Part shown: piece by piece, positions 1 to 64,000 of the stretch
Numbering within the stretch: the first letter of the stretch is position 1
How the letters are laid out: every line of letters begins with the position of its first letter
Source of the DNA: Paracoccaceae bacterium
Lineage (GTDB): Bacteria > Pseudomonadota > Alphaproteobacteria > Rhodobacterales > Rhodobacteraceae
Length of the DNA: 64,000 nt
NCBI GenBank assembly: GCA_024639125.1
Contig: JAHEJA010000010.1
Location: forward strand, 5,490-69,489
Direction of reading: 5' to 3'
Program-made: the position numbers and the translations under genes
Notes under the pieces: model-generated
Told to the model about the DNA's origin: nothing
Seen by the model: the letters and a program-made list of their open reading frames with translations, nothing else
Database searches by the model: none

Positions 1-495
1 CATTGGGAAAAATTGATATCCACGCGGAAATGATAAGATAGCATAGTCACTTTCAGTCAGCTCTGAAACGTGATGTTTGGACGCCATGCGGCACAGGCTT
101 ATGAAATCTGCGGAAAACCCATCGTCATCATCAAGGACGGTTTGCGCGTAATGGTCGCCTTCTTGGTACTGCCACCACAAAAACTTGCGGAAATATCGCC
201 CTGCCATTTTTGGCGGTTCAAAGCGAATAAGCGTACGTTCACGGCCAAGTGCGGTTGTGACAACATCCACCAAGCGATCCTGAAACTTTTGGGGCATCAA
301 TGACGACGACAGGATATGGAACTGAAAATCATCATCAACTTGGGCTTGCAAACTAGGAAGTGTTAAATTTTCAAAAACTGCAAATCGTCGATTCAAGCGC
401 TCTTCGTTAAATAATAGGTCTGCTTGTTTTGAAGCAACGGATTTCCAGCCACTTTTCCCTAAAAAAGAAAACCGCGTTTGAACAACAACTTTCAC
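1..495 (-). CDS. putative rhamnosyltransferase-like glycosyltransferase, 3' end outside window
   Basis: The reading frame opens at a GTG (complement of 493-495) with a GGGGAAA ribosome-binding site just upstream and runs without a stop off the left edge, giving 165 residues. The protein starts VKVVVQTRFSF, followed by GKSGWKS, RRFAVFENLTLPSL and the segment FHILSSSLMP. This is the N-terminal pattern of the family annotated as putative rhamnosyl transferase (PF11316) in Rhodobacterales, predicted GT-A type glycosyltransferases acting on surface sugars. The acidic DDDDG near residue 127 may be the metal-binding motif, which is inference. The acceptor and donor sugars cannot be told. It is separated from the next gene by a terminator and appears to be its own unit. 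Confidence 0.7.
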   Translation of the reverse strand, partial: MKVVVQTRFSFLGKSGWKSVASKQADLLFNEERLNRRFAVFENLTLPSLQAQVDDDFQFHILSSSLMPQKFQDRLVDVVTTALGRERTLIRFEPPKMAGRYFRKFLWWQYQEGDHYAQTVLDDDDGFSADFISLCRMASKHHVSELTESDYAILSFPRGYQFFPM

Positions 496-622
496 GAAAT
501 TTCCCCAAATTGGTACAATCTATGGTTTAAAAAAAATTTTGTGTACGACTTAAGACAATATTACAAACGAAAGTTTGAAAATTAAATCCCTTTAGGGAAA
601 TACATAAACCTATGGTAAATAC

Positions 623-654
623 AAAAAAACCCCGCCAGAGGCGGGGCTTTTTTT
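623..654 (-). terminator. intrinsic terminator between rpmJ and the glycosyltransferase gene
   Basis: A perfect 7-bp stem CCCCGCC (630-636) / GGCGGGG (640-646) with loop AGA is flanked by an A-run on the left and eight T on the right. It can therefore work in either direction. In the minus direction it lies 27 bases after the rpmJ stop, so it most likely ends the tRNA-Val/rpmJ transcript. Confidence 0.85.
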
Positions 655-680
655 GTTACCGCTAAATAGCGGAAGCTCGC

Positions 681-806
681 TTAACCCTGACGGGCCTTGA
701 AACGGCGCTGCGTCTTGTTGATGACGTATACGCGGCCTTTACGGCGCACGACACGGCAGTCGCGGTGACGCTGCTTGAGCGAGCGGAGTGAGTTCTTAAC
801 TTTCAT
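681..806 (-). CDS. rpmJ: 50S ribosomal protein L36 (bL36)
   Basis: This 41-residue protein begins [14 protein letters not shown] and ends RRFKARQG. It is the small basic L36 of the large ribosomal subunit, in the alphaproteobacterial form of about 41 residues. Only one clear cysteine (RDCRVVRR) is present, so it is the zinc-free type lacking the full CCHC set. The start is supported by GGAGAAGG a few bases upstream. It lies 71 bases downstream of tRNA-Val on the same strand, and no T-rich terminator separates the two, so they may be cotranscribed. A strong terminator follows. Confidence 0.95.
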
Positions 807-853
807 AACCTTCTCCAGTCAATCGCGGCGCGTCATTTGCGCCATTGCAGGTC

Positions 854-867
854 GTCCCCGAAGGGAC
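854..867 (-). other. short UUCG-type stem-loop 3' of tRNA-Val
   Basis: On the minus strand the sequence reads GTCCC TTCG GGGAC, a 5-bp stem closed by a very stable UUCG tetraloop, starting 10 bases after the tRNA CCA end. There is no T-run, so it is more likely a barrier or landmark for 3' processing of the tRNA precursor than a terminator. This role is inference. Confidence 0.55.
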
Positions 868-877
868 AGTGAATTCA

Positions 878-952
<75 letters not shown>

Positions 953-989
953 GTACTTAGTTACCAACACCCCGAGCCCCAAAAAATGG

Positions 990-1045
990 GGCGCGAGAAT
1001 TCGCGCCGGTGTCGGGTCTATAAAAGTTTGTGTCAGCATGTTCAA
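990..1045 (-). promoter_or_regulatory. promoter and structured leader of tRNA-Val
   Basis: On the minus strand TTGAAC (1040-1045) and TATAGA (1017-1022) are separated by exactly 17 bases, a good housekeeping-sigma promoter. A GC-rich discriminator (CCCGACACC) follows the -10, as is common at stable-RNA promoters under stringent control. The leader contains the stem GGCGCGA/TCGCGCC (990-1007), and a smaller CCCCA/TGGGG stem lies just beyond it before the tRNA. These probably help 5' processing by RNase, which is inference. Confidence 0.7.
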
Positions 1046-1085
1046 GGGCTTTTGATATCTATTTGTTTTGGTTTATACTGCGATC

Positions 1086-1958
1086 ATGATGATCCGGCAC
1101 GAAAACACCCAAGCTTATTCCATAAGCATACCCGAAACCACGGGAAGTGCCATCGTTTTTGCGTCTCCACATAGCGGACGCGCCTATACAAAAGACTTTA
1201 GAAATAAATCGATTCTCGACCTTCTCACCCTACGCAGTTCAGAAGATGCCTATGTAGATCACTTTATTGACGCATTACCATCTCATGGCGCGCCAACAAT
1301 TTGTGCCACAGTGCCGCGCGCCTTTATTGATCTGAATCGTGCCCCCGACGAATTGGACCCTGCCCTAATTGCTGGTGTCAAATCCCGCGGACTTAACCCC
1401 AGAATCGCATCAGGTTTGGGCATTATCCCCCGCGTTGTTGCGAATGCGCGCCCCATATATCACGGCAAACTCGCTCTGTCCGAGGCCGAATCCCGAATCG
1501 CTCGATTTTGGACACCCTACCACGCCGCGCTTGGTGATTTGCTTAATCAAACACATCAACGCTGGGGGCATTCCATTTTGTTAGACCTTCACTCTATGCC
1601 CAACGAAGCGGTGTCAACATTCGGCCCCAAAAATGCGCAACCTGACATTATCTTGGGGGATCGCTTTGGCGCATCCGCATCTCAGTCCATTGTGCGCGCA
1701 CTTGAAATTGCCCTAACGCGCGAAGGATTCAAAGTGGCCCGAAACGCCCCGTTTGCTGGGGCATATATCACACAACGATATGGGCGCCCTCATTCAGATC
1801 AACATGCCATTCAGATCGAAATCAACCGAAGCCTCTATCTAAACGAACGGACAATCGAACTGTCCAGTGAATTTGAAAATGTTAAATTACGCCTTCAAAA
1901 CGCGTTTCAAAGCATGATTTCCCAATATGGAGCGAATCGCAATTTGGCAGCGGAATAG
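1086..1958 (+). CDS. N-formylglutamate amidohydrolase family protein
   Basis: The 290-residue protein belongs to the FGase family (PF05013), zinc hydrolases that release formate and glutamate from N-formylglutamate at the end of histidine degradation, or act on related N-acyl amino acids. Visible family landmarks are SPHSGRAY near the N-terminus, DLNRAPDELDP, the LLDLHSMP segment with a probable zinc-binding histidine, and the C-terminal AIQIEINRSLYL. I chose the ATG at 1086; a TTG at 1068 would add six residues but has no better ribosome-binding site. No hut genes are nearby, so the histidine pathway role is unproven. Its stop codon directly abuts that of the convergent dinB. Confidence 0.85.
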   Translation: MMIRHENTQAYSISIPETTGSAIVFASPHSGRAYTKDFRNKSILDLLTLRSSEDAYVDHFIDALPSHGAPTICATVPRAFIDLNRAPDELDPALIAGVKSRGLNPRIASGLGIIPRVVANARPIYHGKLALSEAESRIARFWTPYHAALGDLLNQTHQRWGHSILLDLHSMPNEAVSTFGPKNAQPDIILGDRFGASASQSIVRALEIALTREGFKVARNAPFAGAYITQRYGRPHSDQHAIQIEINRSLYLNERTIELSSEFENVKLRLQNAFQSMISQYGANRNLAAE

Positions 1959-3212
1959 CTACCGCAAGCTGCGTCCCTTGACGATCGCATCTGGCCCGAA
2001 TTTTTTGCGAATGGCATCCGCCGCGCGTTCAGCCGCACCCCGTTTCGCCGCATTTGGGTCTAGTAAATCCTGATAACGCTCTGCTTCTACTTCTGAACAC
2101 AAATCAGACAGCCCAGCACCAATCAACCGATAGGCCACGCCATGGTCCAACTGATCAAATAGTCCTTTGACATTCCGAAACAATGTATCCGCCAATTGCG
2201 TTGCATCTCTTAGTGTCACGCGACGGGTCACAATTTTATGCTTTGCGGTTTTGACCTTTAACGTTGCCACCCGACCAGCCAACCCCTTGGCTTTGGCGCG
2301 ATCAGATACTTTTTCGCACATCCGCCACAAATGACCCTCGAGCAGATCCAAATCTGTTGTGTCCTCAAAAAACGTAGTTTCATTGGAAATCGACTTCATC
2401 GCAGTGTCTTGACGCACGCACCGACTGTCTTGACCACGCGCCAGATGCCACAATCGATTCCCCATAGATCCGAATTTTGCATGCAATGTTTCTTTGTCCC
2501 ACCGCAACAGATCAGAAAAACTGCGAATACCCGCACGATCCAAATGCTCTTGGGTCGTGGCTCCGACACCCCAAATCATGCGCACAGGTTTATCCAACAG
2601 AAACGCCGCTGTTTCCGCTTGGCCAATAACAGAAAATCCATTTGGCTTGTTCAAATCTGACGCAATCTTAGCCAAGAATTTATTATGCGACAGGCCAATC
2701 GACCCCGTCACCCCTAATTCGGATTTCATGCGTTGGACCAAACGCGCCAACATCACCGCTGGCGGAACCCCATGAAGCCGCTCTGTCCCGCGCAAATCCA
2801 AAAAGGCTTCGTCCAACGACAATGGCTCGATCGCGGGTGTTAACTCTTCCATCATCGCCCTGATTTGACGACTGACATCAACATAGACCTGCATACGCGG
2901 CTTGATCACCACTGCGTCGGGGCAAAGCTTTAACGCCTGAAACATCGGCATGGCGGATTTCACGCCGCGAATACGCGCCACATAGCACGCCGTGGACACA
3001 ACACCACGCCGGCCACCCCCGATAATCACGGGCTTATCCGCCAATTCTGGTCGATCTCGTTTTTCGACACTGGCATAAAAGGCGTCACAGTCCATATGCG
3101 CAATTCCAAGCTGAAACAGCTCAGGTGATCGCACGATTCGCGGAGACCGACACTGGGGACACCGCCCCTGTGTTTCAAACATTTGCAAACAATCTCTGCA
3201 CAGACACTCCAC
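1959..3212 (-). CDS. dinB: DNA polymerase IV (Y family) with N-terminal zinc ribbon
   Basis: A 417-residue Y-family translesion polymerase. Catalytic carboxylates sit in HMDCDAFYASVE (D41, D43) and SLDEAF (D134, E135). The body carries the palm, finger, thumb and little-finger regions in normal order. The first 30 residues form an extra module with two CxxC-like pairs, CRDC (5-8) and CPQC (18-21), resembling a zinc ribbon not found in E. coli DinB. The GTG start at 3212 is supported by GGTAGGA upstream and is needed to include the zinc ribbon. There is no obvious LexA operator. The enzyme extends primers past damaged template bases at low fidelity. Confidence 0.93.
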   Translation of the reverse strand: MECLCRDCLQMFETQGRCPQCRSPRIVRSPELFQLGIAHMDCDAFYASVEKRDRPELADKPVIIGGGRRGVVSTACYVARIRGVKSAMPMFQALKLCPDAVVIKPRMQVYVDVSRQIRAMMEELTPAIEPLSLDEAFLDLRGTERLHGVPPAVMLARLVQRMKSELGVTGSIGLSHNKFLAKIASDLNKPNGFSVIGQAETAAFLLDKPVRMIWGVGATTQEHLDRAGIRSFSDLLRWDKETLHAKFGSMGNRLWHLARGQDSRCVRQDTAMKSISNETTFFEDTTDLDLLEGHLWRMCEKVSDRAKAKGLAGRVATLKVKTAKHKIVTRRVTLRDATQLADTLFRNVKGLFDQLDHGVAYRLIGAGLSDLCSEVEAERYQDLLDPNAAKRGAAERAADAIRKKFGPDAIVKGRSLR

Positions 3213-3293
3213 GCGTCGTCCTACCTTTACAACTTGAAGTTTCGCAGGTCAGTTTCTACATTCATACGTATACGCTTTTCTTAGGAACCAATC

Positions 3294-4184
3294 ATGGACC
3301 AAACTCTTATCACAAATTTTCTTGGCGAAAACATAGTCGTCATCTTACTTGCACTCTTTATTTTAGTATCCATTTTTCTTGGCATCCGCATCGTTCCACA
3401 ATCTGAAAAACATGTGGTCGAACGCTTTGGCCGTTTGCATTCGGTTCTTGGGCCAGGGATCAATATCGTTGTGCCCTTTCTCGACAAAGTCGCACACAAG
3501 ATTTCGATTCTGGAACGCCAGCTCCCGACCGCAGAGCAAGACGCCATCACAACAGACAACGTATTGGTCAAAGTCGAAACAAGCGTATTTTACCGGATCA
3601 CAGAGCCTGAAAAAACCGTTTACCGCATCCGTGACGTCGATGGCGCAATCGCCACAACGGTTGCAGGTATCGTACGATCAGAAATCGGCTCATTGGAACT
3701 GGACGAAGTCCAATCAAATCGCTCTATCCTCATTTCAAAAATTCGCGAATCTGTCCGTGCAATGGTGGACGACTGGGGTATCGAAGTAACGCGCGCCGAA
3801 ATTCTGGACGTCAACCTGGATGCCGCGACACGCGCCGCTATGCTGCAACAGCTCAACGCAGAACGCGCCCGCCGTGCAAGCGTCACCGAAGCCGAAGGCA
3901 AAAAGCGCGCTGTCGAATTAGAAGCAGACGCGCGGCTCTACGAAGCCGAACAAATTGCCAAAGCCCGCCGCATCCAAGCCGAAGCCGAAGCCTATGCCAC
4001 TCAGGTCGTAGCCCAAGCCATTGCTGAAAACGGTATCGAAGCCGCGCAATACCAAGTCGCCCTGAAACAAGTCGAAGCCCTAACCGCCGTAGGCAAAGGC
4101 GCCGGTGCCAACACGATCCTTGTACCCGCAAATGCCCTAGACGCCTTTGGGGACGCCTTCAAAATGTTAAGAGGCAGCAAATGA
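3294..4184 (+). CDS. SPFH/stomatin-like membrane protein (paraslipin type)
   Basis: The 296-residue protein has one N-terminal membrane segment (about residues 10-30), then an SPFH/band-7 domain with VVERFGRLHSVLGPGIN and TTDNVLVKVETSVFYRI. An alanine/glutamate/arginine-rich coiled-coil stretch (ARRIQAEAEAYATQVV) and a hydrophobic C-terminal segment with ANTILVPANAL follow. Such proteins form large oligomeric rings in the inner membrane linked to membrane-protein quality control. It overlaps the next gene by ATGA and is thus translationally coupled to an NfeD partner, the usual pairing. A related annotation is QmcA. Confidence 0.88.
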   Translation: MDQTLITNFLGENIVVILLALFILVSIFLGIRIVPQSEKHVVERFGRLHSVLGPGINIVVPFLDKVAHKISILERQLPTAEQDAITTDNVLVKVETSVFYRITEPEKTVYRIRDVDGAIATTVAGIVRSEIGSLELDEVQSNRSILISKIRESVRAMVDDWGIEVTRAEILDVNLDAATRAAMLQQLNAERARRASVTEAEGKKRAVELEADARLYEAEQIAKARRIQAEAEAYATQVVAQAIAENGIEAAQYQVALKQVEALTAVGKGAGANTILVPANALDAFGDAFKMLRGSK

Positions 4185-4456
4185 ACGCAATTCTATCAAT
4201 ATGGTGGGTTTGGGTGGCCGCAGGTCTCGTCTTGGCAATCCTAGAAACCCTGCTTCCCGGCTTCATCCTTCTTGGGTTCGCAATCGGGGCTGTCCTGACG
4301 GGGCTCACGGTCGCTTTTGGGCTTAGCGCCTCGGCTGCCACACTGTCCTTGATCTTCGCAGTTCTGTCATTGATCGCGTGGCTCGGTCTGCGCCGCGTCT
4401 TTGCCCATAAATTTGGAACCGCAAAGACTTTTGACCACGATATAAATGATAACTAG
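4181..4456 (+). CDS. NfeD-like short membrane protein
   Basis: This 91-residue protein has two or three closely spaced hydrophobic segments (about 8-28, 30-50 and 52-68), a basic patch LRRVFAHKF and an acidic tail DHDINDN. It matches the short NfeD1b type, which lacks the C-terminal OB-fold domain found in most NfeD proteins, or retains almost none of it. Family members work with a stomatin/SPFH protein encoded next door, here sharing the ATGA overlap at 4181-4184. It probably anchors or organises the SPFH ring, which is inference from pairing. The stop codon is followed at once by a recurring intergenic motif. Confidence 0.75.
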   Translation: MNAILSIWWVWVAAGLVLAILETLLPGFILLGFAIGAVLTGLTVAFGLSASAATLSLIFAVLSLIAWLGLRRVFAHKFGTAKTFDHDINDN

Positions 4457-4459
4457 AGC

Positions 4460-4481
4460 TTTCTTTTTGCTCTAAATACTC
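4460..4481 (+). repeat. recurring intergenic motif, copy 1
   Basis: TTTCTTTTTGC is followed by TCTAAATACTC, starting 4 bases after the nfeD-like stop codon. The same 22-base pattern recurs at 23475-23496 and 33210-33231, with a looser copy at 6891-6912. This copy lies between convergent genes. No hairpin accompanies it here, so it is not a classical intrinsic terminator. Confidence 0.65.
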
Positions 4482-4502
4482 AAAAATCGGTCCGGCGATC
4501 CG

Positions 4503-5054
4503 TCATCGAAACGCTGGACCATGCGCCCATACCGTCAAGGAATATCGTTCCCCCTCTGTCACAGGTGTGACGCGATGCAGCATAAAGCTTGGAAATACCG
4601 TCGCACTGCCACATGCCTTTTGTGCCACTGAAACGGCAGTTGACGGCTGAACCTCTAAAACACCACCGCTATAGGCATCGGGATCGGACAGCTGCACAAC
4701 GATTGTCAGCTTACGCTTTTCGGCCAAAACACCGCTGCCTATATCCGAATGCCAATCAAAATGCCCTTCGCGTTCGGCCCCATATCGTGCGATTTGAGCG
4801 CTTTCCGCGAACTCCGTCAAATCATAGCAAAACACCGACCGATTACAGTCACGCACCACATCAATGATGCGATCCATCACCCAACCATAGCCCTCGGCCT
4901 CATCCACCCACACCAGATCAGATCGACGAATATTGTGATCCCGCGCGCGCCCAACAAGCTTCGCATCGCGCGTTTCACTTGCCTTAGATAACGCCACCAA
5001 ACGCGCGCATTCGGTTTCAGAAAACGCGCCCTTTATTGTCTCAACCGAGATCAT
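4503..5054 (-). CDS. 2-oxoglutarate/Fe(II)-dependent oxygenase (prolyl-hydroxylase-like, PiuC-type fold)
   Basis: A 183-residue protein of the P4Hc/2OG-FeII_Oxy superfamily. The metal triad is visible: H102 and D104 in FDWHSDIG and the distal H160 in FMLHRVTPV. R170 in EGERYSLTVW is the expected 2-oxoglutarate ligand. The segment SGGVLEVQ is the typical strand between them. I chose the ATG at 5054, preceded by GAGGG, over a GTG at 5066 that would add four residues. The substrate is unknown; relatives hydroxylate protein or small-molecule targets, and some are linked to iron uptake. It stands alone, convergent with the nfeD-like gene. Confidence 0.82.
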   Translation of the reverse strand: MISVETIKGAFSETECARLVALSKASETRDAKLVGRARDHNIRRSDLVWVDEAEGYGWVMDRIIDVVRDCNRSVFCYDLTEFAESAQIARYGAEREGHFDWHSDIGSGVLAEKRKLTIVVQLSDPDAYSGGVLEVQPSTAVSVAQKACGSATVFPSFMLHRVTPVTEGERYSLTVWAHGPAFR

Positions 5055-5148
5055 CTTGACCCTCACGACTACCCCTGCTTCGCAATAGGGATCGCGTAAA
5101 ACAAGACTCGTCAGAAAACGTCACAATAGCTTAATTGCGCCACAAACC

Positions 5149-6807
5149 TTACAAAGGATCACGCCAGCGGTTCACAATAGGATAACGTCGATCCAACCAA
5201 AACGCTTTGGCACTTAGCCGCGTACCAGGAGCTGACTGAAACCGCTTGTATTCGCTTATATACAACAAGTGTTCCACCCGCTTTGCGTCTGCGATATCAA
5301 AGCCCGCCTGCACGCAATCATGAATTGATCCATCCTGATCCACTAGAATTTCAAGAATGGCATCCAGAACTGGATAATCTGGCAAACTGTCGCTGTCTTT
5401 TTGATCCGGTCGCAATTCGGCACTGGGGGGCTTGGTGATAATATTCTCTGGAATGACCGCGCCTTCAGGGCCAGACATCCATTCATAATGATGCGCATTG
5501 CGCCAATGACAAATATCAAACACCCGCGTCTTGTATAGATCCTTGATCGGATTATACCCACCGGCCATATCACCGTAAATCGTCGCATATCCAACGGCCA
5601 CTTCGGATTTATTCCCCGTGGTTAACAGCATTTCACCGAACTTATTTGACAAGGCCATCAACAACAGCCCCCGCAATCGCGACTGTATGTTTTCTTCGGT
5701 CAAATCGGGCTTCACCCCTTCGAACAGAGGCGCAAGCGTATTGGCGATCGCCCCACGCGCTTCGGCAATCGGCACATAATCATACCGCACCCCCAAGGCT
5801 TTGGCCAATTCCTCCGCATCCTGCAAAGACTCGCGTGACGTATATTCAGAGGGCAACATAACACACCGCACATTCTCGGCACCCAATGCATCAACAGCAA
5901 TTGTCGCAACCAATGCGCTGTCCACCCCACCGGACAAACCTAAGAGCACTTTGCCAAATCCGGTTTTGCCACAGTAATCCTTTAACGCCAGAACCATCGC
6001 AGCATAATCGGTTTCCATGGCATCGGGCACCGCGGCTTTCTCAGCCTCCGCAATCTGCCAATCTGCACCAACCCGCTCAACAATGATATGCGACACCGCT
6101 TCTTTGAAAAAAGGCAATTGAACAGCCAGCGCGCCGCCTTTGTTCAATGCAAAACTACCACCGTCAAAAACCTGATCATCCTGACCACCCAGCATATTCA
6201 GATAAATCAACGGCAATTCGGTTTCAACGACCCGAGACACCATCAAATTCAAACGAACATCATGCTTGCCACGATAATACGGCGACCCATTCGGAATTAA
6301 TAAAATATCTGCCCCGGACTCCGCCAAAGTTTCGGCTACATCTTCATGCCAAGCATCTTCGCAAATCGGCGATCCAATGCGAATTGGCCCAATACGATAG
6401 GGTCCACTCACCGCCCCTTGATCAAAGATGCGCACTTCGTCAAACACGGTTTGATTGGGCAAATGAAACTTCTGTACCACCGCTTGAACACAGCCATGCT
6501 CTAGGATCACATAGGCATTGAACAACTTACCACCGTCACGCCAAGGCGTACCAATCGCAATCGCGGGCCCATTGTCACAGTCCTCAGCCAAACTCCGCAG
6601 CGCTGCGTCAGCCGCATCCAGAAACGCAGGTTTCATGACCAAATCTTGCGTATTGTAGCCTGTCAAAAACATCTCTGGAAACGCGACTAAATCTGCGCCC
6701 GCCTCTTTGCCTTGCTGCCAGACATCGCGCACTTTTTGACAATTCCCTGCAAAATCGCCCACAGTTGGGTTCAGCTGCGCCACTGTAATTTTAAAAGTCT
6801 CAGTCAT
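5149..6807 (-). CDS. nadE: glutamine-dependent NAD+ synthetase
   Basis: A 552-residue two-domain enzyme that amidates nicotinic acid adenine dinucleotide to NAD+ using glutamine and ATP. The N-terminal nitrilase-like glutaminase domain shows the catalytic triad E45 (FPEMFLTGY), K113 (VQKFHLPN) and C149 (PICEDAWH). The C-terminal synthetase domain carries the ATP pyrophosphatase P-loop SGGVDS at 292-297 and downstream TGNKSEVAVGYAT. Length is normal for the bacterial long form, so no separate amidotransferase is needed. It is transcribed in the same direction as dnaE but is separated from it by about 135 bases holding a palindrome, so it is probably its own unit. Confidence 0.96.
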   Translation of the reverse strand: MTETFKITVAQLNPTVGDFAGNCQKVRDVWQQGKEAGADLVAFPEMFLTGYNTQDLVMKPAFLDAADAALRSLAEDCDNGPAIAIGTPWRDGGKLFNAYVILEHGCVQAVVQKFHLPNQTVFDEVRIFDQGAVSGPYRIGPIRIGSPICEDAWHEDVAETLAESGADILLIPNGSPYYRGKHDVRLNLMVSRVVETELPLIYLNMLGGQDDQVFDGGSFALNKGGALAVQLPFFKEAVSHIIVERVGADWQIAEAEKAAVPDAMETDYAAMVLALKDYCGKTGFGKVLLGLSGGVDSALVATIAVDALGAENVRCVMLPSEYTSRESLQDAEELAKALGVRYDYVPIAEARGAIANTLAPLFEGVKPDLTEENIQSRLRGLLLMALSNKFGEMLLTTGNKSEVAVGYATIYGDMAGGYNPIKDLYKTRVFDICHWRNAHHYEWMSGPEGAVIPENIITKPPSAELRPDQKDSDSLPDYPVLDAILEILVDQDGSIHDCVQAGFDIADAKRVEHLLYISEYKRFQSAPGTRLSAKAFWLDRRYPIVNRWRDPL

Positions 6808-6890
6808 ATCTTTGGCCTCTTATCTCGGGCCAGATGTAGCAGAATTACAGCTCAGGAAAAGAACCTGATGTTTCTTATGCCCATAATTCT

Positions 6891-6912
6891 CTTCACTTTT
6901 GCAAAAATACTC
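6891..6912 (+). repeat. recurring intergenic motif, divergent copy
   Basis: CTTCACTTTTGC followed by AAAAATACTC resembles the three other copies in the window (4460, 23475, 33210) but carries changes in the T-rich half and is one base shorter. It sits between the dnaE stop and the nadE start, both on the minus strand, with short palindromes next to it. Confidence 0.5.
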
Positions 6913-6941
6913 AGGCCAAAGGCCATGCCCCATGGGGCATA
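6913..6941 (-). terminator. palindromic hairpins just downstream of dnaE
   Basis: Two bases beyond the dnaE stop on the minus strand lies a perfect 16-base palindrome ATGCCCCATGGGGCAT (6925-6940), then a small GGCC-TTT-GGCC stem, then GAGTATTTTTGC. A stem with a short downstream T-run suggests a weak intrinsic terminator for dnaE, although the T-run starts about a dozen bases after the main stem. Confidence 0.45.
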
Positions 6942-6942
6942 T

Positions 6943-9900
6943 TTACACTTCTTCTACTTCCAGCACACCATTCAAGCTTTTCAAGGCACCTTTGATTTGG
7001 GGATTAACGGGGTAATCCTGCCCACACTCAATCACCACCTCACCGGGCAAGGCTGGATCCATCAAACAGAAATAAATCGGGCCACGCCCACCTGATTTCA
7101 CTTGATCAGCGGCCTGTCCCAAAACAGATGCAACAGCCGGCACCGCATCCTGGGTCTCGATGAAAATGCGCAAACCTGACGCGCCAGCATCCGCGACGGC
7201 AATATCGACAGGCGCCATTGACCGCGCCAAAAGCTTTAGCTGATCCGCCTCAAGCGTCGCTTCGACCGTAACAACAACTTTCGCACCGGTTTCCAAGAAG
7301 TCCCGACATTTATCCAGCGTATCAGAAAACAACGTCACTTCATACGCACCAGTTGGGTCGCTTAATTGCGCAAACGCAAAACGATTGCCTTTGGCTGATT
7401 TGCGTTCTTGCCGCCCTGCGACAACCCCTCCCAACTTGGCAACGATGGGGCCAGATTGCGCTTTGGCGATCACATCGTCCAATGTGATGACGCCTTTGCG
7501 CTTGAGCGGGGCCATATAATCATCCAGAGGATGCCCCGACAAATAAAACCCGATCGCCTTAAATTCTTCGGCCAAACGCTCTGCGGGCAGCCAATCATTG
7601 ACGGGTTGGAACCGTGGTTCGGGCAGATCATCACCGGCTTCACCAAATAAGGACACCTGATTTGATGCTTTTTGTTCATGAATAGCCGATGAATACGCAA
7701 CCAAGCTATCCAAGCTTTCGAATACGCGGCGGCGGTTATTGTCTAATTCATCAAAGGCCCCAGAGCGGGCCAACATTTCTAATGGTCGTTTTCCAACCCG
7801 TTTCAGATCAACCCGACGGGCAAAATCGAACAAGGTGACAAAAGGTTTGTCGCCCCGCCCCTCTGTCACCAATCGCATGGCCTCGACGCCAACATTCTTT
7901 AACGCGCCCAGCGCATAGACCAATTCCCCCTTCACAACATCAAACGTCGGTTGCGACCGGTTCACACAGGGCGGCACATACCCAAGACCAAGGCCTTTCT
8001 TTACCTCTTCGAAATAAACCGACAGTTTGTCCGTCAGATGGATATCGCAATTCATCACGCCAGCCATGAATTCAACAGAGTGGTTCGCCTTGAGCCAAGC
8101 TGTTTGGTAACTTACAACCGCATAGGCCGCCGCATGAGATTTGTTAAATCCATAGTTCGCGAATTTTTCCAAAAGATCGAAAACTTCGGACGCTTTTTTG
8201 GCATCAACCCCGTTTTCCGCAGCGCCTTTTTCAAATTTTGGACGCTCGGCATCCATCGCTTCTTTGATCTTTTTACCCATGGCGCGGCGCAATAGATCCG
8301 CGCCCCCAAGGCTATACCCAGCCATTTCTTGGGCGATTTGCATAACTTGTTCTTGGTAAACAATGATCCCTTGGGTTTCTTCTAGAATGTGATCAATCAA
8401 CGGATGCACAGAGGCCCGTTCCTTGACGCCGTTTTTGACTTCGCAATAGGTCGGAATGTTTTCCATAGGACCCGGGCGATAGAGCGCAACAAGCGCAACA
8501 ATATCTTCGATGCACGTCGGCTTCATGCGCTTGAGCGCATCCATCATGCCCGAACTTTCAACCTGAAACACGGCAACTGTCTTGGCAGCAGCATAAAGCC
8601 TGTAAGAGGCTTCATCGTCTAACGGGATCGCGTTGATTTGGTTTTCGGCCCCCTCTGCCGGCTGATACAACGTGCGACCATCGGCCGTCACATGCAAAGG
8701 GCGTCCTGATTTAAGGATCAAATCAACGGCGTTCTGGATCACGGTTAGGGTTTTCAAACCCAAAAAGTCAAATTTCACCAGGCCCGCTTGTTCCACCCAT
8801 TTCATATTGAACTGCGTGGCAGGCATATCGGAGCGCGGATCTTGGTAGAGCGGCACCAAAGCATCCAAAGGACGATCCCCGATCACCACGCCCGCCGCAT
8901 GCGTAGATGCGTTCCGCAATAGCCCCTCGACTTGCTGGCCATAGGTCAAGAGGCGATTAACCACTTCTTCATTGCGCGCTTCTTCACGCAAACGGGGTTC
9001 GTCAATCAATGCTTTTTCGATGCTTACGGGCTTTACGCCTTCGACAGGGATCATCTTGGATAGGCGATCAACCTGCCCATAGGGCATCTGCAACACGCGC
9101 CCAATATCGCGCACCGCCGCTTTGGACAACAACGCCCCAAAGGTGATGATCTGACCCACCTTGTCACGACCATATTTTTCCTGAACGTATTGAATGACCT
9201 CTTCTCGTCGATCCATGCAAAAATCGATATCAAAGTCAGGCATCGATACCCGTTCTGGATTCAAGAACCGTTCAAACAGCAAACTATAGCGCAGTGGATC
9301 AAGGTCCGTAATCGTCAGAGCATAGGCCACCAGAGACCCGGCACCAGACCCCCGCCCCGGCCCAACAGGAATGTTATGATCTTTGGCCCATTTGATAAAA
9401 TCCGCAACGATCAGGAAATAGCCCGGGAACCCCATGCCTTCGATAATACCCAGCTCAAAATCCAACCGTTTTTCATAGTCTTCAACGCTTGTCGCATGCG
9501 GAATGACATCCAACCGATCCTTTAGTCCCTGAACCGCTTGCCGACGCAACTCGACGATTTCGTCATCTGCGAATTTCGGCAAAATAGGATCACGGCGATA
9601 GGCTTGAAACGCACAGCGTTGGGCGATTTCAATCGTGTTTTCAATTGCCTCAGGAAGATCCGCAAACAAAGTTGCCATTTCTTGGGGCGATTTCATGTAG
9701 TGCTGATTGGTCAAACGACGCCGGTCATTTTGCTGATCCACATAAGCGCCCTCGGCGATACAGATCAGGGCATCATGCGCTTCGTACATGTCTGTCTTGG
9801 GAAAAAAGACATCATTGGTCGCGACCAACGGCACCCCCATGTCATAGGCCATTTCAATAAAGCCACGCTCGCTAAGCCGTTCATTATCGGGCAATCCGTT

Positions 9901-10443
9901 TTCGGTCGGATGGCGCTGCAATTCCACATAAAGCCTATCATCAAAGACGGCATGAAGCTGCGTCATCAACGCTTGGGCGGCGGGCCGTTGATTGGCCTGA
10001 AGCAACAAGCCAACGGGCCCATCCGGTCCCCCAGTCAAACAGATAACCCCTTGGCTATAGGTCGTTAATTCCTCGATTGTTACCTGAGGCAGCTGCCCCC
10101 CCTTGTCCACATAAAGACAAGAGTTCAGCTTCATCAAATTCTCATAGCCTTTTTCAGTCTGCGCCAATAAAACCAAAGGTGCGGGTTCTTTGGCGCGTTC
10201 CCCTGGTTGTGGCTTGAGATAGGTAAAATCCACCTGACAGCCGATAATTGGCTGGATGCCTGCGCCACTCGCCCCGACCGAAAATTCCAACGCCGCAAAC
10301 AGGTTGTTGGTATCCGTCACAGCAACGGCAGGCATGTCCATATCCACACACATAGACGGCAATTTCTTAAGCCGTATCGCACCCTCAAGAAGGGAATATT
10401 CCGTATGAACTCGAAGGTGAATGAATCGCGGGGTTTGTGTCAT
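6943..10443 (-). CDS. dnaE: DNA polymerase III alpha subunit (replicative polymerase)
   Basis: The 1166-residue catalytic subunit of the chromosomal replicase. An N-terminal PHP domain begins with [15 protein letters not shown] (residues 7-21). The polymerase active site shows [10 protein letters not shown] and [10 protein letters not shown] at about residue 400, holding catalytic aspartates. The HhH region and a C-terminal OB-fold ([19 protein letters not shown]) follow. The length is that of DnaE1, not the shorter error-prone ImuC/DnaE2. I placed the start at the ATG at 10443 rather than an in-frame TTG two codons upstream. It is divergent from xdhA across about 150 bases. Confidence 0.97.
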
Positions 10444-10596
10444 CGGCAAAGAATAGGCCGAGGATCACGGAAACAAAAGCCTTGCCAAACAGGTTTTTTT
10501 GGGTTTCCTTGGAACAACAGGGATAACCGCTTATTTCTACGCCGCATCGAAGTAAGCTTTTACGGTTTAATGCTGGTAAGGCGGCAGGTTTTCAAC

Positions 10597-11970
10597 ATGA
10601 ATATCTCGTTTCTTCTCAACGGAGAGACCGTGGACTTGCTGGACGTTTGTCCAACAACAACCCTCTTGGATTGGCTGCGCGACACGCGCGGATTAAAAGG
10701 CACCAAAGAAGGCTGCAACGAAGGCGACTGCGGCGCCTGCACGATCATTGTTATCGACGAAACCGACGTTAAGCCGCTCAACGCCTGTATATTGTTTTTA
10801 CCGCAAATCCACGGCAAAGCCATTCGCACAGTCGAAGGCGTGGGAATAGACGGGGCTCCACATCCCGTTCAATCAGCCATGGTTGATCTGCATGGATCAC
10901 AATGCGGCTTTTGCACACCGGGGTTCATCACGTCGATGGTGGCCGCTCAAATCAACCGGGATTTAGACCATGACACGACCCTTGCCGGAAACCTGTGCCG
11001 CTGCACAGGATATGCGCCGATAGCCAAAGCCGCGACCGCCGCGGCCCAAACCCCCAATCCACCTTGGCTTCAACAGGACCGGCAGGCGCTTGCGTCCGGC
11101 CCGAGCAAAGAGCTGACCTTGGCGCAGCCAGGGTCGAGCGATGCGCTCGCCGCCCGATTGATCGCACACCCAGATACAACCTTAATCGCAGGGGCAACAG
11201 ATATCGGGCTTTGGGTTACAAAACAATGTCGCGACCTTGGGGACGTGACCTTCTTAAATGCCGTCAATGATCTGAAAATTATTGAAACAACTGCCACAAC
11301 AACCCGAATTGGGGCCATGGTGTCCATCGAAGACCTCCGTCTTTGGGCCCAAAATAGCCACCCCTCTTTTGCATCACTCTTACAACGCTATGCATCCACT
11401 CAGGTCCGCATGGCAGCCACCATCGGCGGTAATATTGCCAACGGATCGCCTATTGGCGACAGCCCCCCTGCTTTGATTGCCATGGGCGGCGTGCTTGAAC
11501 TTCGACGCGGCGATAATACGCGCCAAATTGCAATCGAGGATTTCTTTATTGAGTACGGCAAACAAGACCTCGGCCCAAGTGAATTTGTCCAAGCCCTCCT
11601 TGTTCCAAACCAAATCCCAAATCTAAGATGCTACAAAATCTCGAAACGCTTTGACCAAGACATCTCGGCGCTCTGTGGCTGTTTCAATGTGACGATTACG
11701 GATAACAAAGTCACAGCTGCCCGCATTGCCTTTGGCGGGATGGCCGGTATACCCAAACGCGCCACGCATTTGGAAACCGCCCTGTTGGGACAGGATTGGA
11801 ACGCAGATACCGCAGCTGCCTGCATGGTGGCCCTAGACCAAGATTTCACCCCCCTAAGTGACATGCGCGCCTCTGCCGCGTATCGCCTGAACGTCGCCAA
11901 AAATCTGCTGTTGCGCTATGTTTCTGATCTCAGTGGGACACCGACATCGGTACGCGAGGTAACAGTATGA
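10597..11970 (+). CDS. xdhA: xanthine dehydrogenase small subunit (2Fe-2S and FAD)
   Basis: A 457-residue protein with an N-terminal ferredoxin-like domain (cysteines C40, C45, C48 and C64) and a second 2Fe-2S domain with [10 protein letters not shown] and [15 protein letters not shown]-binding domain ([13 protein letters not shown], then [18 protein letters not shown]) and a CO-dehydrogenase flavoprotein C-terminal domain follow. It passes electrons from the molybdenum subunit to NAD+. The open frame extends 130 codons upstream into dnaE, but homology starts at the ATG at 10597 ([10 protein letters not shown]), which I take as the start; an ATG at 10570 is an alternative. It overlaps xdhB by four bases. 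Confidence 0.95.
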
Positions 11971-14303
11971 GCGTTCATAAATCCCTTCCTCATGACGCCG
12001 CACTTTTGCATGTCTCGGGTCAGGCGCGCTACATCGACGATATTCCGACGCCCGCGGATACACTTCACCTAGCTTTTGGGGTGTCAGCGATCGCGCATGG
12101 TGAAATCACATCTTTGGATCTAGAAGATGTCTTTGCGTCTGAAGGCGTTATTGATGTTCTGACCAGCGGTGAATTACCTTTTGAAAACGATGTTTCGCCT
12201 AGTGCGCATGACGAACCCCTGCTTTCGACAGGTGACATTCATTATCTGGGGCAGCCTATATTTCTGGTGATCGCCACCAGCCATCTGGCTGCCCGCAAAG
12301 CCGCACGATTGGCGAAAATCACCTATCACGACAGCCCCCCTATTCTAAGCATCGACGACGCGCTTGCCGCCAATAGTCGCTTTGAAGACGGTCCACGGAT
12401 CTATGGTCAAGGAGATATCTCGGTCATCGATTCTGCGCCTGTTGTGATAGAGGATAGCTTTGAAATCGGCGGCCAAGAGCATTTCTATTTGGAAAGCCAA
12501 GCCGCACTTGCCGTTCCCCAAGAAGATGGCGAAATGGTCGTGCATAGCTCGACCCAACACCCCACCGAAATCCAGCACAAAGTCGCCGAAGCCATTGGCG
12601 TTGCCATGAACGACGTGCGTGTCGAAGTGCGGCGTATGGGCGGCGGATTTGGCGGCAAAGAAAGCCAAGGAAACGCTTTGGCCTGTGCCTGTGCCATTGC
12701 CGCACAGCGCACCAGACGCCCCTGTAAAATGCGTTATGATCGCGATGATGACATGATCATCACAGGCAAACGCCATGATTTTCGCATCACTTACCGCGTT
12801 GGCTGTGAGGAGAACGGAAAAATTCTAGGGATTTCCTTTGTGCACTATGCCCGCTGTGGCTGGGCACAAGATTTGTCCTTGCCCGTTGCCGATCGTGCAA
12901 TGCTACATTCCGACAACGCTTATCACCTTGAGAATATCCGCATTGAAAGTCATCGCCTGAAAACAAACACACAAAGTGCCACGGCCTTTCGTGGGTTTGG
13001 TGGCCCACAGGGGATGATCGGGATCGAGCGCGTCTTGGATCATGTCGCCCATCGCGTTGGGCGTGATCCACTAGAGGTTCGGCTCTTGAATTATTATCAG
13101 GATCACCAAGATCACAGTGTTGAGGCCTCCGGCGGGAGTATTTCATCAAAGATGAAGACAGGCCCACAAACAACGCCCTATGGCATGGAGGTGGAGGATT
13201 TTGTTTTAAATCAAATGACTGCCGATATTGTGGACAGGTCGGAGTATCAATCTCGTAGGAATGCCGTTGCGGATTGGAATGCGCGTCATTCTATTTTGAA
13301 GCGGGGGCTGGCATTAAGCCCAGTGAAATTCGGGATTTCCTTTACGTTGACCCATTTAAACCAGGCCGGAGCCTTGGTGCATATCTATCAAGATGGCAGC
13401 GTGCGCATGAACCATGGTGGGACCGAAATGGGTCAAGGGCTGTTTCAGAAAGTGGCGCAAGTTGCCGCGAGCTGTTTTGGCATTCATATGGATCGTGTAA
13501 AAATTACCGCAACCGATACTGCGAAGGTTCCCAACACATCCGCAACAGCCGCGAGTTCAGGGAGCGATTTGAACGGCATGGCAGTCAAAGCCGCCTGTGA
13601 CACGTTGAAAGCACGTTTATGTGCGTTTCTGGTGGACCGGCACGAATGTCGCCACAGCGATATCCAATTCAAAGATGAACAGGTTTGGATCAAAGAGACC
13701 GCGTTTCGTTTCGAAGACGTGATTAAGCAGGCCTATGAAAACCGTATCAGTTTGTCGGCGACCGGCTTTTACAAAGCGCCCAAAGTTGCATGGGATCGGA
13801 TCAAGGGTCAGGGACGTCCTTTTTTATATTTCGCCTACGGGGTGTCTGTCAGCGAAGTGGTGATAGATACGTTGACCGGTGAATATCGCATTTTACGAAG
13901 CGATATTTTGCATGATGCAGGTAAGAGTTTGAACCCTGATTTGGATATTGGACAGGTAGAGGGGGCCTTTGTTCAGGGGGCGGGTTGGCTCACCACTGAG
14001 GAGTTGGTTTGGGACGCGAAAGGGGCGCTAAAAACCCATGCGCCTTCGACGTATAAAATTCCGGCCTTTGCCGATCGGCCCGATATTTTCAACGTATCTC
14101 TTTGGGACAACGAAAACCAAGAAGACACGATTTACAAATCCAAAGCTGTCGGCGAGCCGCCCTTTATGCATGGGATATCGGTTTATTTGGCGCTCAGCGA
14201 TGCAATTGCGGCTTGTGGATCACGCTATCCTCATCTGGATGCGCCAGCGACGCCAGAACGCGTGTTGACCGCCGTGCAAAGGGTGCAGCGCCATGGCCTT
14301 TGA
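11967..14303 (+). CDS. xdhB: xanthine dehydrogenase large subunit (molybdopterin-binding)
   Basis: A 778-residue molybdenum hydroxylase subunit that oxidises hypoxanthine to xanthine and xanthine to urate. The a/b hammerhead domain starts at [12 protein letters not shown]. Cofactor-binding loops are visible: [36 protein letters not shown] and the [12 protein letters not shown] segment. The catalytic glutamate lies in [11 protein letters not shown] near the C-terminus, matching XdhB and not CO dehydrogenase (no CSFR-type active-site loop seen). ATGA overlap with xdhA and an 11-base overlap with xdhC indicate tight translational coupling. The enzyme needs molybdate; modBC are encoded 9 kb away. 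Confidence 0.95.
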
Positions 14304-15255
14304 TCTGGACGAACTGTCAACACTTGTTGCCGCGCATGGTCCCGTGGCGCGGATCGTGATTGTCGAAATCAAGGGCAGCACCCCGCGAGATGTCGGAACC
14401 TACATGTATGTTTGGGCAGAGGGTCAAAGCGGCACCATTGGCGGCGGCGCCTTAGAGCTTGAGGCGACGCGCACGGCACGAGCACGATTGACCGCTGATC
14501 AATTTGGGGAAAACAAGGATTATTCCAGCTCTCATCCACTTGGACCAGCGCATGGGCAATGTTGTGGCGGATATGTAAAACTATGGAGCGAGGTGTACGA
14601 TAACGATCGGATAGCGGCCCTCACTGAACCCTTTGTGGCGCGTGCCTATGATGGGTCCCAGACCCCTAGCCTTGGGGTGCAGCGTCGTTTGACCAAATTA
14701 CGCAATGGGGAACACCCGCTGGATCAAACCCTGGTCCAAGATGGATGGATTATTGAACCGAACACACAGAGCAGGCGTTCCTTGTGGATTTGGGGGGCTG
14801 GACATGTGGGGCGTGCCTTGGTGTCGGTTTTGGCCGACCTTCCGGATTTTGATTTGACATGGGTGGATACGGCACAGGACCGATTTCCAGATCACGTTCC
14901 AAAGGGTGTGACGACAGTGCCGTCGCAAAACCCCAATCTTTTGATGGCTCATGCGCCAAAACACGCATCGCATTTGATCCTGACCTATTCGCATGCGCTT
15001 GATTTGGATCTATGTCATCACGCGTTATGCCATGGGTTTGGGTTTTGTGGATTGATTGGATCAGACACGAAATGGGCGCGATTTCGGCGGAGATTGCTAA
15101 ATCTGGGACATTCGCAAGCGGAAATTGATCGAATTACTTGCCCCATTGGACAGCCCGCTTTAGGGAAGCATCCACAACAGATCGCAATTGGAGTGGCGCT
15201 TGAACTATTGCATGCGCCAATCTCTGCGGCACAAGAGAGGAAGAACATCGCATGA
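14293..15255 (+). CDS. xdhC: xanthine dehydrogenase accessory protein
   Basis: A 320-residue chaperone of the XdhC/CoxI family that binds molybdenum cofactor, promotes its sulfuration and delivers it to XdhB. The N-terminal XdhC domain has GSTPRDVGTYM, GTIGGGALELEA and the cysteine pair in HGQCCGGYVKL. The C-terminal Rossmann domain has LWIWGAGHVGRAL and a final GLIGSDTKWARFRRRL. It overlaps both neighbours (11 bases with xdhB; ATGA with the ATPase gene), so the XDH genes and the downstream transporter form one continuous operon. Confidence 0.93.
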   Translation: MAFDLDELSTLVAAHGPVARIVIVEIKGSTPRDVGTYMYVWAEGQSGTIGGGALELEATRTARARLTADQFGENKDYSSSHPLGPAHGQCCGGYVKLWSEVYDNDRIAALTEPFVARAYDGSQTPSLGVQRRLTKLRNGEHPLDQTLVQDGWIIEPNTQSRRSLWIWGAGHVGRALVSVLADLPDFDLTWVDTAQDRFPDHVPKGVTTVPSQNPNLLMAHAPKHASHLILTYSHALDLDLCHHALCHGFGFCGLIGSDTKWARFRRRLLNLGHSQAEIDRITCPIGQPALGKHPQQIAIGVALELLHAPISAAQERKNIA

Positions 15256-16769
15256 GCTCGGTTTTGTTGCGACTTGAGGGATTGACCAAGGCATACCCCG
15301 GTGTCATCGCCAATCAAGATGTATCCTTTGATATTGGCCATGGTGAAGTCCATGCTTTGCTAGGCGAAAACGGGGCTGGAAAGTCCACTTTGGTCAAAAT
15401 GATCTATGGGCTTGTGAAACCTGATACTGGTCAAATGACACTGAACGGCACGCCGTTTGCCCCCGTCGAACCAAGGGCGGCGCGCGCATCAGGTATTGCG
15501 ATGGTGTTTCAGCATTTCTCTTTGTTTGATGCCCTAAATGTTGCGGAAAACATCGCCTTGGGGATGGAAAACCCGCCAAAACAAAGCGATTTAGCACGTC
15601 AGATCACCAAGGTGTCACAATCCTATGGATTGCCCTTGGACCCACATAAAACCGTTGGCGGATTGTCCGCAGGCGAACGGCAGCGTGTTGAAATTATCCG
15701 CTGTCTTTTGCAAAATCCACAGCTTTTGATCATGGATGAGCCGACGTCGGTTTTGACGCCGCAAGAGGTGGACATTCTGTTTAAGACCCTGCGCAAGCTC
15801 AAGGCGGAGGGGAAATCCATTCTGTATATTTCCCACAAACTAGAAGAAATTCGCGCCCTTTGCGATACGGCTACGATTTTGCGGCTTGGGAAAAAGGTAG
15901 CAACCTGTGAGCCGGCAAAAGCCTCTGCACGTGAATTGGCAGAAATGATGGTGGGAAGCAGCTTTAAAGCGCCTGAAAAGACCCCACGCGATTTAGGCAA
16001 AGTCTTGTTAGAGGTCAAAGATTTAAGCAAAGCAGCCGCGGATGCGTTTGGCACGTCGTTGAAATCAATCAATTTCTCTGTCCGCGCCGGCGAAGTTGTC
16101 GGAATTGGTGGCGTTGCCGGAAACGGTCAAGATGAATTGCTAAGCGTCCTATCCGGCGAGATGACGAGCAAAAGCAGTGCCGTTGTGTTTGACGGCAAAG
16201 CCATCGGAACCCTTGGCCCGACGAAACGCCGCGCATTGGGTATTCTAAGTGGACCCGAAGAACGGCTTGGACATGCCGCAGCCCCAAATATGAGTTTGAC
16301 AGAAAACGCGTTGATGACCGCCGTGGACCGTCAATCGCTGGCTAAAAATGGGTTTTTGAACTGGGGCAAGGCGCAACGCTTTGCCGAAAAGGTGATTGAC
16401 GCATTTGATGTGCGCACACCAAGCGCACAGACGCCTGCAGGGTCGCTTTCGGGCGGTAATTTGCAGAAATTTGTGATTGGTCGCGAAGTCATGCAAGCAC
16501 CACGGGTTTTGGTTGTAAACCAGCCAACTTGGGGGGTTGATGCCGCCGCCGCCGCTGCGATCCGCCAGGCATTGCTAGATTTGGCAAATGAACAGGCCGC
16601 GATCATTGTGATCAGTCAAGATTTAGACGAGCTTATTGAGATATCAGATCGTTTCGGCGCCTTGAACGAAGGGCGACTATCGCAATTGCGACCGACCCAA
16701 GACCTAAGCGTTGAAGAAATCGGGCTTATGATGGGTGGCGCGCATGATTTGGAGGTATCCGATGCATGA
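15252..16769 (+). CDS. ABC transporter ATPase, purine nucleoside type (two fused ABC domains)
   Basis: A 505-residue protein with two ATP-binding cassettes in tandem. The first has a normal Walker A (GENGAGKST), signature LSAGERQRVE and Walker B LLIMDEPTSVL. The second is degenerate at Walker A (GVAGNGQDEL), with signature LSGGNLQKF and Walker B-like VLVVNQPTWG, as is usual for sugar/nucleoside ATPases of the RbsA/YufO type. Its start overlaps the xdhC stop (ATGA). With the two permeases and BMP protein downstream it makes a complete importer. The pairing with xdhABC suggests the substrate is a purine base or nucleoside, which is inference. Confidence 0.9.
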   Translation: MSSVLLRLEGLTKAYPGVIANQDVSFDIGHGEVHALLGENGAGKSTLVKMIYGLVKPDTGQMTLNGTPFAPVEPRAARASGIAMVFQHFSLFDALNVAENIALGMENPPKQSDLARQITKVSQSYGLPLDPHKTVGGLSAGERQRVEIIRCLLQNPQLLIMDEPTSVLTPQEVDILFKTLRKLKAEGKSILYISHKLEEIRALCDTATILRLGKKVATCEPAKASARELAEMMVGSSFKAPEKTPRDLGKVLLEVKDLSKAAADAFGTSLKSINFSVRAGEVVGIGGVAGNGQDELLSVLSGEMTSKSSAVVFDGKAIGTLGPTKRRALGILSGPEERLGHAAAPNMSLTENALMTAVDRQSLAKNGFLNWGKAQRFAEKVIDAFDVRTPSAQTPAGSLSGGNLQKFVIGREVMQAPRVLVVNQPTWGVDAAAAAAIRQALLDLANEQAAIIVISQDLDELIEISDRFGALNEGRLSQLRPTQDLSVEEIGLMMGGAHDLEVSDA

Positions 16770-16832
16770 CACCTTGGGAAGCCGCTGCGCGGCAAATGAG
16801 TATTTCGGGCAAAAAGAAAACAGGGGTTGGCG

Positions 16833-17912
16833 ATGATCAGATTAGAAAAGCGATTACAGCCGTCGCGGTTTTTAACCGCAGTCACACCGGTTTTTGCCGT
16901 TTTCTTAACGATGATTGTCGGCGGTTTTATGTTTATGATGCTGGGTAAGCCCCCGCTTGAGGCTATTCGCATCATTTTTTGGGATCCTTTGTTTGACCCC
17001 AACTTTGCGGCCTATTCGCGTCCACAGTTGTTGGTAAAAGCTGCGCCATTGATTTTAATCGCGATTGGTTTGTCCTTGGGCTTTCGCGCAGGGATTTGGA
17101 ATATTGGCGCCGAGGGCCAATACATTATGGGCGCAATTTGCGGGGCCGGAATGGGATTGGCATTCTATCCAACGCAGAGCGTGTTTATTTTTCCTTTGAT
17201 GATTGCAGCTGGCGCCTTGGGTGGGTGGCTTTGGGCTATGATCCCTGCGGTTTTACGAACGCGGTTTAACACCAATGAAATTCTTGTGTCTTTGATGTTG
17301 GTCTATGTAGCTGAATCCATTTTGGCATCTGTCTCGCAAGGGCTTTTGAAGAATCCAGAGGGCTATGGGTTTCCCGGGTCGCGCAATCTTCAGCAATATT
17401 CGAGTGCGGCAAATACCGAGATATTTGTTGGAACGGGAATGCATTGGGGTGTGGTCGCTGCCTTTGTTTCTGTGATCTTTGCGTATGTTTTATTGACCCG
17501 TCACATTCGCGGGTTTCATATTCGATTAACCGGCGAAGCACCACGCGCGGCCAAGTTTGCAGGTGTTGTTCCGACACGGGTTATTGTGTTCTGTTTAGGA
17601 ATATCCGGAATGTTGGCCGGCTTGGCGGGCATGTTTGAAGTTTCTGGACCGGCGGGTCAAATCACCATTGATTTCAATTCTGGCTATGGGTTTACCGCCA
17701 TTATCGTTGCCTTTTTGGGGCGCTTGCATCCGATTGGGATTTTGCTTGCCGGGCTTTTGATGGCCTTGACCTATATCGGGGGCGAATTGGCGCAATTGAT
17801 GCTGGGGCTTCCTGGTGCATCAATTCAGCTATTTCAAGGAATGCTGTTGTTTTTCTTGCTCGCAACGGATGTATTTACGCATTACCGAATTCGCTTTGGG
17901 GAGGGTAAATAA
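16833..17912 (+). CDS. ABC transporter permease, nucleoside type (first of pair)
   Basis: This 359-residue membrane protein of the BPD_transp_2 family (YufP-like) has about ten hydrophobic segments. A family hallmark is SLGFRAGIWNIGAEGQYIMG at about residues 75-94. I chose ATG 16833, preceded by AGGGG, over a TTG two codons upstream. It lies 63 bases after the ATPase gene and overlaps the next permease by one base (TAATG). It forms a heterodimeric channel with the following protein in the inner membrane. Confidence 0.9.
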   Translation: MIRLEKRLQPSRFLTAVTPVFAVFLTMIVGGFMFMMLGKPPLEAIRIIFWDPLFDPNFAAYSRPQLLVKAAPLILIAIGLSLGFRAGIWNIGAEGQYIMGAICGAGMGLAFYPTQSVFIFPLMIAAGALGGWLWAMIPAVLRTRFNTNEILVSLMLVYVAESILASVSQGLLKNPEGYGFPGSRNLQQYSSAANTEIFVGTGMHWGVVAAFVSVIFAYVLLTRHIRGFHIRLTGEAPRAAKFAGVVPTRVIVFCLGISGMLAGLAGMFEVSGPAGQITIDFNSGYGFTAIIVAFLGRLHPIGILLAGLLMALTYIGGELAQLMLGLPGASIQLFQGMLLFFLLATDVFTHYRIRFGEGK

Positions 17913-18835
17913 TGGATTTATCAAGCATTAATCCCGTATTACTGATTGCATCTTTGATGGTTTCCGCCACACCGATTATGTTGGCAGCCATAGGCGAAAC
18001 TATCGTTGAAAAGGCTGGTGTCCTGAACCTTGGGGTCGAAGGCATGATGATTACCGGAGCCGTGGTCGGGTTTGTCGTGGGCATCAATACAGGCAGTCCT
18101 ATGCTGGGCTTTTTGGCTGCCGCTGTTGCCTCGGCTATATTGTCCATCAGCTTTGGGTTCTTGACGCTCTATCTTTTGTCGAACCAAGTCGCGACAGGCC
18201 TTGGGTTGACCTTGGTTGGATTGGGCTTGTCTGCTTTGATTGGTAAGCCCTACGAAGGCATGAAATCGACCACATTGGACCCTATCGAAATCCCAATTTT
18301 ATCAGACATACCTATCGTCGGGAAAATGCTGTTTGCACATGATCCGATGGTTTATTTTTCGATTATTCTGGTCGGGGCCGTCTGGGCATTTTTGAAATAT
18401 TCACGCGCTGGTTTGGTTTTGCGCGCTGTTGGCGAAAATCATAATGCAGCCCATGCGCTGGGTTACAAAGTGGTGCGCATTCGCATGCTGGCGATTATGT
18501 TTGGCGGTGCCTGTAGCGGCCTTGGTGGGGCGTATATCAGCCTGGTTCGGGTGCCTCAGTGGACCGAAGGGATGACCGCTGGTGCCGGTTGGATTGCATT
18601 GGCAATTGTGGTTTTTGCAAGCTGGAAACCGTGGCGGATCCTTTTGGGTGCCTATTTGTTTGGCGGAGTCACCGTTTTACAGCTAAATTTACAGGCAGCA
18701 GGGGTCGCAATACCAGTAGAGTACTTGTCCATGTCGCCATATCTGATAACAATCATCGTGCTAGTTTTTATCTCGGCCCTCGGAAACCAAGGCGCGCCTG
18801 CCTCTTTGGGTCGTTCGTTCCATGCCTCAACCTGA
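17912..18835 (+). CDS. ABC transporter permease, nucleoside type (second of pair)
   Basis: The 307-residue partner permease (YufQ-like, BPD_transp_2) contains the segment GVLNLGVEGMMITGAVVGF, the counterpart of the hallmark in the first permease, and RAVGENHNAAHALGY in the coupling region. About eight to ten hydrophobic segments are visible. Its ATG shares a base with the preceding stop codon and has GAGGG upstream, so translation is coupled. The order ATPase, permease, permease, binding protein is standard for BMP-family importers. Confidence 0.9.
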   Translation: MDLSSINPVLLIASLMVSATPIMLAAIGETIVEKAGVLNLGVEGMMITGAVVGFVVGINTGSPMLGFLAAAVASAILSISFGFLTLYLLSNQVATGLGLTLVGLGLSALIGKPYEGMKSTTLDPIEIPILSDIPIVGKMLFAHDPMVYFSIILVGAVWAFLKYSRAGLVLRAVGENHNAAHALGYKVVRIRMLAIMFGGACSGLGGAYISLVRVPQWTEGMTAGAGWIALAIVVFASWKPWRILLGAYLFGGVTVLQLNLQAAGVAIPVEYLSMSPYLITIIVLVFISALGNQGAPASLGRSFHAST

Positions 18836-18862
18836 GGCCTCTACTTGAACAGGGAGACGTTC

Positions 18863-19933
18863 ATGTCACTAAAATCAATCCTCACAGGTGCAGTAGCAGC
18901 ACTTGGTCTTACCACTGGCGCATATGCGGCTGATGTCAAAGTCGGCTTTGTTTATGTTGGTCCCGTCGGCGATGGCGGCTGGACATATGAGCACAACAAA
19001 GGTCGTTTGGCCGTAGAAGAGCATTTCGGCGACAAAGTCGAAACTATCTTTCAGGAAAGCGTTCCAGAAGGTGCCGATTCCGAGCGTGTAATGACGCAGA
19101 TGGCGCTTCAGGGTGCGGATCTGATCTTTACGACATCATTCGGTTACATGGACCCAACAATCAATGTTGCGGCGAAATTTCCAAACGTAAAGTTTGAGCA
19201 TGCGACAGGCTACAAGCGGTCAGACAACGTATCCACGTATTCTGCACGTTTCTACGAAGGCCGTGCGATCCAAGGCCACATTGCGGGCAAAATGACCAAA
19301 ACCAACAAAATCGGTTACATCGGGTCCTTCCCAATTCCCGAAGTTATCCGTGGCATCAACTCTGCATATATTCATGCGAAAAAAGCCAACCCGAATGTCG
19401 AATTTTCTATTATTTGGGCCTACACATGGTTTGACCCAGCCAAAGAAGCCGATGCGGCCAAAGCCTTGATCGAGCAAGGTGCGGACGTGATTTTGCAGCA
19501 CACCGATTCAACTGCGCCTCAAGCAGCAGCTGAAAAAGCAGGCAACGTTGTCACATTCGGTCAAGCCTCTGACATGGCAGAATACGGCCCATTCCCACGC
19601 GTGTCTTCTATCATCGACAACTGGGCGCCTTATTATATCGCGCGGACCCAAGCCGTACTTGATGGCACATGGACATCCATTGACACATGGGACGGAATCG
19701 GCGCTGGCATGGTTGGCATCGGTGAAATTTCATCCGCTGTTCCAGCAGACGTCAAAGCCGAAGCAGAAGCGCTTCGGGATGCATTGGCCTCTGGCGAATA
19801 TCACGCCTTTACAGGCCCGATCAACAAACAAGACGGATCTGTTTGGTTGGCCGAAGGCGAAACTGCTGACGACGGAACATTGGCTGGCATGAACTTCTAC
19901 GTAGAAGGTCTAACAGGCGATATTCCACAATAA
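18863..19933 (+). CDS. BMP-family substrate-binding protein of the ABC transporter
   Basis: A 356-residue periplasmic protein (PF02608, PnrA/BMP family). A signal peptide of about 22 residues (hydrophobic ILTGAVAALGLTTGAYA) ends before ADVKVGFVYVG. The DGGW motif and IGSFPIPEVIRGIN are typical. There is no lipobox, so it is a soluble periplasmic binder, unlike Gram-positive BMP lipoproteins. I chose the ATG at 18863, eight bases after GGGAGA; an in-frame upstream codon at 18845 would break the signal peptide. Family members bind purine nucleosides or related compounds. A strong terminator follows 25 bases later and closes the operon. Confidence 0.92.
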   Translation: MSLKSILTGAVAALGLTTGAYAADVKVGFVYVGPVGDGGWTYEHNKGRLAVEEHFGDKVETIFQESVPEGADSERVMTQMALQGADLIFTTSFGYMDPTINVAAKFPNVKFEHATGYKRSDNVSTYSARFYEGRAIQGHIAGKMTKTNKIGYIGSFPIPEVIRGINSAYIHAKKANPNVEFSIIWAYTWFDPAKEADAAKALIEQGADVILQHTDSTAPQAAAEKAGNVVTFGQASDMAEYGPFPRVSSIIDNWAPYYIARTQAVLDGTWTSIDTWDGIGAGMVGIGEISSAVPADVKAEAEALRDALASGEYHAFTGPINKQDGSVWLAEGETADDGTLAGMNFYVEGLTGDIPQ

Positions 19934-19957
19934 GCAAAGGCTTATCGAAATCATTGG

Positions 19958-19985
19958 AACCCCCGCCATTGTGCGGGGGTTTTCT
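19958..19985 (+). terminator. intrinsic terminator of the xdh/nucleoside-transporter operon
   Basis: Stem CCCCCGC (19960-19966) / GCGGGGG (19973-19979) with loop CATTGT is followed by TTTTCTTTTG. It lies 25 bases after the BMP gene stop and just before the end of the convergent CBS gene. Confidence 0.88.
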
Positions 19986-19991
19986 TTTGCC

Positions 19992-20453
19992 TTAATGGGC
20001 AAATGCCGCGCTCAAAACACCCTTTTCCCGTTCAAATAACATTGGCATGATTTGCGCTTCGACTTCTTTTTTAAGATGTTTCACAACATCGCTAATCACC
20101 AACATGCCACAAAAATTGCCTTGGGCACATTGGACCGGCATATGGCGGATATTGTGCTCCAACATAATGCCCAGCGCGACGGTGATGTCTTCTTTGGCGT
20201 CGATAAAGAATGGGTTCGCTGTCATGATTTGTTCGACCCGCGTTTTTCCTGTGTTCATGCCCTGCGCCAAACACCGCCAGACGATATCGCGTTCACTAAT
20301 GATCCCGACCAATTTATCATCTGCATCTAAAACGGTGAGCGCGCCGAATTTACGGCGTGACATAATTTTCGCAGCACGCCGCACCATGATATCCGGTGTG
20401 ATCGTAACAAAAGAATTTTTACGTAGAATTTCTTGAACAGTTTTGGTTTTCAT
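19992..20453 (-). CDS. CBS-domain protein
   Basis: A 153-residue protein made of two CBS domains (about residues 10-65 and 75-130), with RRKFGALTVLD, VGIISERDIVWR and the second-domain HNIRHMPV. Such stand-alone pairs bind adenine nucleotides and often act as energy sensors for partner proteins. I chose the ATG at 20453, placed after AAAGGA, over an in-frame ATG seven codons upstream. No partner gene is adjacent, so the function is unknown. It faces the xdh operon terminator. Confidence 0.85.
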   Translation of the reverse strand: MKTKTVQEILRKNSFVTITPDIMVRRAAKIMSRRKFGALTVLDADDKLVGIISERDIVWRCLAQGMNTGKTRVEQIMTANPFFIDAKEDITVALGIMLEHNIRHMPVQCAQGNFCGMLVISDVVKHLKKEVEAQIMPMLFEREKGVLSAAFAH

Positions 20454-20669
20454 TTTTATTTCCTTTACATCCATTCAGATGGTTTCGCCCCAAGTGGTCT
20501 AATTAAAGCTACGTCGCCCAAGTGCTGGGTTTTAATGGCCCATCCCTGGCCAAAATTTACCAAATCGGCGCAAAACACCGAAAAATGGTGCTATTTAGAA
20601 TAGGCCGCCGCTCTTTGAGGTAGGTTTTGCAAATTTGAAAAAGGGCTCTTGCAATAACGGCAAAACACA

Positions 20670-20690
20670 GGAGGATAGCCTCCATATAAT
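20670..20690 (+). promoter_or_regulatory. palindrome abutting a consensus -10 box upstream of the FAD oxidoreductase
   Basis: A perfect TATAAT (20685-20690) lies 23 bases before the start codon. Immediately upstream is the inverted repeat GGAGG-ATAG-CCTCC (20670-20683). No good -35 box is present at 17 bases, which suggests an activator-dependent promoter or a repressor site in the spacer. The arrangement is seen; the function is inference. Confidence 0.4.
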
Positions 20691-20713
20691 TTTTAACGGT
20701 CAAGGCAATTTTT

Positions 20714-21787
20714 ATGCATGATTTTTGCATTATCGGAGGCGGAATCGCAGGTCTGTCGCTGGCAGCGGCCCTATCAGGTCATGCCAAAGTCATCCTTCTA
20801 GAAGCAGAAGACACCTTTGCCTATCACGCATCGGGGCGTTCGGCGGCGCTTTTCATCAAGGATTACGGCAATCATACGATACGCCAGCTGAATGCCTTTA
20901 GCGAACCTGTCTTGAACACTATCGACGCAGGTGTGTTGTCACCACGCGGATTGATGATGCTTGCCCGCCACGGCGAAGAGCGCGCCTTTAAAACCGAAGC
21001 AGCCGCGTTCGGATTAGACGACATATCAATAAAAGAAGCCTGTGCTATGGTGCCGATCCTTGATCACGCCAAGCTTGCTTGCGCAGGGTATACCTCTGGT
21101 CCGGCGGATATTGACACTGATCGCTTGATCCAGGCTTATCTGCGCAAAGCCCGCCACAATTCGGCACAGTTGCTCGCCAAGGCGCGGGTGTCGCATTGCG
21201 ACTGGGACGGCGCCCAATGGCACATAAAAACACACCACGACACCTATCAAGCGCGCATAGTTATCAACGCCGCAGGAGCTTGGGCCGATGACATAGCCCG
21301 ACTCTGCCAAGTTCCCCCGATCGGGCTTGTTCCCCATCGCCGATCTATCGCCCGCGTGCCTATCAATTATGATTGCACGACATGGCCTGTTTTGGATGGT
21401 GTCAACGAAACATGGTACGCCAAACCCGATGCAGGGCAATTGCTGATTTCACCTGCGGATGAAACGCCCGTCACGCCCCATGATGCATGGGCCGATGACC
21501 TTACGATTGCCCAAGGCATAGACGAATTCCAATCCCTCATCTCGCCAGAGATCACGCAGCTCACCGCAACATGGGCGGGCCTGCGCACATTCGCACCCGA
21601 TCGCAGCTTGGTCATTGGGCGCGCCCCAGAGAACCCCCATTTCTTTTGGCTCGCAGGCCAAGGCGGATATGGATTTCAAACCGCCCCTGCCGCCAGCCAA
21701 CTTGCGGCTGAACTGCTTTTGGGCGTAAAACCCAGCTTTGACACCGACTTGATCGCCGCTCTTTCCCCTGAAAGGTTTTCTAAATGA
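20714..21787 (+). CDS. FAD-dependent oxidoreductase, D-amino-acid oxidase (DAO) family
   Basis: A 357-residue flavoprotein (PF01266). The dinucleotide-binding IIGGGIAGLSLAAAL is at residues 6-20, with an acidic end of the second strand (LLEAEDTFAYHASGRSAA). The C-terminal LAGQGGYGFQTAPAASQLAAELLL is the FAD-contacting segment of glycine/D-amino-acid oxidases. It probably oxidises a secondary or D-amino acid or a related amine; the substrate cannot be read from the sequence. It overlaps the methyltransferase gene by ATGA. Confidence 0.85.
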   Translation: MHDFCIIGGGIAGLSLAAALSGHAKVILLEAEDTFAYHASGRSAALFIKDYGNHTIRQLNAFSEPVLNTIDAGVLSPRGLMMLARHGEERAFKTEAAAFGLDDISIKEACAMVPILDHAKLACAGYTSGPADIDTDRLIQAYLRKARHNSAQLLAKARVSHCDWDGAQWHIKTHHDTYQARIVINAAGAWADDIARLCQVPPIGLVPHRRSIARVPINYDCTTWPVLDGVNETWYAKPDAGQLLISPADETPVTPHDAWADDLTIAQGIDEFQSLISPEITQLTATWAGLRTFAPDRSLVIGRAPENPHFFWLAGQGGYGFQTAPAASQLAAELLLGVKPSFDTDLIAALSPERFSK

Positions 21788-22437
21788 GATCGCTTAATCT
21801 TCCTGATAGCCCATCCCAGCAAACCACATCAGAGGATGGAAAACTCTTTGCCCCCTCCGCAGAACGCAATGCCCAAGCCATTGAAACGGTCCTAAAGGAA
21901 TTTCTGCCTGCGTCCGGTCGCGTTCTGGAACTGGCGTCAGGAACAGGTCAGCATGTCACACGCTTTGCGCAAACCTTTCCTGATCTACATTGGACACCAA
22001 GCGACCCTGACGCCCAGCGCCGCCACAGCATCCTTTCCTATCGCAACGATACATCCTGCACCAATATCGCTGATCCACTGGATCTTGTTGCGACATTGGA
22101 TCATTGGCCCAGCGATATTGGCGCGTTTGACGCCATCGTTCTGGTCAATCTCTTGCATTTGATTTCGACACAAGAAGCCCAGCAATTGATCCAAAACGTG
22201 GCCCGCGCTTTGGCACCACAGGGGCGCTTTATCCTATATGGCCCTTTCACACGCGCCGATGACTTCAGCTCGGACAATGACCGCGCCTTTCACGCCTCGC
22301 TCATCAGCCAAGATCCGAACATCGGCTACAAAGATGACTTTGACGTGGCCGAATGGCTGATGAACGCATGGCTTGAACCAGTCGCAGTTTTGGACATGCC
22401 CGCAAATAACGTCACCTTCGTCGCGCAAAAATCCTAA
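21784..22437 (+). CDS. DUF938 SAM-dependent methyltransferase-like protein
   Basis: A 217-residue protein of the DUF938 family (PF06080). The SAM-binding motif I is VLELASGTGQHV (about residues 46-57); LHWTPSDPDAQRRHSI and FILYGPFTRADDFSSDND are family-typical. It is translationally coupled to the oxidase (ATGA). Its target is unknown. Its stop codon overlaps the stop of the convergent M48 gene, leaving no intergenic space. Confidence 0.85.
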   Translation: MRSLNLPDSPSQQTTSEDGKLFAPSAERNAQAIETVLKEFLPASGRVLELASGTGQHVTRFAQTFPDLHWTPSDPDAQRRHSILSYRNDTSCTNIADPLDLVATLDHWPSDIGAFDAIVLVNLLHLISTQEAQQLIQNVARALAPQGRFILYGPFTRADDFSSDNDRAFHASLISQDPNIGYKDDFDVAEWLMNAWLEPVAVLDMPANNVTFVAQKS

Positions 22438-23180
22438 AACCCGGCAACCGTATCCCGAACAGTTTGCAGCCGCGCCGCATGCGGCGGATGCGTTCCAAGG
22501 AATTGATCCCCCGGATCTGGGATCCGCATGAAAAACGCAGCCCCCCGCAGCGGATCAAAGCCGGCGGTGGCTGTGATAATGGTTCCCAACTTATCCGCTT
22601 CTAGCTCATAGGACTTTGAATAGGTGCGCGCGCCCAACGTCGCACCGATTTGCTGCGCTTGCTGAATCGCATCTGCAGTCCCACCGGTGATCGCTGTCAA
22701 ACCGCCTAACAAGGCCGCACCTGTTTTCGCGGACTGATACTGACGGTAAATATGCCCCTCAAGGTGATGCGACATCTCGTGTCCCAAAACAAAGGCCAAT
22801 TCATCCACGTTCTGTGCTTGATTGATCAACCCAATAGAAAAGATCACAACAGGCGTGCCATCATCCAAAAGCGTTTGAAACGCATTGACCAAATCCGGCG
22901 TTGTGTAATCCACTACAATCTGGAAATCACACTTGAACTGCGGGCGATACTGAACACACAACCGCTCTGCCTCTGGTTCGATCTTTGACACCACATAGGC
23001 AAATTGCCCCGTCGGCCGCCCTATTTTTGCATCCCCTCGGGCCACAGCCTCAGGCGGCGATGTCACCGGATCAGTCACAGGCCTACCATCGGGCCCATTA
23101 TTAGGCCGATTGCTCTGTGGCACATAGCTACAGGCTGTCAAAACACTCAACCCCATGAAACAGATTATTATTCTCAGCAC
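22434..23180 (-). CDS. M48-family metalloprotease, lipoprotein
   Basis: A 248-residue predicted periplasmic lipoprotein. A short signal peptide ends in the lipobox LTAC (lipidated C17). The zinc-protease motif HEMSH has H134, E135 and H138, with the third ligand in YELEADKLG. Family relatives such as LoiP/YcaL take part in outer-membrane protein quality control. The start is a GTG at 23180 after AAAGG; starting at the internal ATG would leave too short a signal peptide. It is convergent and overlapping with the DUF938 gene. Confidence 0.88.
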   Translation of the reverse strand: MLRIIICFMGLSVLTACSYVPQSNRPNNGPDGRPVTDPVTSPPEAVARGDAKIGRPTGQFAYVVSKIEPEAERLCVQYRPQFKCDFQIVVDYTTPDLVNAFQTLLDDGTPVVIFSIGLINQAQNVDELAFVLGHEMSHHLEGHIYRQYQSAKTGAALLGGLTAITGGTADAIQQAQQIGATLGARTYSKSYELEADKLGTIITATAGFDPLRGAAFFMRIPDPGDQFLGTHPPHAARLQTVRDTVAGF

Positions 23181-23227
23181 AGTTGTAACCTTTTGCCTGC
23201 AATGTTTTTCTGATCTATACTTAGTTT

Positions 23228-23473
23228 ATGTTTACCATAGAACACGAATTCGATGCTACTGTTGTCACGCTCGTAGACGAGGGCGAAGCCCCGCTGCAAG
23301 AAGATATTATCATAAACAGCTTTGCCGAATGCATCACGGTCGAACAATACGATCCTGTCCAAGACCGCGTTCACAAAATCACCCTTTCGATTTGCCAAAT
23401 GCGCGATCTTGCGGCCTCAATCTCGCTCCCCGAAGGGGTCTATACCCGTTTTGTCGAAGACGAAGAGATATAG
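23228..23473 (+). CDS. small acidic conserved-looking hypothetical protein
   Basis: This 81-residue ORF starts at an ATG after an AT-rich stretch and is divergent from the M48 gene. The protein is acidic, soluble and has no signal peptide or membrane segment; it begins MFTIEHEFDATVVTLVDEG and ends FVEDEEI. Codon use resembles neighbouring genes. I do not recognise a domain. The stop codon is followed two bases later by the recurring 22-base intergenic motif. Confidence that it is a gene comes from codon use and from its clean fit between neighbours. Confidence 0.6.
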   Translation: MFTIEHEFDATVVTLVDEGEAPLQEDIIINSFAECITVEQYDPVQDRVHKITLSICQMRDLAASISLPEGVYTRFVEDEEI

Positions 23474-23474
23474 T

Positions 23475-23496
23475 TTTCTTTTTGCAAAAAATACTC
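23475..23496 (+). repeat. recurring intergenic motif, copy 2
   Basis: TTTCTTTTTGC followed by AAAAAATACTC lies two bases after the stop of the small ORF, between convergent genes. A small CGCC-GAA-GGCG stem follows directly. It matches the copies at 4460 and 33210. Confidence 0.65.
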
Positions 23497-23532
23497 TCGC
23501 CGAAGGCGGACAAGCTTTCAATAAAATCCGCG

Positions 23533-24615
23533 TTACCCGATATCGACCGGACCCACAGAAACCGTTTTCAACACAGCATAACACTGTGACCCCGCATCCA
23601 ATGCCAAACGCGCAACCGATCGCCGCGTGACCCGCGCCAATAACCGATCTGTCCCACATTCCAGTTGCACAATCGCACCCGGACCATCGCCTTTGCGAAT
23701 ACTAAGCACACGACAGCGCAAAATATTAAGGGCCGACATATCGCTTGGCTCCGACAAAGACAGCATCACATCCTGCGCCATTACACGCACGCGCACTTGG
23801 GCCCCGATGTCACCGGCAACTTTGGGCATGTATAAGACACCCCCGGATATCGCCAATCGCGACAATCCATCCGGTTCTTGTGCATCGAGTCTTGCGCTTA
23901 AAACAGATCCCGCTGAGCGCACGCCGACCCAAGGCACCATTTCAGGATCGGACAAAACCGCTTCTGTGTGCCCCTGAGTGATCACAGCTCCATCCTTGAG
24001 CATCACCATATGCGACGCCAATCGTGCAACTTCACCCATTGAATGACTGACATAGACAATCGGCACCGCCACCTCATCCCGCAACCGCGCCAAAAACGGC
24101 AATATTTCGGCCTTGCGCGGGGCGTCTAGGGCCGCAAGCGGTTCATCCATGAGCAAGATATCAGGCGAGGACAGTAATGCGCGCCCAATAGCCACGCGCT
24201 GCTTTTCGCCCCCCGATAGGGCCGCAGGGGCGCGATCTATCAATGTCGATAGCCCAAGCAAATCTACAACATGATCAAATCCCAACGCCGCCGCACCAGA
24301 TGTCCGAAACCGCATGCCATAGCGCAAATTACGCGCGACGCTGAGATGCGGGAAGAGTCGCGGTTCTTGAAAGACATAGCCAATACCCCGCTTATGCACA
24401 GGCACGTTGATACCGGCATCCCGATCAAATAAAACGCGATCCCCGACAACAATCCGCCCCGACTGTGGTGTTAGCACACCTGCTATTGCATTGATAAGCG
24501 TGGTTTTCCCCGATCCCGATCGCCCAAACAAGGCAGTGACGCCTGCATGTGCCTCAAAGCGGGCATCCAAGGAAAAGCCCCGAAACGCGTGCTGTATGTC
24601 AACAGAAATGCCCAT
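23533..24615 (-). CDS. modC: molybdate ABC transporter ATPase
   Basis: A 360-residue ATPase. Walker A is GRSGSGKTT (about residues 33-41), the signature is LSGGEKQRVAIGRAL and Walker B is ILLMDEPLAALD. A C-terminal molybdate-binding TOBE domain (about 290-350) contains VLSIRKGDGPGAIVQLECG. The frame extends further upstream, but the ATG at 24615 overlaps the modB stop (TGATG), which fixes the start. It powers molybdate import for molybdoenzymes such as the xanthine dehydrogenase in this window. Confidence 0.92.
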   Translation of the reverse strand: MGISVDIQHAFRGFSLDARFEAHAGVTALFGRSGSGKTTLINAIAGVLTPQSGRIVVGDRVLFDRDAGINVPVHKRGIGYVFQEPRLFPHLSVARNLRYGMRFRTSGAAALGFDHVVDLLGLSTLIDRAPAALSGGEKQRVAIGRALLSSPDILLMDEPLAALDAPRKAEILPFLARLRDEVAVPIVYVSHSMGEVARLASHMVMLKDGAVITQGHTEAVLSDPEMVPWVGVRSAGSVLSARLDAQEPDGLSRLAISGGVLYMPKVAGDIGAQVRVRVMAQDVMLSLSEPSDMSALNILRCRVLSIRKGDGPGAIVQLECGTDRLLARVTRRSVARLALDAGSQCYAVLKTVSVGPVDIG

Positions 24616-25307
24616 CAGCCCGACACCTTTTTCGCCATACGGTTCGCCATCCACTCCGATACCAACAACGCACAAACAGATAATGCCACCGACACCATCA
24701 CCAACCGCGCCGTTGCCGTTTCAGAACCGGGCACCTGCATCAAAGCATAGATAGCAGAGGGAATGGTTTGGGTTTTGTTTGGGATATTGGCCACAAATGT
24801 AATCGTTGCACCAAATTCACCCAATGCCTTGGCAAAGGCCAACACGCAGCCTGCCAAAATTCCGGGAATGATCAAAGGCAACGTCACAGTCGCAAAGACA
24901 TAAAACCGCGACGCCCCCAAGGTTTCGGCCGCTTGTTCTAATTTTGGATCAACCGCTTCGATTGCCAGCCGAATAGAGCGCACCATCAAAGGAAACGCCA
25001 TGATCGCAGCCGCCAACACCGCGCCCGTCCAGCGAAATGCCAACACCAGCCCAAAAGTATTTTCCAGAAATTCCCCAATTGGCGCACGGCGTCCGAACCA
25101 AAGCAATAAAACATACCCCGTCACAACAGGTGGCAAAACCAATGGCAAATGCACCACAGCATTCAACACTTGCCTGCCCCAAAATTGCTTTCGCGCCAAA
25201 ACATAGGCCACATAAACCCCCAAAGGCAGGCTGACAGCAACAGCCCAGACCGCCACCAACAGAGACAGTTTAATTGCTGCCCATTCCTCTGGTCCAAAAA
25301 AATTCAT
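24615..25307 (-). CDS. modB: molybdate ABC transporter permease
   Basis: A 230-residue inner-membrane permease with about five membrane segments. The EAA-type cytoplasmic loop (AAETLGASRFYVFATVTLPLI) contacts ModC. Features such as LPLVLPPVVTGYVLL and GEFGATITFVAN are typical of ModB. It is the first gene of the unit; the binding protein gene modA, normally upstream, is absent, since upstream lies a divergent acyl-CoA dehydrogenase gene. Confidence 0.92.
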   Translation of the reverse strand: MNFFGPEEWAAIKLSLLVAVWAVAVSLPLGVYVAYVLARKQFWGRQVLNAVVHLPLVLPPVVTGYVLLLWFGRRAPIGEFLENTFGLVLAFRWTGAVLAAAIMAFPLMVRSIRLAIEAVDPKLEQAAETLGASRFYVFATVTLPLIIPGILAGCVLAFAKALGEFGATITFVANIPNKTQTIPSAIYALMQVPGSETATARLVMVSVALSVCALLVSEWMANRMAKKVSG

Positions 25308-25446
25308 ACGGCCCCTTGCTTTTGACTTTGTGTCATTTCATCGAAACCCATGACCAGACGCAACCATGAATTCAAAACCCGTCACCAAAGTCTTTGATTT
25401 TTCGGCGATTTAACGCATATGTATCACGAAACCAAATGAGGTCAGC

Positions 25447-26601
25447 ATGGCATTTGATGATTACCCCGAAATTCGCGCCGAAGTGCGCAAGCTCTGTAAC
25501 GATTTCCCGGGCACGTATTGGCAAAAGCTCGATCGTGACATGGCCTATCCCACCGACTTTGTCCAAGCACTGACGGTCAATGGCTGGCTTGCGGCCTTGA
25601 TCCCAGAAGAGTTTGGCGGTGCGGGGCTTCCTTTGTCGGCAGCAGCCGCAATTTTGCAGGAAATCCAAGCCGCAGGTTGTAATGGCGGTGCATGCCATGC
25701 ACAGATGTACACAATGGGCACCGTTCTGCGGCATGGATCCGACGCGCAAAAGGCCGAATATTTGCCAAAAATTGCCTCTGGCGAATTGCGGCTTCAGGCC
25801 TTTGGCGTGACGGAACCGACATCTGGAACCGATACAACATCCATTCGAACAACCGCACGGCGCGACGGGGATAAATACATTATCAACGGACAAAAAATAT
25901 GGACGAGCCGCGCAGAACATTCGGATGTGATGGTGCTTTTGGCACGAACCGAATCCAAAGAAACCGTTGCCAAGAAAACGGATGGGTTGTCTGTGTTTAT
26001 CTTGGACATGAAGAAAGCCTTGAACAATGGGTTAACGCTTCGTCCTATTCGCACCATGATGAACCACGCCACAACCGAAGTGTTCTTTGATAATGTGGAA
26101 ATTCCCGCCGACGCCTTGATTGGCGAAGAAGGCAAAGGGTTCCGGTACATTCTGTCTGGTATGAATGCAGAACGTATTTTGATTGCTGCCGAATGCGTCG
26201 GGGATGCAAAATGGTTTATCGACACAGCCAGCGCCTATGCCAAGGATCGATCGGTCTTTGGTCGCCCCATTGGTCAAAACCAAGGCATCCAATTCCCAAT
26301 CGCCAAAGCCTATGCCCAAATGCGCGCGGCGGATTTGATGGTGCGCGACGCATGTCGGCTTTATGAAGCTGGTGAAAATTGCGCCGCCGAAGCGAATATG
26401 GCCAAAATGCTTGCCGCAGATGCAAGCTGGGCCGCGGCCGAAGCCTGTGTTCAGACCCACGGGGGATTTGGGTTCGCCGAAGAATACAATATTGAACGCA
26501 AGTTCCGCGAAACCCGCCTGTATCAAGTTGCGCCAATTTCAACCAACCTGATCCTAAGTTACCTTGCAGAGCATGTCTTGGGCATGCCACGGTCGTATTA
26601 A
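25447..26601 (+). CDS. acyl-CoA dehydrogenase with isovaleryl-type catalytic residue placement
   Basis: A 384-residue flavoprotein of the ACAD superfamily. FAD/substrate motifs include FGVTEPTSGTDTTSI (119-133) and QKIWTSRAEHSDVMV. The usual catalytic glutamate of the YEG motif near the C-terminus is replaced: the segment is RLYQVAPIST, with P363 at that place. E242 in MNAERIL instead sits where isovaleryl- and long-chain acyl-CoA dehydrogenases keep their catalytic glutamate. It is coupled by one base (TAATG) to a CoA-transferase gene, which suggests a short pathway on a CoA thioester. The start is supported by GAGG six bases upstream. Confidence 0.88.
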   Translation: MAFDDYPEIRAEVRKLCNDFPGTYWQKLDRDMAYPTDFVQALTVNGWLAALIPEEFGGAGLPLSAAAAILQEIQAAGCNGGACHAQMYTMGTVLRHGSDAQKAEYLPKIASGELRLQAFGVTEPTSGTDTTSIRTTARRDGDKYIINGQKIWTSRAEHSDVMVLLARTESKETVAKKTDGLSVFILDMKKALNNGLTLRPIRTMMNHATTEVFFDNVEIPADALIGEEGKGFRYILSGMNAERILIAAECVGDAKWFIDTASAYAKDRSVFGRPIGQNQGIQFPIAKAYAQMRAADLMVRDACRLYEAGENCAAEANMAKMLAADASWAAAEACVQTHGGFGFAEEYNIERKFRETRLYQVAPISTNLILSYLAEHVLGMPRSY

Positions 26602-27710
26602 TGTCAAAACAGATGCAAAATTATCCGCTCACGGGACTAAAAGTGGTTGCGCTTGAACAAGCCGTTGCCGCACCGTTCGCAACATGCCGGCTTGCTGATG
26701 CAGGGGCAAATGTTGTCAAAATAGAACGTCCAGAGGGGGATTTTGCCCGCGGATATGACACAGCCGCCAAAGGTGAAAGCAGCTATTTCGTTTGGTTAAA
26801 CCGCGGCAAGTCATCTTTGGTGTTAGATTTACGTCACAAGGCTGACCGCGACACCTTGCATGCCGAAATTGCCGAGGCTGATGTTTTTGTGCAGAATTTG
26901 AAACCGGGATCTGCTGCTAAATTGGGGTTTGACCCTGCCCAACTTTGCGCAACGCACCCACGGTTAATTTGCTGTTCAATCAGCGGATATACAGACACAG
27001 GTTCCATGGCCGACCGCAAGGCCTATGATCTTTTGATCCAAGCAGAAAGCGGCCTGTCCAGCATAACGGGCGGACCAGAAAGCCCGGCAAGGGTTGGGGT
27101 TTCAATCGTTGACATTGCCACCGGAGCCACCGCGCATAGCGCAATCCTAGAAGCCCTGATTGGACGCGGAATTCATGGCAAAGGTGCGGATATTAGGGTA
27201 TCCATGTTTGATGTCATGGCAGACTGGATGACTGTGCCGCTCTTAAATCACGAAGCCGGCAACACCCCCAAACGGCTTGGATTGGCACATCCGTCCATCG
27301 CACCCTACGGTGTGTTTGAAACCTCTGACGGCGGTCAGATCTTGTTATCCATCCAATCCGAACGCGAATGGGCGGTGTTGGCGCGGGATGTGATGGGACA
27401 CCCGGACGCAATCAGCGATCCCCGATTTTGCACCAACGTTTTACGGACGCAATACCGACGCGATACCGACGCGCTGGTTGGCGGGTTTTTGGGGGATCTG
27501 ACGCTTGCCCAGGCCAGCGCGCTTTTGGCAAAATATGACATCGCATTTGCCGTGGTCAACGATATGCAAGGCCTGTCCGATCATCCCGAACTACGTCGGA
27601 TTTCCGTTCAAATTGATGGTGGCAGCGTCACCCTTCCGGGGCCAGCGACACGTGTCATGGGATCAGAACGCAGCTATGGAGCATCGCCTAAAATTGGCGA
27701 AATGAAATGA
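26601..27710 (+). CDS. class III CoA-transferase (CaiB/BaiF family)
   Basis: A 369-residue CoA-transferase. LKVVALEQAVAAPFATCRLA and NVVKIERPEGDFAR are family start motifs, and D143 in KAYDLLIQAESG is the expected catalytic aspartate that forms the acyl anhydride. It likely moves CoA between carboxylic acids to activate the substrate of the coupled dehydrogenase. The particular acid is unknown. It is followed by a probable promoter and hairpin before rimP. Confidence 0.9.
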   Translation: MSKQMQNYPLTGLKVVALEQAVAAPFATCRLADAGANVVKIERPEGDFARGYDTAAKGESSYFVWLNRGKSSLVLDLRHKADRDTLHAEIAEADVFVQNLKPGSAAKLGFDPAQLCATHPRLICCSISGYTDTGSMADRKAYDLLIQAESGLSSITGGPESPARVGVSIVDIATGATAHSAILEALIGRGIHGKGADIRVSMFDVMADWMTVPLLNHEAGNTPKRLGLAHPSIAPYGVFETSDGGQILLSIQSEREWAVLARDVMGHPDAISDPRFCTNVLRTQYRRDTDALVGGFLGDLTLAQASALLAKYDIAFAVVNDMQGLSDHPELRRISVQIDGGSVTLPGPATRVMGSERSYGASPKIGEMK

Positions 27711-27714
27711 AGGC

Positions 27715-27743
27715 TTGCAGACTCAGCATCATAGGCGTATACG
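27715..27743 (+). promoter_or_regulatory. candidate promoter of the rimP-nusA-infB operon
   Basis: TTGCAG (27715-27720) and TATACG (27738-27743) are separated by exactly 17 bases, starting five bases after the CoA-transferase stop codon. Both boxes are imperfect. Transcription would begin near 27750 and pass through the hairpin at 27791 before rimP. Confidence 0.4.
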
Positions 27744-27790
27744 CCCCTTAACAGCGGCGTGTTGGCAACAACGCTCCACCGAAATATCGA

Positions 27791-27812
27791 CGGGCCGCGC
27801 GCCCGTTTTTTT
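27791..27812 (+). terminator. intrinsic terminator or attenuator just upstream of rimP
   Basis: Stem CGGGC (27791-27795) / GCCCG (27801-27805), loop CGCGC, then seven T. It lies 12 bases before the rimP start codon. It may end the acyl-CoA operon, but any rimP promoter upstream of it would have to read through, which makes attenuation possible. A second hairpin with a GCAA tetraloop (GTGTTG-GCAA-CAACGC) lies upstream around 27763-27778. Confidence 0.65.
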
Positions 27813-27824
27813 GTGTTTGGACCT

Positions 27825-28397
27825 ATGATTAATAAATTAATTGCGAAAGCAGCCATAGATCAGCGACTAGCTGAAATCATCTCTCCCGTCATCGAAGACA
27901 TGGGATTTGAACTTGTGCGCATTCGTTTGATGAGCGGCAAAGAAACCACATTGCAAGTCATGGCAGACCGCCCTGACGGTGGGATCAATGTCGATGATTG
28001 CAGTGACATTTCAACAGCAATCAGCGCAATTCTAGACGTCGAAGACCCTATTCTGGATGCCTATAACCTTGAGGTTTCAAGCCCAGGTATCGACCGCCCT
28101 CTGACACGGCTCAAGGATTTCGACATGTTCGAAGGCTACGAAGCCAAGGTCGAAACAGAAGAGCTGATTGATGGGCGTCGCCGCTTCAAAGGTGAGCTCG
28201 CTGGGATCGAGGGAAACGAAATTTTGATCAACGTCGAAGAAGGTACCATCGGTCTGGAACTGGAATGGCTCACAGAAGCCAAGCTTGTCCTAACCGACGA
28301 ATTAATAAAGGAAATGCTGCGTCAACGTAAAGCATCTGGCGCATTGAACGAAGACAATTTTGATGACATCGAGACCGAAGGGTCCGAGGAGGAGTAA
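27825..28397 (+). CDS. rimP: ribosome maturation factor RimP
   Basis: A 190-residue protein required for maturation of the 30S subunit. Landmarks are [36 protein letters not shown] and [17 protein letters not shown], and the C-terminal half carries the Sm-like barrel. The frame is open further upstream, but homology begins at ATG 27825. An acidic C-terminal tail ([11 protein letters not shown]) is somewhat extended. It heads the rimP-nusA-ylxR-infB unit, two bases before nusA. Confidence 0.94.
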
Positions 28398-28399
28398 GA

Positions 28400-30001
28400 A
28401 TGGCAATCACCTCTGCAAACCAGCTTGAGCTATTGCAAACCGCCGAAGCGGTCGCACGCGAAAAGATGATCGACCCAAGTTTGGTCGTCGAAGCAATGGA
28501 AGAATCACTCGCACGGGCTGCAAAGTCACGCTACGGCAGCGAAATGGATATCCGCGTAAATATCGACCGTAAAACCGGTCGTGCGATATTCACACGCGTT
28601 CGCACCGTTGTCGCCGAAGACGAGCTGGAAAACTATCAAGCCGAAATGACTGTTGATCAAGCCAAACTATACATGGCTGACCCAGAAATCGGACAGCAGT
28701 ATGTAGAAGAAATTCCACCTGTTGATATGGGCCGGATCGCAGCACAATCTGCCAAACAGGTTATCTTGCAAAAGGTCCGCGAAGCAGAACGCGATCGCCA
28801 ATACGAAGAATTCAAAGACCGCGCCGGCACAATCATCAACGGCGTTGTCAAACGCGAAGAGTATGGCAATGTCATCGTAGACGTAGGCCGTGGCGAAGCC
28901 ATCCTACGCCGCAATGAAAAAATCGGCCGCGAAAGCTATCGTCCAAACGACCGCATTCGTGTCTTTATCAAAGACGTGCGTCGTGAATCACGTGGTCCAC
29001 AGATCTTTCTAAGCCGGACAGCGCCTGAATTCATGGCTGAACTGTTCAAAATGGAAGTCCCCGAAATCTATGAAGGTGTGATTGAAATCAAAGCAGTCGC
29101 ACGCGATCCAGGATCCCGCGCGAAAATCGCTGTGTTCACGAACGACAATTCAATCGACCCCGTCGGTGCCTGTGTTGGTATGCGCGGCAGCCGTGTTCAA
29201 GCGGTCGTGAATGAACTTCAGGGCGAAAAGATCGACATCATCCCTTGGAACGAAGATCAGCCAACATTCTTGGTCAACGCGCTTCAGCCTGCTGAAGTGA
29301 CCAAAGTTGTTTTGGACGAAGAAGCCGGCAAAATCGAAGTTGTCGTGCCAGAAGAACAGCTATCTTTGGCCATTGGTCGTCGCGGTCAAAACGTCCGCCT
29401 TGCGAGCCAATTGACCGGACTTGATATCGACATCATGACCGAAGCCGAGGAATCAGCACGCCGTCAGAAAGAATTCGAAGAACGCACACGTTTGTTCATG
29501 GATACTTTGGATCTTGATGAATTCTTTGCCCAGCTCTTGGTGTCCGAAGGTTTTGCAAACCTCGAAGAAGTCGCCTATGTTGAGCTTGACGAATTGTTGG
29601 TAATCGACGGCGTTGACGACAGCACCGCAGCAGAGCTTCAGACACGCGCACGCGAATACCTAGAAGCCCAAGCGCAAAAAGCCATCGACCATGCTCGTGA
29701 ATTGGGCGTAGAAGACAGCTTGATGACCTTCGAAGGCCTGACACCGCAAATGATCGAAGCCTTGGCAGAGGATGGCATCAAAACGTTGGAAGATTTCGCC
29801 ACATGTGCGGACTGGGAATTGGCTGGTGGCTGGACCACGGTTGATGGCCAACGCGTCAAAGACGACGGCTTGCTCGAAAAATTCGATGTCAGCCTAGAAG
29901 AAGCACAAGATTTGGTAATGACTGCACGAATCGTTTTGGGTTGGGTAGACCCAGAGGACCTTGCCGTTGCCGATGAAGAAGAAGACCTCAGCGAAGAATA
30001 A
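28400..30001 (+). CDS. nusA: transcription termination/antitermination factor NusA
   Basis: A 533-residue RNA polymerase-binding protein that modulates pausing, termination and antitermination. Domains in order: N-terminal polymerase-binding domain (1-125), S1 domain (about 135-200, IINGVVKREEYGNVIVDVG), KH1 and KH2 (GACVGMRGSRVQ and AIGRRGQNVRLA), and two helix-hairpin acidic repeats toward the C-terminus. GGAGGAG sits directly upstream of its ATG within the rimP 3' end. NusA controls its own operon in E. coli, which fits the hairpin-rich leader upstream of rimP. Confidence 0.96.
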   Translation: MAITSANQLELLQTAEAVAREKMIDPSLVVEAMEESLARAAKSRYGSEMDIRVNIDRKTGRAIFTRVRTVVAEDELENYQAEMTVDQAKLYMADPEIGQQYVEEIPPVDMGRIAAQSAKQVILQKVREAERDRQYEEFKDRAGTIINGVVKREEYGNVIVDVGRGEAILRRNEKIGRESYRPNDRIRVFIKDVRRESRGPQIFLSRTAPEFMAELFKMEVPEIYEGVIEIKAVARDPGSRAKIAVFTNDNSIDPVGACVGMRGSRVQAVVNELQGEKIDIIPWNEDQPTFLVNALQPAEVTKVVLDEEAGKIEVVVPEEQLSLAIGRRGQNVRLASQLTGLDIDIMTEAEESARRQKEFEERTRLFMDTLDLDEFFAQLLVSEGFANLEEVAYVELDELLVIDGVDDSTAAELQTRAREYLEAQAQKAIDHARELGVEDSLMTFEGLTPQMIEALAEDGIKTLEDFATCADWELAGGWTTVDGQRVKDDGLLEKFDVSLEEAQDLVMTARIVLGWVDPEDLAVADEEEDLSEE

Positions 30002-30024
30002 TTCGCTCAATCAAGGAAAACGCA

Positions 30025-30654
30025 ATGTCGCGTGGTAAACGCACCAATGACCAAGACTCAGACACCGAACGCAAGTGCCTTGCGACCGGTGAGGTGCAGC
30101 CTAAATTCGGCTTGATCCGTTTTGTCGTCGGTCCGGATAACACTGTTTATCCGGATTTGATGAACAAGCTACCGGGCCGTGGCATGTATGTTTCTGCGGA
30201 TAAAACCGCCCTTGAGCACGCCATCCAAAAGGGCATGTTTGCCCGTGGTGCAAAGCAACAAGTCACAATACCACAAGGGTTTGTGGCAGATATTGAACAA
30301 AAGCTCGCGCGCCGCGTTGTTGATCTCATCAGCTTGGCGCGTAAATCTGGAACAGCGGTTTCTGGCTACGAAAAAGTCAAAGACTGGCTCATTAAAGATT
30401 ACGCTGATGTTTTGATCCAATCTTCGGATGGATCCGAACGCGGCAAATCAAAACTAAGCACGCCTCAGGATGGTGTATTTATCGGTTGGCTTACGTCCGA
30501 TGAATTGGGAATGGCTTTTGGGAAACAAACAGTGATTCATTGCGCGCTTGCGACTGGCGGTTTGACGCAACGTGTAGTAGATGAAGCGCAAAGACTGAAA
30601 GGTCTTCGCGGATTTAACGGCGCCAAGGGGCGTCGGGAAGGAAAAGACAGCTAG
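30025..30654 (+). CDS. YlxR/DUF448 RNA-binding protein fused to an L7Ae-like domain
   Basis: A 209-residue protein. The N-terminal YlxR domain (about 10-85) has CLATGEVQPKFGLIRFVVGP and LPGRGMYVSADKTALE. The C-terminal half (about 90-190) resembles the ribosomal L7Ae/YlxQ fold (LISLARKSGTAVSGYEKVKDW). In many bacteria these two are separate genes between nusA and infB; here they are fused, as is common in alphaproteobacteria. The gene ends immediately before infB. Its function is probably RNA binding in transcription or translation control. Confidence 0.85.
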   Translation: MSRGKRTNDQDSDTERKCLATGEVQPKFGLIRFVVGPDNTVYPDLMNKLPGRGMYVSADKTALEHAIQKGMFARGAKQQVTIPQGFVADIEQKLARRVVDLISLARKSGTAVSGYEKVKDWLIKDYADVLIQSSDGSERGKSKLSTPQDGVFIGWLTSDELGMAFGKQTVIHCALATGGLTQRVVDEAQRLKGLRGFNGAKGRREGKDS

Positions 30655-33168
30655 ATGAGCGATAGTGACGGCAAAAAAACACTTGGTCTGCGCGGCGGCG
30701 GAAGCCGCCCTGGTAACGTAAAGCAAAGCTTTAGCCATGGCAGAACCAAAAGTGTGGTTGTGGAAACCAAACGTAAACGCGTCGTCGTACCCAAATCGGG
30801 TGCAGCGAAACCAACTGGTGGTTCAGGTGGTGGAGCGCAGTTTAGCGGCAACCGTCCAGATGGCATTACTGATGCCGAAATGGAACGCCGCCTAAAGGCT
30901 GTTCAGGCTGCAAAGGCACGCGAAGTCGAAGAAACTGCTGCACGCGCAGCGGATGAAAAGGCACGCGAAGAAGAACGCGATCGCCGTCGTGCCGAACAAG
31001 AAATAAAAGAACGCGAACAGCGCGAAGCCGAAGAAAAAGCACGCGCCAAAGCCGAAACAGAAGAACGCGAACGCCGCGAAGCCGAAGAGGCCGCAAAGAA
31101 AGCCGCCGCAATGGCCAAAGCTGCAGAAGCCGAGCCCTCTGCCAAGGCCACCGAAGCTGCACCGCGCCGCGAACCCAAAGCAATGCCGCAAACCAGCGCC
31201 CCTGCCTCACGCAAAAAAGAACGTGAAACAGACGCAGACCGTCGTGGCAACAAAGCACGGGACGATGGTCGCCGTTCAGGTAAACTCACATTGAGCCAAG
31301 CCCTTAATGGCGAAGGTGGACGTCAAAAATCCATGGCAGCAATGAAGCGCAAGCAAGAGCGCGCGCGTCAGAAAGCTATGGGTCAAAACCAAGAACGTGA
31401 AAAAATCGTTCGGGACGTTCAAGTTCCAGAAGCCATCGTTGTGTCAGAATTGGCAAACCGGATGGCAGAGCGCGTTGCCGAAGTCGTCAAATCGCTTATG
31501 AAAATGGGCTTGATGGTTACGCAAAACCAAACCATTGATGCTGATACTGCTGAATTGATCATCGAAGAATTCGGTCACAAGATCGTTCGTGTTTCTGACG
31601 CCGACGTCGAAGACGTGATTAACGAAATCGAAGATAACCCTGAATCCTTGGTACCGCGTCCTCCTGTCATTACGATCATGGGCCACGTTGACCACGGTAA
31701 AACGTCTCTCTTGGACGCAATCCGTAACGCCAAAGTTGTCGCAGGCGAAGCCGGCGGCATCACTCAGCACATCGGCGCGTATCAGGTAACAACACGCGAC
31801 GGCGCTGTGCTTAGCTTCTTGGATACTCCAGGCCACGCTGCCTTTACGTCCATGCGGTCTCGTGGTGCTCAGGTAACAGATATTGTTGTGCTTGTGGTTG
31901 CAGCTGACGATGCGGTTATGCCGCAAACGGTCGAAGCGATTAACCACGCGAAAGCCGCCAAAGTGCCAATGATCGTTGCGATCAACAAAGTGGACAAGCC
32001 TGCTGCTGATCCAAACAAAGTGCGCACAGACTTGTTGCAGCACGAAGTTGTGGTCGAAGCTATGTCCGGCGACGTGCAAGACGTCGAAGTCTCTGCAAAA
32101 ACAGGTCAGGGTCTTGATAGCCTGCTCGAAGCTATCGCGCTTCAAGCAGAAATTCTTGAACTTAAAGCCAACCCAAACCGTGCCGCACAAGGCGCCGTCA
32201 TCGAAGCCCAGCTCGACGTAGGCCGTGGCCCTGTTGCGACTGTATTGGTGCAAACGGGTACCCTCCGCCAAGGCGACATCTTTGTCGTTGGCGAACAATG
32301 GGGTAAAGTCCGCGCGTTGATCGACGACAAAGGCGACCGCATCAAAGAAGCCGGCCCATCCGTCCCAGTCGAAGTTCTCGGCTTGAACGGTACGCCCGAA
32401 GCAGGCGACGTATTGAACGTCGTTGACACCGAAGCACAAGCCCGCGAAATCGCAGACTACCGTGCAGATTTGGCCAAAGAAAAACGTGCCGCTGCAGGTG
32501 CTGCAACGACACTTGAACAACTTATGGCCAAAGCCAAAGAAGACGAAAGCGTTACTGAATTGCCAATCTTGGTCAAAGCAGACGTTCAAGGGTCTGCCGA
32601 AGCCATCGTTCAAGCAATGGAAAAAATCGGCAATAGCGAAGTGCGCGTCCGCGTCCTTCACTCTGGCGTTGGTGCGATCACCGACACAGATGTGGGCCTA
32701 TCCGAAGCATCCGGCGCTCCAATCATGGGCTTTAACGTTCGTGCGAACGCCTCTGCGCGCAACTCTGCCAACCAAAAAGGCGTGGAAATTCGCTACTACT
32801 CGGTGATTTACGACTTGGTTGACGATGTAAAAGCAGCGGCAAGCGGCCTCTTGTCCGCTGAAATCCGTGAAAACTTCATCGGCTACGCACAAATCAAAGA
32901 AGTCTTCAAAGTTACCGGCATTGGCCGTGTTGCAGGCTGTATCGTCACAGAAGGGATCGCGCGCCGATCCGCTGGTGTGCGCTTGCTCCGCGACAACGTG
33001 GTTATCCACGAAGGTACGCTTAAAACGCTCAAGCGCTTCAAGGACGAAGTCAAAGAAGTGCTCTCGGGCCAAGAATGCGGTATGGCGTTTGAAAACTATG
33101 ACGACGTTCGACCCAACGACGTTATCGAAATCTTCGAGCGTCAGGAAATTGAACGTACTCTCGACTAA
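30655..33168 (+). CDS. infB: translation initiation factor IF-2
   Basis: An 837-residue GTPase that places initiator tRNA on the 30S subunit and promotes subunit joining. A long charged N-terminal region (about 60-230, rich in alanine, glutamate and arginine) precedes IF2_N. The G domain starts with [10 protein letters not shown] at about residue 342, then DTPGHAAF and NKVDKP. Domains II, III and the C-terminal fMet-tRNA-binding domain follow. It starts directly after ylxR (TAGATG). The charged region produces long false open frames on the opposite strand. A strong terminator follows eight bases after the stop. Confidence 0.97.
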
Positions 33169-33171
33169 ATC

Positions 33172-33204
33172 AAAAAGCCCCAGCGTAAAAACTGGGGCTT
33201 TTTC
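33172..33204 (+). terminator. intrinsic terminator of the rimP-nusA-ylxR-infB operon
   Basis: Stem AGCCCCAG (33176-33183) / CTGGGGCT (33192-33199), loop CGTAAAAA, preceded by an A-run and followed by a T-run. It can act in both directions, which suits its position between convergent infB and mutT. Confidence 0.9.
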
Positions 33205-33209
33205 TTATC

Positions 33210-33231
33210 TTTCTTTTTGCTAAAAATACTC
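33210..33231 (+). repeat. recurring intergenic motif, copy 3
   Basis: TTTCTTTTTGC followed by TAAAAATACTC lies just after the infB terminator, between convergent genes. It matches the copies at 4460 and 23475. Confidence 0.65.
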
Positions 33232-33261
33232 AGCCTTAAACCTGTTCAACGATCACCGCGC

Positions 33262-33663
33262 TCAAAGCCAATCGCGCAAAATCGGAATTAGCGGAATATC
33301 GGCAGCGGGCATTGGGTAATTACGCAAATCTTTGGCTTTGGACCAAGCAAGGTTTTGCCCCTCTTTCCCCTGTACAATGCCATTCCATTTGCGGCAGGCA
33401 AATAGCGGCATTAGCAAGTGAAAGTCATCATAACTGTGCGATGCGAACGTCAACGGCGCAAGACAGCTTTCCCATGTTTCAATACCCAGTTCTTCGTGCA
33501 GTTCGCGCACCAAAGCTTCTTCTGGGGTTTCCCCCTCTTCCACTTTTCCACCGGGAAATTCCCATAATCCAGCCATGCTTTTACCTTGGGGACGTTGTGC
33601 CAACAACACACGTCCATCAGGATCAATCAACGCGACAGCTGACACAAGCACCATTTTTTTCAT
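33262..33663 (-). CDS. mutT: MutT-type 8-oxo-dGTP diphosphatase (Nudix)
   Basis: A 133-residue Nudix hydrolase. The Nudix box spans residues 38-60 (GGKVEEGETPEEALVRELHEE then LG), and the upstream MAGLWEFPGG is typical of MutT, which cleanses 8-oxo-dGTP from the nucleotide pool and prevents A:T to C:G changes. It overlaps argJ by ATGA and is the last gene of ppiC-argJ-mutT. Substrate choice is by similarity; other Nudix substrates cannot be ruled out. Confidence 0.88.
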   Translation of the reverse strand: MKKMVLVSAVALIDPDGRVLLAQRPQGKSMAGLWEFPGGKVEEGETPEEALVRELHEELGIETWESCLAPLTFASHSYDDFHLLMPLFACRKWNGIVQGKEGQNLAWSKAKDLRNYPMPAADIPLIPILRDWL

Positions 33664-34889
33664 GACCGGTAATCTGCATTAATTTCGATATAAGTATGCG
33701 TCAAATCACAGGTCCAAACCGTAGCTTCCCCTAGGCCAAGACCCAAATCGACATTAATCACAAGGTCAGATTGCTTCATATAGCTCGCTCCTTGCTCTTC
33801 CTTATACGTCGGGCTGACCCAGCCTTTTTCTGCCACCAAGATATCACCAAATTTGATCGACAAAAGATCACGATCCGCCGTTGCACCGGATTTCCCAATG
33901 GCCATAACGACACGACCCCAGTTCGGGTCTTGGCCCGCGATAGCGGTTTTTACCAAGGGTGAATTGGCAATCGACATCGCATGAACTTTGGCTTCTTGGG
34001 CGTTCACTGCACCTGTCACGTTTATTTCAACAAATTTTGTTGCGCCTTCTCCGTCACGCACCACTTGATGCGCAAGATCAAGCATGAGGTCACGTAAAGC
34101 CGCCCTAAAGCCGGACTCATCCCGCCCCACGTGAACACCGCTTGCACCCGTTGCAGCCATCAACAAACTATCCGATGTCGATGTGTCGCTATCCACGGTT
34201 ATACAGTTGAACGATGTTTCGTTGAACTCTGAAACCATCGATTGCAGATCAGCTTGGGAAATCTGTGCATCGGTAAAGATATAGACCAACATCGTCGCCA
34301 TATCAGGCGCAATCATGCCAGAGCCTTTGGCCATCCCTGCAATCTTGACCTTACCGTTTTTGGTATCGACAACGGCACTGGACCCTTTGGGATAGGTGTC
34401 GGTGGTCATGATCGCCCGCGCCGCTTCTGCAAAGCTATCCTCTGCCAAGCTTGCTTTTAACGTTCCCAAGGCATCGACAATACGTTCGTGGGCCATGGGT
34501 TCCCCAATGACACCAGTACTAGAGGTGAACACGCGCTCGATAGGCACCGCCATAATGTTTGACACCGCCGTTGTGATCGCCTCGACAGAGGCGACGCCAT
34601 GTTGTCCGGTAAAGGCGTTAGAATTGCCTGAATTCACAACGATAGCCGCCCCTTGGCTTGGGTCACTGCCCAATTTAGCCTGACAGTCCAAGACAGGCGC
34701 CGAGCGCGTCAAAGACCGTGTGAACACACCGGCGATTGACGTGCCAGGGATCAATTCAGCCAACATCACATCGGTGCGCCCTTTATAGCGCACACCGGCT
34801 GCGATTGTTGAAAACCGGACACCGTCAATCACAGGAATATCTGGGAAAGCTTTCGGTGCAAGTGGGGAAATTTTCAAAGGACCGCCCAT
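33660..34889 (-). CDS. argJ: bifunctional ornithine acetyltransferase / N-acetylglutamate synthase
   Basis: A 409-residue enzyme of arginine biosynthesis that recycles the acetyl group between N-acetylornithine and glutamate. It self-cleaves into two chains; the motif is APDMATML, with T199 as the nucleophile of the beta chain. VVNSGNSNAFTG and TSSTGVIGEPM are family segments. Whether it is bifunctional or ornithine-only cannot be read from sequence alone. It lies seven bases after ppiC and overlaps mutT by four bases. Confidence 0.95.
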   Translation of the reverse strand: MGGPLKISPLAPKAFPDIPVIDGVRFSTIAAGVRYKGRTDVMLAELIPGTSIAGVFTRSLTRSAPVLDCQAKLGSDPSQGAAIVVNSGNSNAFTGQHGVASVEAITTAVSNIMAVPIERVFTSSTGVIGEPMAHERIVDALGTLKASLAEDSFAEAARAIMTTDTYPKGSSAVVDTKNGKVKIAGMAKGSGMIAPDMATMLVYIFTDAQISQADLQSMVSEFNETSFNCITVDSDTSTSDSLLMAATGASGVHVGRDESGFRAALRDLMLDLAHQVVRDGEGATKFVEINVTGAVNAQEAKVHAMSIANSPLVKTAIAGQDPNWGRVVMAIGKSGATADRDLLSIKFGDILVAEKGWVSPTYKEEQGASYMKQSDLVINVDLGLGLGEATVWTCDLTHTYIEINADYRS

Positions 34890-34896
34890 GGCGTCA

Positions 34897-35745
34897 TTAC
34901 TCCATCAAAGAAACATCTTTAAGCGCGGCAGGATCAATTGTATCCGCGGCACTGCGATCAATAGTTGCTGCTGCTGTTAGCTCTTGGATTTTTTCGCCAA
35001 CGATCTTTTGCTGCAATTCACCGGCGATCTGGTCACGCACTTGGTCTAGTTCCGGCGCGGCCACAGGGCGCGTTTCATTCAGCTTGATCACATGCCAGCC
35101 AAAATCCGTCTGCACAGGACCAGAAACCTCGCCTGTTTTCATGCTGACAACAGCCGCTTCGAACGGGGGAACCATCATGCCTTTGCCAAACCAACCAAGA
35201 TTGCCACCATTCGGGCCAGAGGGTCCGGTTGATGCTTCTTTGGCAAGTTCGGCAAAATCCGCGCCTGCTGATAACCGTTCAACCAAGGCTTCTGCCGCGT
35301 CTTTTGTTTCAACCAAAATATGGGATGCATTATATTCATCGCCCATGTCGATGTTTGCATATTGCGCGTCATATTGTGCTTTGATCGCGTCTTCGGTGAC
35401 CAACGTTTTTGACAAACCATCAATCACGCTTGCCGCAACCAAAAGCCGCTTTTCATTTTCCAATCCCAAGCGAATACGTGCATTATCCGCGGTGGTGTCT
35501 TGTTGTGCGATTAACGTCTGTTGGATCAATTGCTCTAGGATGCCTTGGAACAGCTGTCCATCCTCAAGTGCCAAATATTGCTCTGGCAAGGTTTCGCGCA
35601 CAAGCATCATATGACCTAGTTTAATGTCGGTTCCATTCACAGTTGCAACAACCGTATCGACTGACACAGCATCCTGAGCCTGCGCAGCAAAAGTTGTGGA
35701 TAAAACTATTGCGGTTGTTGAAAGCATTTTTTGCCACTTAAACAC
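34897..35745 (-). CDS. periplasmic peptidyl-prolyl isomerase, parvulin (PpiC/PrsA-like)
   Basis: A 282-residue protein with a signal peptide ending around AAQA (residues 20-23), an N-terminal SurA-like helical region and a rotamase domain (about residues 130-225: ASHILVETKDAAEAL, GGNLGWFGKGMMVPPFE, FGWHVIKL). It should assist folding of exported proteins. The GTG start at 35745 follows AAAGGGA at good spacing. It is divergent from secA, the export motor, and is the first gene of the ppiC-argJ-mutT unit. Confidence 0.9.
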   Translation of the reverse strand: MFKWQKMLSTTAIVLSTTFAAQAQDAVSVDTVVATVNGTDIKLGHMMLVRETLPEQYLALEDGQLFQGILEQLIQQTLIAQQDTTADNARIRLGLENEKRLLVAASVIDGLSKTLVTEDAIKAQYDAQYANIDMGDEYNASHILVETKDAAEALVERLSAGADFAELAKEASTGPSGPNGGNLGWFGKGMMVPPFEAAVVSMKTGEVSGPVQTDFGWHVIKLNETRPVAAPELDQVRDQIAGELQQKIVGEKIQELTAAATIDRSAADTIDPAALKDVSLME

Positions 35746-35914
35746 GGTAAATTCCCTTTATTTTACTGCCCGATCAGACGGGTGCCGTTGACACTCTATC
35801 AGCTGCCCCTTACATCGCTTAGAGCAAATGAATATATGTCTAACACCTATTGATAGAATAGGCGCAGGGCAAGGGCAGGCAACGAGTCTTGCTGGATAAA
35901 AGGACGGAGAGACC

Positions 35915-38593
35915 ATGTTAGGGTTCGGAAAAATCGCCAAAAAGGTGTTCGGAACACCGAATGACCGAAAAATCAAGGCGACACGCCCCCTTGTTGAGCA
36001 AATCAACGCACTGGAGCCAGATTTCCAAGCGCTCTCGGATCAGGGTATTATCGACAAAACCGCTGAATTCAAAAGCCGCCTCGAACAAGGCGAAACATTG
36101 GACAGCCTGTTACCAGAAGCATTTGCAAACTGTCGCGAAGGCGCGCGTCGCACCCTAGGGCTGCGTGCATTTGATGTGCAATTAATGGGCGGCATCTTTT
36201 TGCACCAAGGCAATATTGCGGAAATGCGCACTGGCGAAGGTAAAACCCTTGTGGCGACCTTTCCTGCTTATTTGAATGCCTTAACCGGCAAAGGCGTGCA
36301 CGTTGTGACGGTCAATGACTATCTGGCCCGTCGTGATGCGGATTGGATGTCCAAGGTATATGCCGCTTTGGGAATGACCACTGGCGTGATTTATCCACAG
36401 CAGCCCGAAGCCGAAAAGCACGACGCCTATGCCTGTGATATCACCTATGCGACAAACAACGAATTAGGGTTTGATTACCTGCGCGACAATATGAAATCCG
36501 AATTGTCCCAAATGCATCAGCGTCGCCACCACTTTGCAATTGTGGACGAAGTTGACAGCATCCTAATCGACGAAGCACGGACGCCTTTGATCATTTCTGG
36601 CCCAGCACAGGATCGCAGCGAGCTTTATGTTGCGATTGACGCGATTATTCCAGAATTGACCGCAGAGCATTTCACGATTGACGAGAAAACGCGCAATGTG
36701 ACCTATACCGACGACGGCAACGATTTCCTTGAACAGACGCTTTTGGCGCGCGGTATCCTTCCCGAGGGGCAATCCCTATACGATCCAGAAAGCACAACAA
36801 TCGTTCACCACGTCAACCAAGGCCTGCGTGCGCACAAATTGTTTTCGCGGGACAAAGATTACATCGTCCGCGATGGCGAAGTTGTTTTGATTGACGAATT
36901 CACGGGCCGTATGATGGCCGGACGCCGCATGTCCGAAGGGCTTCACCAAGCGATCGAAGCAAAAGAAGGCTGTAAAATCCAACCGGAAAACGTGACCTTG
37001 GCAAGCGTTACGTTCCAAAACTATTTCCGCCTGTATGAAAAATTGGGCGGCATGACAGGAACGGCTTTGACCGAAGCCGAAGAATTCTCTGAAATCTATT
37101 CGCTTGGCGTTGTCGAAGTCCCCACAAACCGTGGAATTGCGCGTCTGGACGAAGATGACCGCGTTTATCGCACAGCGCGCGAAAAATTCGAAGCCATTGT
37201 CGAAGAAATCAAAATGGCCCACGAAAAAGGGCAGCCTGTTTTGGTCGGCACAACGTCAATTGAAAAATCCGAATTCCTGTCTCAGATGTTGCAAGCCCAA
37301 GGCATCAAACATAACGTTTTGAACGCCCGTCAACACGAACAAGAAGCCCAAATCATCGGGGATGCCGGCAAATTGAACGCGGTTACGATTGCCACCAACA
37401 TGGCGGGTCGGGGCACCGATATTCAGCTTGGCGGCAATATGGAAATGGATGTGCTCAAGGCATTGGCCGAGCAACCAGATGCCGACCCACAAGAGCTTCG
37501 TGCGCAGATGGAAGCGGCCCATGCCGGTGATCGCGAAAAAGTGCTTGCCGCTGGTGGCTTGTTCGTTCTTGCGACAGAACGCCACGAAAGCCGCCGCATC
37601 GACAACCAGCTTCGTGGTCGTTCGGGCCGTCAAGGCGACGCAGGGCGTTCTGCGTTTTTCCTAAGCCTAGAAGATGACTTGATGCGTATTTTTGGCTCAG
37701 AGCGTTTGGAAAAGGTGCTGTCAACCTTGGGCATGAAAGAAGGCGAAGCCATCATTCACCCATGGGTCAACAAATCCCTAGAACGCGCGCAGGCCAAAGT
37801 AGAAGGCCGCAATTTTGACATCCGCAAACAGTTGCTAAAATTCGATGACGTCATGAATGACCAGCGCAAAGCCATCTTTGGGCAGCGTATGGACATCATG
37901 GAAAATGATGACTTGTCAGACGTCATTTCAGATATGCGCAGCGATGTTATCGATGATTTGATTGAGACATACATGCCACCACGGTCCTACGCCGACCAAT
38001 GGAAAACAGAAGCGCTTTATGCTGCGCTGATTGAACAGCTCAACATCGACCTTCCTGTGATTGCGTGGGCCGCCGAAGAAGGCGTAGATGACGACGTTAT
38101 GCGCGAACGTATCGAAGAAGCTGCTGACAAAATGATGGACGACAAGGCCCAAGCCTTTGGTGCTGAAAATATGCGTCGCATCGAAAAGCAGCTGATTTTG
38201 CAAACCATCGACACAAAATGGCGCGAACATTTGCTAACACTAGAACATTTGCGTTCTGTTGTCGGGTTTCGGGGATATGCGCAACGCGATCCGTTGAACG
38301 AATACAAATCCGAAGCTTTCCAATTGTTCGAAGGTTTGTTGAACGGGCTACGGACCGATGTGACAAAACAATTGGCGCTTATTCGTCCTTTGACCGAAGA
38401 AGAACAGCAAGCCATGATGCAGCAAATGGTTGCACAGCAACAACAACTGCAACAGGCTGCGAAAACGCCGGTTCCAAACGAGAATGGGTTTGATGAAACC
38501 GACCCAACAACGTGGGGTGATCCGGGCCGTAACGACCCTTGTCCATGTGGATCAGGCGACAAATTCAAACATTGTCACGGTCGCTTGGCATAG
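35915..38593 (+). CDS. secA: preprotein translocase ATPase SecA
   Basis: An 892-residue ATPase that drives unfolded preproteins through SecYEG. Walker A is MRTGEGKT at about residue 104, followed by [11 protein letters not shown] and the DEAD-like [12 protein letters not shown]. The C-terminal zinc finger [14 protein letters not shown] binds SecB and lipids, preceded by a glutamine-rich linker. GGACGGAGAG stands just before the ATG. The leader holds a small hairpin CCTATT-GATAG-AATAGG (35846-35862). An intrinsic terminator follows 21 bases after the stop. Confidence 0.97.
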
Positions 38594-38614
38594 GTCTAGC
38601 ACGTGAATTGACAT

Positions 38615-38650
38615 AATGGCGCGCGGTAATTCGTGCGCCATTTGCCTTTT
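38615..38650 (+). terminator. intrinsic terminator of secA
   Basis: Stem AATGGCGC (38615-38622) / GCGCCATT (38635-38642) with a 12-base loop, followed by TGCCTTTTC. The T-run is short and delayed, so efficiency may be moderate. Confidence 0.65.
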
Positions 38651-38691
38651 CTAATGACAACGTTAAGATTTCGACCAAAGAGGGCGTCAAA

Positions 38692-39612
38692 ATGAAAGCA
38701 ATCATGTACCACTATGTGCGCCAAGCCAAACCAGAGCTGCCGCATTTTAGATATCTTGATGTTGCAAATTTTGAAAAGCAGCTTGATTATTTTGAGGCAG
38801 AGTTCGGCTTTGTATCCCGCGACGATTGGGATAGCTTTGTCACAGGGGCATCCCAAACCGTTCCAACCGGAGTTGTGCTGACGTTTGATGATGCAATGTC
38901 CTGTCATTTCGATTTTGTGTATCCCATTTTGAAAAAACGCAATTTGTGGGGTATTTTTTATGTGCCAACTGGCCCTTATGAAACGGGGACGCTTTTGGAT
39001 GTTCATAGAATCCACTTGCTGACTGGCGCAATCCAAGGGCAGGCATTATTTGACTACCTAGATGGCATTGTCAGTACCGACATGATCCCTTTTGCCAAAC
39101 GCGATGATTTCGCCCAAGCCACATATAGTTCGCAAACCAATTACCCCGGGGTTGCGGAATTCAAGCGATTGCTGAACTACTTTGTGGATGAAACGCTTAA
39201 ATCGGATTTGATTAATACCGTCGCGCGCCATTTCGATTATCAGTTTTCCAGTGATTTCTATGTCGCGCCAGACAACATCAAAACCATGTCTGAACACGGT
39301 ATGATCATCGGATCACATACCCAAGATCACCCCGTGATGAGCAAACTTACATTCGCAGAGCAAGTCCACCAATTACAGGCCTCGTTCGATTACCTAGATG
39401 CAATTTGCAACCTGCCCCACCGCACATTCTGTCATCCTTATGGCGGCTTTCATTCCTTTGATGACAACACAGTTACCATCTTAAACGACATGAACGTTTT
39501 ATATTCCTTCAACGTGCAAAGCCGCGACATTACCCTAAACGACCGAAGCGCCTTTAAACATGCCTTGCCGCGATATGATTGCAACGAATTTGCCCACGGA
39601 GCCGCGTCCTAA
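38692..39612 (+). CDS. polysaccharide deacetylase family protein
   Basis: A 306-residue NodB-fold protein (PF01522). The first motif is VLTFDDAMSCHF with the catalytic and metal aspartates (about residues 63-70); the second is GSHTQDHPVMS with metal-binding histidines. HPYGGFHSFDD supplies the later conserved arginine/aspartate region, though without the usual RxP order. It lacks a signal peptide, so it may act in the cytoplasm on sugar intermediates; the substrate is unknown. Start at ATG 38692 after AGAGGG. Despite its sugar theme it is 9 kb from the glycan locus. Confidence 0.8.
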   Translation: MKAIMYHYVRQAKPELPHFRYLDVANFEKQLDYFEAEFGFVSRDDWDSFVTGASQTVPTGVVLTFDDAMSCHFDFVYPILKKRNLWGIFYVPTGPYETGTLLDVHRIHLLTGAIQGQALFDYLDGIVSTDMIPFAKRDDFAQATYSSQTNYPGVAEFKRLLNYFVDETLKSDLINTVARHFDYQFSSDFYVAPDNIKTMSEHGMIIGSHTQDHPVMSKLTFAEQVHQLQASFDYLDAICNLPHRTFCHPYGGFHSFDDNTVTILNDMNVLYSFNVQSRDITLNDRSAFKHALPRYDCNEFAHGAAS

Positions 39613-39716
39613 TAAGGCAAGGCAACCACGCTAAGGGCTAAATGGTTCCGCGCTCTTGCCCAAAGTCTGCCATTTTTGCCTGCGATTGATGCTTTGTCAC
39701 GGACAAAGGATGATCC

Positions 39717-40544
39717 ATGTTGCGTATTTTATATTCTTGGCCAAGCCTGCTTGGTTTTTCAATGGCGATATCGCTGTCGATCAGCCACGCAATGCAAATT
39801 GGAACCCAACCGATATCGGCAACGTCACTGGAACAATTCGACATCGGGGGCACATCCGAGCTTACAAATCTATCGTACACAGCGGCGTTCGACACCAAAT
39901 CGCCGCAGGCCGCCGTGATTGTCCCGGAATTGCCAAGTCCCGCTGCAAAAAACTGTAGCCCCTCGGTCACGTCAACACCCGCACCGAATGCGATGATACA
40001 TGTGTCAATCAACGCCCCCTGCCACAGCACACAGAACGTAAGCGTACATCACAACGGCTTGATGTTGTCTTATCCCATTGGCATAACGGGCGTGCTTGAT
40101 TTTGAACTGCCGGCATTGGCAGAAAATGCTATCGTGCTGACCGAATTTTCCGACAATTTTGTGGCGGTCAATCGTACGCGTATTCAAGCCCTGGCAGCGT
40201 TCGATCGAACCGCTTTGCAATGGAGCGGTGATTTAGACCTGTCTCTGCTAAGCACAGAGACAAGCAACCTTCGTACGGTTCATGTTGGGACCAAAGGGGC
40301 ACGTCAGGCCATGATCCTTACCGCCTTGCGTGTCGACAACCTAGATACGATGCCCAATTTGCAAGTTGTTAGTCGCGATCATAGCGCCTGTGGCGCATTG
40401 GTAAGCTTTCAAACTATCGCCGTGAAAAAGGCTCAGGCGGCCCATGTCAGCACCTTTGACATCCAAGCACCAGAGTGTTCGGCCGAAACCGTCGATCTAG
40501 TGTTGAAGAATCTAAGAGAAGTGACCAAACTCGCCCTAAACTAA
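39717..40544 (+). CDS. secreted hypothetical protein with four cysteines
   Basis: A 275-residue protein with a signal peptide (about residues 1-25, ending near SHA) and four cysteines (C80, C102, C225, C254) in the mature part, suggesting two disulfides in the periplasm. It has a mixed beta-rich composition and a C-terminal helix VDLVLKNLREVTKLAL. I do not recognise a named domain. It lies 11 bases upstream of the phosphate-binding/OmpA fusion gene and is almost surely in its operon, so an envelope role is likely. AAAGG is present before the ATG. Confidence 0.7.
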   Translation: MLRILYSWPSLLGFSMAISLSISHAMQIGTQPISATSLEQFDIGGTSELTNLSYTAAFDTKSPQAAVIVPELPSPAAKNCSPSVTSTPAPNAMIHVSINAPCHSTQNVSVHHNGLMLSYPIGITGVLDFELPALAENAIVLTEFSDNFVAVNRTRIQALAAFDRTALQWSGDLDLSLLSTETSNLRTVHVGTKGARQAMILTALRVDNLDTMPNLQVVSRDHSACGALVSFQTIAVKKAQAAHVSTFDIQAPECSAETVDLVLKNLREVTKLALN

Positions 40545-40555
40545 GGGGTGAACTC

Positions 40556-42040
40556 ATGACCAAGGTCTGTACCGCGGGGCTCGCGGTGCTTTTCTGTATT
40601 TTCGCGAGCATTGGCTATACTCAGACAGTCACCTTGTCTGATCCCAGTGGCACGCCTGTATTGGATGGCCCTGTGTTGCACGGGGACGATCATGTCATCG
40701 AAATTGATAGTAAATATGGACCTGTCGCAGTCAACACCCAAGCGCTGACATGCCAAGGCGATTGCCCACAAAAAGACATGCAAAAGAATGACATCCGCAT
40801 TGCGGGTGAACCTTGGGTGATCAAAAATTTGATAGCGCTTCAAATAGAAGCCTATAGCGCACGCCAAGGTATATCCTATACAACGGATGGCACCCTTTAC
40901 CGGCTTGATACAACACCGGAAACAACGATCAAATTGCGCGCTGTTACCAGTGACCAAGCGATCCAATCCTTGATCAAGGGTGACATAGACATTGCGCTAA
41001 CCCTTCGCCCCACCACTAAAAAAGAAGCAGCACTACTACAGCCCAAAATCTTTGGCGCTGTAAAGCCGCCGCTACGAAGTTTGATTCTGGCTTTGGATGC
41101 GCTCGTGCCAGTTGTGTCCTTAACAAATCCGGTGACCCACGTGAGTGATGTAAATTTGCTAGAATTGTTGGATAGCAAGATCACGAATTGGAAAGACCTA
41201 GGCGGTCCAGATCAGAACATTGATTTGCTTCCAATTGATCCTGGATTGAACGCGCTTTTGCCGGCCTATGGGCTGGTGACGGGAAACAATCCCGCGCCTT
41301 TGACCCCTTATGACCTAAGTGAAGGCATGTTTGGTGTGATGCCCTTATCGCGGTCTTATCAATCGCAGGTCCTGACCCTTTTGGGTCCCTGTGGTTATGG
41401 TCCAGCCCTACATCGCCGAAGCGTCAAAACCGAAGATTATCCGCTCAGCCTTCCGATTATTGCGTACCTTGCGCCCCGACCACTGCCCCCAATTGCCAAG
41501 GACGTGCTAGAGTTCATACAATCCCCTTCGGGTCATTTGGTTACACAACGCGCAGGCTTTTTTGATCCATCGGTCGAAGAAATATCGCTTGATGTCCAAG
41601 GCGCCCGTTTGGCAAGTGCAATTCAAAACATCAACAAAGGTGCCGATCTAGAGACCGTACAAAGAATGGCCGCGCTTATGTCTCGTACGTCACGGCTCTC
41701 TACAACATTCCGTTTCGACACAGGTGCGACAGAGCTAGACACCGTGTCACGCGCGCATTTGCAAACGCTGGTGTCAGATTTACAAAGCGGACGATACATG
41801 GGGCGCAAGCTTTATTTGGTGGGATTTAGCGATGGGGCCGGACCAGCATCGATCAATCTTGAGTTATCCAAAAAGCGCGCTGATGTCGTTTTGAAATCTT
41901 TGCGCGCCCGCATTCCCGAAGCTGGTCGTGACCGCCATAGCCTTGCCACGGTTGGATTTGGCGAAGCCCTTCCTATTGATTGTGATGATCAAATCATTGG
42001 CCGCGAAGTTAACCGACGCGTCGAAGTTTGGATTGAATAA
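40556..42040 (+). CDS. PstS-like substrate-binding domain fused to OmpA C-terminal domain
   Basis: A 494-residue secreted protein. A signal peptide (1-22) is followed by a domain (about 100-340) that resembles phosphate-type periplasmic binding proteins (IKLRAVTSDQAIQSLIKGDIDIALTLR, TNWKDLGGPDQNI, VLEFIQSPSGHLVT). The C-terminal OmpA/MotB domain (about 380-494) binds peptidoglycan: FDTGATELDTVS, GFSDGAGPASINLELSKKRAD, and the final REVNRRVEVWI. I chose ATG 40556, with AAGGGGTG upstream, over an in-frame extension. It may tether a ligand-sensing domain to the cell wall. Its stop codon abuts the radC stop. Confidence 0.85.
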   Translation: MTKVCTAGLAVLFCIFASIGYTQTVTLSDPSGTPVLDGPVLHGDDHVIEIDSKYGPVAVNTQALTCQGDCPQKDMQKNDIRIAGEPWVIKNLIALQIEAYSARQGISYTTDGTLYRLDTTPETTIKLRAVTSDQAIQSLIKGDIDIALTLRPTTKKEAALLQPKIFGAVKPPLRSLILALDALVPVVSLTNPVTHVSDVNLLELLDSKITNWKDLGGPDQNIDLLPIDPGLNALLPAYGLVTGNNPAPLTPYDLSEGMFGVMPLSRSYQSQVLTLLGPCGYGPALHRRSVKTEDYPLSLPIIAYLAPRPLPPIAKDVLEFIQSPSGHLVTQRAGFFDPSVEEISLDVQGARLASAIQNINKGADLETVQRMAALMSRTSRLSTTFRFDTGATELDTVSRAHLQTLVSDLQSGRYMGRKLYLVGFSDGAGPASINLELSKKRADVVLKSLRARIPEAGRDRHSLATVGFGEALPIDCDDQIIGREVNRRVEVWIE

Positions 42041-42802
42041 TCATAAAAGCCCCTCACTTCGAAAACTAATTTCGCTTGAACGTCCAATAACCAAATGATC
42101 ATGCACGCTTAACCCCAAAGCGTCAGCTGCCATTTGGATTTGTTTGGTCATAGCAATGTCTTGCGGTGACGGTGTGGGATCCCCTGATGGATGATTATGG
42201 ACCAAAATCAAAGCCGATGCATTTAAATGCAATGCGCGTTTTACTATCTCACGTGGGTAAACCGGGACATGATCAACCGTTCCCTGACCCAATAATTCAT
42301 CTGCAATCAATGTGTTCTTGCGATCCAAATAGAACACTCTGAATTCTTCGGTTTGCCGATGTGCCATGGTTGTTTGACAGTAATCTAACAGGTTTTCCCA
42401 ACTGGAAATAATAGCGCGCCCCATAACCTTGGCTTTGGACAATCGATGCGCGGCGGCTTCGATAATTTTAATTTCCTGTACCACAGCATCCCCAACCCCC
42501 GGAACCAAGGCAAGCTGTTCTTTGGGGGCGGAAACCACACTATTAAAATCACCGAATTGTTCCAGCAACCCCCGCGCAAGGGGTTTCACATCGCGTCGCG
42601 GGATCGCACGGAACAAGACAAGCTCTAAGAGTTCGTAATCCGGCATGGCCGCTGCACCGCCTGTTAGAAATCGTTCCCTCAGGCGCTTGCGGTGATCTTT
42701 GATATAGGACGGGATCTTCGGATTTGGCGCAGTTTGAAAATCAACCGCCATTTCCGAAAACAACGGCAAAGGAACATCATCTGAGTCGCGATCATAGGTC
42801 AT
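42041..42802 (-). CDS. radC: RadC-family protein (JAB/MPN domain)
   Basis: A 253-residue protein. A helix-hairpin-helix segment VPGVGDAVVQEI (100-111) precedes a JAMM metal site: E152 region, then H202-x-H204 and D215 in VHNHPSGDPTPSPQD. The family has a historical name from a DNA-repair allele, but its biochemical role is not settled; it is a predicted metal-dependent hydrolase. It is a single gene between two convergent or tandem units. Confidence 0.88.
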   Translation of the reverse strand: MTYDRDSDDVPLPLFSEMAVDFQTAPNPKIPSYIKDHRKRLRERFLTGGAAAMPDYELLELVLFRAIPRRDVKPLARGLLEQFGDFNSVVSAPKEQLALVPGVGDAVVQEIKIIEAAAHRLSKAKVMGRAIISSWENLLDYCQTTMAHRQTEEFRVFYLDRKNTLIADELLGQGTVDHVPVYPREIVKRALHLNASALILVHNHPSGDPTPSPQDIAMTKQIQMAADALGLSVHDHLVIGRSSEISFRSEGLL

Positions 42803-42845
42803 GATCCACTATCACGCGCAGAGAGTTAAAAATGTTTAAAGAATT

Positions 42846-42877
42846 CCCCGGCTCAAACACGTTATTTTGAGCCGGGG
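42846..42877 (-). terminator. long inverted repeat ending the dnaK-dnaJ unit
   Basis: A perfect 12-bp inverted repeat CCCCGGCTCAAA (42846-42857) / TTTGAGCCGGGG (42866-42877) lies seven bases after the dnaJ stop on the minus strand. The downstream sequence on that strand is AATTCTTTAAACATTTTT, AT-rich but with an interrupted T-run. Confidence 0.75.
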
Positions 42878-42883
42878 ATGTTC

Positions 42884-44032
42884 TTATCCTTTCATCGATT
42901 CCCAGAAGGATTTGACCGATGAGAAAAAGCTAGAGCTTTCTGGATTGTTGTCTTCTGACAATTCTTCGAATTCTTTCAAAAGCTCTTTTTGACGAGAGGT
43001 CAGATTCACAGGTGTTTCCACCGCCAATTCAATGAACATGTCCCCATACTGCGATGATTTGATGGCTGGCATACCTTTGCCACGCAGACGCATTTGACGC
43101 CCTGATTGGCTTCCTGATGGAATTTTGACACGGCTACGACCACCATCAATTGACGGCACTTCGATATCACCGCCCAAAGCAGCAGAGGTCATCGAAACGG
43201 GAATGCGACAGAATAGATTGCCACCTTCGCGCTGGAATATGTCATGTGCGGCAACTTCGATAAAGATGTACAAATCACCAGACGGGCCGCCACGCATCCC
43301 TGCTTCGCCTTCGCCAGAAAGACGAATGCGCGTGCCTGTTTCGACCCCTGCCGGAATATTCACAGACAATGAGCGGTCTTTTTCTTTGCGACCCTGCCCA
43401 CCGCAAGACTTGCAGGGGTTCTTGATGATTTGGCCCATGCCAGAACAGGTCGGACATGTCCGTTCAACCGTAAAAAACCCTTGTGATGCGCGCACTTTGC
43501 CCATACCGGAACAGGTCGGACATGTTGCGGGCTCAGAACCCCCTTCGGCACCTGTGCCACTACAGCCATCACACTGAATCGACGTCGGAACGTTGATGGT
43601 TTTTTGCAGACCTGCATAGGCTTCTTCTAGCGTTACGCGAAGATTATAGCGCAAGTCGGACCCACGGCTTGCACGATTGCGCGAACCGCCACGGCCACCG
43701 CCGCCGCCCATAAAGTCGCCAAATAAATCGTCAAACACATCAGAAAACGCGCTTGAGAAATCACCGCCACCTTGGAATCCACCGCGTTGGCCGCCACCCA
43801 TGCCCCCTTCGAAGGCAGCATGACCATAGCGGTCATAGGCTGCTTTTTTCTCGGGATCTTTTAGGCAATCGTGCGCTTCGCTTGCTTCTTTGAACTGTGC
43901 TTCAGCGTTGGGATTGTCGGAATTTCGATCTGGATGCAGCTGTTTCGCTTTGGTGCGAAACGCTTTCTTGATCTCGTCGGCAGAAGCACCTTTCGAGATT
44001 CCAAGCACCTCGTAATAGTCACGTTTGGACAT
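42884..44032 (-). CDS. dnaJ: chaperone DnaJ (Hsp40)
   Basis: A 382-residue type I J-protein. The J domain (1-70) has RDYYEVLGI and the HPD motif in [13 protein letters not shown] glycine-rich linker follows, then four CxxCxGxG-type zinc repeats ([42 protein letters not shown]). The C-terminal substrate domains are intact. I chose the ATG at 44032, nine bases after GGAG, over an ATG two codons upstream. It stimulates DnaK ATP hydrolysis. A hairpin sits in the 71-base gap to dnaK. Confidence 0.96.
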
Positions 44033-44050
44033 AGGCATTTGCTCCTTTAG

Positions 44051-44093
44051 AAACGCGTTAACCGCCCTGCATTGACAGGTCGGTTAACGTTTC
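44051..44093 (-). other. imperfect hairpin between dnaK and dnaJ
   Basis: The arms AAACG-(CG)-TTAACCG-(C)-CCTG and CAGG-(T)-CGGTTAACGTTT pair over 16 bases with one 2-base bulge and one mismatch, loop CATTGA. It nearly fills the dnaK-dnaJ gap and ends just before the dnaJ ribosome-binding site. It could be an mRNA processing site, a partial terminator lowering dnaJ relative to dnaK, or a stability element. No T-run follows. Confidence 0.55.
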
Positions 44094-44103
44094 TTTCATA
44101 GTC

Positions 44104-46017
44104 TTACGAACGTTTGTCGTCGCCTAGATCTTCGAAGTCGGCGTCAACGATATCGTCGTCATATCCGCCAGCATCATCTGCAGAGCGTGGCGCATCTTCG
44201 CCCTCATCTTGGCTAGACTTGTAAATCGCTTCGCCAAGCTTCATCGCCGCTTCAGTGACGTTTTGAATGCCGGATTTGATCTTGGACGCATTGTCTGTTT
44301 CCAGCTCGTCTTTGAGTGCGGCAATCGCCAACTCAATCGCTTCGATTGTTGTTGGATCAACTTTGTCGCTATGCTCTTCCATTGATTTCTCAGTGGAATG
44401 GATCAGGCTTTCGGCTTGGTTTTTGGCGTCTACCAATTCACGGCGCTCTTTATCGGCATCCGCATTTTCTTCGGCTTCGCGCACCATACGTTCGATGTCG
44501 TCATCTGACAAACCACCAGAGGCTTGGATTGTGATGACTTGCTCTTTGCCTGTGCCTTTGTCTTTGGCAGAAACAGAAACAATACCGTTGGCATCAATGT
44601 CAAACGTCACTTCGATCTGTGGCATACCGCGTGGCGCTGGTGGGATGTCTTCTAGGTTGAATTGACCCAACATCTTGTTATCGGCGGCCATTTCACGTTC
44701 CCCTTGGAAAACGCGGATAGTCACGGCATTTTGGTTGTCCTCAGCGGTAGAGAAAACCTGAGACTTTTTGGTTGGGATCGTCGTGTTACGATCGATCAAA
44801 CGCGTGAACACGCCGCCCAAAGTTTCAATACCCAATGACAGAGGCGTTACGTCCAAAAGAACAACGTCTTTCACGTCGCCTTGAAGAACACCTGCTTGAA
44901 TCGCAGCACCCATGGCGACAACTTCGTCTGGGTTCACGCCTTTGTGTGGCTCTTTGCCAAAGAATTTAGTAACCTCTTCGATCACTTTGGGCATGCGGGT
45001 CATACCACCGACCAAAACGATTTCGTCGATGTCAGATGTGGATAGACCGGCGTCTTTCAATGCAGCAGCGCATGGCTTCATTGACGCTTTGATCAAATCG
45101 CCAACCAAGCTTTCCAATTTTGCACGTGTCAACTTCATGACCAGGTGCAATGGCTGACCAGATTTACCATCCATGGAAATAAACGGTTGGTTGATTTCAG
45201 TCTGGGTGGCAGAAGACAATTCGATTTTGGCTTTTTCAGCAGCTTCTTTCAAACGCTGTAGGGCCATTTTGTCTTTGGTTAGATCAACGCCGTTTTCTTT
45301 TTTGAACTCATCCGCAAGGTAGTTGACGATGCGCATGTCGAAATCTTCACCACCTAGGAATGTGTCACCGTTGGTTGATTTCACTTCGAACAAACCGTCG
45401 TCAATTTCCAAGATGGTTACGTCGAACGTACCGCCACCAAGGTCATAAACCGCAATCGTTTTTGTTTCTTTTTTATCCAAGCCATAGGCCAAAGCCGCCG
45501 CTGTCGGTTCGTTGATAATACGAAGAACCTCAAGACCTGCGATTTTACCCGCGTCTTTGGTGGCCTGACGCTGTGCGTCGTTGAAATATGCAGGAACAGT
45601 AATAACCGCTTGGGTCACTTCTTCGCCCAAATACGCTTCTGCTGTTTCTTTCATTTTTTGCAAGATCAACGCAGAGATTTGAGACGGGCTATATTTTTCG
45701 CCGCGCGCCTCGACCCATGCGTCGCCGTTACCGCCATTGATGACGTTGAACGGAAGGTTTTTCAGATCTTTTGCCAAATCAGCATCGTCAAACCGACGGC
45801 CGATCAAACGTTTCACACCAAATACTGTGTTGTCTGGGTTTGTGACAGCCTGACGTTTTGCCGGTTGACCAACCAGACGCTCGTCTTCTGTGAACGCAAC
45901 GATAGAAGGCGTTGTACGCGCTCCTTCGGCGTTTTCAATCACACGTGGCTGTGATCCATCCATGATGGAAATACAGCTGTTTGTTGTTCCAAGGTCGATA
46001 CCAATCACTTTGGCCAT
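44104..46017 (-). CDS. dnaK: chaperone DnaK (Hsp70)
   Basis: A 637-residue Hsp70. The nucleotide-binding domain begins [21 protein letters not shown]-like with IDLGTTNS (6-13), and has [12 protein letters not shown] and the [10 protein letters not shown] segment. The substrate-binding domain starts after the linker [15 protein letters not shown]. The C-terminal lid ends in an acidic tail ([11 protein letters not shown]). A promoter fitting the heat-shock sigma factor lies about 95 bases upstream, so it is heat induced together with dnaJ. Confidence 0.97.
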
Positions 46018-46344
46018 TTTATGATCCCTCTTTAGTTAAGGCGATAACACACGACGCAAACCCGTTATGGCATCAGCGCCGCAATTCAACACGCAAAATT
46101 GCGCTTCTGGGCGTATATAGGCAGCCTCTTTAAGGGCTGCAAGCTCTCTCGGGTGAAAGAACCGGAAAAATTGATGCGAATTAACCTAAAAATATGAGAA
46201 TTCACACTATTTGCGTGCGTTTTATTTCGAATTAATTCCTTTGGATTAGGGACCTACTCTACTTTCTAATTCTATCCTTCGGCTGGGTCTAAAACCTTTG
46301 GAGCTTTAACCGTAGCAGTAGGTAGCCATTAGGAGAAATTGAAT
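46018..46344. other. intergenic region between divergent dnaK and the di-heme peroxidase gene
   Basis: This 327-base stretch has no gene. The left third holds the dnaK leader and its RpoH-type promoter with an inverted repeat. The middle (about 46160-46260) is AT-rich. On the right, AGGAG (46331-46335) is the ribosome-binding site of the peroxidase gene; I see no convincing promoter for it. Confidence 0.6.
46112..46143 (-). promoter_or_regulatory. RpoH (sigma-32) heat-shock promoter of dnaK
   Basis: On the minus strand CTTG (46140-46143), an 18-base spacer and CCTATATACG (46112-46121) match the alphaproteobacterial RpoH consensus CTTG-N17/18-CYTATNTNNG at every fixed position. The spacer and box edges include the inverted repeat GCAGCC-N8-GGCTGC (46121-46140). 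Transcription would start about 85-90 bases upstream of the dnaK ATG. Confidence 0.82.
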
Positions 46345-47577
46345 ATGCCCGCCACTAAGCCAACCTTTTTGGCCATCATTTTTGTGGTTTTTGCGCCCCA
46401 CAGTTATGCGGACACATTTCCAGAAATACTTTCGGACTACTTTGAACCGCTTTCGGCGGCTCAACTTGACCTGTCAGACCCCACCTTGGTGGCACAGATC
46501 GAATTGGGGAAAACTCTTTATTTTGATACACGCTTGTCGGCTGATTGGGATTTATCTTGTGCCACTTGTCATGATATTTTCAACGGCGGGGATGATGGAT
46601 TGGCACTATCGGTCGGCCATCAAGGTCAGCTAGCTGAACGCAATGCCCCCACTGTGCTAAACGCTGTTTTTAATCGGGCACATTTTTGGGATGGTCGCGC
46701 CGCCACATTAGCAGATCAAGCCAAAGATATGATCCAATCGCCCGCTGAAATGGCCAGCACACCCAAACAGACCCTTGCAACGTTGAACGCCATTCCCTGG
46801 TACCGCGACCAATTCCAAGCTGCATTTCCGGATCAATCGGAACCTTTGACATTTGATAATTTGGCATTGGCAATAGAAGCGTTTGAAACCACGTTAATCA
46901 CGCCATCGCCATTCGACCAATTCCTAACCGGAAAACCGAGCATATTGGACCCTGACGCGCTCTTTGGCGCCTTCACGTTTTTAGACACGGGCTGTATTGT
47001 CTGTCACAACGGGATCAATATTGGCGGTGGATTTTTTGAACGGTTTGGCGCGGCAAACGCGTTGGACCCCAATGTCTTCTCGTCATCGGATCAGGGCCGT
47101 TTCAGAGTCACCCAAAATGAAAAGGACAAATCCGTATTCAAGGTCGCATCGCTTCGCAATGTCACCCTAACAGGACCGTATTTCCATAATGGGCGCGTGG
47201 ATGCTTTGGACGAAGCGATCAACATCATGGCTCAATCTCAACTGGGCAGCACATTGAGCCAAGCAGACACACAAAGCATTATTGCCTTTTTGACGTCTTT
47301 GGAAGGTCAGCCATTGGATATCGAGGTTCCCAATATGCCAGAATTAGATCCTATTTTGGGACCACTTCCCGCCCCCAAAAATTGGGTCATGCCTTCTCCT
47401 GTAAGCTTGCCAGAACGTAACGAAGACGGCGCCGAAACTATTTCAACAGACGACATACAAACAGAGCCAAAGCAAACAGCACCCTTTGAGCCAGTTATTC
47501 AAACAGAACCAGACGCGATTGCACCTATTGAAATTTTACCTGCTCTGCCGGAACCTAGGCAAGAAAGGGGTTTTTAA
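46345..47577 (+). CDS. di-heme cytochrome c peroxidase-like protein with extended acidic tail
   Basis: A 410-residue secreted protein of the CcpA/MauG superfamily. A signal peptide (1-22, ending SYA) precedes two c-type heme motifs, CATCH (72-76) and CIVCH (217-221). NAPTVLNAVFN and TGPYFHNGRVDALDEAI are typical of the family; the methionine in INIMAQ may be the distal ligand of the second heme. After about residue 330 there is a proline/glutamate/threonine-rich tail of about 80 residues not found in classical peroxidases. ATG 46345 is nine bases after AGGAG. Likely reduces hydrogen peroxide, or oxidises another substrate, in the periplasm. Confidence 0.85.
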   Translation: MPATKPTFLAIIFVVFAPHSYADTFPEILSDYFEPLSAAQLDLSDPTLVAQIELGKTLYFDTRLSADWDLSCATCHDIFNGGDDGLALSVGHQGQLAERNAPTVLNAVFNRAHFWDGRAATLADQAKDMIQSPAEMASTPKQTLATLNAIPWYRDQFQAAFPDQSEPLTFDNLALAIEAFETTLITPSPFDQFLTGKPSILDPDALFGAFTFLDTGCIVCHNGINIGGGFFERFGAANALDPNVFSSSDQGRFRVTQNEKDKSVFKVASLRNVTLTGPYFHNGRVDALDEAINIMAQSQLGSTLSQADTQSIIAFLTSLEGQPLDIEVPNMPELDPILGPLPAPKNWVMPSPVSLPERNEDGAETISTDDIQTEPKQTAPFEPVIQTEPDAIAPIEILPALPEPRQERGF

Positions 47578-48395
47578 CCCTTGGCTGACCAGCTCGAAGA
47601 GGCGCGTTTGCGCGTGTAATATTCGCCAACAAGACCGATCATCAGAAAAGCAACAGCAACTTCGGCAGCGTAGTAAGGATCAGAATTTCGGGGGTTATAA
47701 TTCACAAACGTAAAACCGCGGGCCTGGTCAATGACGTGAAACAATGGGTTCCAGTCAAACAAAACCAATTTGCTAGAGGGCAATGTGTTCGCCACGAACA
47801 TTTTGCCAGAAGCAATCATGTTCGCACGTTGATAGATCGTCGATAGAATGCCGACAAACGCAGGCGACCAAGGTTTTGCTGCCATAACCACCAAACCAAT
47901 GGCGCATCCTGACAACCAAGCAAGCAAGATCATTGCAATTGCGCCAATCGGATCATGGACCACAAAAGCGTTAAAGCCGATGTAATAGACGCCTAAAATG
48001 ACAATCATCGAAAAGAATTGTGTATAAAGCGAGCTTAATGCTGCCGATGAAATAGCAACCACCGTGTTCATCGGGGCGTGTTGCATCATTGGGGATGTTG
48101 GCCCCTCTGCCCCCGAGACAGCAGCAACAGCTTGGGTATGAACCATATAAAGAAAAATACCGCTCATCACATATAGAACAAAGTCCCCACGCAATGCAGA
48201 ACCGCGCATTCCCAAAATTTCGAACATGATCAGAAAAACCAAAACAAACATCAATGTTTGCATCATGTTCATAATCAACGACATAATAGGGGTTCGCTGC
48301 GATTTCCGAACGTGCCGTACAGTGGCATGATAGATAATTCGCATAAGATTCAGCGCATTTCCCAAGCCGGACTGTGGCTTTCTTACATGAAACAT
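47574..48395 (-). CDS. ABC-2 type polysaccharide export permease (KpsM/Wzm-like)
   Basis: A 273-residue membrane protein with about six hydrophobic segments (for example LIMNMMQTLMFVLVFLIMF and FVLYVMSGIFLYMV). PF01061-type exporters move capsular polysaccharide or O-antigen across the inner membrane together with an ATPase. The preferred start is ATG 48395 after AGGT; the frame is open for 34 more codons upstream without homology-like sequence. No KpsT/Wzt ATPase lies in this window. Its stop codon overlaps that of the peroxidase gene at a TTAA. It is divergent from cysQ and the glycan genes. Confidence 0.8.
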   Translation of the reverse strand: MFHVRKPQSGLGNALNLMRIIYHATVRHVRKSQRTPIMSLIMNMMQTLMFVLVFLIMFEILGMRGSALRGDFVLYVMSGIFLYMVHTQAVAAVSGAEGPTSPMMQHAPMNTVVAISSAALSSLYTQFFSMIVILGVYYIGFNAFVVHDPIGAIAMILLAWLSGCAIGLVVMAAKPWSPAFVGILSTIYQRANMIASGKMFVANTLPSSKLVLFDWNPLFHVIDQARGFTFVNYNPRNSDPYYAAEVAVAFLMIGLVGEYYTRKRASSSWSAKG

Positions 48396-48524
48396 TACTG
48401 ACCTAACCTTGCTTCCGCGACACTTTTCAACATGTGCTTGATAGTTTTTCAATATGGCATAATAAGGGCATTTAAAGCTAAAAAACAATGAATACATAAA
48501 TATTTCAACGAAAGTGAGCGTGTT

Positions 48525-49322
48525 TTGGATTATGAGAAACTCACACGGGTCATGCGCGACCTAGCCCTTGCAGGCGGTGACAAGATCATGGAAATTTATA
48601 ATTCTGATGATTTTGAAGTAAAAACCAAATCTGACAGCAGCCCAGTCACAGAAGCCGACGAAGCTGCGGACGAAGTAATCAGCGCGGGACTAAGGGCAGA
48701 ATTTCCAGAAATCATGATGGTCACCGAAGAACAAGCGCATTCACATTCACAGCAGGCCGATATATTTTTGATTGTTGATCCGCTCGACGGGACCAAGGAA
48801 TTCATCAATCGCCGCGGGGACTTTACCGTCAATATCGCCTTGGTTGAAAATGGGATTCCAACACGGGGCGTTGTCTATGCTCCGGCCAAAGATCGCATGT
48901 TCTTTACGCTAGCTGACGGTTCTAGCGTTGAAGAAGCCGGACCTTTCCAACAAGGTCACATCGGCGATACGCGCAAAATTTCGGTATCAACTCCGGATAA
49001 CGATGCACTGATCGTTGTCGCGTCAAAATCCCATCGCGATCAGGCCACGGATGATTACATCGCAAAATACAATGTCAAAGACATGACAAGCGCGGGGTCA
49101 TCGCTCAAGTTTTGTCTGATTGCTACTGGCGAAGCAGATCTCTATCCGCGCGTTGGGCGCACTATGGAATGGGACACGGCCGCAGGCCATGCCGTGCTAA
49201 ATGGCGCAGGCGGTCATGTTGTGCGCTTTGACGACTTAATGCCCTTGCGGTATGGCAAGGAAGGATACGCAAACCCATTTTTCATCGCCCATGCGACAGG
49301 TGTTTCCCTAAAGAACGCCTAA
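48525..49322 (+). CDS. cysQ: 3'(2'),5'-bisphosphate nucleotidase
   Basis: A 265-residue lithium-sensitive phosphatase of the inositol monophosphatase superfamily. Metal-binding motifs are visible: SSPVTEADEAAD, EEQ near residue 67, DPLDGTKEFI (about 85-94) and the late EWDTAAGHAVL. It converts PAP, left after PAPS-dependent sulfation or sulfate reduction, to AMP. The start is a TTG at 48525; no in-frame ATG gives a full N-terminus, since the first ATG is nine codons in. Position next to a sulfotransferase-containing glycan cluster suggests PAP clearance there. Confidence 0.92.
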   Translation: MDYEKLTRVMRDLALAGGDKIMEIYNSDDFEVKTKSDSSPVTEADEAADEVISAGLRAEFPEIMMVTEEQAHSHSQQADIFLIVDPLDGTKEFINRRGDFTVNIALVENGIPTRGVVYAPAKDRMFFTLADGSSVEEAGPFQQGHIGDTRKISVSTPDNDALIVVASKSHRDQATDDYIAKYNVKDMTSAGSSLKFCLIATGEADLYPRVGRTMEWDTAAGHAVLNGAGGHVVRFDDLMPLRYGKEGYANPFFIAHATGVSLKNA

Positions 49323-49345
49323 CAAGCCCAGCCATGTTGATACTA

Positions 49346-49370
49346 GGCAGGCTCATGATGTGAGCCTGCC
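49346..49370 (+). other. perfect 10-bp hairpin after cysQ
   Basis: GGCAGGCTCA (49346-49355), loop TGATG, TGAGCCTGCC (49361-49370). It lies 23 bases after the cysQ stop. There is no T-run on either side, so it is not a standard intrinsic terminator; it may stabilise the cysQ 3' end. Confidence 0.6.
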
Positions 49371-49475
49371 CACAAAGTTAGCACGTAAGTTTCCAAAATT
49401 TGTCATATTTCAAACACTTTTGAATATGAAACAGGAAGCAACAAAATTGTTAACGTTCAAAGTGGGGTATCGGAC

Positions 49476-50369
49476 ATGCGCAATAAAGTCACCAAAGCCA
49501 TCTTTCCAGTGGCGGGCCTAGGGACACGGTTCCTTCCTGCAACAAAATCAGTTCCCAAGGAAATCCTGACGCTGGTTGATCGTCCCTTGATCCAATACGC
49601 AATTGACGAAGCCCGCGCAGCTGGCATCAAGGAATTCATCTTTGTCACATCCCGTGGCAAGGGCGCATTAGAGGATTATTTTGACCATTCTCCTCAGCTA
49701 GAATCAGAGCTGCGGCGCAAAGGCAAAAAAGAGCTTCTAAAGACGCTTAAAGAAACAAATATGGACAGTGGCGCGATTGCCTATATCCGCCAGCACAAGG
49801 CCATGGGCTTGGGCCATGCGGTATGGTGCGCACGTCGTTTGATTGGGAACGAACCCTTTGCTGTGATCCTTCCTGATGATGTGATTGCTGCGGAAAAACC
49901 ATGTCTGAAACAAATGGTTGAAGCCTATGAGGAAACAGGCGGATCTATGGTTGCGGCAATGGAAGTCCCACATGACAAAACATCATCCTATGGAATCCTG
50001 GATGTTGAACAACAATTTGGCAACATGCTTCCTGTTCGGGGAATGGTTGAAAAACCCGCCCAAGGCACAGAACCATCGAACCTAGCTGTCATTGGACGCT
50101 ATATTCTAGCACCTTCCGTTTTAAATAATCTGAACAAGATCAAAGCCGGATCAGGTGGAGAAATCCAGCTAACGGATGCAATTGCGCAAGAAATCGCAGA
50201 AGGTCGCCGCGTAAATGGCCTTCGTTTTGATGGTCAACGTTTCGATTGTGGATCAAAGGCCGGTTTCCTTCAGGCAACTATTTCCTTTGCCCTCGCGCGA
50301 CATGATTTGCGTGATGAACTATTTGACTATATGAACAGCGTAGTCGCAATGGATCGTGCGGCGCAGTAG
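49476..50369 (+). CDS. galU: UTP-glucose-1-phosphate uridylyltransferase
   Basis: A 297-residue nucleotidyltransferase that makes UDP-glucose. VFPVAGLGTRFLPATKSVPKE-like start is seen as AGLGTRFLPATKSVPKE (about 13-29), with DRPLIQYAIDEA and VILPDDV. FDCGSKAGFLQA near the end matches the family. It is followed 15 bases later by galE, giving UDP-glucose and UDP-galactose for glycan assembly. The upstream 150 bases contain a hairpin and AT-rich sequence. Confidence 0.95.
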   Translation: MRNKVTKAIFPVAGLGTRFLPATKSVPKEILTLVDRPLIQYAIDEARAAGIKEFIFVTSRGKGALEDYFDHSPQLESELRRKGKKELLKTLKETNMDSGAIAYIRQHKAMGLGHAVWCARRLIGNEPFAVILPDDVIAAEKPCLKQMVEAYEETGGSMVAAMEVPHDKTSSYGILDVEQQFGNMLPVRGMVEKPAQGTEPSNLAVIGRYILAPSVLNNLNKIKAGSGGEIQLTDAIAQEIAEGRRVNGLRFDGQRFDCGSKAGFLQATISFALARHDLRDELFDYMNSVVAMDRAAQ

Positions 50370-50384
50370 GTTAAGGGGTACAAA

Positions 50385-51368
50385 ATGGCCAATGTTCTGG
50401 TGACCGGTGGTGCGGGCTATATTGGGTCGCATGCGTGTAAAGCGCTTAAATCAGCTGGGTTCACACCGGTAACATTTGACAACCTCTGTACTGGCTGGAA
50501 AGACGCTGTCAAATTTGGCCCCTTTGAACAAGGCGACCTATTGGATCGTGCGCGTTTGGACGGCGTCTTTGCCAAATATTCCCCCGTCGCCGTCATGCAT
50601 TTCGCCGCCCTAAGTCAAGTCGGCGAAAGCATGCAAAAGCCGGGAAAATATTGGCATAATAACGTCACAGGATCGCTAAACCTGATCGAAGCCACCATCG
50701 CTGCAGGCGTAAAACAATTCGTATTTTCATCGACTTGCGCAACCTATGGCGACCAAGACAATGTGGTTTTAGACGAAAATTCCTTGCAACACCCGATCAA
50801 TGCTTACGGCGCATCAAAGCGCGCTATCGAAGATATGCTCAAGGATTTCCAAGCCTCAGATGGGCTGGAACATGTGATCTTTCGGTATTTCAACGTCGCT
50901 GGTGCAGACCCAGACGCCGAAGTAGGTGAATTCCACCAACCCGAAACGCATTTGATTCCACTTATTCTGGATGCAATTGACGAAAAACGGGATGCGTTGA
51001 CCATATTTGGCACCGACTACGACACACCGGATGGCACCTGTATTCGCGACTATGTCCATGTATGCGATTTGGTGGATGCGCATGTTTTGGGCGTGAAATG
51101 GCTTCAGTCAAACAAAGGCAGCCGTATTTTTAACCTCGGCACAGGAAGCGGTTTTTCCGTGCGCGACGTTGTAAACCAAGCACATCACGTCACAAACAAA
51201 CCCGTCCCCATCGTCGAAGGTGACCGCCGCCCCGGTGACTGCACCAAGCTGGTTTCCGGATCCACCCGCGCAGAACAGGAATTGGGCTGGACACCAACCA
51301 GATCCAATATGAAACAGATGATTTTGGATGCATGGCGCTGGCATAACGCAGAAAAGTATAGCGAATAG
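50385..51368 (+). CDS. galE: UDP-glucose 4-epimerase
   Basis: A 327-residue extended SDR. NAD-binding GGAGYIGSHACKAL is at residues 8-21. The catalytic S/T-Y-K set is FSSTCATYG and INAYGASKRAIE, and RYFNVAGADPD and TRDYVHV-like IRDYVHVCDL follow. It interconverts UDP-glucose and UDP-galactose. A ribosome-binding site AAGGGG precedes the ATG. The pair galU-galE supplies sugar donors to the three glycosyltransferases downstream. Confidence 0.95.
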   Translation: MANVLVTGGAGYIGSHACKALKSAGFTPVTFDNLCTGWKDAVKFGPFEQGDLLDRARLDGVFAKYSPVAVMHFAALSQVGESMQKPGKYWHNNVTGSLNLIEATIAAGVKQFVFSSTCATYGDQDNVVLDENSLQHPINAYGASKRAIEDMLKDFQASDGLEHVIFRYFNVAGADPDAEVGEFHQPETHLIPLILDAIDEKRDALTIFGTDYDTPDGTCIRDYVHVCDLVDAHVLGVKWLQSNKGSRIFNLGTGSGFSVRDVVNQAHHVTNKPVPIVEGDRRPGDCTKLVSGSTRAEQELGWTPTRSNMKQMILDAWRWHNAEKYSE

Positions 51369-51394
51369 TCCCGACTTCGCTCTAACATCTTTTT

Positions 51395-52420
51395 ATGATT
51401 GCTCAGCTCGCCCATATAAAAACCGCCTATAAATTGCGTATGCGTCGTAGGCGACTTTTGCTTCGGGCTTGGCGCAAGCGAAAACAAATAAAACAGCATA
51501 GCTTCAAAGCACCCACTTTTGCGCCACAGGACGTTTTAGCGTTCACAACATTGCGCAACGAAGCGCATCGTTTGCCGTATTTCCTAAGCCATCACCGCGC
51601 TCTAGGCGTGACACATTTTTTTATTGTCGATAACAACAGCGATGATGGGTCGTTTGACTATATCATGGATCAACCCGATGTGTCCGTTTGGCGCACAGAG
51701 TCAAGCTATAAGCTTTCACGGTTTGGCATGGATTGGCTGACGTGGTTAATGATCTGTTATGGTCATGGCAAATGGTGCCTGACCCTGGATGCGGACGAAT
51801 TGTTCATTTACCCAAATTGGACAACACGGCCTTTGCCTGCTTTGATTGATTGGCTGGAACAAACGGGCGAACGGTCTTTTAGTGCAATGATGCTGGATCT
51901 TTATCCCAAAGGGAACGTCGGAGGGGTCGTCTATGATCCGTCACAATCCCCCCTTTCCATATTGGAATGGTTCGATCGGGGAAATTACACCCAGATCCGC
52001 AAACCTGACCTTCAAAATTTGTGGATACAAGGGGGGGTTCGGGCGCGTTGCTTTTTCGACCAAGAACCAGAGCGCGCGCCAACGATGGGGAAAATTCCGC
52101 TTGTGAAGTGGGATAGAAGATACACCTATGTGTCCTCGACACACTCCCTACTTCCCCGAATGCTAAATCACGTTTATGATGAAAACGGCGGTGAAAAAAC
52201 GAGTGGCATTTTGCTACATACAAAATTTTTGCCTTCGATCGTTAAGAAGTCTGAAGAAGAAAAAATTAGGCAGGAACATTTTGCAAATAGTACGTTGTAT
52301 GACAGTTATTACGACACACTTACCCAAGATCCTGACCTATGGTGTGAATATTCAACACGGCTGCAGAGTTGGAAGCAACTCGAAGCTTTGGGACTGATGT
52401 CCAAAGGGGGATGGGCGTGA
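51395..52420 (+). CDS. glycosyltransferase family 2-like protein, tandem copy 1
   Basis: A 341-residue protein of the Glyco_tranf_2_4 type (PF13704, GT-A fold). After a strongly basic N-terminus (RMRRRRLLLRAWRKRK) come TLRNEAHRLPYFLSHHRALG, VDNNSDDGS and the DxD-like metal site TLDADELF. It shares its whole layout with the next gene, including the ending LGLMSKGGWA. It should add a sugar to a surface glycan; the linkage is unknown. It lies 26 bases after galE without a strong ribosome-binding site. The stop overlaps the next start (GTGA). Confidence 0.85.
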   Translation: MIAQLAHIKTAYKLRMRRRRLLLRAWRKRKQIKQHSFKAPTFAPQDVLAFTTLRNEAHRLPYFLSHHRALGVTHFFIVDNNSDDGSFDYIMDQPDVSVWRTESSYKLSRFGMDWLTWLMICYGHGKWCLTLDADELFIYPNWTTRPLPALIDWLEQTGERSFSAMMLDLYPKGNVGGVVYDPSQSPLSILEWFDRGNYTQIRKPDLQNLWIQGGVRARCFFDQEPERAPTMGKIPLVKWDRRYTYVSSTHSLLPRMLNHVYDENGGEKTSGILLHTKFLPSIVKKSEEEKIRQEHFANSTLYDSYYDTLTQDPDLWCEYSTRLQSWKQLEALGLMSKGGWA

Positions 52421-53427
52421 AGCTTTGGCAATCTTACCGGCTTAGGCTACGGCGGCGGCGATGGCATATTCGCGCCTGGCGCAAGCGTCGTGAATTGTCG
52501 TGCATCTACGACAACACCGCTAAGATCGCTACCAAAGATGTAATCGTATTCTGCACTATTCGGAACGAAGATATCCGGCTTCCTTATTTTCTAGAGTATT
52601 ACCGCAATATTGGTGTGAACCATTTCATCTTTATCGACAATGGCAGCACAGATGACGGGCCCAATTTTCTAAAGCAACAACCGGACGTCTCAGTTTGGCA
52701 AACCGAAGCAAGTTACAAAGAGTCACGCTTTGGCGTGGATTGGTTGAACTATTTGCTTAGAAACTATGGCGATTCACATTGGTGCCTGGTCGTCGATCCT
52801 GATGAATTTTTTGTCTTTCCGTTTATGGACAATCGCCCAATCCAAGCATTAACCGACTGGCTGGATGCCTCGGCACATCGCTCCTTTAGCGCCATGCTTT
52901 TGGACATGTACCCCAAAGGTCCAATGCGTGAGCACGCCTATAAAAAGGGCCAAAATCCAATCGAAATCGCGCAATGGTTTGATGCGGGGAATTATTCCTA
53001 TGAGAAAAACCACCGCTTCGGTAATCTGTGGATTCAAGGTGGCCCGCGCATGCGTATGTTTTTTGCGGATGCGCCAAAATCAGCCCCTGCATTAAACAAG
53101 GTTCCTTTGGTGAAATGGTCAAAGCGCTACGCCTATGAAAGCTCGACCCATATGATTTTGCCGCGTGGACTGAACCTTGCCTATGAACAAAACGGAGGCG
53201 AGCGCGCAAGCGGCATTTTATTACATACCAAATTTCTGGACACATTTGCCGACAAAGCCGCCGAAGAAATGTCACGCAGCGAACACTATGCCAATAGCGC
53301 CGAATACAAGCGTTATGCCCAAGAATTAGAGGAAATGCCCGATCTTTGGCATAGGTGGTCAGAACAATATATAAACTGGCGACAGCTGGAAATTTTGGGG
53401 CTTATGTCCAAAGGAAACTGGGCATGA
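52417..53427 (+). CDS. glycosyltransferase family 2-like protein, tandem copy 2
   Basis: A 336-residue paralogue of the preceding protein: basic N-terminus (RLRRRRWHIRAWRKRR), CTIRNEDIRLPYFLEYYRNIG, IDNGSTDDGP, DxD-like VVDPDEFF, and ending LGLMSKGNWA. I place the start at the GTG at 52417, which overlaps the previous stop and has GGGGG six bases upstream; an ATG two codons earlier has no room for a ribosome-binding site. Its own last codons provide AAAGGAAA for the GT14 gene, which starts inside its stop (ATGA). Confidence 0.85.
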   Translation: MKLWQSYRLRLRRRRWHIRAWRKRRELSCIYDNTAKIATKDVIVFCTIRNEDIRLPYFLEYYRNIGVNHFIFIDNGSTDDGPNFLKQQPDVSVWQTEASYKESRFGVDWLNYLLRNYGDSHWCLVVDPDEFFVFPFMDNRPIQALTDWLDASAHRSFSAMLLDMYPKGPMREHAYKKGQNPIEIAQWFDAGNYSYEKNHRFGNLWIQGGPRMRMFFADAPKSAPALNKVPLVKWSKRYAYESSTHMILPRGLNLAYEQNGGERASGILLHTKFLDTFADKAAEEMSRSEHYANSAEYKRYAQELEEMPDLWHRWSEQYINWRQLEILGLMSKGNWA

Positions 53428-55139
53428 CACAAAAAGAAACCACAAAAATCGGCATCGTGATGTTGGTCCATGAATCCCTGAAACGGGCGGAACAAATTGC
53501 ACGCGTTTGGGCCGCTGCTCAATGCCCTGTGGTTATTCACGTTGATTCCTCGGTTTCGGATGACATCGTTGCGCGTATGAAATCAGACATGGCCGACGTT
53601 CCCCTGATTAATTTCTGTGACCGCTTCCGATGTGAATGGGGCAGCTGGGGATTGGTCGCCGCAACCCAAGCCGCCAGTGAAATGATGTTGGATCGCTATC
53701 CGGACATCGGCCATGTTTATCTATCATCTGGATCCTGCTTGCCCCTGCGCCCTGTCCAAGAGCTGATTGATTATTTGGATGCACGACCCAAGGTGGATTT
53801 CATCGAATCCGCGTCGCTCAAGGATGTGGATTGGACTGTGGGCGGCTTTGATCGCGAACGCTTTGAGCGGTATTTTCCTTTTTCATGGAAACGCCAACGC
53901 CGCTTGTTCGACTGGTTCATCCAAGTCCAACGCCGCCTGAACATCAAACGTACTATACCCGATGGCATTGTTCCGCATATGGGGTCACAGTGGTGGTGTC
54001 TTAGCACAACAACGCTAAAAGCAATCCTGAAGGCCCCCAATCGTGCGGAACTTGATACATATTTCAAAGGCGTTTGGATCCCCGATGAATGCTATTTCCA
54101 AACCATGGCTCGTAAATATTCAACGGCGCTTGAAAGCCGGTCTTTGACGCTTTCAAAATTCGACCACCAAGGTAAGCCGCATGTGTTTTATGATGACCAC
54201 TTGCAATTGCTTAAACGGTCGGATTGCTTTGTTGCCCGTAAAATTTGGCCCAAGGCAGACAAATTATATGATTACTTTCTAAATATAACAGTTGGTCCGG
54301 AAAAACGCGCAGAACCCAGTCCATCCAAGATTGATCGCATCTTTACCCGCGCGCACGAGCGCCGTGTTTATGGTCGGCAAGGGCTATATATGCAAAGCCG
54401 GTTTCCATGGGGCAACGCGCAACATGCGATCACAGCTGCACCTTATTGTGTGTTCCAAGGCTTTACCGAATTGTTCCAAAATTTTGAAAGCTGGGTGACT
54501 AAAATGCGCCCCGACACTCAGGTTCATGGGCATCTCTTTCATCCAGATCAGGTTGAATTTATCCAAGGGCAAACCGTATTTACCGGTGGATTAACCAATA
54601 GCGCCAAAATTCGCGATCGAAATCCCAAAGCTTTTCTGACCAGCTTGATCTGGAATACCCGCGGAACCAAACAAGTGTTTCAATATGGCCCAGGTGATAC
54701 ATCTGAAATCGGCAATGTTCTGGCAGAAGACCCAAATGCCTATATTGCGGTGATCTCTGGGGCTTGGGCAATTCCTTTGTTTCTATCTGGTCGGACTTTC
54801 AATTCCATCCGCAAAACGGCCGCCTTGTATCAACGCCAAGAAACAGAACACTTGCGAAAATTGCGGGCAACAAACACAAAGGCAAAAGTCCGCATTTGGA
54901 CCCTTGCTGATGCAGTGGATGCACCTGTGAATACACTTCAAGACATTTTGACCGACATGGGTTTTGAGTCAAACCATTTGACAGAATTGCCTGTCATGCG
55001 GGATCTGGACGGCTTTGTGGAATTCATTCAATCCCTTAAAAACGAAGGCATGCACCCTCATACTGTCGGGGATTTCCCGATGCCAAATCAAACCATTGCG
55101 ACACGCTCCAGCGCACAAAAACCATATGTGATTAAGTAA
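53424..55139 (+). CDS. GT14 (core-2/I-branching-like) glycosyltransferase with C-terminal extra domain
   Basis: A 571-residue protein. The N-terminal half (about 1-290) matches the GT14/Branch fold (PF02485) known for beta-1,6-N-acetylglucosaminyltransferases: GIVMLVHESLKRAEQIARVW, VIHVDSSVSDDIV, YLSSGSCLPLRPV, MGSQWWCLSTTTL and IPDECYFQTM. The C-terminal 270 residues resemble the DUF5927 domain attached to such proteins in Rhodobacterales. It likely adds a branch or backbone hexosamine. ATG 53424 overlaps the previous stop (ATGA); the longer frame upstream is inside the preceding gene. Confidence 0.85.
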   Translation: MTQKETTKIGIVMLVHESLKRAEQIARVWAAAQCPVVIHVDSSVSDDIVARMKSDMADVPLINFCDRFRCEWGSWGLVAATQAASEMMLDRYPDIGHVYLSSGSCLPLRPVQELIDYLDARPKVDFIESASLKDVDWTVGGFDRERFERYFPFSWKRQRRLFDWFIQVQRRLNIKRTIPDGIVPHMGSQWWCLSTTTLKAILKAPNRAELDTYFKGVWIPDECYFQTMARKYSTALESRSLTLSKFDHQGKPHVFYDDHLQLLKRSDCFVARKIWPKADKLYDYFLNITVGPEKRAEPSPSKIDRIFTRAHERRVYGRQGLYMQSRFPWGNAQHAITAAPYCVFQGFTELFQNFESWVTKMRPDTQVHGHLFHPDQVEFIQGQTVFTGGLTNSAKIRDRNPKAFLTSLIWNTRGTKQVFQYGPGDTSEIGNVLAEDPNAYIAVISGAWAIPLFLSGRTFNSIRKTAALYQRQETEHLRKLRATNTKAKVRIWTLADAVDAPVNTLQDILTDMGFESNHLTELPVMRDLDGFVEFIQSLKNEGMHPHTVGDFPMPNQTIATRSSAQKPYVIK

Positions 55140-55144
55140 GTTTC

Positions 55145-56563
55145 ATGAAAAACAAATTCAAATACTTTGTAATTTTAGCAGAAATGCGGACAGGGTCCAA
55201 TTTTTTGGAAAGCAACATCAACACGTATTCGTCGCTCAAAAGCTTTGGCGAAGCATTTAATCCTGCTTTTATTGGTTATCCAAACAAAACTGATGTGCTT
55301 GGGATCGACAAAGAAACAAGGGACCAAGACCCTGACAAGGTGATTGATGCCGTAATTGGATATGGCGACGGATTGGGCGGGTTTCGATATTTTCACGACC
55401 ACGATCCCCGCGTATTGGATCGCATCCTAGACGACGACCAATGTGCCAAGATTATCCTCACCCGCAACCCGGCTGAAAGCTATGTGTCTTGGAAAATTGC
55501 TGTTGCAACGGGACAATGGAAACTGACCAACGCCACACAGCGCAAAAAAGCACAAGCCCACTTCAACGCGACGGAATTTTCGACTTTCCTAGAAGATTTG
55601 CAAAGTTTTCAAGTGGCGGTTCTAAATCGACTGCAAAAATCGGGACAAACCGCATTTTACATCGCTTACGAAGACCTTCAGGATATTGATATACTGAATG
55701 GGCTTGCACGGTTTTTAGGCGTGGACGAAAAACTTGACTCATTGAACAAAAACCTCAAGCCACAGAACCCTGAACCTTTGTCTTCGAAAGTCGAAAATTT
55801 CGACCAAATGGAAAAAGCTCTGACTGATCTTGATGGGTTTAACCTCACTCGGACGCCAAATTTTGAACCACGTCGCAGCCCTGCCGTGCCTAGTTTTATT
55901 GCGACACCGAATGAAGGGTTGCTTTATATGCCTATTGCAAGCGGTCCGGAAACCTCTATCGCAACGTGGCTAAACACAGTCGATCCAGACGAATTGATCA
56001 CCGGGTTTTCGCAAAAGACGCTTAGACAATGGAAACGCAAACACAAAGCACATCGCAGCTTTACGGTTATTCGCCATCCACTTGAACGCGCCCATGCTGC
56101 GTTTTGTACAAAAATTCTGGCAACAGGGGACGGAAGCTTTCCTCATATCAAGTCCCAGCTTGAAGATCAGTACAAGCTGAAACTTGGCGCCGAGGATAAG
56201 CCATTAACTTTGGATCAACACAAGTCTGGATTCATCGGGTTTTTGAAATTTATCAAAGCCAACCTGAACGGCCAAACCGCAATCCGAGTTGATCCAAACT
56301 GGGCATCACAATTTGCCATAATCCAAGGCTTTGGCGAATTCTGCCTTCCTGATATGATCCTAAGAGAAGAAGAATTAGCCGTTTTCCTGCCTGCTATTGC
56401 GACACAAACAGGATCAAAAATAATCCCGGATTACAGCGATCATGAACCAACACCCCAAATCAAACTGGCCGACATCTATGATGACGACCTAGACTCCATC
56501 GCGCAGGATGCATACCAGCGCGACTATGTGATGTTTGGCTTCAAAAAATGGATACGACACTAA
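55145..56563 (+). CDS. double-domain sulfotransferase
   Basis: A 472-residue protein with two sulfotransferase-like halves. The N-terminal half has the PAPS 5'-phosphosulfate loop EMRTGSNFLES (13-23) and the 3'-phosphate motif TRNPAESYVSW with R107 and S115, as in Stf0/NodH-type enzymes. The C-terminal half has a weaker loop PIASGPETSIATWL (263-276) and VIRHPLERAHAAF, where R310 is kept but the conserved serine is alanine (A318). The first half is probably catalytic and the second degenerate or differently specific. It starts five bases after the GT14 gene and probably sulfates the same glycan. Confidence 0.82.
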   Translation: MKNKFKYFVILAEMRTGSNFLESNINTYSSLKSFGEAFNPAFIGYPNKTDVLGIDKETRDQDPDKVIDAVIGYGDGLGGFRYFHDHDPRVLDRILDDDQCAKIILTRNPAESYVSWKIAVATGQWKLTNATQRKKAQAHFNATEFSTFLEDLQSFQVAVLNRLQKSGQTAFYIAYEDLQDIDILNGLARFLGVDEKLDSLNKNLKPQNPEPLSSKVENFDQMEKALTDLDGFNLTRTPNFEPRRSPAVPSFIATPNEGLLYMPIASGPETSIATWLNTVDPDELITGFSQKTLRQWKRKHKAHRSFTVIRHPLERAHAAFCTKILATGDGSFPHIKSQLEDQYKLKLGAEDKPLTLDQHKSGFIGFLKFIKANLNGQTAIRVDPNWASQFAIIQGFGEFCLPDMILREEELAVFLPAIATQTGSKIIPDYSDHEPTPQIKLADIYDDDLDSIAQDAYQRDYVMFGFKKWIRH

Positions 56564-56567
56564 CGGC

Positions 56568-57032
56568 TTATGCCGCTTCTTCGCTTCGACCATCCGTCAA
56601 AATCGCATAGAGCGTTGTTGCATCGGGATTTGCACGCAATTTGTCACAAAACGCTTTGTCCCGCAAAGTACGAGATACCAATGCCAAGGCCTTTAGGTGA
56701 TCAACGCCAGCCGCTTCAGGAGCAAACAAGGCAAACACAATATCGACTGGCAAGTGATCAACAGCATTAAATTCGACTGGCTTTTCCAGCAAAACAAATA
56801 GGCCTTTGACTTCGCTTAGCCCTTCAATCCGCGCATGTGGCAATGCCACGCCGTGGCCGACACCGGTCGGCCCCAAACTTTCACGGTCAAGCAAAGCAGA
56901 CAATGTTGATGATTCCGGTAGTCCATGCGTGACATGCGCTATTTCAGCAATGTCGTGAAATAAACGTTTTTTGCTTGAGGCGGTAGAAATAACCTTTACC
57001 GCCTCTGGCTTAATGAGTTTTAACAATTCCAT
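56568..57032 (-). CDS. ptsN: nitrogen PTS EIIA component
   Basis: A 154-residue EIIA-Ntr protein. The phosphoacceptor is H66 in GHGVALPHARIEG. It receives phosphate from NPr/EI-Ntr and regulates potassium, nitrogen and other functions through protein contacts. It follows hpf by 42 bases on the minus strand, in the classical lptB-hpf-ptsN order, but without rpoN, which is often found there in other proteobacteria. It is convergent with the sulfotransferase gene, four bases apart. Confidence 0.94.
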   Translation of the reverse strand: MELLKLIKPEAVKVISTASSKKRLFHDIAEIAHVTHGLPESSTLSALLDRESLGPTGVGHGVALPHARIEGLSEVKGLFVLLEKPVEFNAVDHLPVDIVFALFAPEAAGVDHLKALALVSRTLRDKAFCDKLRANPDATTLYAILTDGRSEEAA

Positions 57033-57074
57033 TAAAGTGAAACTTTCTTGGAGTTGTGCCCACGTAATTCAAGG

Positions 57075-57638
57075 TTACGGCTCGATCCAGCCGATATTTC
57101 CATCGCTACGCTTGTACACAACATTAACGTTGTTTTTACCTTCGTTTCTAAACACGAGAAACTGCTCACCAGCTAACTCCATTTGCATAACGGCTTCTCC
57201 AACCGACAAAGTTGGAACCTTGGTTTCCATTTCAGCAATAATCAGGGGTTGAAGCGTGTCAGGCTCCGAATCCTCGTGTTCACTCTCTTGCGCGAGGATA
57301 TACGAGGAACCGATCAAAGTTTCAACTGGTTCGGCTCGATCTTTGTGATGATCCTTTAAACGGCGCTTGTAACGGCGAAGCTGCTTTTCCATTTTTTCAC
57401 AGCATCCGTCGAAAGCGGCATAGATTTCTGTTGCGTGCGCACGCGCCTGAGCGGTCAAGCCAGTGGACAAATGCACCACGGCCTCACAGACGAATTCATG
57501 CGCATCTTTCGAGAAAACGACATTCGCATCTGTCGGGCGTTCAGCATATTTGCCGACCGCTCCGCCCAATTCGGTCTTTACATGAGTTTGCAAAGCCTCA
57601 CCGATATCGATGTGTTTTCCGGAAATCTGATAACGCAT
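57075..57638 (-). CDS. hpf: long-form ribosome hibernation promoting factor
   Basis: A 187-residue protein. The N-terminal RaiA/HPF fold (1-105; MRYQISGKHIDIGEALQTHV) binds the decoding region of the 30S subunit; the C-terminal domain (about 130-185; PLIIAEMETKVPTLSVGEAV, FRNEGKNNVNVVYKR) dimerises to make 100S ribosomes. The long form alone is sufficient for ribosome dimerisation. It is preceded by 223 bases without an established gene, containing a possible short ORF and a TTGACA element, so it likely has its own promoter. Confidence 0.94.
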   Translation of the reverse strand: MRYQISGKHIDIGEALQTHVKTELGGAVGKYAERPTDANVVFSKDAHEFVCEAVVHLSTGLTAQARAHATEIYAAFDGCCEKMEKQLRRYKRRLKDHHKDRAEPVETLIGSSYILAQESEHEDSEPDTLQPLIIAEMETKVPTLSVGEAVMQMELAGEQFLVFRNEGKNNVNVVYKRSDGNIGWIEP

Positions 57639-57682
57639 ATTTATTCCTTTCTAAAGAAAGCGAACGGGAGTCTACGGCGCAA

Positions 57683-57826
57683 CTAAATCGCGCGGGCGTA
57701 AATCACGTCCGTTGATGGAAGCGACAGCTTTTTCAAAGGGTTAACCGTATCGATTTCGGTCAACTGAACCCAAGGGATCCATGTGCTGTCCCCTTCATTG
57801 AAGTCGAGACAAGGCCCTGATGTCAA
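57683..57826 (-). CDS. possible small ORF between lptB and hpf
   Basis: A 47-codon frame runs from a TTG to TAG on the minus strand. The product would contain DFNEGDSTWIPWVQLTEIDT and end in DVIYARAI, with a composition and codon use like real proteins here. There is no ATG or GTG at the front and no visible ribosome-binding site. The TTG overlaps a TTGACA that could instead be a -35 box for hpf. It is reported as a candidate only; it may also be a gene remnant. Confidence 0.25.
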   Translation of the reverse strand: MTSGPCLDFNEGDSTWIPWVQLTEIDTVNPLKKLSLPSTDVIYARAI

Positions 57827-57861
57827 TGCTTAGATGCAAAAATATACCAAATATAATTTTG

Positions 57862-58617
57862 TCAGCTTATCTTGAAATTCTCGCCAAGATACACGCGGCG
57901 GACGTTTTCATTGCGCACAACTTCCTCTGGGGAACCTGACATCAACACCGTTCCATCATGCAGGATATAAGCCCGGTCCACGATTTCCAAGGTTTCGCGC
58001 ACGTTGTGATCCGTGATCAAAACCCCAAGCCCACGCTTTTTCAAGTCAGACACAAGATTACGAATGTCACCCACCGAAATCGGATCAACGCCAGCAAAAG
58101 GTTCGTCTAACAACAAATATTTCGGGTTAGCCGCCAAGCAGCGTGCGATTTCGACGCGGCGACGTTCACCACCAGACAAGGCAATAGCAGGCGTGCGACG
58201 CAAGTGTTCTATCGTAAAATCAGATAGCAACTCTTCTAATCGTTCACGTCTTTTATGGCGATCTTTCTCAGAAATATCCAAAATAGAAGAAATGTTGTCC
58301 TCAACACTTAATCCGCGGAATATAGACATTTCCTGTGGAAGATATCCAATGCCAAGCTGGGCACGACGATACATGGGCAGCGCCGTGACATCACGCCCAT
58401 CCACCAAAACCTGACCACCTTCGGGGTTAACCAAGCCTGCGATAGAATAAAAGCTGGTCGTTTTACCCGATCCATTCGGACCAAGAAGCGCGACCACTTC
58501 GCCACGCTGCAAAGACATGCTTACATCACGAATAACAACCCGTTTTCGATAACTTTTACGAAGCCCCTTGATCACCAAGCCGGTCGTTTCATTTGATGTT
58601 ACCAATTCCGGTGTCAT
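57862..58617 (-). CDS. lptB: LPS export ABC transporter ATPase LptB
   Basis: A 251-residue ATPase of the LptB2FG complex that extracts LPS from the inner membrane. Walker A is LLGPNGSGKTT, the signature ALSGGERRRVEIARCLA and Walker B YLLLDEPFAGVDP, with GIGYLPQEMSIFRGL typical of LptB. Start codons GTG 58620 and ATG 58617 are adjacent; I prefer the ATG. It is downstream of lptC and lptA, nine bases from lptA. Confidence 0.95.
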   Translation of the reverse strand: MTPELVTSNETTGLVIKGLRKSYRKRVVIRDVSMSLQRGEVVALLGPNGSGKTTSFYSIAGLVNPEGGQVLVDGRDVTALPMYRRAQLGIGYLPQEMSIFRGLSVEDNISSILDISEKDRHKRRERLEELLSDFTIEHLRRTPAIALSGGERRRVEIARCLAANPKYLLLDEPFAGVDPISVGDIRNLVSDLKKRGLGVLITDHNVRETLEIVDRAYILHDGTVLMSGSPEEVVRNENVRRVYLGENFKIS

Positions 58618-58625
58618 CACTGCGC

Positions 58626-59108
58626 CTATTGGTTAGGGGTCAAAATGGTTTTGACACGTCCCGACATTTTAGCCGCTCCTGTGTCCAAATCGATATCGAT
58701 ACGCTGCGCAGTCAAACTATTGCCGTCTTGCAATACTTTGACATTTCCCGTCAGGATCAAGCTACCGCGCGCCACATCATAATCCGCCTTGTCTGCTTCT
58801 GCGTGATCCGGCGCACTATCAAGCACAACATTTCCCGACGCTATCATCTTGGAAATATCCGACTGGGATTCCCCGTAAAAAACCGTCACCGCAGCGGCTT
58901 GTAACCGCATATCACCTTGGACGATTTCTACAGCGCCTTGAAAATTCGCGGTGTTGGCGGTTTCATCAATCGTTAGCTGGTCGGCTTCGACGGCTATGGG
59001 GGCATTTCGGTTCGCTTTGATCGACCCAAAACCGCCTTGGGACTGCGCAAACACTGCAGTCGATGCAAAACATCCAAGGATCATGACTATATTAAATAAA
59101 CGTTTCAC
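58626..59108 (-). CDS. lptA: LPS transport periplasmic protein LptA
   Basis: A 160-residue OstA-like protein. A signal peptide ends around VFAQ (20-22). The single domain (about 36-145) forms the beta-jellyroll bridge that carries LPS across the periplasm: APIAVEADQLTIDETANTA, VEIVQGDMRLQAAAV and ARGSLILTGNVKVLQDG. The GTG start at 59108 follows AGGA. It lies nine bases after lptC. Confidence 0.9.
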   Translation of the reverse strand: MKRLFNIVMILGCFASTAVFAQSQGGFGSIKANRNAPIAVEADQLTIDETANTANFQGAVEIVQGDMRLQAAAVTVFYGESQSDISKMIASGNVVLDSAPDHAEADKADYDVARGSLILTGNVKVLQDGNSLTAQRIDIDLDTGAAKMSGRVKTILTPNQ

Positions 59109-59117
59109 AGCGAATTC

Positions 59118-59732
59118 CTATCTTTGTGGGGTGTATATCAGCTTAACCCCACCTTTGAAAACGATTAGAAATCCGTCCTGCGGATTTTTGCGTGAAACCT
59201 CAAGCCGATCCGCAGTTATGATCCCTTGCGGGCCGGTTCCCTGGATCGGACCATTGGCAATCATGCCAAGGGTTTCAATGTTCAGCTTTAGATCAGACGC
59301 ACTAAATTGATAGCCATCTTGGGATACAATTTGCACACCTTGGTCCAATTCCAAAAGACTAGAGGCCCCCGTATATTGACCACTCGCCCCTGCAAGCGTG
59401 ACTTGGTTTCCCGACGGTTCAGACAACGTCGTTAGAACATTTTTTGCCAATACCCGACCCGAAACATCGGGGTCCGGTCGGATGGAAACCGCTGACAGCG
59501 AAATTGCATCCCCGGTTTTCGTTGTCCCCGAAAAATAAGGCTGGCTCAGTTGCTGATCCCTGATTTTTTCGACCAACCCAGATTGCGCAAAAGGCAGTTT
59601 GGTTTGATCCGGGGCGGATTTGGACATCAAAAACATCGTCGACATAGACCCTATCGCGACCAACGGCAAAATTATCTTGAGCCCACCAATGATCTGGGAA
59701 TATAGCCGATCCGATGCCAAACCCGACCTCAC
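59118..59732 (-). CDS. lptC: LPS export protein LptC
   Basis: A 204-residue bitopic protein. One membrane anchor (about residues 14-36, IIGGLKIILPLVAIGSMSTM) is followed by the LptC/OstA-like periplasmic fold (ASGQYTGASSLLELDQGV, TADRLEVSRKNPQDG). It links LptB2FG to LptA. The GTG start at 59732 comes directly after the stop codon of rnd, with no intervening base, so translation is coupled. Confidence 0.88.
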   Translation of the reverse strand: MRSGLASDRLYSQIIGGLKIILPLVAIGSMSTMFLMSKSAPDQTKLPFAQSGLVEKIRDQQLSQPYFSGTTKTGDAISLSAVSIRPDPDVSGRVLAKNVLTTLSEPSGNQVTLAGASGQYTGASSLLELDQGVQIVSQDGYQFSASDLKLNIETLGMIANGPIQGTGPQGIITADRLEVSRKNPQDGFLIVFKGGVKLIYTPQR

Positions 59733-60344
59733 TTAATGCGTGAAAATATCTATTTCCGGCCACCCTGCCAAATCTAACTTGGCACGTGTTGGAAGGAAAT
59801 CAAAACAGGATTGCGCCAATTCCATGCGGTTTTCGCGGATCATGCGCTCATTAAGATGGTCGCGCAATTGATGCAGATAAAGAACATCGGACGCCGCATA
59901 TTCCAACTGAGCCTTGCTTAGCTCGCTCGTGCCCCAATCGCTAGATTGTTGTTGTTTCGAAATATCGACGTTCAACAATTCCTGCAAAAGGTTTTTCAAT
60001 CCATGACGGTCGGTATAGGTGCGCACCAACTTAGAGGCGATTTTCGTACAGTAAACAGGTGCAGCCAATGCACCAAAGGCATTATACATTGCGGCAATAT
60101 CAAACCGTCCAAAGTGAAACAGCTTAAGCACATTTGGATCTTGTAGCATGCGGCAAAGGTTAGGTGCCTCATTTTGGCCCAAAGCAACTTGGATCATATG
60201 CGCATTGCCGTCACCGCCTGATAACTGCACAACACATAAACGATCACGATGCGGATTAAGCCCCATCGTTTCACAATCGATTGCCACCACTGGACCCAAA
60301 TCCAAATCGTCGGGCAAGTCGCCCTTGTACAAATAATTCGTCAC
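59733..60344 (-). CDS. rnd: ribonuclease D-like 3'-5' exonuclease
   Basis: A 203-residue DEDDy exonuclease. Motifs are AIDCETMGLNPHRDRLC (Exo I, D and E), LFHFGRFDIAAM (Exo II) and QLEYAASDVLYL (Exo III, Y and D). It is about half the length of E. coli RNase D and lacks the HRDC domains, as is usual for this alphaproteobacterial form. The GTG at 60344 is the likely start; a longer open frame upstream has no homology-like sequence. It may trim structured RNA 3' ends such as tRNA precursors. Confidence 0.88.
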   Translation of the reverse strand: MTNYLYKGDLPDDLDLGPVVAIDCETMGLNPHRDRLCVVQLSGGDGNAHMIQVALGQNEAPNLCRMLQDPNVLKLFHFGRFDIAAMYNAFGALAAPVYCTKIASKLVRTYTDRHGLKNLLQELLNVDISKQQQSSDWGTSELSKAQLEYAASDVLYLHQLRDHLNERMIRENRMELAQSCFDFLPTRAKLDLAGWPEIDIFTH

Positions 60345-60538
60345 GTTTGCCGCCTTTTCGTCATGTTGTTGATCATGACATAAAACTTTGCGACCCTTGG
60401 TGCAATGACCAAGCAAACTGTCGGCGGCTTTTACACTTTGGCGTGGTATTGCGCGGAAACGTAGCGGCACATTGGAAATCACCTATTGTGAGATATGGCA
60501 AATCGCATTTGACTATCTACACAACAAGGAGACCGCAG

Positions 60539-61354
60539 ATGACACCCGAAAACTTATTTGGTTTATCCGGAAAAACAGCATTGGTCACAGGGGGCGCGAC
60601 TGGAATTGGGCGCATGGCAGCCACTGGTCTGGTTGCGGCTGGCGCACGGGTGCTGATCGCGTCGCGCAAAGGGGACGCCTGCGTCGCAGTTGCCAAAGAA
60701 ATCAACACGCTTGGATATTCAGGCCATGCCCAAGGCTTTGCCGGTGACGTCGGCTCAGAGGCAGGTATTTCTGACTTAATATCAGCCGTTACATCGCACA
60801 CAGATACATTAAACATTCTGATGAATAATGCTGGCCGCACATGGGGCGCACCTCTTGGGAACTTTCCTTATGATGCATGGGAAAAGGTTATGTCTTTGAA
60901 TGTCACGGGTATGTTTCACCTGTCCCAAGGCCTAAGTAACATGCTTGCCGCCAGCGGTTCCGCCGATGATCCATCGCGGATCGTCAATGTCGGAAGCGTC
61001 ATGGGCGAGGTCCCAATGGGCGATGGAGCCTATTCCTATGCCGTGTCCAAATCTGGGGTCCATCACATGACGCGGATCTTGGCCAAAGAATGGGCGCATC
61101 GCCACATAACCGTAAACGCGCTGGCACCTGGTCCGTTTCAATCTGGGATGACCGCATTTGCCATCGGTCAAGACAACGGCGCCGATCGCGTCGGTCATCG
61201 TGTTCCTGCGGGTCGGGTGGGCCGCCCAACTGATATTGCAGCTTGCTTACAATTTCTCTGCGGCTACGGAGGAAGCTATATCACAGGCGCCGTCATACCT
61301 GTCTCAGGCGGTATCAACGTCGCCACTGGCCCAAGCATTTTCGGCGAGGACTGA
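60539..61354 (+). CDS. short-chain dehydrogenase/reductase (SDR)
   Basis: A 271-residue classical SDR. The NAD(P)-binding TGGATGIGRMAATGL is near residues 17-31, LMNNAGRTWGAP near 100, the active-site tyrosine and lysine in YSYAVSKSGVHHM, and ALAPGPFQSGM follows. ATG 60539 has AAGGAG seven bases upstream; the long upstream frame is not real. It is the first gene of a run of five on the plus strand that look like acyl-CoA or hydroxyacid metabolism. The substrate is unknown; a 3-oxoacyl or hydroxyacyl derivative is likely. Confidence 0.87.
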   Translation: MTPENLFGLSGKTALVTGGATGIGRMAATGLVAAGARVLIASRKGDACVAVAKEINTLGYSGHAQGFAGDVGSEAGISDLISAVTSHTDTLNILMNNAGRTWGAPLGNFPYDAWEKVMSLNVTGMFHLSQGLSNMLAASGSADDPSRIVNVGSVMGEVPMGDGAYSYAVSKSGVHHMTRILAKEWAHRHITVNALAPGPFQSGMTAFAIGQDNGADRVGHRVPAGRVGRPTDIAACLQFLCGYGGSYITGAVIPVSGGINVATGPSIFGED

Positions 61355-61355
61355 A

Positions 61356-61814
61356 ATGAAACCCATTCCACTGAATACACTAAAAGACCAAATCGGAACC
61401 TTGGTCGGTACATCCCGCTGGTTCGAACTGGACCAAACTAGGATTGATCAATTCGGACGCGTGACAGAAGACGATCAATTTATCCATTCTGACAGTGAGC
61501 GCGCCAAAGAGACACATTTTGGCACCACAATCGCCCATGGTTTTCTCACTCTCTCGATGCTGTCGGCCATGATGTACGATGCAGTTCCAGAAATTGACGG
61601 AACTAAAATGGGCATCAACTATGGATTTGATAAAATTCGCTTTATTTCTCCTGTTAGGTCCGGTTCCAACGTACGCGGTCATTTCACACTGGTCGATCTG
61701 CGCGAACCAAAGCCGAAAGAAATTACAAACGTCTGGGATATTTCGGTGGAAATCCAAGGCGAAAAGCGGCCGGCATTGATCGCTCAATGGATAGGTCGTA
61801 CATATTTGGGATAG
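61356..61814 (+). CDS. MaoC-like (R)-specific enoyl-CoA hydratase
   Basis: A 152-residue hot-dog fold protein (PF01575). The hydratase-2 signature is visible as VTEDDQFIHSDSERAKE followed by THFGTTIAHGFLTLSML, with the catalytic aspartate and histidine. It would hydrate trans-2-enoyl-CoA to (R)-3-hydroxyacyl-CoA. It starts one base after the SDR stop (TGAAATG region), and the longer frame upstream lies inside that SDR gene. The length is normal for stand-alone MaoC proteins. Confidence 0.9.
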   Translation: MKPIPLNTLKDQIGTLVGTSRWFELDQTRIDQFGRVTEDDQFIHSDSERAKETHFGTTIAHGFLTLSMLSAMMYDAVPEIDGTKMGINYGFDKIRFISPVRSGSNVRGHFTLVDLREPKPKEITNVWDISVEIQGEKRPALIAQWIGRTYLG

Positions 61815-61823
61815 GGATGTACC

Positions 61824-62753
61824 ATGACGATACGATTTGACGGGAAAACAGCAATTGTAACAGGCGCCGGCGTTGGGCTAGGACGGTGTCACGCATTGGG
61901 GCTCGCTGCTCGTGGTGCAAACGTTGTGGTGAATGACCTTGGAACGGCGCCCGATGGTTCCGGACAATCGTCTCAGGCGGCTTTAGATGTTGTTAATGAA
62001 ATCAAAGCGATGGGTGGTCGCGCAATTGCAGATGCAACAAACATAGCCAACGTGACCCATGTCAACGCCATGGTTGCCAGAACCATTAATGAATTCGGCG
62101 GAATAGATATTTTGGTCAACAACGCGGGCATCCTGCGTGACAAGACTTTTGCCAAAATGCCCCTGCATGATTTTGAACGCGTTTTGGATGTGCATTTGAT
62201 GGGAACCGTGAATTGTACCCAAGCCGTTTGGACCCATATGCGCGACCAAGAATACGGGCGCATTGTCTTTACCTCGTCTGGATCCGGACTTTATGGAAAT
62301 TTCGGCCAATCCAATTATGGGGCTGCAAAAGCAAGCGTTGTGGGATTGATGAATGTTCTTGCTCAAGAAGGGGCGCGATCAAACATTCGCGTCAATATTC
62401 TAGCACCAACCGCCGCTACGCGCATGACGCAATCGCTTTTGCCAGAAGAAACACTGGACCTTTTGCAGCCAGAAACCATTACCCCCGGCTTGTTGGCATT
62501 GGTCTGCGAAGACGCGCCAAATAAAATGATTTTGGGTGCAGGGGCTGGCTGCTTTGCAGAAACGCGGATTACCGAAACCCAAGGTGTCGCCTTAGTTGGT
62601 GACGATTTGACAGCTGAGGGTGTCATAGCCGCCATGGCGCAAATCCGCGACCCCAACGGTGCAGAGGTGATCGAAAACGCATTTGCCCAGACCCGCAAAT
62701 ACGCTCGCATGGCGGCAGCCGCACGCGGACTGGATCTACCATGGGACACTTAA
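61824..62753 (+). CDS. SDR, multifunctional-enzyme-2-like 3-hydroxyacyl-CoA dehydrogenase
   Basis: A 309-residue SDR. VTGAGVGLGRCHALGLAARG and NVVVNDLGTAPDGSG are typical of the (3R)-hydroxyacyl-CoA dehydrogenase part of peroxisomal-type MFE-2; LVNNAGILRDKTFAKM and SNYGAAKASVVGL complete the active site. The C-terminal 60 residues form an extra segment. With the MaoC hydratase upstream it could run two steps on an (R)-hydroxyacyl-CoA. It is nine bases after the MaoC gene. Confidence 0.88.
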   Translation: MTIRFDGKTAIVTGAGVGLGRCHALGLAARGANVVVNDLGTAPDGSGQSSQAALDVVNEIKAMGGRAIADATNIANVTHVNAMVARTINEFGGIDILVNNAGILRDKTFAKMPLHDFERVLDVHLMGTVNCTQAVWTHMRDQEYGRIVFTSSGSGLYGNFGQSNYGAAKASVVGLMNVLAQEGARSNIRVNILAPTAATRMTQSLLPEETLDLLQPETITPGLLALVCEDAPNKMILGAGAGCFAETRITETQGVALVGDDLTAEGVIAAMAQIRDPNGAEVIENAFAQTRKYARMAAAARGLDLPWDT

Positions 62754-62777
62754 CACCAACCACAAAGGGCGCATCTT

Positions 62778-63443
62778 TTGGCTGAACTCATTCTCGTTCG
62801 ACATGGGCAAGCCAGCTTTGGGGCCCAAAATTACGACAAGCTGTCCCCCCTTGGCCATCGACAAGCTGTTGCACTTGGACATGCATTGCGGCTTCAGGGG
62901 ATTCTTCCCGACCATTTTGTAATCGGGTCTATGGTTCGCCACCAAGAAACATTCGAAGGAATTCAACAGGGATTAGGGCAAGAGCCAAAAGAACCCATCA
63001 TTCATGCCGGCTTGAACGAATATGATTTCACAGGCTTGTTAAATGCACGCTTTCCGAACGGCTCCGGCCCAGAGGGTATGCATACAGATCGAAAAGCCCA
63101 CTTCAAGCTGCTGAAAGAAACCATCCGAGCATGGCAGAACGATGATATCGACAACCCTCCTGAAATGTGGGCCGTCTTTTGTGAACGACTGGCAGAGGCC
63201 CAAGATGCCATTCGCGCACTCTCTGGTACCTGCGTTCTTGCCGTCAGCTCGGGCGGAGCCATTGCCCAAATCACGCGGACCGCATTATTGGCGCCTGCGG
63301 AAACACAAATCTTGCTTCAGTTACAGATCAAAAATTGCTCGGTTCACAGGTTCATCTATACGGATCACGCATTTTACCTTCATGGGTTTAATGAAACCCC
63401 ACATATCACCGAGACGACACAAGACCTGTTGAGCTATAGTTAA
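62778..63443 (+). CDS. histidine phosphatase family protein
   Basis: A 221-residue phosphoglycerate-mutase-like protein. The catalytic RHG is in ILVRHGQASFGAQNYD (5-20), with R54-region GSMVRHQETFEG and the later SSGGAIAQI. The start is a TTG at 62778 with AAAGGG upstream; no ATG is available in frame at the N-terminus. Its presence between the SDR and the phosphotransferase genes suggests it removes a phosphate from an intermediate or cofactor of that pathway, which is inference. Confidence 0.85.
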   Translation: MAELILVRHGQASFGAQNYDKLSPLGHRQAVALGHALRLQGILPDHFVIGSMVRHQETFEGIQQGLGQEPKEPIIHAGLNEYDFTGLLNARFPNGSGPEGMHTDRKAHFKLLKETIRAWQNDDIDNPPEMWAVFCERLAEAQDAIRALSGTCVLAVSSGGAIAQITRTALLAPAETQILLQLQIKNCSVHRFIYTDHAFYLHGFNETPHITETTQDLLSYS

Positions 63444-63452
63444 GAGGACACC

Positions 63453-64000
63453 ATGACGGATACGCAAACCCTTGATATACCGACAATTTCCCGGTGGCTA
63501 GAAGCCAACTTACCACACTTCCAAGGCCCAGTTCATGCCAAAAAATTCGAAGGCGGACAGTCAAATCCAACCTTTCACCTTGCAACGCCGACCCGCGACT
63601 ATGTCTTGCGCCGCAAGCCACCGGGTGTTTTGCTGAAATCGGCTCATGCGGTTGATCGCGAATTCCAAGTGCAATCTGCCCTCGCAAACACCGATGTGCC
63701 CGTCGCCAAAATGCATCTACTTTGCCAAGACAGCTCAGTGATCGGATCGGAATTTTATGTCATGGATATGATCCAAGGCCGTAATTTTGATGATCCTCGT
63801 TTACCAGAGGTATCCTCGGATCAACGCGGTTTGATCCAATTGGAAATGAACCGCGTGTTGGCGGCCATTCACTCCGTGGATTTGACCAAGGTTGGCCTAA
63901 ACGACTTTGGCCCAGAAGGTAATTATTACCGCCGCCAAGTTGATAGGTGGACCAAACAATACAAAGCGACCGAAACTCAAACTATCCCTCAGATGGATGA
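63453..64000 (+). CDS. APH-fold phosphotransferase family protein, 3' end outside window
   Basis: The N-terminal 182 residues of an aminoglycoside-phosphotransferase-fold protein (PF01636). KKFEGGQSNPTFHLATP is the nucleotide-binding loop, YVLRRKPPGVLLKSAH supplies the conserved lysine/arginine, and VMDMIQGRNFDDPRLPEV follows. Proteins of this type are usually encoded beside acyl-CoA dehydrogenases and resemble the kinase part of ACAD10/ACAD11. It starts nine bases after the phosphatase gene, with AGAGGA upstream. The catalytic loop lies beyond the window. Confidence 0.85.
   Translation, partial: MTDTQTLDIPTISRWLEANLPHFQGPVHAKKFEGGQSNPTFHLATPTRDYVLRRKPPGVLLKSAHAVDREFQVQSALANTDVPVAKMHLLCQDSSVIGSEFYVMDMIQGRNFDDPRLPEVSSDQRGLIQLEMNRVLAAIHSVDLTKVGLNDFGPEGNYYRRQVDRWTKQYKATETQTIPQMD

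Follow-up and report, generated by a model that had tools for sequence, protein, structure and literature searches.

What a compact group of glycan genes might build, and by what route its product might leave the cell, are the questions raised by a locus in a 64,000-nucleotide stretch of the genome of a Paracoccaceae bacterium (the window). A preliminary description had joined these genes into one pathway, from nucleotide sugars to an exported sulfated polysaccharide. The genes that it named (a permease, cysQ, galU, galE, three glycosyltransferases and a sulfotransferase) are all present where it had placed them, as ORF and profile checks confirmed. The gene for a KpsM/VexB-like ABC-2 permease, whose VexB and KpsM profile matches fall below cut-off, lies on the reverse strand (47574-48497); it is divergent from cysQ, and its stop codon overlaps a convergent MauG-like gene. 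The remaining genes are on the forward strand, and the first three pass their NCBIfam equivalog cut-offs: cysQ, for a 3'(2'),5'-bisphosphate nucleotidase (48525-49322; TIGR01331, 265.2 bits vs. a cut-off of 228.8); galU, for UTP-glucose-1-phosphate uridylyltransferase (49476-50369; TIGR01099, 335.4 vs. 326.8 bits); and, after 15 bases, galE, for UDP-glucose 4-epimerase (50385-51368; TIGR01179, 416.6 vs. 262.3 bits). A gap of 26 bases leads to two paralogous GT2-type glycosyltransferases (PF13704), GTa (51395-52420) and GTb (52417-53427), followed by a GT14 glycosyltransferase of the C2GnT/xylosyltransferase fold with a C-terminal DUF5927 (53424-55139; PF02485, Branch, plus PF19349) and by a two-domain sulfotransferase of 472 aa, ST (55145-56563). 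The tight coupling described for these last four genes held on inspection: GTa and GTb share GTGA at 52417-52420 (an alternative GTb start is the ATG at 52411), GTb and GT14 share ATGA at 53424-53427, and five bases separate GT14 from ST. The start of GT14 should be set at 53424 (571 aa), replacing the longest-ORF start at 53355, and that of the permease is probably 48395 (273 aa), as the alignments with most relatives begin only near residue 20-35. Promoter and terminator scans were at chance level (11 vs. 12.7 expected and 13 vs. 12.4 expected, respectively). On the right, ptsN, hpf and lptB (56568-58620, reverse strand), matched in 41 of 44 loci, form a boundary outside the proposed pathway.

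In Pfam, only the second half of ST matched, and marginally so (PF03567, 23.1 vs. 22 bits, residues 292-466). The earlier claim of a PAPS-type sulfotransferase was borne out by intact motifs, an Stf0-type fold and a sequence match to NodH. Alignment of 36 sequences located a 5'-phosphosulfate-binding loop, RTGSNFLE (residues 15-22; 55187-55210, forward strand), in which R15-T16-G17-S18-N19 are invariant in all 36, and a 3'-phosphate-binding motif, RNPAESYVS (residues 107-115; 55463-55489, forward strand), with R107, P109 and S115 equally invariant. The predicted model matched Stf0 (1tex_D; Z 12.9, 194 residues, 3.6 Å) and 3rnl (Z 11.1), these matches covering residues 2-243 only and hence barely probing the C-terminal domain; by sequence, the protein matched PDB 9vki, 'LPS sulfotransferase NodH', with an E of 6e-14. 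On this evidence, the N-terminal domain is of the NodH/Stf0 type with intact PAPS motifs, and transfer of sulfate to a glycan is its predicted activity. PAPS would be supplied with the help of an APS kinase encoded in the same genome. The C-terminal sulfotransferase-like domain (residues 252-472; 55898-56560, forward strand) lacks the conserved PAPS loop and the 3'-motif serine, and none of the 36 aligned sequences carries PAPS motifs there. Profile alignment of the two domains scored 34.3 and 32.5, over part of their length only, against a maximum of 25.0 in 60 shuffles.

A comparable domain may be hidden in the neighboring protein. Its GT14 part scored 57 bits with PF02485 (cut-off 23.4) and was closer in sequence to human protein xylosyltransferase 1 than to C2GnT, while its predicted structure matched C2GnT-L with Z 27.4 (271 residues, 2.8 Å) and xylosyltransferase 1 with Z 24.6; this list of structural matches covers the GT14 part (model residues 3-297), not DUF5927. 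The DUF5927 part (54237-55136, forward strand; PF19349) looks like a further degenerate sulfotransferase domain: aligned by hhalign with the sulfotransferase profile, it scored 36.7 in the forward comparison and more weakly, 27.6 (8.7% probability), in the reverse one, the controls reaching at most 24.6 in 60 shuffles and 18.9 with 14 other profiles. A Pfam scan of 22 DUF5927 members and a PDB sequence search with the domain gave no sulfotransferase match, and the 22 aligned sequences are devoid of an RTGS-like loop and of an R...S motif. The term 'DUF5927' was not found in any paper of the literature searched, which leaves most subscription journals outside.

The preliminary description had implied that such a locus would be rare. 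This notion was weakened, because the locus proved to be near-universal in the family and not a feature of a single strain. A family sample, probably Rhodobacteraceae, comprised 198 genomes, of which 164 had ST, 175 the permease and 162 DUF5927; strong matches to all three (ST, the KpsM-like permease and DUF5927) came together in 156 genomes, and 31 had none of them. Counting strong matches only (E <1e-20 for ST and <1e-30 for the permease, some absences being deduced from the genomes listed), both ST and permease occurred in 158 genomes, ST alone in two, the permease alone in seven and neither in 31, figures that ignore the shared ancestry of the genomes. A strain-specific island was rejected as well, DUF5927 being present in 235 of 244 genomes of an order sample. 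Of the genomes searched, those with a fusion of GT14 to DUF5927 all belonged to this family; one of the samples comprised 289 genomes, the last 265 of them non-matching, and the statement applies among the matches listed.

Gene order was similarly preserved. From the 150 ST and 150 permease matches listed, both positions were available in 140 genomes: the two genes lie 5.7-10.5 kb apart on one contig in 120, farther apart on one contig in two and on different contigs in 18, a proximity beyond chance. A set of 44 loci was also compared, 40 taken down the ST match list, with long contigs favored, and four from a GT14 search of named GTDB genomes, so that the presence of ST was built into the sample. 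The order GTb-GT14-ST was contiguous in all 44, including the 40 picked for carrying ST. The proposed synteny was thus largely upheld, although galE was matched within only 26 loci and a GT4-type enzyme takes the position of GTa in 24. Galactose supply is therefore no constant part of the locus. From these loci, alignments A1, A2 and A3 were built with 35, 32 and 21 of them, respectively, plus the window, leaving out short, truncated and near-duplicate translations; the GT14 of L043 and the GTb of L070 were each matched in two pieces. No paper describing the locus was found in the literature searched, again with most subscription journals outside.

Two relatives (L102 and L103) lack only the sulfotransferase and keep the rest of the locus, cysQ included. 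The argument that linkage to CysQ proves sulfation was accordingly weakened, because cysQ stays in place without a sulfotransferase. The loss of ST alone is as expected of a decorating step, and for this reason sulfation is regarded as a decoration of the glycan.

The export route was sought across the whole genome. The lone permease of the locus had no Pfam match and scored below the cut-offs of VexB (43.5 bits, cut-off 297) and KpsM (33.6 bits, cut-off 300); by these profile matches it is KpsM-like, and it was the only such match in the genome. The single good match to a VexC/KpsT-like ATPase lies about 12 kb beyond the end of the window (C25:81431-82093; VexC-like, 106 bits, cut-off 313; ABC_tran above cut-off), and directly after it, overlapping it, is a KpsE gene (BexC/CtrB/KpsE, TIGR01010, 176 bits, cut-off 437.5). 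KpsM, KpsT and KpsE all remain under the NCBIfam equivalog cut-offs, and the assignment of the latter two is at the level of homology. On contig 46, genes for KpsC (PF05159, 260 bits in four stretches, 709 aa), a KpsD/Wza-type outer-membrane export protein (PF02563, 56.3 bits, over cut-off) and KpsS (PF05159, 178.7 bits, 436 aa) stand in a row. The claim of an export route was thereby supported. The export and synthesis genes do not form one cluster, being divided between contig 25 (the window and 12 kb beyond) and contig 46; therefore, the system would work like Kps and is not a classical kps cluster. The genome would then encode a split capsule exporter, with a KpsM-like protein here and KpsT-KpsE and KpsC-KpsD-KpsS elsewhere.

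These observations can be integrated in a model in which the locus builds a surface glycan exported by a Kps-type, that is, ABC-transporter-dependent, system and decorated with sulfate. This is the best reading, and we give it an even chance. GalU and GalE would provide UDP-glucose and UDP-galactose, the presumed sugars, which GTa, GTb and GT14 would add; GT14 would probably form a branch, or else the linkage on which sulfate is placed afterward. In the cytoplasm, the N-terminal NodH/Stf0-type domain of ST would transfer sulfate from PAPS to the glycan, its putative acceptor. Export of the product would fall to the KpsM-like permease together with KpsT, KpsE and KpsD, which are encoded at unlinked sites, and KpsC and KpsS would make the lipid linker of this product, in line with the roles given to KpsMT-KpsE/KpsD and KpsC/KpsS in PMC11041684. 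That the glycosyltransferases of the locus feed this exporter is something we infer, because the Kps parts are separated from them by 20 kb or sit on different contigs. Also against the model, the locus showed neither an initiating enzyme nor a polymerase of any known kind. The C-terminal domain of ST and DUF5927 would be modules of the sulfotransferase fold without PAPS motifs, probably serving in glycan binding or docking, by which the lengthening chain might be retained or GT14 brought close to ST. A bolder version, in which a glycosylation-sulfation complex makes a family-defining sulfated glycan and GT14 and ST each grip the chain or the partner with a non-catalytic module of this fold, is doubtful; if true, dead sulfotransferase domains acting as glycan-handling modules would be an otherwise undescribed use. 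As for the pathway originally envisaged, its gene order, PAPS-type sulfotransferase and export were supported, the CysQ argument and the rarity were weakened, and galE proved not to be constant.

The main rival, which we consider rather unlikely, is that the glycan belongs to the core or O-chain of the LPS and is sulfated the way rhizobial LPS is, and that the KpsM-like permease and cysQ are conserved neighbors from a different system. In 41 of the 44 loci, lptB is adjacent, and 24 of the 44 include kdsB; in nine genomes searched, no other good KdsB match was found, so that this kdsB serves LPS too. In addition, the solved structure nearest to ST is the one named LPS sulfotransferase NodH. (The finding in nine of nine genomes is also why the kdsB of relatives was not accepted as proving that a capsule is linked through Kdo.) However, lptB-hpf-ptsN may be a mere housekeeping flank, KpsC and KpsS are present in the genome, and the co-occurrence of the KpsM/VexB-type permease with ST across the 198 genomes speaks against this rival.

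That same co-occurrence, together with the proximity of permease and ST in 120 of the 140 genomes with listed matches, also opposes the notion that GTb-GT14-ST alone is the functional module and that the permease, cysQ, galU and galE are housekeeping genes, conserved as neighbors by happenstance. This option is unlikely, despite the retention of cysQ in two loci without ST, the patchy galE, the splitting of the locus at the GTa-GTb junction in G075, and the separation of permease and ST in G183 and, by contig, in 18 genomes among the matches listed. Less probable still is that the target of ST and GT14 is not a polymer but a short glycolipid, an oligosaccharide that is secreted, or a glycan bound to protein. 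No polymerase was recognized, NodH acts on lipo-oligosaccharides (according to a reference title in PMC7902896) and Stf0 on trehalose (according to its PDB entry title), and GT14 is nearer in sequence to protein xylosyltransferase 1; yet C2GnT-L fits its structure at least as well, and the conserved neighborhood includes a capsule-type permease.

If the Kps-exported sulfated glycan is the correct reading, a bacterial group that ranks among the most abundant in the sea possesses a sulfated surface glycan that comes close to being a family signature, and produces, not only consumes, sulfated sugars there. This would have consequences for surface attachment, for association with algae and for receptors of phages or gene transfer agents, while a single gene with natural loss variants would offer a genetic handle on the role of sulfate, and DUF5927, a domain of unknown function, would gain a likely fold.

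Sulfated capsular polysaccharide is known in an alphaproteobacterium, as the K-antigen of Mesorhizobium loti, which is made with a different sulfotransferase. Sulfated Kps capsules are also already known in Vibrio, and the locus described here would be a variation on them. For Vibrio sp. KMM 8419, it is established that the capsule is sulfated and that its genes include kpsD, M, E, T and S as well as sulfotransferases, and the structure of the product and its sulfate were determined; both systems combine sulfotransferases and glycosyltransferases with UDP-glucose supply and Kps-type ABC export (PMC11641403). However, the Vibrio genes form a single large cluster, which also includes cysNDC for PAPS synthesis and genes for dTDP-rhamnose (same source), whereas the present locus is compact and vertically conserved, has its export genes scattered over the genome, lacks PAPS synthesis genes and contains the two-domain ST and GT14-DUF5927. 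In its 5' loop, its 3' R...S motif and its fold, the N-terminal domain of ST agrees with the NodH/Stf0-type enzymes (PDB 9vki, 1tex), but an extra C-terminal domain without PAPS motifs (36 of 36 sequences) sets ST apart; likewise, the GT14 shares its catalytic-domain fold with C2GnT-L and xylosyltransferase 1 but, unlike them, is fused to DUF5927. What is new here is the proposed split Kps exporter, the two-domain ST, DUF5927 as a candidate sulfotransferase-like domain and the losses of ST only. Within the same bacterial family, the RcGTA-receptor capsule of Rhodobacter capsulatus (rcc01081-01086, wza/wzb/wzc) is also a surface polysaccharide, but it is tied to wzc, wzb and wza export, is strain-variable and has no sulfotransferase named in the available part of PMC10218006, in contrast to the near-universal locus considered here. 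The genome under study also encodes a second export system, a Poly_export protein of 599 aa beside a Wzz/GNVR protein on contig 79, which counts against the Kps reading.

In the window, the gene for a KpsM/VexB-like permease (47574-48497, minus strand) stands divergently from a series running cysQ, galU, galE, two GT2-type glycosyltransferases of family PF13704 (GTa and GTb), a GT14 enzyme with a C-terminal DUF5927 domain, and a two-domain sulfotransferase (55145-56563, plus strand). The left flank is made up of dnaK and a MauG-like di-haem protein, and the right one of ptsN, hpf and lptB, all on the minus strand. The overlaps and the five-base gap given in the preliminary description are exact in the sequence. 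The MauG-like gene (46339-47577, plus strand) converges on the permease gene, with a four-base overlap of the stop codons.

Conservation of the gene order among relatives, proposed in that description as a check, was largely borne out by 44 loci (40 picked from sulfotransferase matches and four from named relatives), in all of which GTb, GT14 and the sulfotransferase are consecutive. Permease, cysQ and galU lie upstream in 43, and ptsN, hpf and lptB downstream in 41. On this comparison, the core from GTb to the sulfotransferase is constant and the front part variable: galE is present in 26 of the 44, kdsB immediately follows cysQ in 24, the gene ahead of GTb encodes a GT4-type enzyme in 24 and GTa in 19, and at least 13 loci carry an additional GT2 between cysQ and galU. 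Variation of this kind would follow from a backbone or side chain that is not the same in every genus. Among 140 genomes with both positions among the matches listed, permease and sulfotransferase lie 5.7-10.5 kb apart on one contig in 120, 0.11-0.15 Mb apart in two (G183 and G075, the latter with its locus split between GTa and GTb; stretches L055 and L104), and on different contigs in 18, some of them fragmented assemblies. Genome G037 has a rearranged locus, with the permease on another contig and, just before GTb, two weak matches of ABC-ATPase type, at 31-34% to lptB (L105). In one relative each, the GT14 match (L043:11304-12994) and the GTb match (L070:10128-11360) fall into two pieces, by frameshift, assembly error or real change.

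The family sampled was taken as Rhodobacteraceae on the basis of four named relatives with the locus (a Rhodobacteraceae MAG, an Alphaproteobacteria MAG, Anianabacter salinae and Pseudoroseicyclus tamaricis). Of its 198 genomes, 164 matched the sulfotransferase, 175 the permease and 162 DUF5927. Counting strong matches only, sulfotransferase and DUF5927 occur together in 158, the former alone in two, the latter alone in four and neither in 34; all three proteins are found in 156 and none in 31, these being raw counts, uncorrected for shared ancestry.

From these genes, we infer a Kps-type exported, sulfate-decorated glycan. The permease, described previously as a lone one, matches only itself in its own genome, which has further Kps-type parts elsewhere. 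About 12 kb past the window end, at 81431-83696 of contig 25, to which the window belongs, the gene of a KpsT-like ATPase (220 aa) and one of KpsE type (542 aa) overlap. On contig 46, KpsC, a Wza/KpsD-type protein and KpsS (709, 408 and 436 aa, respectively) are encoded in a row, and none of the neighbouring proteins scanned is a permease or an ATPase. KpsM and KpsT, with KpsE and KpsD, are described as secreting a glycolipid whose linker requires KpsC and KpsS (PMC11041684), and the simplest reading is that all these parts form one split Kps machine. Against it count the scores of KpsM, KpsT and KpsE, all below equivalog cut-offs, and a possible alternative route through a second polysaccharide export system on contig 79, where another Poly_export protein (599 aa) adjoins a Wzz/GNVR protein (L080:8545-11284, plus strand). 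The same genome encodes a Sulf_transp (PF04143) membrane protein two genes from KpsS (L079:12040-13110, minus strand) and, on contig 38, a third Capsule_synth (PF05159) protein of 377 aa, with an EamA transporter on one side and a molybdate-binding protein on the other (L094:4508-5641, plus strand).

Vibrio KMM 8419 (PMC11641403) and Cobetia marina KMM 1449 (PMC11766843) are reported to use kps genes and sulfotransferases to make sulfated capsules, and the parts seen of a mat metagenome study of sulfated polymers name Rhodobacterales among degraders only (PMC9723792). Since such capsules are already known, and no description of this locus was found in the open-access literature, within incomplete coverage, what the locus adds is a family-wide, vertically kept, split Kps-type arrangement with a two-domain sulfotransferase and GT14-DUF5927.

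The sulfotransferase (472 aa) is barely detected by Pfam. Across 36 aligned sequences, which are 41-58% identical to the window protein, an R-T-G-S-N loop and a T-R-x-P...S motif are both invariant in the N-terminal half, which matches PDB 9vki, 'LPS sulfotransferase NodH' (E 6e-14). The AlphaFold model (mean pLDDT 89.3, pTM 0.55) matches Stf0 (1tex_D; Z 12.9, 194 residues, 3.6 Å). Pfam matches among the 36 are to PF03567 (19), PF13469 (12) and PF00685 (8), the half being located for the window protein only, where PF03567 falls in the C-terminal one. Because its loop is unconserved and its 3' motif invariant only in the H-P..R core, this half is read as a sulfotransferase-fold domain that would no longer bind PAPS. 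The genome encodes the APS kinase that PAPS synthesis requires. Genomes G171 and G178 keep the whole locus from the permease through GT14, DUF5927 and cysQ included, and lack the sulfotransferase there (L102 and L103); the GT14 and ptsN matches are 43 and 14 bases apart, and the best sulfotransferase matches elsewhere are weak (E 1e-5 and 6e-9). These two loci fit sulfation as an optional last step, and with cysQ kept in both, the earlier use of CysQ as evidence for sulfation was dropped.

The catalytic part of GT14 matches the structures of C2GnT-L (Z 27.4, 271 residues, 2.8 Å) and human xylosyltransferase 1 (Z 24.6, 270 residues, 3.4 Å), its sequence being closer to the latter (E 4e-7) than to the former (E 0.1); these matches can name neither donor nor acceptor. 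The DUF5927 profile scored 36.7 against the sulfotransferase N-domain, compared with at most 24.6 in 60 column shuffles and 23.5 with the reversed profile; against 14 further profiles taken from these loci, the highest score was 18.9. The aligned stretch pairs HGHLFxP...RDxNP of DUF5927 with HGExFNP...RDxDP of the N-domain, and strands and helices, read by eye, come in the same order in the two models. The reverse comparison was weaker (27.6), and plain DUF5927 searches of Pfam and PDB sequences gave no sulfotransferase match. Judging from the profiles, the two domains are probably related, in which case GT14 would bear a PAPS-less sulfotransferase-fold module. Of the 244 genomes in the order sample, 235 carry DUF5927 (all of the same family among the matches listed), as do 4 of the 289 genomes sampled from the class (all four of the window's family; the 20 non-matching genomes listed belong to other families, with 265 further ones beyond those listed) and none of 14 control genomes. 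PF19349 members (54237-55136 in the window) are thus a near-universal signature of the family and may serve as a marker.
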